NCBI GenBank assembly: GCA_019311115.1
Contig: JAFDDB010000027.1
Location: forward strand, 1 to 38,641
From: Deltaproteobacteria bacterium
Lineage (GTDB): Bacteria > Myxococcota_A > UBA9160 > SZUA-336
Direction of reading: 5' to 3'
Length of the DNA stretch: 38,641 nucleotides
The notes below the pieces were generated by a model. That model was given only the letters and a program-made list of their open reading frames with translations, did no database searches and was not told where the DNA came from. Below are positions 1 through 38,641 of the stretch, one piece after another. A program made the position numbers and the translations under genes. The first letter of the stretch is position 1; each line of letters opens with the position of its first letter.

Positions 1-1
1 G

Positions 2-805
2 CCCATCGACAACCCGCGCGGCTACCTGGTGCGGATCGCCAGCAATCTGTGGATGGACGCGATGCGCCGCCGGCAACTCGAGGCGCGAACACCCGCACTC
101 GAGCCCGCTGCGGCCCCGCCCTCGCCCGACCAGAGCAGTGAGCTGCGCGACGCGGGGAGCGCCCTGCTGCAGCGCCTGTCGCCGCAGGAACGCGCGGCCC
201 TGCTGCTCAAGGAGGTGTTCGACATGAGCCTGCGCGAGATCGCAGTGATGCTCCAGACGAGCGTCGGAGCGGTCAAGGCGGCGCTGCATCGGGGACGCGA
301 CCGCGTGCGCGAGCCCGACAATCCCGCAGCCTCGCGGCGGCCCCTGCCCTCGCGGGCGCTGGTCGAGCGGTTCATCGAGCGGCTCGAGGCGCGCGACCTG
401 CCGGCGCTGCTCGAGATGATGCTGGACGGCGGCACCGTCGAGGTGGCCGGCGGGCTCCTCGAGGCCGGGCGCGACGAGTTCAGCGCCACGGGCAGCTGGC
501 TCTGGCAGGCGGTGCACGTGCACCCGGAGCTTCCCGAGCACCTGCGTCCGAAGCCCTGGGAGAACGAGTTCGTCGAGTTCGAGGGCGAGCCGATGATGCT
601 GGCGTTCACCGACGACGACGGGCAGCGCAAGCTCGTGTCGGTGACGCGCCTCGACGAGGCCGAGGGACAGGTCGCGCGCGTTCGTCCCTACTACTTCTGC
701 CCGGACACGATCCGCGAGGTCGGTCGGCGGCTCGGGCTCGAGGTCTACACCGGCCTCTACCGCTTCCCCGCTCCGGTGCCGCCGCGAGCGAAGGACGGCG
801 TCTAG
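2..805 (+). CDS. ECF RNA polymerase sigma factor with C-terminal SnoaL-like domain (5' end missing)
   Basis: The reading frame is open from the left edge, so the start lies outside the window. The first visible residues, NPRGYLVRIASNLWMDAMRR, are the end of sigma region 2. Region 4 follows, with LSPQERAALLLKEVFDMS and a helix-turn-helix around MSLREIAVML. About 150 residues after region 4 resemble the SnoaL/NTF2-like extension of SigJ/ECF41-type factors, ending in YYFCPDTIREVGRRLGL and a Tyr/Phe-rich tail. Such factors direct RNA polymerase to a small regulon, and the extension is thought to tune activity in place of a separate anti-sigma factor. No anti-sigma gene is visible downstream. The stop TAG shares a CTAG with the convergent flavoprotein gene. 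Sigma factor call is firm, subgroup less so. Confidence 0.88.
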   Translation, partial: PIDNPRGYLVRIASNLWMDAMRRRQLEARTPALEPAAAPPSPDQSSELRDAGSALLQRLSPQERAALLLKEVFDMSLREIAVMLQTSVGAVKAALHRGRDRVREPDNPAASRRPLPSRALVERFIERLEARDLPALLEMMLDGGTVEVAGGLLEAGRDEFSATGSWLWQAVHVHPELPEHLRPKPWENEFVEFEGEPMMLAFTDDDGQRKLVSVTRLDEAEGQVARVRPYYFCPDTIREVGRRLGLEVYTGLYRFPAPVPPRAKDGV

Positions 806-2013
806 CCCGAGGACTCCGCGTGGGCGAGCGCGTCGGTGAACGAAGCGCGCTCGCCGATCATGCGGCGGTACGCGATCATGCGCCGCGCCTGGTTCAGGGC
901 GAGCGCGCCGTGGAGGCGCCCGTCCTTCTCGTACAGACACACGAACCTGCGCTCCTCGAGCGAGCCGTGCACGACGCGCCGCTCGCCGTCGAAGCCGCCG
1001 ATGCCCGCGTACTGCAGGCGGCAGTCGTACTGATCGGACCAGAAGAGCGGCACCGACGCGAACGGCTCGCCGGACGAGGCGCCGGCCAGCAGTCGCTTCG
1101 CCGCCGCGACGCCCTGCTCCACGGCGTTCGTCCAGTGCTCGACGCGCAGGCTCTGGCCGAAGACCGGGTGCGTCCAGCGCGCCACGTCGCCCGCGGCCAC
1201 CACGCCCGGTACGGCGGTCGCGCAGGTCTGGTCGCAGATCACGCCGTCGCCGAGCGCCAGCCCGGACGTCTCGAGCCAGCCGGTCTCGGGCGCCACGCCG
1301 ATGCCGATCACGACCACGTCGGCGGCGAGGGTCGTGCCGTCGGAGAGCTTCAGGCTCTCGACGCGCGACGTTCCCTCGAGCGACTCGACCCCCGTGCCGA
1401 GCCGGAGGTCGACACCGTGGTCGCGGTGCACCTGCGCCATCAGCGCACCGATCTCCGGATCGAGTCCGCGCTCCATCGGACGTGAGAGCGGCTCGACCAG
1501 GCTCACCTCGAGCCCGCGCTCGCGGCAGGTGGCGGCGACCTCGGCGCCGATGAACCCGGCGCCCACCACGGCGACGCGGCCCGGCGTGCCTTCGAGATCG
1601 GCCCGCAGCGCGAGCGCGTCGTCGAGCGTGCGTAGCACGTGGACGCCGGCGAGCCCGCGCGTTCCGGGCAGCCAGCGCGGCGACGCGCCGGTGGCGATCA
1701 GCAGCCCGTCCCAGTCGAGGGTCGAGCCGTCGTCCAGCTCCAGCTTCCGGGCGCCCAGGTCGAGCGCCGTGGCGCGCCGCCCCAGCCGCAGGTCGAGCGC
1801 CAGGTCGTCCCAGTCGCCGCGCCGCAGCGCGATCCGGTCCGGCTGCCAGTCCCCGCGCAACACCTGCTTAGAGAGTGGCGGGCGGTCATAGGGCAGGTGC
1901 GGCTCCGCGCCGACCAGCGTCAGCCGGCCGTCGAAGCCGTCGCTCCGCAGCATCTCGACGGCGCGCAGACCGGCGAGCGACGCGCCGACGACGGCGATCG
2001 AGCCGAGGCTCAA
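802..2013 (-). CDS. FAD/NAD(P)-dependent oxidoreductase, ferredoxin-reductase type
   Basis: A 403-residue flavoprotein with two Rossmann folds. The N-terminal FAD motif is IAVVGASLAGLRA, followed by the family signature PYDRPPLSKQ. A central NAD(P)H-binding motif VAVVGAGFIGAEVAA lies near residue 150, and the second FAD contact GVVAAGDVARW near residue 275. The C-terminal part (LFWSDQYDCRLQYAG) matches the reductase C-terminal domain of rhodocoxin/putidaredoxin reductases, which pass electrons from NAD(P)H to a small ferredoxin, often for a P450 or dioxygenase. No ferredoxin or oxygenase gene is adjacent. I place the start at a TTG at 2013-2011, because this codon overlaps the TGA of the upstream carbonic anhydrase gene (TTGA), implying translational coupling; the longer upstream frame has no homology. 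Confidence 0.9.
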   Translation of the reverse strand: MSLGSIAVVGASLAGLRAVEMLRSDGFDGRLTLVGAEPHLPYDRPPLSKQVLRGDWQPDRIALRRGDWDDLALDLRLGRRATALDLGARKLELDDGSTLDWDGLLIATGASPRWLPGTRGLAGVHVLRTLDDALALRADLEGTPGRVAVVGAGFIGAEVAATCRERGLEVSLVEPLSRPMERGLDPEIGALMAQVHRDHGVDLRLGTGVESLEGTSRVESLKLSDGTTLAADVVVIGIGVAPETGWLETSGLALGDGVICDQTCATAVPGVVAAGDVARWTHPVFGQSLRVEHWTNAVEQGVAAAKRLLAGASSGEPFASVPLFWSDQYDCRLQYAGIGGFDGERRVVHGSLEERRFVCLYEKDGRLHGALALNQARRMIAYRRMIGERASFTDALAHAESSG

Positions 2014-2570
2014 TAGAGATCCCGGTCCGACTCGACCTCGGCGCGCTTGTCGGCGAGCCAGGTCTGGTACTCCGGCCCGTCCCACGCCCGGTGCTCGCCA
2101 CGCCGGTAGTGCTCGGCGTTCCGCACGTACTGCCACGCGTTCAACCGGTTGGCGTGCGACGAGTCGCGATCCGCGACCTGCCGCGCGGGCGTACCCACGA
2201 TGATGGCGTTCGGCGGGAACTCGACGCCTTCGGGCACCACGGCGCCGCCGGCCACGATGGAGCCCGCACCGATCACCGCGCCGTCCATCACGACGGCGCC
2301 GATGCCGATCAGGCAGCCGTCGCCGATGCGAGCGCCGTGGACCGTGGCGTGGTGCGTGATCGAGCAGAAGTCCCCGATCTCGGTCGCGTGGTCGAAGCCC
2401 ACGTGCACCATCACGAAGTCCTGCAGGTTGGTCATGCGGCCGATCCGCACGTGGTTCACTTCGCAGCGGATCACCGCGTTCGGCCACACGGACGAGTGCG
2501 CTCCGATTTCGACCTGTCCGTAGAGCTGCACGCCCGGCGCGATCCAGACCGTGTCGTCGATCGACTGCAT
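2010..2570 (-). CDS. Gamma-class carbonic anhydrase family protein (left-handed beta-helix)
   Basis: 186 residues of hexapeptide repeats, (I/V)GxxxxV, as in gamma-carbonic anhydrase/YrdA/PaaY proteins. The three expected zinc-ligand histidines are in place: one in NLQDFVMVHVG and two in the ITHHATVHG segment. The sequence continues with the family-typical CLIGIGAVVMDGAVIGAG and PPNAIIVGTPARQV, then a C-terminal alpha helix. The fold forms trimers with zinc between subunits. Whether this one hydrates CO2 or is a relative of unknown substrate cannot be told from sequence. The ATG at 2570 gives the usual N-terminus (SIDDTVWIAPGVQLYG); an in-frame ATG at 2588 is possible. It is the first gene of a two-gene unit with the flavoprotein and is divergent from the ABC-F gene. 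Confidence 0.88.
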   Translation of the reverse strand: MQSIDDTVWIAPGVQLYGQVEIGAHSSVWPNAVIRCEVNHVRIGRMTNLQDFVMVHVGFDHATEIGDFCSITHHATVHGARIGDGCLIGIGAVVMDGAVIGAGSIVAGGAVVPEGVEFPPNAIIVGTPARQVADRDSSHANRLNAWQYVRNAEHYRRGEHRAWDGPEYQTWLADKRAEVESDRDLY

Positions 2571-2648
2571 GGGCCCGGATTCTCGCATATACTCGCGCGC
2601 CCCCTGCACGCACGCCGTGTGGTGTGCGGAGGGGATGCGGAGTCCGAG

Positions 2649-4295
2649 ATGCGCGGCATCCAGCTCGAAGGCGTCGCCGTCCAGCACGCCGGCCGCACGA
2701 TCTTCCGCGACCTCGACTGGCGCATCGGCGAGCGCGATCGCGTCGGGCTGATCGGACCCAACGGTTCGGGCAAGTCGAGCCTGCTGCGCGTGATCGCCGG
2801 CGAGAGCGCGGCCGACGCCGGACGGGTGACCCGGCCGCGCGGTCTCTCGATCGGCTACCTGGCGCAGGAGATCGAGCTGACGCCCGGCCGCACGCTGCTC
2901 GAAGAGGCGCGCGTGCTGCCTCCGCGGCTGGCCGAGGTGCAGCGCGAGCTCGACGGCATCGAAGCACGGCTCGCCGACTCCCAGGTCTACGGCGACGAGC
3001 GGAAGCTGGCGCACGCGCTGGCGCGCCAGGAAGAGGCCCTCGAGCGCTTCGAGCAGCTCGGCGGCGGCCGCCATGAGGGCCGGGTGCGCGAGCTGCTGGC
3101 ACGGTTCGGGTTCGGCCCGGAGCACGCGGACCTGCCGACGGGCACGCTGAGCGGCGGGCAGAAGAAGCTCATCGCGTTGGCGCGGCTCGCGCTCGACTCG
3201 CCCGACGTGCTGCTCCTAGACGAGCCCGACAACCACCTCGACCTGGAGGCCAAGCAGGGACTCGAGGCGTTCATCCGGGACTATGACGGCGCCGTGGTGA
3301 TCGTGTCGCACGACCGCTACCTGCTCGACGACACTGTCGACTCGATCGCGGAGCTCGACGAGGGACACCTCACCGTCTACCCGGGCAACTACAGCACCTA
3401 CGCCGCCGAGCGCGAGCTTCGCCGGCTGCGGCAGCGGAAGACGTGGAGCGACCAGCAGAAGGAGATCGCGCGCATCGAGGCTTCGATCCAGCGCTTCGAA
3501 CTCTGGGCGAGCATGGTCGTGAACGAGCGCCACATCAAGCAGGCGCGCAGCCGCCGCAAGATGCTCGACCGCATGGAAGCGAGCGGCGAGCTCGTCGACA
3601 AGGTGCGCGAGTCGAAGCGCATGGGCCTCAGGATCGAAGGCGGGCGCGGCAGCCGGAAGGCGCTGGAGCTGTCGGGCGTGTCGATGGGCTTCGACGGGCA
3701 GACGCTCTTCGACGGCGTCGAGCTGTTGGTGAGCCACGGAGAGCGCGTCGGGCTGATCGGCCCGAACGGCTCGGGAAAGTCGGTCCTGTTGCGGCTCGTG
3801 CTCGGCGTCCTCGAGCCCGCGGCCGGCCGGATCCGCATCGGCCCGAGCACGCGCGTGGGCTACTACGCGCAGGAGCACGAGACGCTCGACGCGTGGCTCG
3901 ACCGGACGCTCCTCGACCGCGTGCGCGACGCCGCGCCCATGACCCAGGACGCAGCGGTCGCGTTCCTGCTGAAGTTCCTGTTCAGCTACGAGCAGGTGCG
4001 CCAGCCGATCGGCACGCTCTCGGGCGGCGAGCGCAGCCGGCTGCAGCTGGCCTGCCTGGTGCTCGAGAAGCCCAACCTGCTGCTGCTCGACGAGCCCACG
4101 AACAACCTGGACATCCGCTCGGCCGAGGTGCTCGAGGAGGCGCTCGACGACTTCGAGGGCTCGGTGCTCGCGATCTCGCACGACCGCTACTTCCTCGACC
4201 GCGCGGTGGACCGCGTGGTCGCGCTCGAAGACGCGTCGCTCCGCGAGTACGCGGGCGGCTACACCGACTACCTGGAGGCCGTGCGCCGCGCGTAG
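2649..4295 (+). CDS. ABC-F family ATP-binding cassette protein
   Basis: 548 residues, two ABC domains on one chain and no membrane segments, as in ABC-F translation factors (EttA/Uup/YheS type) that bind ribosomes at or near the E site. Domain 1 has Walker A GPNGSGKSS, signature LSGGQKK and Walker B LLLDEPDNHLD, with Asp in place of the usual Thr of DEPTNHLD. Domain 2 has GPNGSGKSV, LSGGERS and LLLDEPTNNLD. The linker between domains, rich in Arg/Lys/Glu (about residues 250-320), corresponds to the P-site tRNA interaction motif. ATG at 2649 is preceded by GGAG at 2639-2642. Its last 28 bases overlap the convergent methyltransferase gene. A housekeeping or a resistance role is possible; nothing in the context distinguishes them. 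Confidence 0.93.
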   Translation: MRGIQLEGVAVQHAGRTIFRDLDWRIGERDRVGLIGPNGSGKSSLLRVIAGESAADAGRVTRPRGLSIGYLAQEIELTPGRTLLEEARVLPPRLAEVQRELDGIEARLADSQVYGDERKLAHALARQEEALERFEQLGGGRHEGRVRELLARFGFGPEHADLPTGTLSGGQKKLIALARLALDSPDVLLLDEPDNHLDLEAKQGLEAFIRDYDGAVVIVSHDRYLLDDTVDSIAELDEGHLTVYPGNYSTYAAERELRRLRQRKTWSDQQKEIARIEASIQRFELWASMVVNERHIKQARSRRKMLDRMEASGELVDKVRESKRMGLRIEGGRGSRKALELSGVSMGFDGQTLFDGVELLVSHGERVGLIGPNGSGKSVLLRLVLGVLEPAAGRIRIGPSTRVGYYAQEHETLDAWLDRTLLDRVRDAAPMTQDAAVAFLLKFLFSYEQVRQPIGTLSGGERSRLQLACLVLEKPNLLLLDEPTNNLDIRSAEVLEEALDDFEGSVLAISHDRYFLDRAVDRVVALEDASLREYAGGYTDYLEAVRRA

Positions 4296-5074
4296 ATGTG
4301 GTGCATCGCGACCGCCCCGGCAGCCGCAACGTTGATCGAGTCGGCCGCCGGTCCCATCGGGATGCGCAATCGCGCGTCGCACGCGGCGAGCGTCTCGGCC
4401 GTGAGCCCTTCGGCCTCGGAGCCGAGCAGCAGCGCGACGCGCGGCGCCAGCCCGTCACTGGCCAGGTCCGGCGCCCCGGGGTCCGGAGTCAGGCCGAGCG
4501 TGCGGATGCTCCGGCCGCGTAGCCGCGCGATCCCTTCCGGCAGGTCGATCGGAGCGAACGGCACGCGGAGCGTCGCTCCCAGCGACGTGCGGATCGCCTT
4601 GCGGTAGAGCGGCGACGCACAGCGGGGACCGACCAGCACCGCGTCGAAGCCGAAGGCCGCGGCGTTGCGGAAGGTCGAGCCCACGTTGTCGGGGTCGGTC
4701 ACCGCTTCGAGCACGACGACGCGCTGCGCGCCGCGCAGCACCTCGGCGGGCCGCAGCGGCGGCGGAACGTCGACCGCACCGACGCATCCCTGGTGGAAGC
4801 GCACGCCCGACACTCCGTCGAGCTGCGCGCGCTCGACCAGGTAGACCGGCGTCTCGGCCGGCAGCGTCTGCAACGCGTCGCCGAGCGCGTCGAGCGCGGG
4901 CGGCGTGACCAGCAGCGAGCGCAGCCGGAAGCGCTCTGCGCGCAGGACCTCGGTCACCACCTTGCGGCCCTCGGCCAGGAAGATGCGCTGCTCGCGCAGC
5001 CAGCGCGGATCGCGCACGTCCAGGTAGTCGGCGATGCGCGGGTCCCGTGCGCTGGCGACGCGTTCGAGCTTCAC
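4268..5074 (-). CDS. SpoU/TrmH-family RNA 2'-O-methyltransferase
   Basis: 268 residues. An N-terminal substrate-binding part (DPRWLREQRIFLAEGRKVV) precedes a SPOUT domain with all three SpoU motifs: motif 1 DPDNVGSTFRNAAAFG, motif 2 LLLGSEAEGLT and motif 3 IPMGPAADSINVAAAGAVAM. These form the trefoil knot that binds S-adenosylmethionine and transfers a methyl group to a ribose 2'-OH of rRNA or tRNA. The Asn and Arg of motif 1 (catalytic in this family) and the motif 3 Ser-x-Asn are present. Start taken as GTG at 5074; upstream codons are not homologous. The ribosome-binding site is weak (only a G run). Specific target unknown; RlmB-like or TrmH-like both fit. Confidence 0.9.
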   Translation of the reverse strand: MKLERVASARDPRIADYLDVRDPRWLREQRIFLAEGRKVVTEVLRAERFRLRSLLVTPPALDALGDALQTLPAETPVYLVERAQLDGVSGVRFHQGCVGAVDVPPPLRPAEVLRGAQRVVVLEAVTDPDNVGSTFRNAAAFGFDAVLVGPRCASPLYRKAIRTSLGATLRVPFAPIDLPEGIARLRGRSIRTLGLTPDPGAPDLASDGLAPRVALLLGSEAEGLTAETLAACDARLRIPMGPAADSINVAAAGAVAMHHIYARRTASR

Positions 5075-5112
5075 CCCCGCAGGGTAGCCGAGCCGCCGCG
5101 ACCCAGGGCGTC

Positions 5113-5580
5113 CTAGCCGTACACGGCGCGCAGCCGGGACAGGAACTGGTCGGGCTCGCAGACGCTCAACATCACCCCGTAGCCCTCGCTCGTCGGGATG
5201 TACACCACCCGGCTGTAGTCGGTCAGGAAGGTCAGCGCCCGGTCTCCGTTGTGCAGGGTGACCCAGCCGGCCAGGTAGCCCGGCAGCCCGATGCCGTTCG
5301 TTCGCCGTCGCGGGCGTAGCCCGGGCTCGGTGCGGAAGTCGACGAGCCGGGCCGCACCTGCATCGAGCGACGTTGCCGGGATCATGCGGCCGTAGACCGC
5401 GCCTCGGAGCCGCAGACCGTCTGGCGACAGCTCGAAGCCGCCCCGCACGATGCCCCAGCCGAGCAGCAGCATCCCCAGCGCAAGCCCGACGAAGAGCAGC
5501 GCGAGCCCGCCGAAGAACGCCCACGCCTTGCCGGACGCCGGCACCATCGGAAAGAACTCGACCATCTCGCTTCCGACCAT
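5113..5580 (-). CDS. Membrane-anchored PH-domain-like protein (bacterial PH domain)
   Basis: About 155 residues. One strong transmembrane helix near the N-terminus (AWAFFGGLALLFVGLALGML) is followed by about 110 residues predicted to be mainly beta strand, with FELSPDGLRLRGAVYGRMIP and a C-terminal helix. This layout matches the bacterial PH-domain families (for example PF10882), in which the domain follows a membrane anchor; their molecular function is mostly unknown. Start chosen at ATG 5580 because GGGGAGG lies seven bases upstream; the ORF could extend to 5613 without better support. It is 38 bases downstream of the methyltransferase start on the same strand and may be co-transcribed with it. 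No catalytic residues seen. Confidence 0.65.
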   Translation of the reverse strand: MVGSEMVEFFPMVPASGKAWAFFGGLALLFVGLALGMLLLGWGIVRGGFELSPDGLRLRGAVYGRMIPATSLDAGAARLVDFRTEPGLRPRRRTNGIGLPGYLAGWVTLHNGDRALTFLTDYSRVVYIPTSEGYGVMLSVCEPDQFLSRLRAVYG

Positions 5581-5662
5581 CGCGCGGCCTCCCCCGTGCA
5601 CGCCCCCGCGCACGCTCGAAGGGCTGATCGGCAGCTGCGCCGGGCGACTCCAGTGCCCCGGG

Positions 5663-7834
5663 TCAGGTCGGGTCCGGGTCCGGGATCCTCCGCCCCAGGC
5701 CGTAGAGCAGCGCCAGTCCGGCCAGCAGCGCGGTCCCGAACGCGAGCGGGAACGACCAGGTGTCGTAGAACACTAGCGTCGGCAGGTAGCCCGCGAAGAC
5801 GGCAATGGCGGCGACGGACAGGGCGTACGGCGCCTGGGTGCGTACGTGGTCCATGTGGTCGGACGCGGTGGACACCGACGCCAGCACGGTCGTGTCCGAG
5901 ATGGGCGAGCAGTGGTCGCCGAAGATCGATCCCTCGAGCACCGCCCCGATGCAGACGGTGACCATGCCGAACGAGCCGATGGCGTGCTCGGCCCCGACGG
6001 CGGCCGCCAGCGCCACGACGTTCGGCAACAGCAGGGCCATCGTCCCCCACGACGTTCCGGTGGCGAACGAGACCAGGCAGGCTGCGCCGAACAGCAGCAC
6101 GGGCAAGGCGACCGGGGTGACGACGCCCGAGGTGAGCGCCACCAGGTACTCGGCCGTGCGCGCCTGCTCGCAGACGCTGCCGATCATCCAGGCGCCGAAG
6201 AGGATGACGATGGCGAAGAGCAGCGCGCGGACGCTCGCGATCGAGGCTGACGCGATCTCCGCCCACGGCAGGAACGGACGATCGGTCGTCACGCCGCGCC
6301 GCGTGAGCAGCGCTCCGGTCACTGCCGCGGTCCCCGCGAAGAGCGCGGCCGCCACCGCCTTGGCGGGAACCGCCGAGGCGGCCGCCGCCAGGGGCGATCC
6401 CAGCAGGAGCACTGCGGCGACACCCGAGACCAGCGCCACGCGCACGACGCGTGAGCCGGCGAGGAAGGCCGCGACGATCCAGCCGCAGCTCGCGGCCGTG
6501 ACGAGCGGGCCGGCTCCGCCGCCTTTGAAGAGCACCCCGGTGATCCCCTCGACCGTGAGCAGGCTTCCGGCGTCCCGGTCCAGGATCTCGAAGCCGCCGC
6601 CACCGCGGAAGATCTCGAAGAGCGTCACGGCGACGACGATGCCGATCGGCAGCAGCGCGTCGCGGGCGCGGGGGACCTGGCCGGGAAACGGCTCGATGCC
6701 GGTCATGCGCGACGAGATCAGCGGCGTCCCGCCGCGGCGCACCAGCTCACCCGTCGCGACCGCACGCTCCTCGGCCCGCCGCATCGGCCCGAAGTCGCGC
6801 CGCGTCAGGATGTTGAGCGCGACGAACGCCAGCGAGAACAGGCAGTAGAAGCGGAACGGGAGCGTCTGCAGGAAGACGGCGTAGGGACTCTCGGTAATGC
6901 CGGCCGCCGGAAGCTGTGCGCTGTACGTCGACACCTCGAAGACCACCCAGGTGGAGAACATCGAGATCCCCGCCACCGGCGCGGCCGTGCTGTCGACGAT
7001 GTAGGCCAGCTTCTCGCGCGACACGCGTAGCCGGTCGGTCAGCGGCCGCATGGTGTTGCCGACGATCAGGCAGTTCGAGTAGTCGTCGAAGAAGATCGAG
7101 AGGCCCATGCCGAACGAGACGGCCAGGGTCGACCGCGCCGTCGAAGCGAAGCGGAGCAGCCACTCGACGAAACCCTGCACGCCGGCGCCGCGGATCATCA
7201 CGCCGACCATCGCGATCAACGCGAAGGTGAAGCTGATCAGCTCGATGCGGAAGCCGTCGGTGACCTCGTGCCACAGGAAGCGCGTCGGCACATCCCACGC
7301 CCCGGCCGCCAGGGAGTACGGAAACGAGGCCCCCCCTTCGAGGCGCAGCCAGACCGCTCCGACGAAGACCCCGGTGTACAGCGCCAGCACGGTGCGACGG
7401 AACGCGAGCGCGACCACGATGGCGGCCAGGGGTGCCAAGAGCGACCATCGCGCCGGCAGCACGCCCTGGACGACCGCCAGTCCGGCGGCGAAGCCTCCGG
7501 TGATGCTGATGCGCCCCTCCCGCTCGCGAAGCTGCATGTGCAACGTGAGCGGCGCTTCGCCTGCGGGTACCTCGACGATCGGCGTATCGAGGTCGGCGTT
7601 GAATACGTTGAGCGCAGCGCGGAAGGGGCCCTGAAGCAGGGGCGGCGCGTCGAGGCTGAAGGTGCCCCCCCCGCCGAGCAGGTTGTCGAAGAGCGGACCC
7701 CGGGCACTGGCCTCCTTGGCCAGCCCGCGGCTGACGATCTGGCGCACCAGGTCGTCGTGGTCCGGCTGCGGCGCCAGCAGCATGAACGCGGCCGCCAGGC
7801 CGATCGCCCCTCCGATCCAGCCCGCGCGGGTCAC
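5663..7834 (-). CDS. NhaC-family Na+/H+ antiporter
   Basis: 723 residues with about a dozen hydrophobic segments. The family motifs are clear: FFDDYSNCLIVGNTMRPLTD in the first half and SIFGDHCSPISDTTVLAS in the second, the inverted-repeat ion-binding regions of NhaC proteins that exchange Na+ for H+ across the inner membrane. Longer than the classic NhaC (about 450-500 aa). After the first membrane helix there is an extra region of about 110 residues, probably outside the membrane and predicted as beta strand, and there are additional helices in the middle. The GTG start at 7834 overlaps the TGA of the upstream helicase gene (GTGA), so translation is likely coupled although the two functions seem unrelated. 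Confidence 0.9.
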   Translation of the reverse strand: MTRAGWIGGAIGLAAAFMLLAPQPDHDDLVRQIVSRGLAKEASARGPLFDNLLGGGGTFSLDAPPLLQGPFRAALNVFNADLDTPIVEVPAGEAPLTLHMQLREREGRISITGGFAAGLAVVQGVLPARWSLLAPLAAIVVALAFRRTVLALYTGVFVGAVWLRLEGGASFPYSLAAGAWDVPTRFLWHEVTDGFRIELISFTFALIAMVGVMIRGAGVQGFVEWLLRFASTARSTLAVSFGMGLSIFFDDYSNCLIVGNTMRPLTDRLRVSREKLAYIVDSTAAPVAGISMFSTWVVFEVSTYSAQLPAAGITESPYAVFLQTLPFRFYCLFSLAFVALNILTRRDFGPMRRAEERAVATGELVRRGGTPLISSRMTGIEPFPGQVPRARDALLPIGIVVAVTLFEIFRGGGGFEILDRDAGSLLTVEGITGVLFKGGGAGPLVTAASCGWIVAAFLAGSRVVRVALVSGVAAVLLLGSPLAAAASAVPAKAVAAALFAGTAAVTGALLTRRGVTTDRPFLPWAEIASASIASVRALLFAIVILFGAWMIGSVCEQARTAEYLVALTSGVVTPVALPVLLFGAACLVSFATGTSWGTMALLLPNVVALAAAVGAEHAIGSFGMVTVCIGAVLEGSIFGDHCSPISDTTVLASVSTASDHMDHVRTQAPYALSVAAIAVFAGYLPTLVFYDTWSFPLAFGTALLAGLALLYGLGRRIPDPDPT

Positions 7835-10482
7835 GGTCCGATCCGCTTCACCTGCACGAGCGGCCCCTTCGGGCTGCGCTCGTGGGTCAGGTCGATCTCG
7901 CCGGCCACGTGCCAGTCCGCGTCTCCCTCGGCGTCGATCAGCACCTGCACGACCTCGAAGCGCCGCGGACCGAGCGGGCGCAACTGCGTGTGCTCGGTCA
8001 GCCGCGCCTCGTGATCGAAGCGGATGCTCTCGTGCTCGCGATAGAAGGGCTCCAGCGCCTGCTCCAGGCGCGGCGCGTCCCAGCGGTCCAGGTTCTCCTG
8101 TCGCACGACGAGAGCGGCCTCCTCGTAGCGTCGTTCGGAGAGCAGGCGCACGAACTCGTTGACCTCCGAACGGACGCGCGCGCGGAACGCCCCCGGATCC
8201 GCCAGCAGGTCCGGCACCGCGGCGTCCGGCGTTCCCTCGGCCGCTCCCTCCCCCGCGCCTACGCGAGCCGAGCCGAGGCGGCTCTCCCACTCGTCGATCA
8301 GGCTCGAGTCGACGCCCGCGACGAGCGTGCGGAAGTACGCGCGCACGTCCTGCAGGCGCTCGTTCATCGCCTGCTCCGGAACGGTCTTGACGAGGGTGCG
8401 GTACACGTCGCCCAGGTAGCGGAGCAGCAGACCCTCGCTCCGCGCGATGCCGTACAGGCGCACGAAGTCCTCGAAGCTCGAGTAGGTCTCGAACATCTCG
8501 CGCGCGATCCCCTTGGGACGGATGGTCTCGTGGGCGACCCAGGGGTGCTTGTCGGCGAAGATGTCGAAGGTCGCGTAGATGAACTCCGCGTTCGGACGCG
8601 GCCACGTCACCTCGTCGAGCAGGCGGATGCGCTCTTCGTAGGGCACGCCCTCGGCCTTCAGGCGTTCGATCAGGTCGCGCTTGATGCGGTCCTCCTGGCG
8701 GTACAGGATCCGCCGCGGGTCCTCCTGGATGGCCTCGACCAGGCTCAGGACGTCGAGCGCGTAGTCGTCGGCTTCGGGATCGAGCGCGGCCAGCGCCTCG
8801 ATCAGGTACAGCGACAGGACCCGGTCGAGCGCGAACTCCTCCTGCAGGTCGATGTGGATGCGTACGCGCTGGCGCTTCGTCTCCGCGTCGCGGACGACCT
8901 CGACGATGTCCGCGCGCCGCAGGGAGCGGAAGATCACCGCGGCCTCGCGGCGCATGGCCGACTTGCGGTGCCGAGACTCGTGCGAGGCGTCGATCAGGTC
9001 GATCAGCGCGCGGTAGCCGGTGGCGGCGTCGCCGTCGGGATCGCGCTGCAGGATGTTGACGACCATGCCGTGGCTGACCTTGAAGCGCGAGACCAGGGGC
9101 TCCGGCCGGCTGTGGGCCAGCCTGTACATGGTGTCGCGGTTCCACGACACGACCTTTCCCTGGGGACTGCCTCGCCCCCCCCCTCCTCGGGGCCCCGAAG
9201 CGGGGCCGGGGCCGGGGCGGCCCTTGCGCCCCTTCTTGGGGCGTCCCTTCTCGGCCGCGCGCTTGCTGGCGATCACGCGCTCCGGCGCCTGGCAGACCAC
9301 GCTGCCCAGGTCGTCGAAGCCCTTGCGCCCGGCGCGCCCGGCGATCTGCTTGAACTGGCGCACGCTCAGGATCCCCAGCTTCTCGCCGTCGAACTTGTAG
9401 AGCTGGGAGAAGAGGACCGTGCGGATCGGGATGTTGACGCCCACGCCGAGCGTATCGGTTCCGCAGACCACCTTGAGCAGTCCGCGCTGCGAAAGCTGCT
9501 CGACCAGCAGGCGGTAGCGCGGCAGCAGGCCCGCGTGGTGCACGCCGATTCCGAAGCTCAGGAAGCGGCGGAACTCCTTGCCGTTCGGCGTGTCGAAGCG
9601 CGCGTGCGCGATCGCCTGCTTGATGCGGTCGCGCTCGGCGCGCGTGGTGATCTTTGCGCTGGTCAGCGCCTGCGCGCGCTCGGCGGCCTCGCGCTGGGTG
9701 AAGTGCACGATGTAGATGGGCGCGCGCTCCTCCGCGAGCAGCGCCTCGACGGTGTCGTGGATCGACGTCTCGCGATACTCGTAGTCGAGCGGAACCGGGC
9801 GCTCCTCGGACCAGACCTGCGCGACCTCGCGTCCGGTGCGCGCGTGGATGCGCTCTGCCAGCTCCTGCGTGTCACCGAGCGTCGCCGACATGAGCAGGAA
9901 GCGGCTGCGCGGGAGCGCCAGCAGCGGCACCTGCCAGGCCACGCCGCGTGAGCGGTCCGCGTAGTAGTGGAACTCGTCCATCACCACCCAGGGCGCGACG
10001 TCCGGATCCGCACCGCGCAGCGCGATGCTCGCGAGCACCTCCATGGTGCAGCAGATGACCGGCGCATGGGGGTTGATGGTGGCGTCGCCGGTGAGCATGC
10101 CGACGCGCTCGGGGCCGAACTCCTCGCAGGCCGAGAAGAACTTCTCGTTGACCAGTGCCTTGGTCGGCGCCGTGTAGAACGAGCGCTTTCCCTCGCAGAG
10201 CGCGCGGAACTGGACGAACGTGGCCACCAGCGTCTTGCCCGAGCCGGTGGGGGTCGCCAGGATGACGTGGCGGTCGCCGGCAAGCTCGAGCAGGGCCTCC
10301 TGCTGCGCGGCGTAGGGTTCCAGCCCCTGCGCCTCCACGTACTCCAGGAAGACGTCGAGGATCTCTTCCGGCGACGCACCGGCCCGCACCGCAGACGCCT
10401 CTCCCGGTCCAGGCGAGCCGGACGCGCGGGCGTCTGGCGGTCGTGGACGTGGCAGCCGGTCACCGAGATTGCCTGCGGACAT
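7831..10482 (-). CDS. DEAD/DEAH-box helicase with DUF3516 C-terminal domain (Ski2-like)
   Basis: 883 residues. The helicase core carries Walker A ATPTGSGKT (about 77-84), DEFH (169-172) as Walker B, SATLGD (199-204), and motif VI QIAGRAGRKGFD. A lysine-, proline- and glycine-rich linker (encoded around 9175-9250) leads into a roughly 450-residue C-terminal part starting VVSWNRDTMYRLAHSRPEPL, which matches the DUF3516 helicases best known from actinobacteria. These are Ski2/Mtr4-like superfamily 2 enzymes, probably acting on RNA; the physiological role is not established. ATG at 10482 is supported by AGGAGG five bases upstream. The first gene of a unit with the antiporter. Confident family, uncertain role. 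Confidence 0.92.
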   Translation of the reverse strand: MSAGNLGDRLPRPRPPDARASGSPGPGEASAVRAGASPEEILDVFLEYVEAQGLEPYAAQQEALLELAGDRHVILATPTGSGKTLVATFVQFRALCEGKRSFYTAPTKALVNEKFFSACEEFGPERVGMLTGDATINPHAPVICCTMEVLASIALRGADPDVAPWVVMDEFHYYADRSRGVAWQVPLLALPRSRFLLMSATLGDTQELAERIHARTGREVAQVWSEERPVPLDYEYRETSIHDTVEALLAEERAPIYIVHFTQREAAERAQALTSAKITTRAERDRIKQAIAHARFDTPNGKEFRRFLSFGIGVHHAGLLPRYRLLVEQLSQRGLLKVVCGTDTLGVGVNIPIRTVLFSQLYKFDGEKLGILSVRQFKQIAGRAGRKGFDDLGSVVCQAPERVIASKRAAEKGRPKKGRKGRPGPGPASGPRGGGGRGSPQGKVVSWNRDTMYRLAHSRPEPLVSRFKVSHGMVVNILQRDPDGDAATGYRALIDLIDASHESRHRKSAMRREAAVIFRSLRRADIVEVVRDAETKRQRVRIHIDLQEEFALDRVLSLYLIEALAALDPEADDYALDVLSLVEAIQEDPRRILYRQEDRIKRDLIERLKAEGVPYEERIRLLDEVTWPRPNAEFIYATFDIFADKHPWVAHETIRPKGIAREMFETYSSFEDFVRLYGIARSEGLLLRYLGDVYRTLVKTVPEQAMNERLQDVRAYFRTLVAGVDSSLIDEWESRLGSARVGAGEGAAEGTPDAAVPDLLADPGAFRARVRSEVNEFVRLLSERRYEEAALVVRQENLDRWDAPRLEQALEPFYREHESIRFDHEARLTEHTQLRPLGPRRFEVVQVLIDAEGDADWHVAGEIDLTHERSPKGPLVQVKRIGP

Positions 10483-10527
10483 CGTGCCTCCTGCTCCGCG
10501 GGCCGGGCCGGCGGGCGGCGAGGCGCG

Positions 10528-10533
10528 TAGAAT
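10528..10533 (+). promoter_or_regulatory. Candidate minus-10 element for the MDR oxidoreductase gene
   Basis: TAGAAT stands out in a very GC-rich 81-base divergent spacer. It would put the transcription start about 24 bases before the GTG start, leaving room for the GGAGGA at 10550-10555. No convincing minus-35 element is visible 16-18 bases upstream. Confidence 0.35.
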
Positions 10534-10563
10534 AGGCGACGGAACGCGGGGAGGAAGACGGGG

Positions 10564-11586
10564 GTGAAGCAGATCTGGATTCCCAGGCCCGGGCCGCCCG
10601 GGGTGCTGGAGGTCCGCGAGGAGCGCGACCCGCTGCCGGAGCGCGGCCAGATCCGCATCCGGGTCGAGGCGTCGGGCGTCAACTTTGCCGACATCATGGG
10701 CCGGCTGGGGATCTACCCGGACCTGCCGCGGATGCCCTGCGTGCCGGGCTACGAGGTCGCGGGCCGGATCGACGCGGTCGGCGAAGAGGTCGGCACCGAC
10801 TGGATCGGCCGCGACGTCTTCGCGCTCACCCGCTTCGGCGGCTACTCGGACGTGGTCTGCACCGACGAGATCCGCGTGTTCGCACGCCCTCCCGACATGA
10901 CGGCCGCACAGGCCGCCAGCCTGCCGGTCAACTACCTGACCGCCTACATGCTGATCGAAGCGATGGGGAGTCTCCACGCAGGCGAGACGGTCCTGGTGCA
11001 CTCGGCGGGAGGAGGCGTGGGGATCGCCGCCGTGCAGCTTGCCCGGCGCATCGGCGCGCACGTGATCGGCACCGCCTCGGCGTCCAAGCACGACTTTCTC
11101 GCGTCGATCGGCGTCGACCACGCGATCGACTACCGGACCGAGGACTTCGAGAAGCGGGTCGCGGAGATCACCTACGGCCGCGGCGTCGAGCTTGCGCTCG
11201 ACGCGGTCGGCGGCTCGTCGTTCCGCAAGAGTTTCAGGGCGCTGTCCCCCTCGGGCCGCCTGGGCATGTTCGGCTTCTCGGCTGCGGTCCGGGGCAAGAA
11301 GCGCAGCCGCCTCGCCTTGCTGCGCGGCGCGCTCGCCATGCCCTGGCTGCGGTTCAACCCGCTGGCGCTGATGAGCCAGAACAAGGGCGTCTTTGGCGTC
11401 AACCTGGGGCACCTCTGGGACGAGAGCCCGCGCGTGGCCGCCTGGATGGAGACCCTGCTCGGCTACCAGCGCCTCGGCGCCGTCAAGCCGGTGATCGCCG
11501 CGACCTTTCCCTTCGAAGAGGCTGCGGCCGCGCACGAGTTCATCCAGGACCGGCGCAACACCGGCAAGGTCCTGCTGATCCCCTGA
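10564..11586 (+). CDS. Zinc-free MDR-family oxidoreductase (NADPH:quinone reductase / VAT-1-like)
   Basis: 340 residues of the medium-chain dehydrogenase/reductase superfamily. The N-terminal GroES-like domain contains EASGVNFADIMGRLGIYP and GYEVAGRIDAVG. The nucleotide-binding domain has VLVHSAGGGVGIAAVQLA. Catalytic-zinc cysteines are absent, so this is a quinone reductase-type or VAT-1-type member; the segment NKGVFGVNLGHLWDE is typical of the VAT-1/quinone reductase branch. It would use NADPH to reduce quinones or reactive enals in the cytosol. Start is GTG at 10564, with GGAGGA eight bases upstream at 10550-10555. A hairpin follows the stop. Substrate cannot be assigned. Confidence 0.88.
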   Translation: MKQIWIPRPGPPGVLEVREERDPLPERGQIRIRVEASGVNFADIMGRLGIYPDLPRMPCVPGYEVAGRIDAVGEEVGTDWIGRDVFALTRFGGYSDVVCTDEIRVFARPPDMTAAQAASLPVNYLTAYMLIEAMGSLHAGETVLVHSAGGGVGIAAVQLARRIGAHVIGTASASKHDFLASIGVDHAIDYRTEDFEKRVAEITYGRGVELALDAVGGSSFRKSFRALSPSGRLGMFGFSAAVRGKKRSRLALLRGALAMPWLRFNPLALMSQNKGVFGVNLGHLWDESPRVAAWMETLLGYQRLGAVKPVIAATFPFEEAAAAHEFIQDRRNTGKVLLIP

Positions 11587-11593
11587 ACGCCGG

Positions 11594-11630
11594 CCGCCGG
11601 CTCAGGAACACGCAGGCCGGCGGAGTCTTT
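11594..11630 (+). terminator. Possible transcription terminator hairpin
   Basis: Eight bases after the MDR stop codon, CCGCCGGC (11594-11601) pairs perfectly with GCCGGCGG (11616-11623) across a 14-base loop and is followed by TCTTT (11626-11630). The U tract is short, so this is a weak intrinsic terminator at best. Confidence 0.35.
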
Positions 11631-11732
11631 CAGGCTGCCACCACGCGCAACCGATACGAGGAGTGCAGCGCTCCACCCCCGCGGCTGCGTCAGGAAGACC
11701 CGCATAGCGACAGGCGGCGACAGAAGCGAAGC

Positions 11733-12935
11733 ATGTTCCAGCAGCTGACGATCCGGTTCGACTCCCGAGAGGAGTTCATGCGCGAGTTCGAGAGCAACAT
11801 CTCGCGCGGGGGGCTCTTCATCCCGACCGTGGACGACTTCCAGATGCGCGAGGTCGTCGACCTCGACCTCGAGCTGACCTATTGCGGCCAGACCTTCTCG
11901 ACACAGGCCGAGGTCGTCTCGCAGCTCGGCGCCGAGCTCAACCCGGCCGGGGGTGTGGCCGGAGTCGCGGTGCAGTTCCTGGAGTCGACCGAAGAGCTGC
12001 GCGCCCGGCTGGTCGAGGTGACGGGCATGCAGGCCCAGGATCTCGACTCCTCCCGCGAGGACCCCGGCCAGCGGCGCCGGCACCGCCGCGGCGAGGCGCG
12101 CGTCGCGACCGAGGTACTGAGCGCGGGGCACTCGATCACGGCGCAGGCGCGAGACATCAGCGAGTCGGGCGCGCTGATCGCCGCTCACGGCGCGCCCATC
12201 CCGGTCGGCGACAGTGTCGAGCTGAAGATCGTCCACCCGCGTACCGGCGAGCACGTCGTAGTCACGGGCTCGGTCGTCCGCCACGTCGAGCGCGCCGGCG
12301 GCGCCACCGACATCGCAGTCGAGTTCGAGGAGCCCGACGATCCCGAGGCGGCGTCCCGGCTCGACGACCTGCGTGCCGCCGCCCACGCGCACCGTCTCGG
12401 CGGCATCACCGGCTCGATCGCGGCGCTCGGCATCCCGAACCTGCTGCAGATGTTCCCGAACTCGGCGAACGAAGGGACGCTCGTCCTGACCACGGCCGAG
12501 GGAGTCGAGGGACGACTGCTCTTCCAGTCAGGCAACCTGCGCCACGCCGAGATCGGCGGCATCACGGGCGCCAAGGCCGTGGCGCGGATGCTGGAGTGGA
12601 AGGATGGAGACTTCGAGTTCCACCCGAGCATTGTGCCGGGAGAGCCTGACGGACCATGTGTTCCAATGGACTCCGTCATGCTCCAGGCGCTCCACCGCAT
12701 GGACGAGCTGGCGACCCTCGACACGGCCGCCCTGCCCCGGGAAGCCCGCCTTGCCACCGCTGGAGACCCCGCCGACCTGGCAGAAATGGAGAAGCTCGAG
12801 GGCGAGGTCCTCGACTGGGCCACGCTCGGGGCGACCGTGGGCGAACTGCTGGACGCCCTTCCCCAGTTCGACGCGGAGATCTACGAGGCGCTGATCGCGC
12901 TGATCAAGCGCGGCGCCGTCCAGGTCTCGAGCTAG
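11733..12935 (+). CDS. Tandem PilZ domain protein with DUF4388 (PATAN) domain
   Basis: 400 residues. PilZ domain 1 (1-95) has the motif NISRGG (22-27). PilZ domain 2 (about 112-205) has both c-di-GMP motifs, RRRHRR (114-119) and DISESG (141-146). A DUF4388 domain follows (about 215-305: ITGSIAALGIPNLLQMF), then a helical C-terminal segment. PilZ domains bind cyclic di-GMP; DUF4388 is found in signalling and gliding/regulatory proteins, especially of myxobacteria. The ATG at 11733 is the first standard start in frame, but a canonical RRRQKR lies just upstream in the same frame, so the true N-terminus may be earlier (see findings). Its Shine-Dalgarno sequence is poor. It stands alone between two unrelated genes. 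Confidence 0.88.
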   Translation: MFQQLTIRFDSREEFMREFESNISRGGLFIPTVDDFQMREVVDLDLELTYCGQTFSTQAEVVSQLGAELNPAGGVAGVAVQFLESTEELRARLVEVTGMQAQDLDSSREDPGQRRRHRRGEARVATEVLSAGHSITAQARDISESGALIAAHGAPIPVGDSVELKIVHPRTGEHVVVTGSVVRHVERAGGATDIAVEFEEPDDPEAASRLDDLRAAAHAHRLGGITGSIAALGIPNLLQMFPNSANEGTLVLTTAEGVEGRLLFQSGNLRHAEIGGITGAKAVARMLEWKDGDFEFHPSIVPGEPDGPCVPMDSVMLQALHRMDELATLDTAALPREARLATAGDPADLAEMEKLEGEVLDWATLGATVGELLDALPQFDAEIYEALIALIKRGAVQVSS

Positions 12936-12996
12936 GCCCCGCCGCCCTACCTCCGCTCCCGTCCACCGGTCTGGAACCGGGCGGCGGCGCGGCGGT

Positions 12997-13707
12997 ATGC
13001 TCGCCGGCGTGAAGCGCGCGGAGAAGGCCGAGCGGATCGCCAAGATCCTGGACGAGCTCCATCCACTGCCTCCTGTGCCCCTGCGCCATCGCGATCCCTA
13101 CACGCTGCTGATCGCGGTCGTGCTCTCGGCGCAGTGCACCGACCAGCGCGTCAACCAGGTGACGCCGCACCTCTTCGAGCGCGCGTCGACAGCGCACGAG
13201 ATGCTGGAGCTCAGCGTCCCGCAGATCCGCAGCATCATCCGGCCCTGCGGCCTGTCACCGTCGAAGTCCAAGAACATTCGCGCGCTGAGCCGCATTCTCG
13301 TCGACGACTACGACGGACGCGTACCCGACACCTTCGAAGAGCTGGAGGCGCTGCCCGGCGTCGGCCACAAGACCGCGAGCGTGGTCATGATGCAGGCCTT
13401 CCGCAAGCCGGCGTTCCCGGTCGACACGCACATCCACCGGCTCGCGGCGCGCTGGGGACTTTCGAGCGGACGGAACGTGGAGCAGACCGAGGCCGACCTG
13501 AAGCGGCTCTTCCCCGTCGAGAACTGGCCCAAGCTGCACCTGCAGATCATCTACTTCGGCCGCGCACAGTGTCCCGCGCGCAGCCACGACCTGTCGGTTT
13601 GCCCGATCTGCGCGTGGGCGGCGACGAAGAAGCGCATCGCCGAAGAAGCGCAGCGCCTGCCGCGCTCGATGCGAAAGCTGCGCTCGATGCGGAAGCCGCG
13701 CTCCTAG
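12997..13707 (+). CDS. nth: Endonuclease III family DNA glycosylase/AP lyase
   Basis: 236 residues. The helix-hairpin-helix LPGVGHKTA carries the catalytic lysine (K125) and the motif PVDTHIHRLA the catalytic aspartate (D143), so base excision of oxidised pyrimidines with AP-lyase action is expected. Where the enzyme usually has four cysteines for a 4Fe-4S cluster, only three are present (C192, C202, C205); the spacing between the first two is longer than usual and a lysine occupies the fourth position. The last 14 residues are a short tandem repeat (RSMRKL, RSMRKP, RS). Start is ATG 12997 or GTG 13009; a TATGCT at 12996-13001, if a minus-10 element, would favour a leaderless GTG start. Confidence 0.9.
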   Translation: MLAGVKRAEKAERIAKILDELHPLPPVPLRHRDPYTLLIAVVLSAQCTDQRVNQVTPHLFERASTAHEMLELSVPQIRSIIRPCGLSPSKSKNIRALSRILVDDYDGRVPDTFEELEALPGVGHKTASVVMMQAFRKPAFPVDTHIHRLAARWGLSSGRNVEQTEADLKRLFPVENWPKLHLQIIYFGRAQCPARSHDLSVCPICAWAATKKRIAEEAQRLPRSMRKLRSMRKPRS

Positions 13708-14570
13708 CCAGCGCGGCGGATCAGCACGATTCGGCCGATCATGTCGCGGGGCGGCGCTTCGGCGACCTCGGTGAGCTCGATGCGCGGGCCGACACGCTGT
13801 ACCAGGCGTAGGCCGGACGACGTGTCCACGTAGCCCTTGGCGCGGAGCACGTCCTCGCTGCGGATCCGCGCCTCGACCTCGTGGGTGTCGAGCCCGGGCT
13901 CGAGCACCATCTCGCGGCTCTCGAAGGCCTCGTGCCGGTGCTCCCGCGGCCCCGGGCGCGTCCGGTCGCCGGTTCGCCCCGCGGGCATGAAGAGCAGCTG
14001 GGGATCGACGTCGCCGCGCACGCAGTGCACGACTGCGCGCGAGTCGGACAGCTCGGCGAGCCGCGCCTCGATCGCCGGCAGGTCCTGCTCGTCGACCAGG
14101 TCGAGCTTGTTCAAGACGATCAGGTCCGCGGACGAGACCTGGTCCTCGAACGTGCCCGCGATCTCGCGTTCGTCGCGCACCTGCTCGGCGTCCACGACCA
14201 CCACGGCCAGGTCGTCCTCGATCCACTCGCTGACCGGCGGCCGCCAGAAGTTGAGCTGCGTGTCGTAGGGCAGCGCCACTCCCGACGTCTCGACGATGAT
14301 GCGCTCCGGTGCGACGCGCTCGTAGAGTTCCTGCAGCGTCTCGACCAGGTCGTCGGCGAGCTTGCAGCAGACGCAGCCGCCCTCGAGCTCCACGTAGGCC
14401 TCGGCCGAATCCCCGAGCAGCGACTGGTCGATGCCGAGCTCTCCGAACTCGTTCGAGATGATCGCGACGCGCTGACCGTCACGTTGGGCGGCCTCGAGCA
14501 GGCGGCGCACGAGCGTGGTCTTTCCCGAGCCGAGAAATCCGGACACCACCAGCGCCTGTACGTCTGCCAC
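13704..14570 (-). CDS. CobW/COG0523-family GTPase (metallochaperone)
   Basis: 288 residues. Walker A GFLGSGKTT (11-19), the family metal-binding motif GGCVCC (C66, C68, C69), a Walker B-like DDLAVVVVDAE and the GTP-specificity motif NKLD are all present, with a short CobW C-terminal domain. COG0523 proteins use GTP hydrolysis to deliver metals (Zn, Co, Fe or Mn) to target proteins; the CxCC cysteines bind the metal. No CobN, nitrile hydratase or Zur-regulated gene is adjacent, so the metal is unknown; it is divergent from a bacterioferritin gene. Start taken as GTG 14570; GTG 14579 is also in frame. TATCCT lies nine bases upstream of 14570, and no ribosome-binding site is evident. Confidence 0.88.
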   Translation of the reverse strand: MADVQALVVSGFLGSGKTTLVRRLLEAAQRDGQRVAIISNEFGELGIDQSLLGDSAEAYVELEGGCVCCKLADDLVETLQELYERVAPERIIVETSGVALPYDTQLNFWRPPVSEWIEDDLAVVVVDAEQVRDEREIAGTFEDQVSSADLIVLNKLDLVDEQDLPAIEARLAELSDSRAVVHCVRGDVDPQLLFMPAGRTGDRTRPGPREHRHEAFESREMVLEPGLDTHEVEARIRSEDVLRAKGYVDTSSGLRLVQRVGPRIELTEVAEAPPRDMIGRIVLIRRAG

Positions 14571-14631
14571 TGCGCCCACAGGATAGAGCGGACGTTTGAC
14601 ACGGCCAGATGCCGGGGCGCACCATCGCTGC

Positions 14632-15102
14632 ATGCAGGGTGACGCGCAGATCATCGAGTCGCTCAACGCGATCCTCACGGCCGAGCTGACGGCGATCAAC
14701 CAGTACTTCGTGCACGCCAAGATGCTCGAGAACTGGGGCTACCAGCGCCTGGCCAAGAAGGCGCACGACGAGTCGATCGACGAGATGAAGCACGCCGACC
14801 AGCTGATCGAGCGCGTCCTCTACCTGGAGGGCACGCCGAACGTGCAGCGCCTGGATCCGGTCCGCGTGGGCGAGGAGCCCGTCGAGCAGCTCGAGCTCCA
14901 GCTCGCGACCGAGAAGGAGGCCGTGGAGCGGCTGAACCAGGCCATCGGCCAGGCGCGCGACAAGTCCGACAATGGCACGCGCGAGCTGCTCGAGGGCATC
15001 CTCACCTCCGAAGAGGACGCCGTCGACTGGCTCGAGGCACAGCTGCACCTGGTCGCGCAGGTGGGGCGTGAACGCTACCTGGCGGAGCAGATCAAGGACT
15101 AG
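14632..15102 (+). CDS. bfr: Bacterioferritin with altered ferroxidase centre
   Basis: 156 residues, colinear with E. coli Bfr (158 aa) and with no gap up to the relevant sites. Ferroxidase ligands E18, Y25, E51, H54, E94 and E127 are present, as is the heme-ligand M52 in DEMKHAD. Two positions differ: the residue equivalent to H46 is Asp, and the ligand H130 is Ala (EEDAVDWLE instead of EEGHIDWLE). The protein should assemble into the 24-subunit iron-storage shell with heme at subunit interfaces, but may oxidise iron poorly. Start ATG 14632 matches the usual N-terminus; the longer frame from 14596 does not. Divergent from the CobW gene; TTGACA at 14596-14601 lacks a clear minus-10 partner. 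Confidence 0.92.
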   Translation: MQGDAQIIESLNAILTAELTAINQYFVHAKMLENWGYQRLAKKAHDESIDEMKHADQLIERVLYLEGTPNVQRLDPVRVGEEPVEQLELQLATEKEAVERLNQAIGQARDKSDNGTRELLEGILTSEEDAVDWLEAQLHLVAQVGRERYLAEQIKD

Positions 15103-15124
15103 ACCCTTCCGCCCGCCCGCGGGC

Positions 15125-18079
15125 TTATTGGCGCGACCGTGGCGTCAGGTCGAACTCCAGGCGCTTCCCGTCGCGCTCTACCGCGATGCGCACGGTCTCG
15201 CCGACCTTCAGCGCCTCGATCGCGTACGTGTAGTCGTAGATGTTCTCGACGCGGCGCCCCGCCAGCTCGACGATCACGTCGCCACCGCGGACGCCGGCCT
15301 CGTCGGCGGGCCCGCCCTTCATCACGCCCGACAGCGGCAGGCCCGACGCCTGGCGAGGCGCGTAGTCCGGGATCGTGCCGAGCCAGGCGCGCAGGAACGC
15401 GCGCGCGCCGCCGGAGCCCTCGGGGCGCTCGGTCGCCAGGTACTCGGGCAACTCGTCGCTCGACGCGAGCGAGTCGGCGAGGCCCCGCACCAGGCGGGCG
15501 ACCTCGCGCATGCCCTCGTAGTCCAGACGATCCGCGGTGTCGCGCGGCGTGTGGTACTCGGCGTGCGCGCCGGTAAAGGCGGTGAGCGAGGGCACTCCCT
15601 TCAGGTAGAACGAGGTCGCGTCGCTCGGAACGTAGCTGTCGTCCTGCAACTCGAGCCGCAGGCCGACCGGCACGTTGCGCCGCTCGATCTCGCGCTTCCA
15701 CACCGGGCTCGAGCCCACGCCGAAGAGCACGAGGCTCTTGCGCAGCCGGCCGACCATGTCGAGGTTCAGGTAGGCCGAGATCGCGCGGTCGCCGGGGTCG
15801 CTATGGAAGTCCGGCGCCGGAAGGGCCTTGACGAAGTGGGCGGACCCGATCAGGCCGGACTCCTCGCCGGACCAGGCGGCGAACACCACGTCGCGGCGTG
15901 GCGGGTCGGCCGCCATTGCGCCCGCGATCTCGAGCAACGCCGCCACGCCCGAGGCGTTGTCGTCCGCGCCGCGGTGGATCTGGCCGCGCTCGTCGTCGCG
16001 CGCCAGCGAGCCGCCCGTCTCGCCGCGGCCCAGGTGGTCGAGGTGCGCCCCGACGACGACGGGCGCGAGCGAGTCGGGACCCGTTCCCGGCAGTCTCGCG
16101 AGCACGTTGCGGCCGGCCTCCATCTCCGCGACCAGGTCGATAACGGCCGAGACGCGCGCGCCCGGAATCTCGAAGCCGGCCACCGCGTCGCCGCCGTCGA
16201 GCGCCTGCTGGAGCGCGTCCAGGTCGCCGTGGGGTGCGAGCATCCGGTCCGCGATCTCGGGCCGGATCGACGCCGCGAAGAGGCTCGTGCCGGACCGCGA
16301 GACGTCGCCGACCAGCGACACCAGCGGATCGCGAACCTGGCTGCGCGGGCCGGTGACGACGAGCAGGCCCATCGCTCCGCGGTCCCGCGCGACGGTCGAC
16401 TTGTACCGGAGCCCCGCGTAGCGAACCAGGTCCTGGCGTCGCTCGGGCGGCAGGTCCTCGGGCAGGAAGCGGAAGACCAGCACCCACTTGCCTTCGACAT
16501 CGAGGTCCGCGTACGAGTCGTAGGCGGGGCTCGCCTCGGACTCGGGCGCGACGATCCCGTAGCCCGCGAACACCACCGCCGCCTCGGGCGCCTCGCCGCT
16601 GCGCGAGAACGCGAGCGGACGCCAGTCGCGGTCGACCTCGAGGGCCGGCCCCGAACCGTCGTCCGTGCGCAGCGCGTTGCCCTCCCCCAGCGACCCGCCG
16701 GCCACGTAGTCGAACTGCTCGAACCAGGTCCCGTCGTCGCCGGCGGGCTCGAGACCGAGGACCGCGAACACGCTGGCCACGTACGCGGTGGCTCGAGCCT
16801 CTCCGGGCGAGCCCGTCGCGCGTCCCTCCATCTCGTCCGAGGTCAGCACGTCCACGTGGTACCGGAGCTCGCGGACGCCGATCGAAGGATCCGGCGGCAG
16901 CAGCGGCGGCACCGCAGCCCCTTCCACAGAAGGGGCCGGGGACCCGGACAGACCGAGCGCGCCGAGCGCCGCGGCGTGGTCCCAGTCGGCCCGGAAGATC
17001 TGCGACTTGCCGTCGGGCGTGCGGCCGCTGGTCCACGCGAGCGTGCGGCCATCGGGCGCGAAGACGGGAAGCCCGTCGAAGCCCTCGCTGTCGGTCACGC
17101 GCAAGGGCTCGCGCGCGCCCTCCACGTCGACCAGGTACAGCTCGAAGTTCCCGAACCCGTGCAGGTTGGTCGTGAACACCAGGTACCGGCCAGACGGGTG
17201 GTAGAACGGCGCCCAGCTCATGGCCCCGAGCCGGGTGAGCTGCCGCACGTCGCCACCGTCGAGCGCCATGCTGTAGATCTCGGCGGTCGCCCCGTCCTCC
17301 GAGAAGCGCCGCCACACGATGCGCGACCCGTCCGGACTGAAGAAGGGACCACCGTCGTAGCCCGGGGTCCGCGTCAGGCGCTGCACGCTGCCGTCGGCGT
17401 CCATCCGGTACAGGTCCACGAAGTAGGAGGGGTCGCGTTCCAAGCGCTCGCGCTCGGCCTGCGAGAGGTCGCGTGCGAAGGCGTCGCGGTTAGAGGCGAA
17501 GACGATCGTGTCGCCGTCGGGCGACCACGAGGCCTCGGCGTCGTAGCCACGCGCGCGGGTCAGGCGCCGCAGGGCGCCCCCCGGCCGCTCGATCGAGTAC
17601 AGCTCGTAGCGATCGTCGTAGTCCCAGCTGTAGCGGCGCTCGCGCCCCTCCGCGCGCTCCGCCAACTCTTCCGCCTGCTTCTTGCGGGCGTCCGGATCGT
17701 CGTGAGTCGAAGCGAAGAGCACGCGGTCGCCCGTGGGGTGGACCCACGCGCACGTCGTCTTGCCGTGGCCCGGTGAGAGCCGCTCGACATCGCCCGTACT
17801 CAGGTCCATCCAGTAGATCTGGTAGAAGGGGTTGTCCGGCTCGCGTTCGCTCTGGAACACCAGAGCCGAGCCGTCGCGGTCGAAGTACCCCTCGCCCGAG
17901 CGCGCGCCCTCGAAGGTGAGCTGACGCGCCGGCCCCAGCACGCGGGCCGGCGGCTCCGGGGCGCCGCGGTCGCCCCGCAAGGGCGAAGTGCAGCCGGCGA
18001 CCAGGCCGGATGCGAGCAGCGCGGCGAGCACGGACACCCGTGTCCGTCCGCTCCAGCGCCTGTACCCGTAGGTGTGCAT
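15125..18079 (-). CDS. Lipoprotein with TolB-like beta-propeller, M28 peptidase and PDZ domains
   Basis: About 984 residues. A lipoprotein signal peptide ends in LVAGC (Cys about 30). Residues about 60-400 hold WD40/PD40-type repeats (ASWSPDGDTIVFASN, PFFSPDGSRIVW, PVFAPDGRTLAW). The M28 zinc aminopeptidase domain follows, with its ligand set HLDHLG (about 680), RGADDNASG (about 705), GEESG (about 739), NLDMVG (about 773) and YHTP (about 843), plus an inserted PA-like domain before and within it. A PDZ domain (about 905-984; GGPADEAGVRGGDVI) ends the chain. It should act on peptides at the cell envelope. Start uncertain: ATG 18079, 18091 or 18127 are in frame, none with a good ribosome-binding site; 18079 gives the most normal signal peptide. 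Confidence 0.88.
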   Translation of the reverse strand: MHTYGYRRWSGRTRVSVLAALLASGLVAGCTSPLRGDRGAPEPPARVLGPARQLTFEGARSGEGYFDRDGSALVFQSEREPDNPFYQIYWMDLSTGDVERLSPGHGKTTCAWVHPTGDRVLFASTHDDPDARKKQAEELAERAEGRERRYSWDYDDRYELYSIERPGGALRRLTRARGYDAEASWSPDGDTIVFASNRDAFARDLSQAERERLERDPSYFVDLYRMDADGSVQRLTRTPGYDGGPFFSPDGSRIVWRRFSEDGATAEIYSMALDGGDVRQLTRLGAMSWAPFYHPSGRYLVFTTNLHGFGNFELYLVDVEGAREPLRVTDSEGFDGLPVFAPDGRTLAWTSGRTPDGKSQIFRADWDHAAALGALGLSGSPAPSVEGAAVPPLLPPDPSIGVRELRYHVDVLTSDEMEGRATGSPGEARATAYVASVFAVLGLEPAGDDGTWFEQFDYVAGGSLGEGNALRTDDGSGPALEVDRDWRPLAFSRSGEAPEAAVVFAGYGIVAPESEASPAYDSYADLDVEGKWVLVFRFLPEDLPPERRQDLVRYAGLRYKSTVARDRGAMGLLVVTGPRSQVRDPLVSLVGDVSRSGTSLFAASIRPEIADRMLAPHGDLDALQQALDGGDAVAGFEIPGARVSAVIDLVAEMEAGRNVLARLPGTGPDSLAPVVVGAHLDHLGRGETGGSLARDDERGQIHRGADDNASGVAALLEIAGAMAADPPRRDVVFAAWSGEESGLIGSAHFVKALPAPDFHSDPGDRAISAYLNLDMVGRLRKSLVLFGVGSSPVWKREIERRNVPVGLRLELQDDSYVPSDATSFYLKGVPSLTAFTGAHAEYHTPRDTADRLDYEGMREVARLVRGLADSLASSDELPEYLATERPEGSGGARAFLRAWLGTIPDYAPRQASGLPLSGVMKGGPADEAGVRGGDVIVELAGRRVENIYDYTYAIEALKVGETVRIAVERDGKRLEFDLTPRSRQ

Positions 18080-18157
18080 GGGGTTCGACATGATGCGAAC
18101 CCAGTTGATAAGGTTTCCGCCTCGCATGCAGCAACCAGGCCGGGGGGAGGGCCCTTC

Positions 18158-19033
18158 TTGACTGTCCGAGATAGGCTGGGTGAGGGAGATCCGACCGGCG
18201 CCCGCCCTGCGACCCCATCCGGCCCCGGCACACCTGCCACGATCCTCGACGAGGAGCCCGCGCACGTCGACGCGCTCGGCCTGCGCCTCGCCTACGGCGC
18301 GAACAAGGTCTTCGACGGCCTCTCGTGCCGGTTCGCCCAGGGGGCCATCAGCTGCATCATCGGAGCCAGCGGCTCGGGAAAGAGCACGCTCCTCAAGCTG
18401 ATCGCCTGCCTCATCAAGCCCGACTTCGGGGACATCTGGGTCGGCGACCAGGAGATCACCTGCATGCCCGAGTCCCAGGCGATGGTGTTCCGCCGCCGCA
18501 TCGGCATGCTGTTCCAGGCCGGCGCGCTGCTCGACTCGATGACGGTCTTCGAGAACGTCGCCCTGCCGCTCCGCGAGAAGACCCGGCTCACCGAGAAGGA
18601 AATCGAGGAAGAGGTGCACCTGCAGTTCGAGGCGGTGGGCCTCGACAAGGTCGACAAGCTGCTGCCGGGCGAACTCTCCGGCGGCATGCGCAAGCGCGTG
18701 GCGCTGGCGCGGGCGATGATCACGCGGCCCGAGATCCTGCTGGTCGACGAGCCGTTCTCCGGACTCGACCCGATCGCGGTACGCGTGGTCGAAGCCCTGC
18801 TGCTCGACCTTCGCGAGCGGACCGGCGTGACGATGATCCTGGTGAACCACGACATTCCCTCGACCATGCGCATCGCCGACCAGATCGTGTTCATCGTGGG
18901 CCGCCGCACCCTGTCGGGGTCCGTCGAGGAGATGCAGCAGAGCGAAGACCGCAGGGTCCGCGCGTTCATCGACGCGGCCAGCCCCGGCGAGATCGATCCG
19001 AGCGTCTGGCAGGGACAGGAGAGCGAGCTTTGA
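18158..19033 (+). CDS. mlaF: Mla phospholipid transport ATP-binding protein MlaF
   Basis: 291 residues. A single ABC ATPase domain with Walker A GASGSGKST, signature LSGGMRKR and Walker B EILLVDEPFSGLDP, plus the FQAGALLDSMTVFENV segment typical of MlaF/Ttg2A/Mkl proteins. It powers the MlaE permease of the MCE-type phospholipid transporter at the inner membrane. The TTG start at 18158 is chosen because GGGGGAGG (ending at 18150) sits seven bases upstream, and no ATG in this frame precedes the conserved region. About 40 poorly conserved residues precede the ABC domain. First gene of a six-gene unit. Confidence 0.92.
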   Translation: MTVRDRLGEGDPTGARPATPSGPGTPATILDEEPAHVDALGLRLAYGANKVFDGLSCRFAQGAISCIIGASGSGKSTLLKLIACLIKPDFGDIWVGDQEITCMPESQAMVFRRRIGMLFQAGALLDSMTVFENVALPLREKTRLTEKEIEEEVHLQFEAVGLDKVDKLLPGELSGGMRKRVALARAMITRPEILLVDEPFSGLDPIAVRVVEALLLDLRERTGVTMILVNHDIPSTMRIADQIVFIVGRRTLSGSVEEMQQSEDRRVRAFIDAASPGEIDPSVWQGQESEL

Positions 19034-19800
19034 ACCCCGTCATCGGCCTGGGCGCATGGACGGTCAAGGTGATCGGCGCGTTCGGCCGCATGACGAGCTT
19101 CGCCGTGCAGACCGCGGTGGCGTCGATGCGGCCCTTCCGGGGTCGCCGGCTGGTCGAGGAGCTGTACCGGATCGGCGTTCGCTCGCTGGTGATCATCCTG
19201 CTCTCGGGATTCGTGGTGGGGGGAGTCCTCGGACTCCAGGGCTACACGAGCCTGGCGCGCTTCGGCGCCGAGGACCTGCTGGGGAGCGGCGTCGCCCTGA
19301 TACTGATCCGCGAGCTGGGTCCCGTGGTCACGTCGCTGCTCGTGACCGGACGCGCCGGCTCGTCGATCGCCGCGGGCATCGCCTCGATGAACGCGACCGA
19401 GCAGCTCGACGGCCTGCGCATGATGTCGGTGAACCCGCTCGGGTTCGTGGTGGCGCCGAACGCCCTGGCCATGATCCTGGCGATGCCGCTGCTCTCCGCG
19501 CTCTTCATCCTGAGCGGACTGCTCGGCGGCTACACCGTGGGATCACAGCTGCTCGGCGTCGACCCCGGTCGCTACCTGACGGGCATCGAGACGGTCACGA
19601 CGTTCGAGGACGACGTCGCCGGGAGTCTGCTGAAGGCGCTGATCTTCGGCGTGCTGGTCGCCCTGATCTCGACCTACCACGGCTACACTGCGAGCCGGAA
19701 CGCACAGGGCGTGAGCGACGCGACGACGAACACCGTGGTGATCGGCTCGGTCACCACGTTGGTTGTAAACTACTTCTTCACCGCCCTATGGAGTTCATGA
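19030..19800 (+). CDS. mlaE: Mla transport permease MlaE
   Basis: 256 residues with five or six hydrophobic segments. It carries the MlaE-family signatures RELGPVVTSLLVTGRAGSSI and GSMNATEQLD-like IASMNATEQLDGLRMMSVNP. The permease forms the membrane core that moves phospholipid between the ATPase and the MlaD ring. The TTG start at 19030 overlaps the mlaF TGA (TTGA), so the two subunits are translationally coupled. Confidence 0.93.
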   Translation: MNPVIGLGAWTVKVIGAFGRMTSFAVQTAVASMRPFRGRRLVEELYRIGVRSLVIILLSGFVVGGVLGLQGYTSLARFGAEDLLGSGVALILIRELGPVVTSLLVTGRAGSSIAAGIASMNATEQLDGLRMMSVNPLGFVVAPNALAMILAMPLLSALFILSGLLGGYTVGSQLLGVDPGRYLTGIETVTTFEDDVAGSLLKALIFGVLVALISTYHGYTASRNAQGVSDATTNTVVIGSVTTLVVNYFFTALWSS

Positions 19801-19804
19801 GCAG

Positions 19805-20263
19805 ATGACCAACACGACCATCCGCGACCTGGTGGTGGGGCTCTTCGTCGCCGTCGGCATGGTGGCGATCGCGTACATGTCCTTCTCGCTCGGGGGGCTG
19901 TCGTACGCGGGGCCCGGGGGCCTCCAGATCTTCGCGACCTTCAACGAGATCGGCGGCCTCAACAAGCGCGCACCGGTCGTGATCGGCGGCGTCAAGGTCG
20001 GCCAGGTCACGCGCATCGCGCTCGACGACGAGTACTACGCGCGGATCGAGATGGACCTGGACGCCCGGCTGAACCTGCCGGACGACAGCTCGGCGGCCAT
20101 CCTGACGCGGGGGCTGCTCGGCAACCAGTTCATCAGCATCGAGCCGGGCGCCTCCGAGGACCTGCTGGAGCCGGGCGCCGAGATCTCACTGACTGAGGAC
20201 GCCGTCATCATGGAGCGGCTGATCGGGCGCGTCATCAGCAACCTGGGCGGGGACGGCTCTTGA
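19805..20263 (+). CDS. mlaD: MCE-domain protein MlaD
   Basis: 152 residues. One N-terminal membrane helix (LVVGLFVAVGMVAIAYMSFS) anchors a single MCE domain (about 40-125: FNEIGGLNKRAPVVIGGVKVG and LTRGLLGNQFISIEPG). MlaD forms a hexameric ring in the periplasm that channels phospholipid. Similar in size to E. coli MlaD (183 aa) but with a shorter C-terminal tail. Four bases separate it from mlaE. Confidence 0.93.
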   Translation: MTNTTIRDLVVGLFVAVGMVAIAYMSFSLGGLSYAGPGGLQIFATFNEIGGLNKRAPVVIGGVKVGQVTRIALDDEYYARIEMDLDARLNLPDDSSAAILTRGLLGNQFISIEPGASEDLLEPGAEISLTEDAVIMERLIGRVISNLGGDGS

Positions 20264-21003
20264 TGCGAGGCCGCACCGCGCAACGACTGGCCGTACTGGC
20301 GGCCGTCGCAGCGCTTGCCGCCTGCTCGACGACCCGGCCCGCGGTGACCACTGAACACGATCCCTGGGAGCCGACGAACCGGATCACGTTCCGCTTCAAC
20401 GACATCCTGGACGAGACCTTCTTCGAGCCGATCGCGGTGGGGTGGGACTCGCTGACCTGGGAGTACCTGCGCCTGTCGATCGACAAGGCGATGCTCAACC
20501 TGCGCTTTCCCGTGCGCCTCGTCGGCAACCTGACCCAGGGCGAACTTCGCGCCACGGGAACGGAGACGTCCCGCTTCGTGATCAACAGCACGGTGGGCGT
20601 GCTCGGGTTCTTCGATCCGGCCGGTCACTGGGGAATCGAGCCCCGCGACGCCGACTTCGGGCAGTCGCTCGGGATCTGGGGCATCCCCGCGGGACCCTAC
20701 CTGGTCCTGCCCGTCTTCGGGCCCTCGAACCCGCGCGACGCGTTCGGCTTCGCCGTGGACACCGTGCTCTCCGCCGGGCCCTCGCTCGTTTCACCGGTCG
20801 CTGGCCTGGTCATTACCGGGGTGAATTTCGTCAACACCCGCGCCCTCTTACTGGCTGCCGTGCGCGACGCGAAGCACATTTCACTGGACTACTACGTATT
20901 CATGCGCAACGCGTTCGTCCAGCGGCGGAACCGGCAGATCATCGGGGAGATCCCCGAGGAAGAGATCGACGATGACTTCTACGACATCGAAGACGACGAG
21001 TAG
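20263..21003 (+). CDS. mlaA: Outer-membrane lipoprotein MlaA (VacJ)
   Basis: 246 residues. A short lipoprotein signal ends in LAACS, followed by the VacJ/MlaA signature DPWEPTNRITFRFND and the conserved core GFFDPAGHWGIEPRDADFGQ and WGIPAGPYLVLPVFGPSNPRDA. MlaA forms a ring in the inner leaflet of the outer membrane that removes mislocalised phospholipids and hands them to MlaC. The C-terminus is strongly acidic (EEEIDDDFYDIEDDE). The ATG overlaps the mlaD stop as TGATG; a TTG one codon earlier (20260) would also overlap it. In E. coli mlaA is unlinked from the other mla genes; here it lies inside the operon. Confidence 0.93.
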   Translation: MRGRTAQRLAVLAAVAALAACSTTRPAVTTEHDPWEPTNRITFRFNDILDETFFEPIAVGWDSLTWEYLRLSIDKAMLNLRFPVRLVGNLTQGELRATGTETSRFVINSTVGVLGFFDPAGHWGIEPRDADFGQSLGIWGIPAGPYLVLPVFGPSNPRDAFGFAVDTVLSAGPSLVSPVAGLVITGVNFVNTRALLLAAVRDAKHISLDYYVFMRNAFVQRRNRQIIGEIPEEEIDDDFYDIEDDE

Positions 21004-21610
21004 GCCGCCCTCGATCGCGGCGATCGCGCTGGGGCTGGGACTTGCCGCCGTACTGCTGGCCGGCGAGACACGCGCCGAGGACGCCCGCGCCGTGGTGCAG
21101 AGAGGGGCGGACGACGTGCTCGTCATCCTGCGCGACGACTCGCTGTCGCTCGACCAGAAGCGCGAGAAGATCGAGGACATCGCCTACGACACCTTCGACT
21201 TCGAGCGCATGTCGAAGCTGGCGCTCGCACGCAGCTACAAGAAGCTCGACGCGGACCAGCGCGTGCAGTTCAAGGAGGAGTTCAAGCGGCACCTGGCGCT
21301 CACCTACGGGCGCAGCCTCGAGACGTACTCGGACGAGGGCATCGCGATCGGCAACACGCGCGAGCACAAGAACGGCGACGTCACCGTGCTCGGCAAGGTC
21401 GTCGGCGGCAAGCACGACGGCGCCACGATCGACTGGCGCATGCGCACCCGCGACGACACGTGGAAGGTGATCGACGTGATCATCGAGGGCGTCAGCCTGA
21501 TCGCGAACTTCCGCTCGCAGGTGCAGGAGATCGTCAAGAGCAGGGGACCGGCTGCTCTGATCATGCAGCTCCGGGACAAGAACGACGCCGAGGAGCTGAA
21601 GGACCCCTAG
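20972..21610 (+). CDS. mlaC: Periplasmic phospholipid-binding protein MlaC
   Basis: 212 residues. A Sec signal peptide (hydrophobic SIAAIALGLGLAAVLLAG, likely cleaved after TRA) precedes the MlaC/Ttg2D domain, recognisable by FDFERMSKLAL, EFKRHLALTYGRSLETY and the DTWKVIDVIIEGVSLIANFRSQ segment. MlaC shuttles phospholipid across the periplasm between MlaA and MlaFED. The start overlaps the last 32 bases of mlaA, within its acidic tail, pointing to coupled expression. No MlaB (STAS) gene follows. Confidence 0.93.
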   Translation: MTSTTSKTTSRPPSIAAIALGLGLAAVLLAGETRAEDARAVVQRGADDVLVILRDDSLSLDQKREKIEDIAYDTFDFERMSKLALARSYKKLDADQRVQFKEEFKRHLALTYGRSLETYSDEGIAIGNTREHKNGDVTVLGKVVGGKHDGATIDWRMRTRDDTWKVIDVIIEGVSLIANFRSQVQEIVKSRGPAALIMQLRDKNDAEELKDP

Positions 21611-21614
21611 GTGG

Positions 21615-21620
21615 TAGACT
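21615..21620 (+). promoter_or_regulatory. Candidate minus-10 element (leaderless start of the gene at 21628)
   Basis: TAGACT lies seven bases before the ATG at 21628, in the 17-base gap after mlaC. A start of transcription at or next to the ATG would give a leaderless mRNA. No minus-35 element is evident and the gene could equally be read through from mlaC. Confidence 0.3.
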
Positions 21621-21627
21621 GCGCGGA

Positions 21628-22104
21628 ATGAGCGAGACGCCGAGCGCGAACGGTCCGGACGCGTCCATCAGCGACCCGCAGACGCTGCGCAAGATCCTCA
21701 TCCAGGCGGCCGAAGTGGCGAGCGAACGCGATCCGGAGGAGATCGCGCGCGACGCGCGCGCCCGGGCCGAGACCGACGCGTGCCCCGAGGCCGGTCGCCT
21801 GGCGGCCGTCCTCGTCGATCCCGACTGGATCACGCCCCCGTCCGCGCGCCGCCGCATCGCAGCGGCGCTCACCTACTTCGGCGATCCCGAGTCGGTGCCC
21901 GAGGCGGCGCGTTCCGTGCCCGGACCCGACCTGGTCCGGCACGTCAGCGCGGACCAGGAGCCCGAGCTTGCCGCCTGGGAGGCATTCTGCGGCTACCGTG
22001 ACCGCATCGACCGGCGCGGCTACAAGGCAGAGGGTCGAGCGCGAAGGCTGTACGCGCGCCGGCAGCGGCTACGCGCGCGGCTCCAGAGCCGGAGTCCCGC
22101 CTAG
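21628..22104 (+). CDS. Protein of unknown function at the end of the mla operon
   Basis: 158 residues, soluble, with no signal peptide. The N-terminal half is acidic and helical (ILIQAAEVASERDPEEIARD). The middle has AAALTYFGDPESVPEAA, which faintly recalls the DUF1232/YkvA core (AALxYFxxPxDxIPD), but the conserved aspartates are not kept, so I do not assign it. The C-terminus is very basic (about 12 Arg in the last 40 residues). Seventeen bases downstream of mlaC on the same strand; its stop shares CTAG with nudC. No ribosome-binding site is visible. The gene is supported by position and spacing more than by homology. Confidence 0.6.
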   Translation: MSETPSANGPDASISDPQTLRKILIQAAEVASERDPEEIARDARARAETDACPEAGRLAAVLVDPDWITPPSARRRIAAALTYFGDPESVPEAARSVPGPDLVRHVSADQEPELAAWEAFCGYRDRIDRRGYKAEGRARRLYARRQRLRARLQSRSPA

Positions 22105-23015
22105 TCCCGGGTCCAGCCGCGCAGCAGGTAGTGGGCGATCGACATGGCGGGCGGCACGAAGAAGCCCTCCACCGACCCCGGACTGTGGATCGTCTGGGTC
22201 ACCTGCTCGCGCGAGAACCACTGCGCGTCCTGCAATTCCTTGTGGTCCACCACGATCTCGGCGCTCGTCGCCTCGGCGGTGCAGCCGATCATGAGCGAGG
22301 AGGGGAACGGCCACGGCTGCGAGGCCTGGTAGTGCACCGCGCCCACGGCGATGCCCGCTTCCTCGAGCGTCTCGCGCCGCACGGCCTCTTCGATCGTCTC
22401 GCCGATCTCGATGAAGCCGGCTAGCGCCGAGAACATCCCGTCGGGCCAGCCGCGCTGCCGGCCGAGCAGGCAGTCGTCGCCGCGGATCACGACCATGATC
22501 ACCACGGGATTCACTCGCGGGAAGTGCTCGGTCTGGCAGTCGATGCAGAGCCGCACGGCGCCACCCTGCACCGGACGCGTTCCTTCCCCGCAGTTCGCAC
22601 AGAAGGTGTGGTGGGCGTGCCAGTCGAGCAGCGCGCGAGCCTGCGCGATGATCGACGCTTCCTCGGCGGGGAGCCGCGCGGCGAGCGCCCGCACGTCGGC
22701 GAACTCCGCCGAGCCCTCGACGCCGAGCGCGTCGAGCGGCTTCTCGGTGTCCGACACGTCCACGGCGAAGTGCGCGACGCCATCGCGCAGCCCGAGCAGT
22801 ACCGGGCCCGTCGCGTCCCGCTCCAGCTCCCGCACAGCGCTCGTCGCCCAGGCGAGTCCGCCGGGATTCGCGGTCTTGACCAGCGCCTCCAGGTCGTTCA
22901 GCACCAGGAAGCGGCTGGCGGGATCCGCCAGGCGCGCGTCGATCCACTCGGGGTCGGTCCGCAGCTCGCTGGCGCGGTCGAGGGGGTTTCCGCTGAAGAC
23001 GGGCGCATCGGGCAT
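22101..23015 (-). CDS. nudC: NADH pyrophosphatase / NAD-decapping Nudix hydrolase NudC
   Basis: 304 residues with the full NudC layout: an N-terminal domain, a zinc ribbon (C139, C142, C157, C160 in FCANC and LCIDC), a complete Nudix box starting GFIEIGETIEEAVRRET (about 200-222), and the NudC-specific SQPWPFP motif (232-238). The enzyme splits NAD(H) into NMN(H) and AMP and removes NAD caps from RNA 5' ends. ATG 23015 is preceded by TACCGT seven bases away and TTGAAG a further 17 bases upstream, suggesting a leaderless or nearly leaderless transcript; no ribosome-binding site is visible. Confidence 0.94.
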   Translation of the reverse strand: MPDAPVFSGNPLDRASELRTDPEWIDARLADPASRFLVLNDLEALVKTANPGGLAWATSAVRELERDATGPVLLGLRDGVAHFAVDVSDTEKPLDALGVEGSAEFADVRALAARLPAEEASIIAQARALLDWHAHHTFCANCGEGTRPVQGGAVRLCIDCQTEHFPRVNPVVIMVVIRGDDCLLGRQRGWPDGMFSALAGFIEIGETIEEAVRRETLEEAGIAVGAVHYQASQPWPFPSSLMIGCTAEATSAEIVVDHKELQDAQWFSREQVTQTIHSPGSVEGFFVPPAMSIAHYLLRGWTRD

Positions 23016-23022
23016 GCGCGCC

Positions 23023-23051
23023 ACGGTATGATGCGGGCGGGGGGACTTCAA
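23023..23051 (-). promoter_or_regulatory. nudC promoter, overlapping a divergent promoter
   Basis: Read on the minus strand, TTGAAG (23051-23046), a 17-base spacer and TACCGT (23028-23023) form a housekeeping-type promoter ending seven bases before the nudC ATG. On the plus strand TATGAT (23027-23032) is a minus-10 candidate for the phosphatase gene at 23055. The two minus-10 elements share the TA step at 23027-23028. Confidence 0.5.
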
Positions 23052-23054
23052 GCG

Positions 23055-23666
23055 ATGGCGATCTACCTGATCCGGCACGGCGAGACGGCCTCGAACGCGA
23101 ACCGCGTGGTGCAGGTCCCGGAGACTCCCCTGTCCGAGCGCGGACTCGCGCAGGCCGAGCGGCTCGGCCGCCGCCTGGCGGAAGACGGCATCTCGCGCAT
23201 CCTGTCGAGCGACTACGCACGCGCCCACACGACCGCGGAGCACGTCTCGGCCACCACCGGCGTCCCGATCGAGATCGAGGAGACGCTACGCGAGCGGAAC
23301 TTCGGCGACCTGCGCGGGCGTCCGTACTCGGAGGTCGGCGACCTCTTCGCCGAGGGCTACGAGCCCCCGGGCGGCGAGAGCTGGGAGGTGTTCTTCGAGC
23401 GCGCGGACCGCAGCTGGGAGATCGTCAAGCGAGCCGCCGCCGAGACCGACGGCCACCTGGCCGTCGTGACGCACGGCCTGATCTGCTTCGCATACGTGTC
23501 GCGGAGTGCCCGGACCGAGCCGGGGCACGAGGTGTCGCGCGGCTTCGCGAACACCTCGCTCACCGTCATCGAGTCGCAGGCGCCGTTCCGGGTCGAGCTT
23601 CTGGACTGCTCTGCGCACCTGGACGAAGAGACCGCGCACGACCGCCGCAGCGTCTCGGGACTCTGA
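23055..23666 (+). CDS. Histidine phosphatase (phosphoglycerate mutase-like)
   Basis: 203 residues. The RHG motif YLIRHGETASNAN holds the phospho-accepting histidine; the second histidine is in VVTHGLICF and the supporting glutamate in RERNFGDLRG. This is the co-factor-dependent phosphoglycerate mutase/phosphatase superfamily (GpmB, CobC, broad-specificity phosphatases). It acts on small phosphorylated molecules; the substrate is not predictable here. ATG 23055 is 22 bases after a TATGAT element, with a G-rich stretch (GGGGGG) as the only ribosome-binding-site candidate. Confidence 0.9.
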   Translation: MAIYLIRHGETASNANRVVQVPETPLSERGLAQAERLGRRLAEDGISRILSSDYARAHTTAEHVSATTGVPIEIEETLRERNFGDLRGRPYSEVGDLFAEGYEPPGGESWEVFFERADRSWEIVKRAAAETDGHLAVVTHGLICFAYVSRSARTEPGHEVSRGFANTSLTVIESQAPFRVELLDCSAHLDEETAHDRRSVSGL

Positions 23667-23701
23667 CGCGTCTGGAGCCAGAAGAGCGGGACGGGTCCGG
23701 A

Positions 23702-24568
23702 TCAGCTCACGGCTTGGAGGTAGCGGACCGCTACCTCCAGGTGGTCCTCGGCGCGACTGAAGCCGGCTCCCATCGTCGCGATGGCGATGTGCGTCGCGCC
23801 GAGTTCCCGCCACGCGTCGGCGTGCTGCGTCCAGCGATCCGGGTTGCCGCCGCGCGCCTGGGCCTGCGCCTGGATGCCGAAGCCCGCCGGGTCGCGGCCC
23901 TCGTCCTCGAGGTAGCCGCGCAGCGCGCCGACCATGGCCTTGGCACGGTCGTTCGGAGGGACGATCGGCATCCAGCCGTCGCCGATCTTCGCGGCGCGTC
24001 GCAGCAGCGGGTCCGCACCGCCTCCGAACCAGACGGGGATCGTGGGGCGAGGCGGCCGCGGGTTGATGCTCGCGCGGTCCACTCGGTGCCAGCGGCCGTC
24101 GAAGTCCACCGAGTCCTTCGCCCAGAGCTCGCGCATCAGGGCGACCTGCTCCTCCTGGCGCTTGCCGCGGTTGTGGAAGTCCTCGCCCAGCGCCTCGTAC
24201 TCGACCGTGTTCCAGCCGGTCCCGATGCCGAGCCGGACCCTCCCGCCCGACAGCAGGTCGACCTGCGCCGCCTGCTTCGCCACCAGCGCGGTCTGGCGCT
24301 GCGGCAGCACGAGCACGGCGGTCACGAGCTCGATCCGCTCGGTCACGCCCGCCAGGTAGCCCATGGTCACGAAGGGCTCGTGGAAGGGCGTGTCCTTGTC
24401 GTACGGCCTGCCCTCCCAGCCACCGGGCCGGTCCGGGTCGGCGCCCAGCACGTGGTCGTAGAGCAGCAGGTGGTGGAAGCCCGCCTCCTCGGCGCCGCGC
24501 GCGAAGTCGCGGATCACCGCGGGGTCGTTTCCGATCTCGGTCTGCGGGAAGACGATTCCGATGTGCAT
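23702..24568 (-). CDS. LLM-class flavin/F420-dependent oxidoreductase
   Basis: 288 residues of the luciferase-like monooxygenase fold. The N-terminus MHIGIVFPQTEIGNDP and the segments FHEPFVTMGYLAG, VDLLSGGRVRLGIGTGWN and PVWFGGGADPLLRRAAKIGDGW are typical of the F420-dependent TIGR03619/TIGR03620-like groups. These TIM-barrel enzymes use reduced F420 or FMN to reduce or oxygenate organic substrates. No F420 biosynthesis gene is in the window, so the cofactor is inferred. A TACGCT six bases upstream of the ATG suggests a leaderless transcript. Confidence 0.88.
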   Translation of the reverse strand: MHIGIVFPQTEIGNDPAVIRDFARGAEEAGFHHLLLYDHVLGADPDRPGGWEGRPYDKDTPFHEPFVTMGYLAGVTERIELVTAVLVLPQRQTALVAKQAAQVDLLSGGRVRLGIGTGWNTVEYEALGEDFHNRGKRQEEQVALMRELWAKDSVDFDGRWHRVDRASINPRPPRPTIPVWFGGGADPLLRRAAKIGDGWMPIVPPNDRAKAMVGALRGYLEDEGRDPAGFGIQAQAQARGGNPDRWTQHADAWRELGATHIAIATMGAGFSRAEDHLEVAVRYLQAVS

Positions 24569-24632
24569 CGCGCGAGCGTACCAGATGGTCGACTCGCCGG
24601 TTCCCGGCGGGCCGCGCTCTTCGGTCCGGTGC

Positions 24633-25082
24633 TCACCGCGCGTCAGCGTAGGCCTCGAGGCGGCGGCCGAGCGACTCGCTGAAGTCGGCGAAGCGCTCCA
24701 GGTCCCGGAGCGGGATGTCGCCCCAGACCGCGGCGATGGCGCGCTCCCGGCTGCGCCGCAGCCCGCCCAGCACACGGCGCCCCTTTGCGGTCAGCGCGTA
24801 GCGGCGCTGACGCGCGTCCACCTCGTCGATCGAGACCGTCACCAGCCCCGCTTCGGCGAGCTGCCGCAAGGTCTTCGAGACCGCCGCGGGGCTCTGCGCG
24901 CGCCGCCGGGCGAAGAGCGACGGCATGAAGTCCTCGGTCGAGATCTCCTCCAGCACGCGCCACTGCCCCGGTGTGAGCCCGGCCTCGGCGGACAGCTGGT
25001 CGCGCCGCTCCGCAAAGTCGTCCGCCAGCCGCTGCAGTCCCGCGATTGCCCGCCCGAGCACGCGCTCCTTCTTCTTGCTCAT
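24633..25082 (-). CDS. MarR-family transcriptional regulator
   Basis: 149 residues. Winged-helix DNA-binding core: LTPGQWRVLEEIS, a recognition region around ARRRAQSPAAVSKTLRQLAEAGLV, and the wing VSIDEVDARQRRYALTAKGRRVL, whose DxRxxxxxLT pattern is diagnostic for MarR. It probably represses itself and the divergent methyltransferase gene through the palindrome at 25083-25104. I choose ATG 25082 rather than 25094 because the upstream start would fall inside the operator and predicted minus-10 element. Effector unknown. Confidence 0.88.
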   Translation of the reverse strand: MSKKKERVLGRAIAGLQRLADDFAERRDQLSAEAGLTPGQWRVLEEISTEDFMPSLFARRRAQSPAAVSKTLRQLAEAGLVTVSIDEVDARQRRYALTAKGRRVLGGLRRSRERAIAAVWGDIPLRDLERFADFSESLGRRLEAYADAR

Positions 25083-25121
25083 ATAGTTCACCATGGTAAA
25101 CTATTGACAGGAGGATACAAT
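25075..25121. promoter_or_regulatory. Divergent promoters with MarR-type operator
   Basis: An AT-rich island in a GC-rich genome. A 22-base palindrome (25083-25104) has half-sites ATAGTT and AACTAT around central ACCATGGT, with one mismatched pair (25089/25098). Plus-strand promoter: TTGCTC (25075-25080), 16-base spacer, TAAACT (25097-25102). Minus-strand promoter: TTGTAT (25120-25115), 16-base spacer, TACCAT (25098-25093). Both minus-10 elements lie inside the palindrome and share the TA at 25097-25098, so one bound dimer would block both. AGGAGG (25109-25114) serves the plus-strand gene. Confidence 0.7.
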
Positions 25122-25886
25122 ATGACCTCGAGCGCGGGAATCAAGGCATCCGTCCAGAGCCAGTTCGGTGCGGCGTCCGCCGAGTACGCGGTCGCCGCGG
25201 TCCACATCGCCGGTGCAGACCTCGACCGCATGCTCGCCGAAGCGGACCTGCAGCCCGGCCATCGCGTGCTCGACGTGGGCTCCGGGGCCGGACACAGCAC
25301 GCTCGCCTTTGCACGGGCCGGCGCGCGCGTGACCGGCGTCGACCTGACTGCCGAGATGGTCGAGACCGGGCGGGACCTGGCGCGCCGCGAGGGGCTCGAC
25401 AACGCCGACTTCAAGCAGGGCGACGCCGAGCGCCTGCCCTTCGCCACCGACCTCTTCGACCGCGTGACCTGCCGCCTCTGCGCGCACCACTTTGCCGACG
25501 TGCCCGCCGCGCTGCGCGAGATGCGCCGCGTGCTGAAGCCCGACGGTCTGCTGCTGCTCTGCGACAGCGTCGCGCCCGAGGACGACGCGCGCGACGCGTT
25601 CTTCCAGCAGTTCGAGACGCTGCGCGACCGCTCACACGTGCGGAACTACCGCGTGTCGGAGTGGGAGCAGATGCTCCGCGAAGCCGGCTTCTCTCCGCAG
25701 ACGCTGGACCGCTGGAACCTCGACATCGACTTCGACGCCTGGGTCGAGCGGATGCACACGCCCGCCGACCGCGTCGCGGCCCTGCGCGAACTGGCGGAGC
25801 GCGCAGACCCGGCCGCGCGCGAGCACTTCCTCTTCACCGGGCGCCCGGGGACCTTCCTTATCCCCATCTGCCTGATCCGGGGCTAA
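25122..25886 (+). CDS. Class I SAM-dependent methyltransferase (UbiE/YcgJ-like)
   Basis: 254 residues. Motif I RVLDVGSGAGHSTLAFA binds S-adenosylmethionine; the acidic end of strand 2 is VTGVDLTAEMV; GDAERLPFATDLFDRV and LREMRRVLKPDGLLLL are the usual later motifs of the Methyltransf_11 fold. A small-molecule methyl acceptor is likely, but cannot be named. AGGAGG lies seven bases before the ATG, the best ribosome-binding site in this part of the window. Its pairing with a divergent MarR repressor suggests induction by a toxic or signalling compound which it may methylate; that is inference. Confidence 0.9.
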   Translation: MTSSAGIKASVQSQFGAASAEYAVAAVHIAGADLDRMLAEADLQPGHRVLDVGSGAGHSTLAFARAGARVTGVDLTAEMVETGRDLARREGLDNADFKQGDAERLPFATDLFDRVTCRLCAHHFADVPAALREMRRVLKPDGLLLLCDSVAPEDDARDAFFQQFETLRDRSHVRNYRVSEWEQMLREAGFSPQTLDRWNLDIDFDAWVERMHTPADRVAALRELAERADPAAREHFLFTGRPGTFLIPICLIRG

Positions 25887-25905
25887 CGTCCCGGAGAACT
25901 CCCCG

Positions 25906-27183
25906 CTACAGCTCCGCGGCTCGCAACGCGAGGCCGCCGGCGACGGACGTCAACTCGTCGCCGGCGTGGAGCTTCTCGACCCCGAAGCGCTCCAGGAACA
26001 GCCCGCGCACCGCGGGCACGAACGACGAGCCTCCCGTCAGGAACACGGCGTCGATGTCGGCGGGCTCCGTACCGCACTCCTCGAGGAGCCCGTCGAGGCA
26101 GGCCTCGATCTGCTGCACCTCGTCCCAGATCCAGGTCATGAAGTCGCCGCGGTAGATCTCGACGTCGATCGCAGCGGGGCCGTTCTGGAAGACGAAGCGG
26201 CTCTCGTGCCGCGACGACAGCTCGACCTTGGTTCGCTCGACCGCGCGGTAGAGCGCCAAGCCCAGGTCGTTGCGCACCAGGTGGATCAGCGCGTCGAGCT
26301 TCTCGGGCTCGACCGCCTCGCGCCGCAGGTCGTGCAGGATCTGCAACGTCTTCGGCGTCTTCAGGAACGACAAGTGATGCCAGCGCTCGAGGTGCGCGAA
26401 GATCCATTCGGGCATCAACAGCACGCGGCCGAAGATCGACCGGTGCTCGCCGCGCTGACCAAGCTCGGGAGCGACCACGTGGCGCACGATCTTGCCGTCG
26501 AAGGCGTCGCCCGCGACGCCGACGCCGGCCGTGCCCAGGATCGGCTGCGCGTCCCCGCCCTTCTCGCGCCCGGGACCGACGCGCACCAGCGAGAAGTCGC
26601 TCGTGCCGCCGCCGAAGTCGGCGATCAGGACGAGTTCGTCGTGGTCGAGCGACTGCTCGTAGAAGTAGGCGGCCGCCACCGGCTCGTACTCGAAGACGAC
26701 GTCGCCGAAGCCACCGTTCCAGTACGCCGCACGCAGGCGCGACAGGGCGTACTCCTCGTCCTCGGCGCTCTTCGCGCCGGCGAACCGCACGGGCCGTCCC
26801 ACGACGATGGGCCCGTCGAGGGGGCCGAGCCGCGCCTCGGCGCCCTCCCTGAGCCGCATCAGCAGCCGCCCGATCAGCGCCTCGAGCCGCCAAGCGTCAC
26901 CGAACACGCTGGTGGTCACGAAGTCGCGGCTCGGCAGGAAGGACTTGAGGGACTGCACGAGCCGTCCGGGATCGTCGGCCGCCAGGTAGCGGTCGATCGC
27001 CGCGGGTCCGGCGACCGAGGCGATCCGCTCGTCCTCGTCCTTCTCGAAGTACAGGATCGAGCGGAAGGTCGGCGTCTCGCCGCCCGACCAGTCGAAGGTC
27101 CCCAACCGGGGCGCGCCCCCGCCGTCTACGACGGCGATGGCGCTGTTCGTCGTACCGAAGTCCAGACCGATCGCACGTGCCAT
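25906..27183 (-). CDS. Hsp70/DnaK-like ATPase (YegD type, no substrate domain)
   Basis: 425 residues, only the actin-like ATPase fold. Phosphate 1 motif IGLDFGTTNSAIAVVDG, phosphate 2 LVLIADFGGGTSDFSL and adenosine motif AVFLTGGSSFVPAV are intact, so ATP binding is expected. The peptide-binding domain of DnaK is absent, as in E. coli YegD. It may work as a regulatory chaperone-like ATPase. GGAGGG lies upstream of the ATG. It is the last gene in a unit with the CdaA-YbbR fusion and the ClpP paralog, 71 bases after the latter. Confidence 0.9.
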   Translation of the reverse strand: MARAIGLDFGTTNSAIAVVDGGGAPRLGTFDWSGGETPTFRSILYFEKDEDERIASVAGPAAIDRYLAADDPGRLVQSLKSFLPSRDFVTTSVFGDAWRLEALIGRLLMRLREGAEARLGPLDGPIVVGRPVRFAGAKSAEDEEYALSRLRAAYWNGGFGDVVFEYEPVAAAYFYEQSLDHDELVLIADFGGGTSDFSLVRVGPGREKGGDAQPILGTAGVGVAGDAFDGKIVRHVVAPELGQRGEHRSIFGRVLLMPEWIFAHLERWHHLSFLKTPKTLQILHDLRREAVEPEKLDALIHLVRNDLGLALYRAVERTKVELSSRHESRFVFQNGPAAIDVEIYRGDFMTWIWDEVQQIEACLDGLLEECGTEPADIDAVFLTGGSSFVPAVRGLFLERFGVEKLHAGDELTSVAGGLALRAAEL

Positions 27184-27254
27184 CGGAGCCCTCCGCCGAT
27201 TCGTGACCGCCGTTGGATACCGGACGCGGCGCTACAGGGCGCGCAGCCCCCGGG

Positions 27255-27851
27255 TCAGAGCTCGGAGTGACTCGAGACGACCTGCCCGACGATGCCGTAC
27301 GCCTTCGCCTCTTCGGCGTTCATCCAGAAGTTGCGGTCGGTGTCCTTCTCGACCTTGTCGAGCGGCTGGCCCGTCTGGTCCGCGATGACCTGGTTCAGGC
27401 GCCGGCGCATCTTGACGATCTCCTCGGCCTCGATGCCGATGTCCGACGCCTGCCCGCGCACCCCGCCCATGGGCTGGTGCAGCATGTAGCGCGTGTTGGG
27501 CAGCGAAAAGCGGTCCTCGCGCGGCACGCTCAGGTAGATGTGCGCGCCCGCGCTGGCGACCCAGCCGGTCCCCAGGATCTTCACCCGCGGCCCCACGAAG
27601 CGGATCACGTCGAAGATGGTGTCGCCGGCCTCGACGTGGCCACCCTGCGAGTTGATCCAGACCGAGATGTCGTCGTCGGAGTCGTCGGCGAGTGCGACCA
27701 GCTTCTGGCACACGTCCTTGGCCACCGTCTGGTTGATCTCGCCGAACAGGAAGACGCGGCGCGCCTTGAAGAGCGCCTCTTCGATGCGCGCGGCGAACAT
27801 CGACTGCGCGCCGCCAGGGGTGCTGTCGGGGCTCTCGGGCGTGTCGGGCAT
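27255..27851 (-). CDS. ClpP-family serine protease subunit (paralog)
   Basis: 198 residues. The ClpP catalytic triad is present: Ser in GWVASAGAHIYL, His in RYMLHQPMGG and Asp in VEKDTDRNFWM. The oxyanion-region motif is INSQGGHVEAGDTIFD rather than the classic NSPGGSVTAG, and the N-terminal strand MFAARIEEALFKARRVFLFG lacks the usual MVxQTxxGER axial loop; this indicates a ClpP paralog and not the main housekeeping subunit. Without the axial loop its docking to ClpX/ClpA may differ. GGAGA lies upstream of the ATG. Second in a unit with cdaA and an Hsp70-like gene. No ClpX gene is in the window. Confidence 0.85.
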   Translation of the reverse strand: MPDTPESPDSTPGGAQSMFAARIEEALFKARRVFLFGEINQTVAKDVCQKLVALADDSDDDISVWINSQGGHVEAGDTIFDVIRFVGPRVKILGTGWVASAGAHIYLSVPREDRFSLPNTRYMLHQPMGGVRGQASDIGIEAEEIVKMRRRLNQVIADQTGQPLDKVEKDTDRNFWMNAEEAKAYGIVGQVVSSHSEL

Positions 27852-27864
27852 GGTCGTCTCTCCT

Positions 27865-27917
27865 GGCTGCAGCCCGGACAGGGCTGCGTGGCTGCGGCCC
27901 TGGGAGGGCTGCGGCCC
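27865..27917. repeat. Short imperfect direct repeats between cdaA and clpP-like gene
   Basis: GGCTGCGGCCC occurs at 27890-27900 and 27907-27917, and a one-mismatch copy (GGCTGCAGCCC) at 27865-27875. Each unit can pair with itself, so the 72-base intergenic RNA should be structured, possibly a processing or attenuation site. Confidence 0.4.
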
Positions 27918-27923
27918 GGGAGA

Positions 27924-29141
27924 CTAGCGCACGCGGTTCTCGGACGGAGCCGCCGCCACGGTGGGAAGGTCGGGCGCGAAGCGCACCGTGACCTGTCCGG
28001 CGTGAAGGCGTCGGACCTCGATGCGGCCGGGGTGGCGCACCCGGTCCAGCGAGAGTGGGAGCGCGGCGCTGCCCTCTCCGTTCGCCAGGCTCGACCCCGC
28101 CCCGGACGCGTCGACCCACACCACGACGTCATCGCCCCCCAGCAGCGCCAGGCTGCGCCGCATTCCCGTGACCGTCACGTCAACGCGTGCGGGCTCCACC
28201 GACGCCACGGCCGCGCCCTCGGGCGCGTGGAGCACGCGCACGGGGACGGACCAGACCTGCTCGGCGGGCCGGGCGCCCGCCACGAAGACGCCCCACAGCG
28301 CGATCGCCAGCGCGCCGGCCCCCGCCAGTTCGGCCGGCCGGCGCCGCAGCCAGCCACCCCAGCCGGCGCGCGAGGGCGAGAGCGCCCGACGCTTGCGGTG
28401 GAAGCGGTCGATCGAGTGGCGGAGTTCGTCCCCGCCGGCCAGTTCGCGCAGCCGCCCGCCCCTTGCCGCCGAGATGGTCCCGCGCTCCTCCGAGACCACG
28501 ATGCACAGCGCGTCGGTCCGCTCCGAGAGCCCGAGCGCCGCGCTGTGCCGCGTCCCGCCTCCGGCCAGTCGCTCGACGTTGCGCGAGAGCGGAAGCTGCA
28601 CGCCGAACCGCGTGACGCGGCCGTCCTCGACCACCGCGGCGCCGTCGTGGCCCGCCGAGTGCGGGTCGAAGACGCTCTCGAGCAGGGCCCGGCTGAGCTG
28701 CCCGCCGAGCCGCTCGCCCCCGTGGAAGTGCCGCTCGAGCTTCTGGACCCCGGGCAGGATCACCAGCGCGCCGATCCGCGCTGCGGCCAGCGCCTGCAAC
28801 GACTCGACCAGGATGTCGGACGAGCCGAGCCGCGGCCGGTAGTCGTCGCGCCGACCCAGCACCCAGGCCGCCACCTCCTCGAAGGCCTGGCGAAGCTCCT
28901 CCTGGAAGAGCACGACCAGCACGAGCGCCAGCGCGGCGAAGAACCCGTGGAAGAGCCAGGTCGTCAGCGACAGCCCGAGCGCCACGGCCGCCGTGTAGAC
29001 CAGCGCCAGCACCGCGACACCGACGGCGACCAGGGCCGCTCGGGAGCGGCGCAGCCAGGAGAGCGCCGCGGCCATCAGCAGCGTCGCCAGCGCGACGTCG
29101 ACCGCGTCCCGCGCCCCGAACTCCCCCAGCGCCTCGAGCAA
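27924..29141 (-). CDS. cdaA: Diadenylate cyclase CdaA fused to a YbbR-like domain
   Basis: 405 residues. Three N-terminal membrane helices (about 15-80) and the coiled segment FQEELRQAFEEVAAWVLG lead into a DAC domain (about 100-240) that makes c-di-AMP from two ATP. The DGA motif (166-168) is intact; the RHR motif reads RHS (198-200). A fourth membrane helix (about 272-290, AGALAIALWGVFVAGA) is followed by about 95 residues (296-390) with the YbbR/CdaR pattern VWSVPVRV, VEPARVDVTVTG, VWVDASG. Normally CdaA and its regulator CdaR (YbbR repeats) are separate adjacent genes; here they are one chain, with a single YbbR repeat outside the membrane. TTG start at 29141, GAGGGGGAG just upstream. First gene of the unit. 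Confidence 0.88.
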   Translation of the reverse strand: MLEALGEFGARDAVDVALATLLMAAALSWLRRSRAALVAVGVAVLALVYTAAVALGLSLTTWLFHGFFAALALVLVVLFQEELRQAFEEVAAWVLGRRDDYRPRLGSSDILVESLQALAAARIGALVILPGVQKLERHFHGGERLGGQLSRALLESVFDPHSAGHDGAAVVEDGRVTRFGVQLPLSRNVERLAGGGTRHSAALGLSERTDALCIVVSEERGTISAARGGRLRELAGGDELRHSIDRFHRKRRALSPSRAGWGGWLRRRPAELAGAGALAIALWGVFVAGARPAEQVWSVPVRVLHAPEGAAVASVEPARVDVTVTGMRRSLALLGGDDVVVWVDASGAGSSLANGEGSAALPLSLDRVRHPGRIEVRRLHAGQVTVRFAPDLPTVAAAPSENRVR

Positions 29142-29153
29142 GGCTCCCCCTCG

Positions 29154-29170
29154 GGATCCGGACCGGATCC
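29154..29170. promoter_or_regulatory. Perfect palindrome upstream of cdaA
   Basis: GGATCCG (29154-29160), a three-base centre and CGGATCC (29164-29170) form a perfect 17-base inverted repeat 13 bases before the cdaA TTG start. It could be an operator or, in the RNA, a small hairpin next to the ribosome-binding site. It lies in the 161-base divergent spacer shared with the helicase gene. Confidence 0.4.
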
Positions 29171-29230
29171 ACGCGGGGGAACCGGAGACTACCGAATCCT
29201 CGCGATCCTTCCCGCGGAACGGCCTGCCGG

Positions 29231-29260
29231 CCCGCAGACAGGCCCGCAGACAGGCCCGCG
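29231..29260. repeat. 12-base tandem repeat, about 2.5 copies
   Basis: CCCGCAGACAGG at 29231-29242 is repeated exactly at 29243-29254 and partly (CCCGCG) at 29255-29260. It lies about 45 bases before the helicase start, in the cdaA/helicase divergent spacer, and may vary in copy number. Confidence 0.6.
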
Positions 29261-29302
29261 CCTCGGCCGTGATTTGTCGGTAAGGTGGGGCGCGTCACTG
29301 TC

Positions 29303-31127
29303 ATGACCGTCGAGTCCGAAGATCCGGCAGAGCTTGCGGAGCAGATCGCGTTTCCGTTTCCGGAGACGCGCGAGGGCCAGCGTGTGCTCGTCGAGGACCT
29401 CGACGACGCGGTGGGCAGTGGGCTGCTGGTGGTGTGCTCGGCGCCGACGGGGACGGGCAAGACGGCGGCGGCGCTGTTCCCGCTGCTCCGCCGCGCGCTG
29501 GCCGAGCGGCGAAAGCTGTTCTTCGTGACGGCGAAGAACTCGCAGCAGGCGCTGGCACTCGAGACGCTGCGGCGCATGCTGCCGCCGGGCAGCGGAGGGA
29601 CGGCCGTCCAGATCCGCGCGCGGGCGCGCTCGTGTCCGCTCGACGGACGTCACTGCCGGCGGCCGCGCTGCCGCTACCAGCAGCGCTTCCGAGCCAGGCT
29701 CGAGGAGAGCGGCCTGGTCGAGGAGTTGCTCGCGCGCGGTGTGGTCGAAGGCGAGGTGATCGCCGAGCATGCGCTGGCCGCGAAGCTCTGTCCCTTCGAG
29801 GTGTCGCTCGCGCTGGCCGAGAAGGCCACGGTGATCGTCTCCGACCTGAACTACGTGTTCGACCCGCGCGTGTACCTGCGGCGCTTCTTCGACAAGCCGT
29901 GGGACCAGCACCTGCTGATCGTCGACGAGGCCCACAACCTGCCGAAGCGCGCCGTGGAGTACTGGTCCCCGGCGATCGACGGCGCCCGGCTGGAGCGCGC
30001 GTCCGCGGCGTGCCGCAAGCACGGTGGCGGGCTCGCGGTCGAGATTGCGGAGCTGCTCGACGAGCTCCGGGCCCACCTGGACGCCACCCTCGCGCGCCTC
30101 TCGGAAGAGCGCGACGGACCGCCGCCGTACGTCGAGGCCCCGGACGCCAGCTTCCTCGACGGTGCGGGCGCGCGTCTCGACGAACTGCTCGCCGGCTACA
30201 CGCTCGAAGCCGCGCTCGGCGCGCTGCCGATCCTGCCGCCGGGCCGGGGCGACGAGCCGGGACTCGACCCGCTCTTCGCGCTGCTGACCTCGGCCCAGGA
30301 CTTCTGCCGCTGCGCCACGCTCGACCCGGAGCTCTTCGCCACGCTGTGGACGACCCACGGCGTGCGCACGCTGTGTCTCGACCCGTCCCCGTTTCTGCGC
30401 GAGCGGCTCGAGGGGTTCCACGCGGCCGTCTGCATGAGCGCGACGCTCGCGCCACTCGAGTTCTCGGCCAGCGCGCTCGGCGCGGACGGCTCGCGCTGCG
30501 TGACGCTCGAGCTGCCCTCCCCCTTTCCGCGGGAGAACCGGCGCATCATCGCGGCCACGTCGGTCGACACCACGTACAAGCGGCGCTCGGACTACGCGGC
30601 GGACATCGCCCACATCCTGGCCGAGACCGTGCGGCTGCGGCGCGGAAACTACCTGGCCTTCTTCTCGAGCTTCGCCTACCGCGACGAGGTCGTGTCGAAG
30701 CTGCCCCGCGGCGACTGGCAGCTGCTGCTTCAGCTGCCGGGCGTACCGGCCGACGCGCTGCTGTCGAAGCTGCGGAGCAAGGCCCAGCACAGCATCCTGT
30801 TGTGCGGCGTCCAGGGCGGCGTGCTGTCCGAAGGAGTGGACTACCCCGGCGACATGGCGATCGGAGTGTTCGTGATCGGCCCCGGACTCCCGACGGTGAG
30901 CGTCGAGCAGGAGCTGGTACGCGAGTACTACGACCGGACGCTCGGCGCGGGCTTCGAGCACGCGTACCTGCTCCCCGGCCTGTCGCGCGCGGTGCAGGCG
31001 GGTGGGCGCGCGATCCGCAGCGCCACAGCGAGGACTCCCCGGCTTCTGGCGCGAGGAACTCGTAAAGACCGACGACCCGGTTCGCGAGGTCGCGGCGTTC
31101 TGGAAGACGCGCGACGAGGGGCGCTAG
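29303..31127 (+). CDS. XPD/DinG-family iron-sulfur DNA helicase, reading frame broken near the 3' end
   Basis: The frame from ATG 29303 (GTG 29285 also possible) encodes 573 residues up to about 31021 with the full superfamily 2 motif set: Walker A APTGTGKT (47-54), Fe-S cysteines 111, 118, 123 and 163, DEAH (208-211), CMSATLAP, and motif VI QAGGRAIRS. Such helicases unwind forked or R-loop DNA during repair. Immediately afterwards homology jumps to another frame: from about 31029 the codons read RGLPGFWREELVKTDD and end at TAG 31125-31127. Roughly 15-20 residues usually found between these parts are missing. In the original frame the ORF runs on, antisense to other genes, until 33739, which is not credible. 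Either a natural deletion/frameshift or a sequence error; catalytic motifs are intact. Confidence 0.8.
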
Positions 31128-32683
31128 GACACGCGCCGGTCGTGTCCCTTCCAGTAGGGCTCGCGCAGCTCCTTCTTCAGCACCTTGCCGCTCGGGTTCC
31201 GCGGAAGCTCGCCGATGAAGTCGACCGAGCGCGGCTGCTTGTAGCTGCCGAGGCGCGTCTTGCAGTGCGCGACGATGTCCTCGCCCGTCGCCTCCGCGCC
31301 TTGCTTCAGGACGACGATCGCCTTGACCTCTTCGCCCCAGCGCTCGCTGGGAATGCCGATCACGGCGACGTCCGCGACGGCGGCGTGCTCGAAGATGGCG
31401 TCTTCGACCTCGCGCGGGTACACGTTCTCGCCGCCCGACACGATCATGTCCTTGGTGCGGTCCTGCACGTAGACGAAGCCCTCGTCGTCGACGTAGCCTG
31501 CGTCGCCCGTGTGCATCCAGCCGTCGACCAGCGCCTCCGACGTGGCCTCGGGCAGGTTCCAATAGCCCTTCATCAGCTGCGGTCCGCGGCCGCAGATCTC
31601 GCCGACGGTGCCGTTCGGCACGGTCTCGCCCTGCTCGTCCACGATCTTGATCTGCGTGCCCAGCAGCGGCCGCCCGGCCGAGAGCAGCAGGCCATCTTCG
31701 CCGGCCAGCGCGCGATCGTGGTCCTCGGGCATCAGGTAGGTGAGCGCCGCCGTCGTCTCGGTCATGCCGTAGCCCTGCACGAAGCGACAGCGGAAGGTGT
31801 CGAGCGCCTGGCGCAATGTCTCGGTCGAGATGGGCGACGCGCCGTAGACCAGCTGCTCGAAGTTCTCGTAGCGCCGCTCCTTGACGTCGGGAACCATGAG
31901 CAGACAGGCCTGGATCATCGCGGGCACGAGCGTGGCGTTGGCGATGCGCTCCTCGTCGAGCGCGCGCACCGTCTCGACGGGGTTGAAGTCCTCCTGGATG
32001 AAGCAGGACCCGCCCCACGTCGCGGCATTGAAGACCGTGACGGCCGCGGCCGCGTGGTACATCGGCGCCACGATCAGCACGCGCGCGCCCGGCTCGCTCC
32101 GCATCGTCGTGAGCGCCTGCATGAGCTGGAACGAGAGCGCGCGGTGCGTGAGGACCGCGCCCTTCGGGCGGCCGGTCGTCCCGCTGGTGTACATCTGGTA
32201 GACGTCGTCGTCCGGCCCGACGACGCGCCCCGGCTCGGTGTCGGGCTGGCCCTTCTGCCAGTCGGCCCAGCCCTGCCAGCCCGCGGGGACCTCCGCGTCG
32301 AGCGCCACGAACTGCTTCACGTCCGGCAGACCGCCGCGCACGGTGTCGAGCGCGGGTACCAGCTCGCCGCGAGCGATCACCAGCTTGGCGCCGGCGTCCT
32401 TGACGATGTACTCCCACTCAGGGGGCGCGAGCCGGTAGTTGAGCGGCACGGGTACGACCCCGGCCTTCGAGGCCGCGTTGTACAGCACCGCGTACTCCAC
32501 ACAGTTCTTGGCGAGCACGGCGATGCGATCGCCAACCTCGAGTCCCGATGCCGCCAGCGCGTTGGCCAGGCGGTTCGCGTCGGCCTGCGCCTGCGCGTAG
32601 GTCAGCGCGCGTCGCTCGTCGATCGCGAACTCGGCGTCGCCGCGCTCGCGGGCCTGGTAGTCCAGAAAGTCGTGAAGACGCAT
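31124..32683 (-). CDS. Acyl-CoA synthetase (AMP-forming, fatty-acid/aromatic acid CoA ligase)
   Basis: 519 residues of the ANL superfamily. The AMP-binding P-loop is YTSGTTGRPKGAVLTH, A5 is GYGMTETTA, A7 has GWMHTGDAGYVDDEGFVYV, A8 has DRTKDMIVSGGENVYPREVE, and the A10 lysine lies in NPSGKVLKKELR. It activates a carboxylic acid as acyl-AMP then as acyl-CoA; the closest look is to long-chain or medium-chain fatty acyl-CoA ligases. ATG 32683 has GGAGG upstream; a TATGAT (32743-32738) would start a leader of about 48 bases. No beta-oxidation genes are adjacent. Its stop shares CTAG with the helicase stop in the corrected frame. Confidence 0.93.
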   Translation of the reverse strand: MRLHDFLDYQARERGDAEFAIDERRALTYAQAQADANRLANALAASGLEVGDRIAVLAKNCVEYAVLYNAASKAGVVPVPLNYRLAPPEWEYIVKDAGAKLVIARGELVPALDTVRGGLPDVKQFVALDAEVPAGWQGWADWQKGQPDTEPGRVVGPDDDVYQMYTSGTTGRPKGAVLTHRALSFQLMQALTTMRSEPGARVLIVAPMYHAAAAVTVFNAATWGGSCFIQEDFNPVETVRALDEERIANATLVPAMIQACLLMVPDVKERRYENFEQLVYGASPISTETLRQALDTFRCRFVQGYGMTETTAALTYLMPEDHDRALAGEDGLLLSAGRPLLGTQIKIVDEQGETVPNGTVGEICGRGPQLMKGYWNLPEATSEALVDGWMHTGDAGYVDDEGFVYVQDRTKDMIVSGGENVYPREVEDAIFEHAAVADVAVIGIPSERWGEEVKAIVVLKQGAEATGEDIVAHCKTRLGSYKQPRSVDFIGELPRNPSGKVLKKELREPYWKGHDRRVS

Positions 32684-32737
32684 CCCGTGCCTCCCGGTTG
32701 GTGCCCTGGCCCCGTTGGGAGGGGCTCGGCAGGCGCC

Positions 32738-32743
32738 ATCATA
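32738..32743 (-). promoter_or_regulatory. Candidate minus-10 element of the acyl-CoA synthetase gene
   Basis: TATGAT on the minus strand, preceded by GG as in the elements near 23027. No good minus-35 element. It lies about 55 bases before the ATG, in the spacer divergent from the glutaredoxin gene. Confidence 0.35.
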
Positions 32744-32840
32744 CCGGTAGGCCGCCGGTTCCGGCACCTCCCCGGACGGTGGCGCGGCGCCCGGCCTCCG
32801 GGTGTGGAATCATGGGCCCTTCACCGCCACGGAGGATCCG

Positions 32841-33464
32841 ATGAGCCTGACCCCCGAGACCCGCGACCAGATCGCATCGCTCGTCCAGGCGAACACCGTG
32901 ATGCTCTTCATGAAGGGGACGCCGGACAGCCCTCAGTGCGGCTTCTCGGCCACCGTCGTGGGCATCCTGACGCGGCTCGTCCCCGAGTTCGCGAGCGCCG
33001 ACGTGCTGTCCGACCCGCAGCTGCGCGACGGCATCAAGGAGTTCTCGGACTGGCCGACGATCCCACAGCTCTACGTGGGTGGCGAGTTCATGGGCGGCGC
33101 CGACATCATCCAGGAGATGTACGCGGCCGGCGAGCTGCACGAGGCTCTCGGCCTCGGCAAGCCCGAGCCCACGATGCCCGAGATCCACGTCACGGACGAC
33201 GCGGCCGAGGTGCTGCGCCAGGCCAGGGCGCAGAGCGAGCACGCGGAGCTGCACCTGGGGATCGACGCGCGCTTCCGCTACCAGATCGGCTTCGCGCCGC
33301 GCCAGGGCGGCGAGGTCGTCGTCACGTCGGGCGAGTTCACGTTCCTGCTCGACCCCGACTCGGCCGGCCGCGCGGACGGACTGACGCTCGAGGTCATCGA
33401 GACTCCCGAGGGCCGGCAGTTGCACGTCCGGAACCCGAACGACCCGCAGCCGGCGCAAGCCTGA
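32841..33464 (+). CDS. grxD: Monothiol glutaredoxin (CGFS type) fused to a cysteine-less A-type-like domain
   Basis: 207 residues. Domain 1 (1-105) is a Grx4/GrxD glutaredoxin: MKGTPDSPQCGFS with the CGFS active site at 33-36, and the glutathione site WPTIPQLYVGGEFMGGADI. Such proteins dimerise around a glutathione-ligated 2Fe-2S cluster. Domain 2 (about 113-200) follows the IscA/HesB pattern (IHVTDDAAEVLRQ, RYQIGFAP, VRNPNDP) but contains none of the three cysteines used for cluster binding; C33 is the only cysteine in the protein. It may serve as a docking or dimerisation domain. GGAGGA at 32831-32836 supports ATG 32841. A BolA gene starts three bases after its stop. Confidence 0.88.
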   Translation: MSLTPETRDQIASLVQANTVMLFMKGTPDSPQCGFSATVVGILTRLVPEFASADVLSDPQLRDGIKEFSDWPTIPQLYVGGEFMGGADIIQEMYAAGELHEALGLGKPEPTMPEIHVTDDAAEVLRQARAQSEHAELHLGIDARFRYQIGFAPRQGGEVVVTSGEFTFLLDPDSAGRADGLTLEVIETPEGRQLHVRNPNDPQPAQA

Positions 33465-33467
33465 GCC

Positions 33468-33725
33468 ATGCCCCTGCAGATCCACCCGCCGGCGGACGAG
33501 ACGATCGGCAAGCTGCAGGCCGCGCTCGAAGGCGCATTCGAAGGCGCCAGCATCGACGTGCGCGGCAGCGGCGGCCACTTCGAGATCCGCGTCACCTCGC
33601 CGCTCTTCGAGGGCGAGAACCGCCTGGCTCGCCAGCGCCGCGTCTACCGCGCAATCGCCGACCTGATGAAGGGCGACGACGCTCCGGTCCACGCCGTAGA
33701 CCGGCTCGAGACCGAGACCCCGTAG
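33468..33725 (+). CDS. BolA/IbaG-family protein
   Basis: 85 residues with the BolA fold signature: GGHFEIRVTSPLFEG (H37), the helix NRLARQRRVYRAIADLM and the conserved histidine near the end, APVHAVDRLETETP (H75). BolA proteins form heterodimers with CGFS glutaredoxins, sharing the 2Fe-2S cluster with a BolA histidine as ligand. The position, three bases after the glutaredoxin-fusion gene, strongly supports that partnership. The stop is ten bases from the convergent EAL gene. Confidence 0.88.
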   Translation: MPLQIHPPADETIGKLQAALEGAFEGASIDVRGSGGHFEIRVTSPLFEGENRLARQRRVYRAIADLMKGDDAPVHAVDRLETETP

Positions 33726-33735
33726 CTCTCGGCGG

Positions 33736-34986
33736 CTAGCTGCGGGACCGGAGGGGGTGGGGCTTGCCGAAGAGCCAGCCCTGGCCGAACGGGATGCCCA
33801 TGCTGCCGAGCATCTGCAACTCTTCGAGGGTGTCGAGGCCCTCGCCGATGATGCGCGCGTTCATGCGTTCGGCGATGCTGCAGAAGGCCTCGACCATGGC
33901 CTGGCGCGAGGCGTCCTGGTCGATGCCCGACACGAACGCGCGGTCGACCTTGATGAACTCCGGCGAGAGCTTCATCACTGCCTCGAGCGATGCGTAGCCG
34001 GCGCCGGTGTCGTCGAGCGCGAACTGGAAGCCCTGCGTGCCGTAGGCGTCGCGCGCCTCGCGCAGGGTGTCGTAGTTCTGGATCGACTCCTGCTCCGAGA
34101 TCTCGAACACCACGTCGGTCGGGCCCAGGCCGCAGCCCTCCAGCGTGCGCTTGAGCGCGTCGGGCTGGAAGTTCGGATCGTGAAAGCTCGACGGCCGGAT
34201 GTTCATGAAGAGCTTTGCCCCGGCGGGGAAGTCCGTCGCTCCCTCGATCGCCTTGGTGCGGCAGAGGCAGTCGAGCTGGAAGGTCAGGTCTTCTTCCTCG
34301 GCCAGGCCGAAGAGCACGAGCGGAGCGTGCATGTCGCTGTCCGCCGAGCCCCGCGCGAGCGCCTCGTATCCGAAGACCGTCAGGTTGGTGGCGTCCACGA
34401 TCGGCTCGTAGACCGAGTAGATGTGTCCGCCCGTGATCAGCTCGAGCAGCCGGCGGCGCTTGTGCCGGTCGGCCACGCTCCGGTCCAGGTCGGCGTCGCC
34501 GCGGGCCTCGCCGAGCAGCTTCGACACCTCGGTCGCGATGCTGATGTGCGGGTTGCGGAGAGCGAGCGCGGCGCCGATCGCGAGCCGGGGAGTCGGCCGC
34601 AGGTACGGGTAGCCGATGCGCTGACCCTGACGTTCGAGCCGCTCGCGCAGCTGCTGCTCCAGCGCGGGCAGCTCCTTGGTGTAGAAGTCCGCGTCGTAGT
34701 GCCCGCGGGCCGCCATCATCACGATCTCGCAGCGTCCTGTCTCGCCGTGGCAGACCACGGAGTCCGAGCCCAGGGCGTCGTCCGCGACGGACCGGACCAG
34801 CTGCGCCAGCTCCGCCTTGGCCGCCTCGTACGCCGCGCGTCCGAACGAGCGCTCGATCGCGCCGAGCTCACGCGCGTCCACCAGCACCAGGCCGAGCGCC
34901 CCGCGCAGCGTGAACTCCTCGCCAATCGTGGCGAGCGCGGCCGCCAGCGTGGGCAGCGGACTGTCGGCTCTGGTGTCGGAACTCAA
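33736..34986 (-). CDS. Cyclic di-GMP phosphodiesterase (EAL) with degenerate GGDEF-like N-terminus
   Basis: 416 residues. The EAL domain (about 180-410) has the residues needed for hydrolysis of c-di-GMP: E208 (YEALARG), N262 (LFMNIRPSSF), E295 (FEISE), D325 and D326 (ALDDTGAGYAS, where the usual loop is DDFGTGYS), K346 (FIKVDRAF), E382 (IGEGLDT) and Q402 (FGQGWLFGKP). An active enzyme is plausible, but loop 6 is unusual. The N-terminal 175 residues resemble a GGDEF fold (LGLVLVDARELGAIERSFG) with the signature lost (GRCEIV). No membrane segment or signal peptide. TTG start 34986 with GAGG eight bases upstream. Confidence 0.88.
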   Translation of the reverse strand: MSSDTRADSPLPTLAAALATIGEEFTLRGALGLVLVDARELGAIERSFGRAAYEAAKAELAQLVRSVADDALGSDSVVCHGETGRCEIVMMAARGHYDADFYTKELPALEQQLRERLERQGQRIGYPYLRPTPRLAIGAALALRNPHISIATEVSKLLGEARGDADLDRSVADRHKRRRLLELITGGHIYSVYEPIVDATNLTVFGYEALARGSADSDMHAPLVLFGLAEEEDLTFQLDCLCRTKAIEGATDFPAGAKLFMNIRPSSFHDPNFQPDALKRTLEGCGLGPTDVVFEISEQESIQNYDTLREARDAYGTQGFQFALDDTGAGYASLEAVMKLSPEFIKVDRAFVSGIDQDASRQAMVEAFCSIAERMNARIIGEGLDTLEELQMLGSMGIPFGQGWLFGKPHPLRSRS

Positions 34987-35053
34987 TGGTCGGACCTCAC
35001 AGGGGAGGCATCGGCATCGCGTCGTCTCGCGTTTAGGGATCGGCGTCACACTT

Positions 35054-35148
35054 CGGCTGCCCACGGGCTGGGCGGCCGTGCCCGGAGAGCGGGCAGCCGC
35101 GGGCCCGAAGCCGCTCCGTGCGGCTCCCCGCTCCGGCACCGAAAGTGC
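35054..35148 (+). other. Cluster of three RNA hairpins in the EAL/small-ORF divergent spacer
   Basis: Hairpin 1: CGGCTGCCC (35054-35062) pairs with GGGCAGCCG (35091-35099), enclosing an inner stem CGGGC (35064-35068) with GCCCG (35080-35084). Hairpin 2: AGCCGC (35109-35114), five-base loop, GCGGCT (35120-35125). Hairpin 3: GCAC (35136-35139), loop CGAAA, GTGC (35145-35148). The set ends 22 bases before the ribosome-binding site GGAGGA (35171-35176) of the small ORF. A structured leader, a small RNA or a c-di-GMP-linked riboswitch-like element are all possible; I do not recognise a known class. The strand is inferred. Confidence 0.4.
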
Positions 35149-35179
35149 AACTCGGGGGGGTCCCTGCGCAGGAGGACCC

Positions 35180-35395
35180 ATGGAGAACCGAGAGATCCGC
35201 TTCCCCACGCTCGGCGCGCTGGCCGATGCGTTCGACCGGCTCTTCGACCGGGCCGGCGCGGAACTGTGCGTCGCGCGGCCGGCCACCCTCACCCTCCAGG
35301 TGCGCAGCCGTGATCCACGGACCCTCGCGCTCCTCGACCGCCTCGTTCCGGCCCCTGTGCCGGTCGCCGCACGCCGCTCTTCCGGCGTGGCCTGA
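35180..35395 (+). CDS. Small protein of unknown function
   Basis: 71 residues, without signal peptide, membrane helix or recognised motif. The N-terminal half (IRFPTLGALADAFDRLFDRAG) could be an amphipathic helix followed by short strands (LCVARPATLTLQVRSRD). GGAGGA at 35171-35176 lies only three bases before the ATG, closer than ideal. No homology is recognised. Being preceded by a long structured spacer and followed by another hairpin, it may belong to a regulatory region rather than encode a conserved protein. Confidence 0.4.
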   Translation: MENREIRFPTLGALADAFDRLFDRAGAELCVARPATLTLQVRSRDPRTLALLDRLVPAPVPVAARRSSGVA

Positions 35396-35435
35396 AACCT
35401 CCACCGCCCGCGAAACGTATTTCCCGACACCGGCA

Positions 35436-35457
35436 TCTCTCCGCTGTCTGGGAGAGA
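35436..35457 (+). other. Hairpin in the leader of the TVP38-family gene
   Basis: TCTCTCC (35436-35442), eight-base loop and GGAGAGA (35451-35457) form a perfect stem 60 bases before the next ATG. No U tract follows, so it is not a standard terminator; it may structure the 5' leader or mark the end of the small-ORF message. Confidence 0.4.
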
Positions 35458-35516
35458 CTCCTGTCCGGGCACTGGGGAAGCGGGAACCGCGCGCAGCGGA
35501 GATCGGAGGACGCGAG

Positions 35517-36251
35517 ATGTCGGAGCCGGGATCGATCGCCGTCGAGGCGGAGTCGCCGCCCGAGGCGCCCGCGTTCACGCTGCGCCGTGGGTTGGTCCTG
35601 GCGGTGCTCGCGGTCGCGCTCGTCCTGCTCGCCACGCAGGCCGGTGCGTACCTCGGCGCGTTCCGCGCCTGGGTCGCCGAGCTAGGCTACTGGGGTCCGG
35701 TCGTCTTCATCCTCGGCTATGCGCTGGCGGTCGTGGCCTTCGTGCCCGGGTCGGTGCTCACGCTGGCCGGGGGCACGATCTTCGGCGTTGGCGCGGGCGT
35801 CGCCTACGTCTTCGTCGCGGCGACGCTCGGGGCGAGTGCGGGCTTCCTGATCGCGCGCCACGCCGCCCGCGACTGGGTCGAGGCCCGCATCCACGGCAAC
35901 GCGCGCTTCGCCGCGATCGACCGGGCGGTCGGGCAGCAGGGCCTCAAGATCGTGACGCTGCTCCGCCTGTCGCCGGTCTTCCCGTTCAACCTGCTGAACT
36001 ACGCGCTCGGGCTCACGCGCGTGCGCTTCCGCGACTACCTGATCGCGTCGATCGGCATGCTTCCGGGGACGGTCCTGTACGTGTACTCCGGCGCGATCGC
36101 GGGCGACGCCGCCACGGCGGCGGGAGGGGCTGGCTCGACCGACGCGGCGGAGTGGATGCTGCGGATCGTCGGGCTCGCGGCGACGCTGGTCGTCACGGTC
36201 TTCGTCACGCGCATCGCGCGACGCGCGCTGACCGCCGCCGCGCTCGACTGA
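35517..36251 (+). CDS. TVP38/TMEM64-family membrane protein (VTT domain)
   Basis: 244 residues, with about five membrane helices. The VTT/SNARE-associated motifs are visible: AFVPGSVLTLAGGTIFGVGAG and LLRLSPVFPFNLLNYALGLT followed by FRDYLIASIGMLPGT. Members of this DedA-related group are inner-membrane proteins linked to lipid scrambling or transport of undecaprenyl-phosphate-like lipids; a specific role is not known here. ATG 35517 is preceded by GGAGGA (35505-35510) at six bases. The stop lies ten bases from the convergent aminotransferase gene. Confidence 0.9.
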   Translation: MSEPGSIAVEAESPPEAPAFTLRRGLVLAVLAVALVLLATQAGAYLGAFRAWVAELGYWGPVVFILGYALAVVAFVPGSVLTLAGGTIFGVGAGVAYVFVAATLGASAGFLIARHAARDWVEARIHGNARFAAIDRAVGQQGLKIVTLLRLSPVFPFNLLNYALGLTRVRFRDYLIASIGMLPGTVLYVYSGAIAGDAATAAGGAGSTDAAEWMLRIVGLAATLVVTVFVTRIARRALTAAALD

Positions 36252-36261
36252 GCGTCCGCGG

Positions 36262-37407
36262 TCAGGACAGCGCTTCGCCCAGCCTCTGGAGCGCGCGGGC
36301 GATGGCGTCGTCGGACGCCGCGTACGAGAAGCGCAAGAAGCCCTCCCCGGCCTGGCCGAAGTCGATCCCCGGGGTCACGGCCACGTGCGCCCGCTCCAGC
36401 AGGTCGAACGCCAGGCTCCGGGAGTCGTCTCCGAAGCGGCGGGCGTTCGCAAACACGTAGAACGCGCCGGCGGGCGGCGTGGGAACCGAGAAGCCGATCG
36501 GGGCGAGTCCATCGAGCAGCAGGCGGCGGCGGCGCGCGTAGGCGCTGCGCATCTCCCGGAGCGTTGGCTCGCCGTGAGCGAGCGCGGCGATCCCGGCGCG
36601 CTGCACGAAGTGGCTGGCCGAGATGAAGAGACTCTGCCCCAGCGTCTGGAGCGGACGGATCGCGCGCTCGGGGGCGACGACGTAGCCCAGCCGGAAGCCC
36701 GTCATGGCGTAGCGCTTCGAGAAGCCGTCGAGCACGAACACGTCCTCGCCCAGTCCGAGTGCGGACGTCACGCGGTGTTCGTCGTAGACCAGCCCGTCGT
36801 AGATCTCGTCCGAGACGAGCGGCACCCCCAGGTTCGCCAAGGCAGCGAGCGTTTCCGCGTCCTGGATCGCTCCCGTGGGATTGGCCGGAGAAGCGACCAC
36901 GATGGCGCGCGTGCGCGGCGTCAGGGCGGCGCGGACCTCGTCGGGGTCCAGGCGGTAGCCGTCCTCGGCGCGGGTCTCGACGTAGACCGGGACGCCCCCG
37001 GCCACGTGCACGAAGTTCGGGTAGCAGGGATAGTGCGGAGCCGCGAGCACGACCTCGTCGCCGGGCTCGACCAGCAGCAGGAAGACCAGCAGCATCGCGG
37101 GCGAGGTGCCCCCGGTGACGATCACTCGGTCGGGATCGACCTCGACGCCCGAGCGGCGCCGGTGGTCGGCCGCGATGGCCTCGCGAAGCTCCGCCAGGCC
37201 GCGGCTGTCGGTGTAGCCCGTCTCGCCCCGCGCGAGCGCCTGCTGGCAGGCCTCGACCGCCGCCGGCGGCGCGGGGAAGTCGGGCTCCCCGACCTCGAGG
37301 TGCACGATGTCGGCGCCACCGCGCTCGAGCTCGAGCGCGCGTTCCATCACCTCCATGGCGAGGAACGGCTCGGCGAGGTCCGCGCGGCGCGAGTACCCGA
37401 ACGACAT
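36262..37407 (-). CDS. Class I/II PLP-dependent aminotransferase
   Basis: 381 residues of fold type I. The lysine that binds pyridoxal phosphate is in LDGFSKRYAMTGFRLGY, with VASPANPTGA and LVSDEIYDGLVY supplying the Asn, Asp and Tyr contacts, and FLRFSYA the substrate-carboxylate arginine. It catalyses amino group transfer to an oxoacid; candidate substrates are aspartate, alanine or aromatic amino acids. The gene follows glyA on the same strand, 55 bases apart, and both are PLP enzymes of amino acid metabolism, so co-transcription is likely. ATG 37407 fits the family N-terminus; the longer frame does not. TTGACA (37443-37438) may mark an internal promoter but lacks a good minus-10 element. 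Confidence 0.92.
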   Translation of the reverse strand: MSFGYSRRADLAEPFLAMEVMERALELERGGADIVHLEVGEPDFPAPPAAVEACQQALARGETGYTDSRGLAELREAIAADHRRRSGVEVDPDRVIVTGGTSPAMLLVFLLLVEPGDEVVLAAPHYPCYPNFVHVAGGVPVYVETRAEDGYRLDPDEVRAALTPRTRAIVVASPANPTGAIQDAETLAALANLGVPLVSDEIYDGLVYDEHRVTSALGLGEDVFVLDGFSKRYAMTGFRLGYVVAPERAIRPLQTLGQSLFISASHFVQRAGIAALAHGEPTLREMRSAYARRRRLLLDGLAPIGFSVPTPPAGAFYVFANARRFGDDSRSLAFDLLERAHVAVTPGIDFGQAGEGFLRFSYAASDDAIARALQRLGEALS

Positions 37408-37462
37408 GCGCCCCGGTGTGCCGCGCCGCGCGCGGCTTGTCAAATCTCGAGCAGAGGCTCCG

Positions 37463-38641
37463 CTACAGGCCCGGCACGGGGAAGCGCGCGCAGAGCTGCT
37501 CGACCCGGACGCGGATCGCGTCCACGCGCCCGGCGTCGTCGCGCGAGCGCAGGGCGTCGAGCAGCCAGCCACCGATCCGGCGCATCTCGTCCTCGCCCAT
37601 GCCGCGCGTGGTCGCGGCGGGGGAGCCCAGCCGGATCCCGCTGGGCCGCAGCGGCGGGCGCGGGTCGTCGGGGATGATCTGCCTGTTGGTGGCGAGCGAC
37701 ACGGCGTCGAGCACGCGCTCGGCTTCGCGGCCATCCAGGCCGACGCTCGTGACCGTGTCGACCACGACCATGTGGTTGTCGGTGCCGTCGGTGACCAGCG
37801 TCGCGCCGCCCTCGAGCAGGGCCTCGGCCAGGGCCCGGGCGTTGCGCAGCACGGCGGCCGCGTAGTCGCGGAACGCGGGCTCCGCGGCCTTGCGCAGGGT
37901 GATCGCCACCCCGGCGATCACGTTCATGTGCGGCCCGCCCTGCAGACCCGGGAAGACCGAGCGGTCGATCTCGGCGGCGAGGTCCTTGCGGCACATCACG
38001 AGCCCGCCGCGCGGGCCGCGTAGCGTCTTGTGGGTGGTCGTCGTGACGACGTCGAAGCCCGCGTCGAAGGGATTGCGCAGTGCACCGCCCGCGATCAGCC
38101 CGCCCACGTGCGACACGTCGGCCATGCTGATCGCGCCCACCTCGTCGGCGATGCGCTTGAACTCGGCGTAGTCGCAGTCGCGCGGGTAGCTCGTGTAGCC
38201 CGCCAGGACGATGCGCGGGCGGCTCGCGAGAGCGAGCCTGCGCACCTCGTCGAAGTCGATCCGCCCCTGCTCCTCGGGGCAGGTCTTGTAACGGACGAAG
38301 TTGAAGATCCTGCCCATGTGCGAGACCGGCGCGCCGTGCGTCAGGTGCCCGCCGTGCGACAGGTCCATGCCGAGCAGCGTGTCGCCCGGCCTGCAGAACG
38401 CCAGGTAGACGGCCTGGTTCATGGGCGAGCCCGAGAGCGGCTGCACATTGGCGTGGTCGCAGCCGAACAGCGCGCAGGCGCGGTCGCGCGCCAGGTTCTC
38501 GATCCGGTCGGTGAACTGCTGCCCGCCGTAGTAGCGGCGGCCGGGATAGCCCTCGGAGTACTTGTTCGTCAGTACGGACCCGAGCGCCGCCAGCACCTCG
38601 GGCCAGGCGTAGTTCTCGGACGGGATCAGCTCCAACGCGGC
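37463..38641 (-). CDS. glyA: Serine hydroxymethyltransferase, 5' end outside window
   Basis: 393 codons are visible and the frame is open at the right edge. The first residues, ALELIPSENYAWPEV, are the start of the conserved core, so only about 20-30 residues are missing. The PLP lysine lies in TTTTHKTLRGPRGG; NKYSEGYPGRRYYGG, MADVSHVGGLIAGG and SGIRLGSPAATTRGM are typical. The enzyme interconverts serine and glycine with tetrahydrofolate, feeding one-carbon metabolism. It appears intact. The aminotransferase gene lies downstream on the same strand. Confidence 0.95.
   Translation of the reverse strand, partial: AALELIPSENYAWPEVLAALGSVLTNKYSEGYPGRRYYGGQQFTDRIENLARDRACALFGCDHANVQPLSGSPMNQAVYLAFCRPGDTLLGMDLSHGGHLTHGAPVSHMGRIFNFVRYKTCPEEQGRIDFDEVRRLALASRPRIVLAGYTSYPRDCDYAEFKRIADEVGAISMADVSHVGGLIAGGALRNPFDAGFDVVTTTTHKTLRGPRGGLVMCRKDLAAEIDRSVFPGLQGGPHMNVIAGVAITLRKAAEPAFRDYAAAVLRNARALAEALLEGGATLVTDGTDNHMVVVDTVTSVGLDGREAERVLDAVSLATNRQIIPDDPRPPLRPSGIRLGSPAATTRGMGEDEMRRIGGWLLDALRSRDDAGRVDAIRVRVEQLCARFPVPGL

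Follow-up and report, generated by a model that had tools for sequence, protein, structure and literature searches.

A probable diadenylate cyclase joined to a YbbR repeat in one chain belongs to an old clade of fused proteins spread across many phyla

The window analysed here is a stretch of 38,641 nucleotides from a deltaproteobacterial contig. An open reading frame on its minus strand (27924..29141) encodes a protein of 405 amino acids from a TTG start codon, which falls at the same position as the ATG of the homologue L019 in an alignment of the two. The preliminary description had taken this product for a single-chain union of the cyclase CdaA with a YbbR domain, and the analysis bore this out: the reading frame is real, and one chain carries a CdaA_N region, a diadenylate cyclase (DAC) domain, a fourth membrane helix, and one YbbR repeat. 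The N-terminal membrane part (residues 7-84; 28890..29123, minus strand) was delimited by Pfam, hydropathy, and a predicted model. CdaA_N matched residues 7-83 with 29.5 bits, over its Pfam cut-off of 23.8, and the model placed three helices at residues 10-32, 36-55, and 58-78, in agreement with hydropathy. The DAC domain (residues 113-230; 28452..28805, minus strand) scored 110.9 bits against a cut-off of 27, and its model matched the crystal structures of CdaA with a Foldseek E value of 2.8e-14. Two motifs within this domain depart from the canonical pattern. The GHDGA motif (residues 164-168; 28638..28652, minus strand) begins with a G where canonical CdaA has L or I, and the segment RHSAA (residues 198-202; 28536..28550, minus strand) has Ser200 in place of the Arg that forms the third residue of RHR. 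Beyond the DAC domain lie the fourth membrane helix (residues 272-290; 28272..28328, minus strand) and the YbbR repeat (residues about 292-394; 27960..28268, minus strand), the latter recognized by Pfam, by profiles, and by its fold.

The fusion gene lies outside any cdaR-glmM operon. The next gene downstream, after a gap of 72 nucleotides, encodes a ClpP-like protease (27255..27851, minus strand; Pfam CLP_protease, 214.8 bits), and an HSP70-like gene lies further downstream (25906..27183, minus strand; Pfam HSP70, 64.3 bits). Both genes, together spanning 25906-27851, share the strand of the fusion. Neither a DHH gene nor a Mg2+ transporter gene adjoins the fusion in the window, and a promoter and terminator scan of it gave nothing useful.

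A profile search of the C-terminal region had been proposed as a check on the YbbR assignment, and its outcome was divided. The window protein alone matched YbbR (PF07949) at residues 299-365 with 17.8 bits (E 0.0043), under the Pfam cut-off of 22.3; its relatives, profile comparison, and fold matching all favored the assignment. Pfam reported YbbR in 23 of the 52 relatives in alignment A2 and in 13 of the 14 in alignment A3. A profile of the C-terminal part matched Listeria Lmo2119, whose depositors state that it has a YbbR-like domain, with an E value of 2.8e-6; further YbbR structures were also matched. In a profile-profile comparison with repeat 1 of the CdaR encoded by the same genome, the E value was 1.6e-13 and the probability 98%. 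An AF2 model of the C-terminal part (pLDDT 92) returned five PDB matches at E < 0.001, of which the top three, Lmo2119 (first), SP_1560, and Dhaf_0833, are named YbbR-like and the remaining two were given no family name. Because relatives, profiles, and fold back the YbbR identity, the weak single-sequence match is real, and the C-terminal part of the fusion is a YbbR domain. A phmmer search of the PDB with the genome's own CdaR brought up nothing beyond weak matches to a cAMP-dependent kinase subunit, which were discarded as chance.

A three-protein CdaR profile ran across both helix 4 and the YbbR repeat in many of the fusions, and because of this continuity helix 4 can be regarded as the counterpart of the N-terminal anchor of CdaR. 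Judged from these alignments, the join looks like that of CdaA to the N-terminal portion of CdaR. CdaR/YbbR proteins (PF07949) such as Lmo2119 share with the fusion the succession of one membrane anchor and YbbR repeat, but in the fusion there is no separate protein and the repeat is single. Syntrophaceae-type members of the group have a second YbbR repeat, and the CdaR of the window's own genome likewise has two.

The membrane helix expected at about residues 272-290 was found, with a mean hydropathy of 1.96 and a positive flank at residues 250-268 that holds seven K/R and no D/E. Arg and Lys are abundant in the loop joining helix 1 to helix 2 and in the flank just ahead of helix 4, and the loop from helix 2 to helix 3 is uncharged; this pattern fits a cytosolic DAC domain and a C-terminus on the other side. 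Helix count and charge together predict that the YbbR part lies outside the inner membrane, in line with the topology first suggested for it. In the relative L063, from a Desulfofervidaceae metagenome-assembled genome (MAG), a single frame (L063:3001-4722, plus strand) encodes CdaA_N-DAC-YbbR-YbbR-OmpA, with the OmpA domain matched at E 4.2e-16; an OmpA domain behind YbbR also fits a periplasmic C-terminus. This architecture was seen in that one MAG, and no further case was found among the 148 genomes sampled from its phylum.

The same genome also encodes the canonical system. On another contig (G000:C142), an unfused DAC protein with an intact RHR motif is followed by cdaR and then by glmM. 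The window fusion is thus a second cyclase and not a replacement. The preliminary description set the single chain against the separate CdaR of most bacteria; in this genome a separate CdaR is still present, in this cluster. The modules united in the fusion are encoded here by two genes, cdaA ahead of cdaR, that overlap by 4 bases. A frameshift could join genes that overlap in this way, so an annotation or assembly artefact has to be weighed, but the genuine cdaA and cdaR genes sit at a locus of their own in this genome, and the 98 distinct fused sequences described below lie on independent contigs and have one origin in a tree. We regard an artefact as wildly improbable. The window's genome carries a PgpH-type 7TM-HD gene, as does one genome in which the fusion is the only DAC protein. 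No c-di-AMP riboswitch was found in the 26 genomes searched, so riboswitches provided no link to the fusion.

The distribution of the fusion was examined by scanning contigs. A scan with the single query P0001 recovered no relative, and the same scan with alignment A1 succeeded, giving 576 loci that encode relatives, of which the best 80 were retained; the presence of YbbR was checked in part of the 576. These relatives come from Deltaproteobacteria, Omnitrophota, Elusimicrobia, Binatia, Dadabacteria, Planctomycetota, Verrucomicrobia, Nitrospirota, and other groups. From the loci at hand, 98 distinct fused sequences were extracted, and the count of DAC-YbbR fusions across genomes that had been called for thus reaches into many phyla. 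In a tree built on TM1-3 plus the DAC domain, 62 fused rows and three sisters lacking YbbR split with full SH-aLRT support from 23 canonical rows, which include CdaA and CdaS of known structure. In this tree the fused proteins form a monophyletic clade with one origin. The fusion is an old clade across many phyla and no local oddity.

Of the genomes in a phylum sample, about 91 belong to the window's class, and about 56 of these had fused-type matches (E below 1e-99, YbbR-less sisters included, counted from the sample table), as did four genomes outside that class. Within this class a canonical CdaA nearly always accompanies the fused-type protein. One genome of the window's family, G005, carries three different fused DAC-YbbR genes (L016, L021, and L022) together with a canonical cdaA. 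Elsewhere the fusion often stands alone: it was the only DAC protein in 17 of the 39 genomes reached through fused loci, those 17 being of uncertain completeness, and in these 17 all YbbR matches fall inside the fusion itself. At L089 the fused gene is broken into two frames, as if by a frameshift.

Variation in the YbbR part bears on what it may do. L017, L018, and L019 keep the DAC domain and helix 4 and end just after that helix, without YbbR. They group with the window protein and L022 at 99% in the tree, and this placement makes them secondary losses of YbbR. Across the clade, YbbR is far less conserved than DAC, with an identity ratio of about 0.48. Both the losses and this looser conservation would suit an active cyclase in which YbbR serves chiefly for assembly or anchoring, holding the membrane bundle together and sensing nothing, but the repeat has been kept across many phyla, is duplicated in one branch, and in one relative has been extended by the OmpA domain. 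Decay of the window's own copy was also considered and is unsupported, since this copy ranks 11 of 49 and is not unusually degenerate, which again speaks against a purely structural role. We consider that role to be quite improbable.

The genes that flank the fusion at other loci were compared with those near canonical genes. Clustering of neighboring ORFs also grouped antisense ORFs, and the neighbors reported here were confirmed by Pfam and HMM. In other phyla, 22 of 98 fused loci had a DHH-DHHA1 gene no more than 450 bases from the fused gene, and over the same range MgtE was present in nine of the 98 and CorA in three. None of DHH-DHHA1, MgtE, or CorA was found near the canonical genes in 22 loci, where flanks were shorter than at the fused loci. 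Given these shorter flanks and the relatedness of the loci, the contrast between fused and canonical neighborhoods is suggestive. The DHH-DHHA1 protein DhhP is a c-di-AMP phosphodiesterase, and c-di-AMP binding has been reported for an MgtE of B. subtilis (both points as cited in PMC8316131). One clade has the DHH-DHHA1 gene downstream of the fused gene, and other clades have it upstream. Adjoining cases include L026, L029, L030, L033, L050, L052, L055, and L067, with further ones at L078, L088, L091, L102, and other loci. MgtE adjoins the fused gene at L055, L065, L067, L070, L075, L081, L093, L094, and L101, and CorA does so at L063, L086, and L087, so that two unrelated families of Mg2+ transporters stand directly beside fused genes in different branches.

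Compared with CdaA/DacA (TIGR00159; PF19293 + PF02457), the fusion shares the three N-terminal helices, a DAC domain predicted to be cytosolic, and the fold, and it has in common with them HDGA, the first Arg and the His of RHR, and SE. It differs by the C-terminal helix and YbbR repeat in the same chain, by RHS in place of RHR, by the G before HDGA, and by SEER in place of SEET, and it scores under the equivalog cut-off for CdaA in NCBIfam TIGR00159 (141.8 versus 188.8 bits). Motifs were tallied by alignment column in 101 clade members (98 fused and three YbbR-less) and 22 canonical proteins. The third residue of RHR was A in 51 clade members, S in 27, T in 22, and G in one, thus A/S/T/G in 101/101, versus R in 21 and K in one of the canonical proteins, thus R/K in 22/22. 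The clade retains HDGA (residues 165-168 in the window protein), which is invariant apart from one A-to-G change, as well as R198 and H199 of RHR, S217, and E218. Fixed changes at E88, G131, G164, R208, and R220 accompany the change in RHR.

The window protein reads RHS and does not carry GXRHRXA with all three RHR residues, and because of this change catalysis cannot be assumed. Mutation of RHR to AAA inactivates M. tuberculosis DacA, CdaS, and CdaM, and in Leptospira CdaA one substitution, at either the DGA Asp or the first Arg, is enough to abolish activity (PMC12974146). The main rival to a working cyclase is accordingly a DAC-fold protein whose chemistry has been lost or changed, one that would bind ATP or c-di-AMP and yield little c-di-AMP or another product, and that might serve either for sensing or as a modulating partner of the canonical CdaA, which in the window's class is nearly always at hand. 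The loss of the third residue in every clade member, the additional fixed positions, and the inactivity of the AAA mutants would all agree with such a protein. In the published RHR mutants examined, however, the triplet was replaced as a whole or at its first Arg, and the literature search turned up no mutant changed solely at the third residue. The retention of HDGA, the first Arg, the His, and SE, the adjacent genes for DHH-DHHA1 phosphodiesterases, and the status of the fusion as the only DAC in many genomes of other phyla also count against altered chemistry, and we judge it unlikely. The core catalytic residues are conserved in the clade, and c-di-AMP synthesis would be in keeping with this conservation, with the DAC fold, and with the DHH-DHHA1, MgtE, and CorA neighbors.

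We therefore favor, as the probable reading, an envelope-coupled membrane c-di-AMP synthase with a CdaR-type regulator tethered in cis; the clade-wide loss of the third RHR residue, the missed TIGR00159 cut-off, the lack of a riboswitch in the genomes searched, the loss of YbbR in three close relatives, and the lack of an adjoining DHH or Mg2+ transporter gene in the window weaken it. In such an enzyme the three N-terminal helices would anchor the cytosolic DAC domain, and the chain would recross the membrane through the CdaR-type anchor helix to end in a single YbbR repeat in the periplasm. Two DAC domains placed face to face would condense two ATP into c-di-AMP. The YbbR part may sense the state of the envelope and, by way of helix 4 and the bundle of membrane helices, alter how the DAC dimer is arranged, and such a change would raise or lower c-di-AMP output. 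The envelope-to-cyclase signalling put forward in the preliminary description could take this route. In the window's genome the fusion would act beside the canonical CdaA-CdaR-GlmM set, and in other phyla it would often serve as the sole DAC protein. For CdaR itself, both the stimulus and the choice between an activating and an inhibiting role are unsettled, and the findings vary from one species to another (PMC9259658).

The pathway and its components are already known; a fused chain carrying a changed motif is a variant on them. No description of a fused DAC-YbbR protein was found in the open literature; a dedicated review of DAC architectures was beyond our reach, and prior cataloguing is possible. 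The combination CdaA_N-DAC-YbbR is presumably already listed in domain databases. A broader proposal, which we offer tentatively and would place well under an even chance, is that the fused clade is a distinct and ancient class of DAC whose activity does not depend on the third RHR residue, has fixed E88, G164, and SEER/K, and carries its envelope sensor in cis, forming with a DHH-DHHA1 phosphodiesterase and MgtE or CorA a compact module that might link the envelope to divalent-cation homeostasis. A cyclase and regulator held in one chain would have a fixed 1:1 ratio, and natural relatives with zero, one, or two YbbR repeats would allow a direct test of envelope control of c-di-AMP. The change of RHR throughout the clade asks which residues of this motif catalysis needs.
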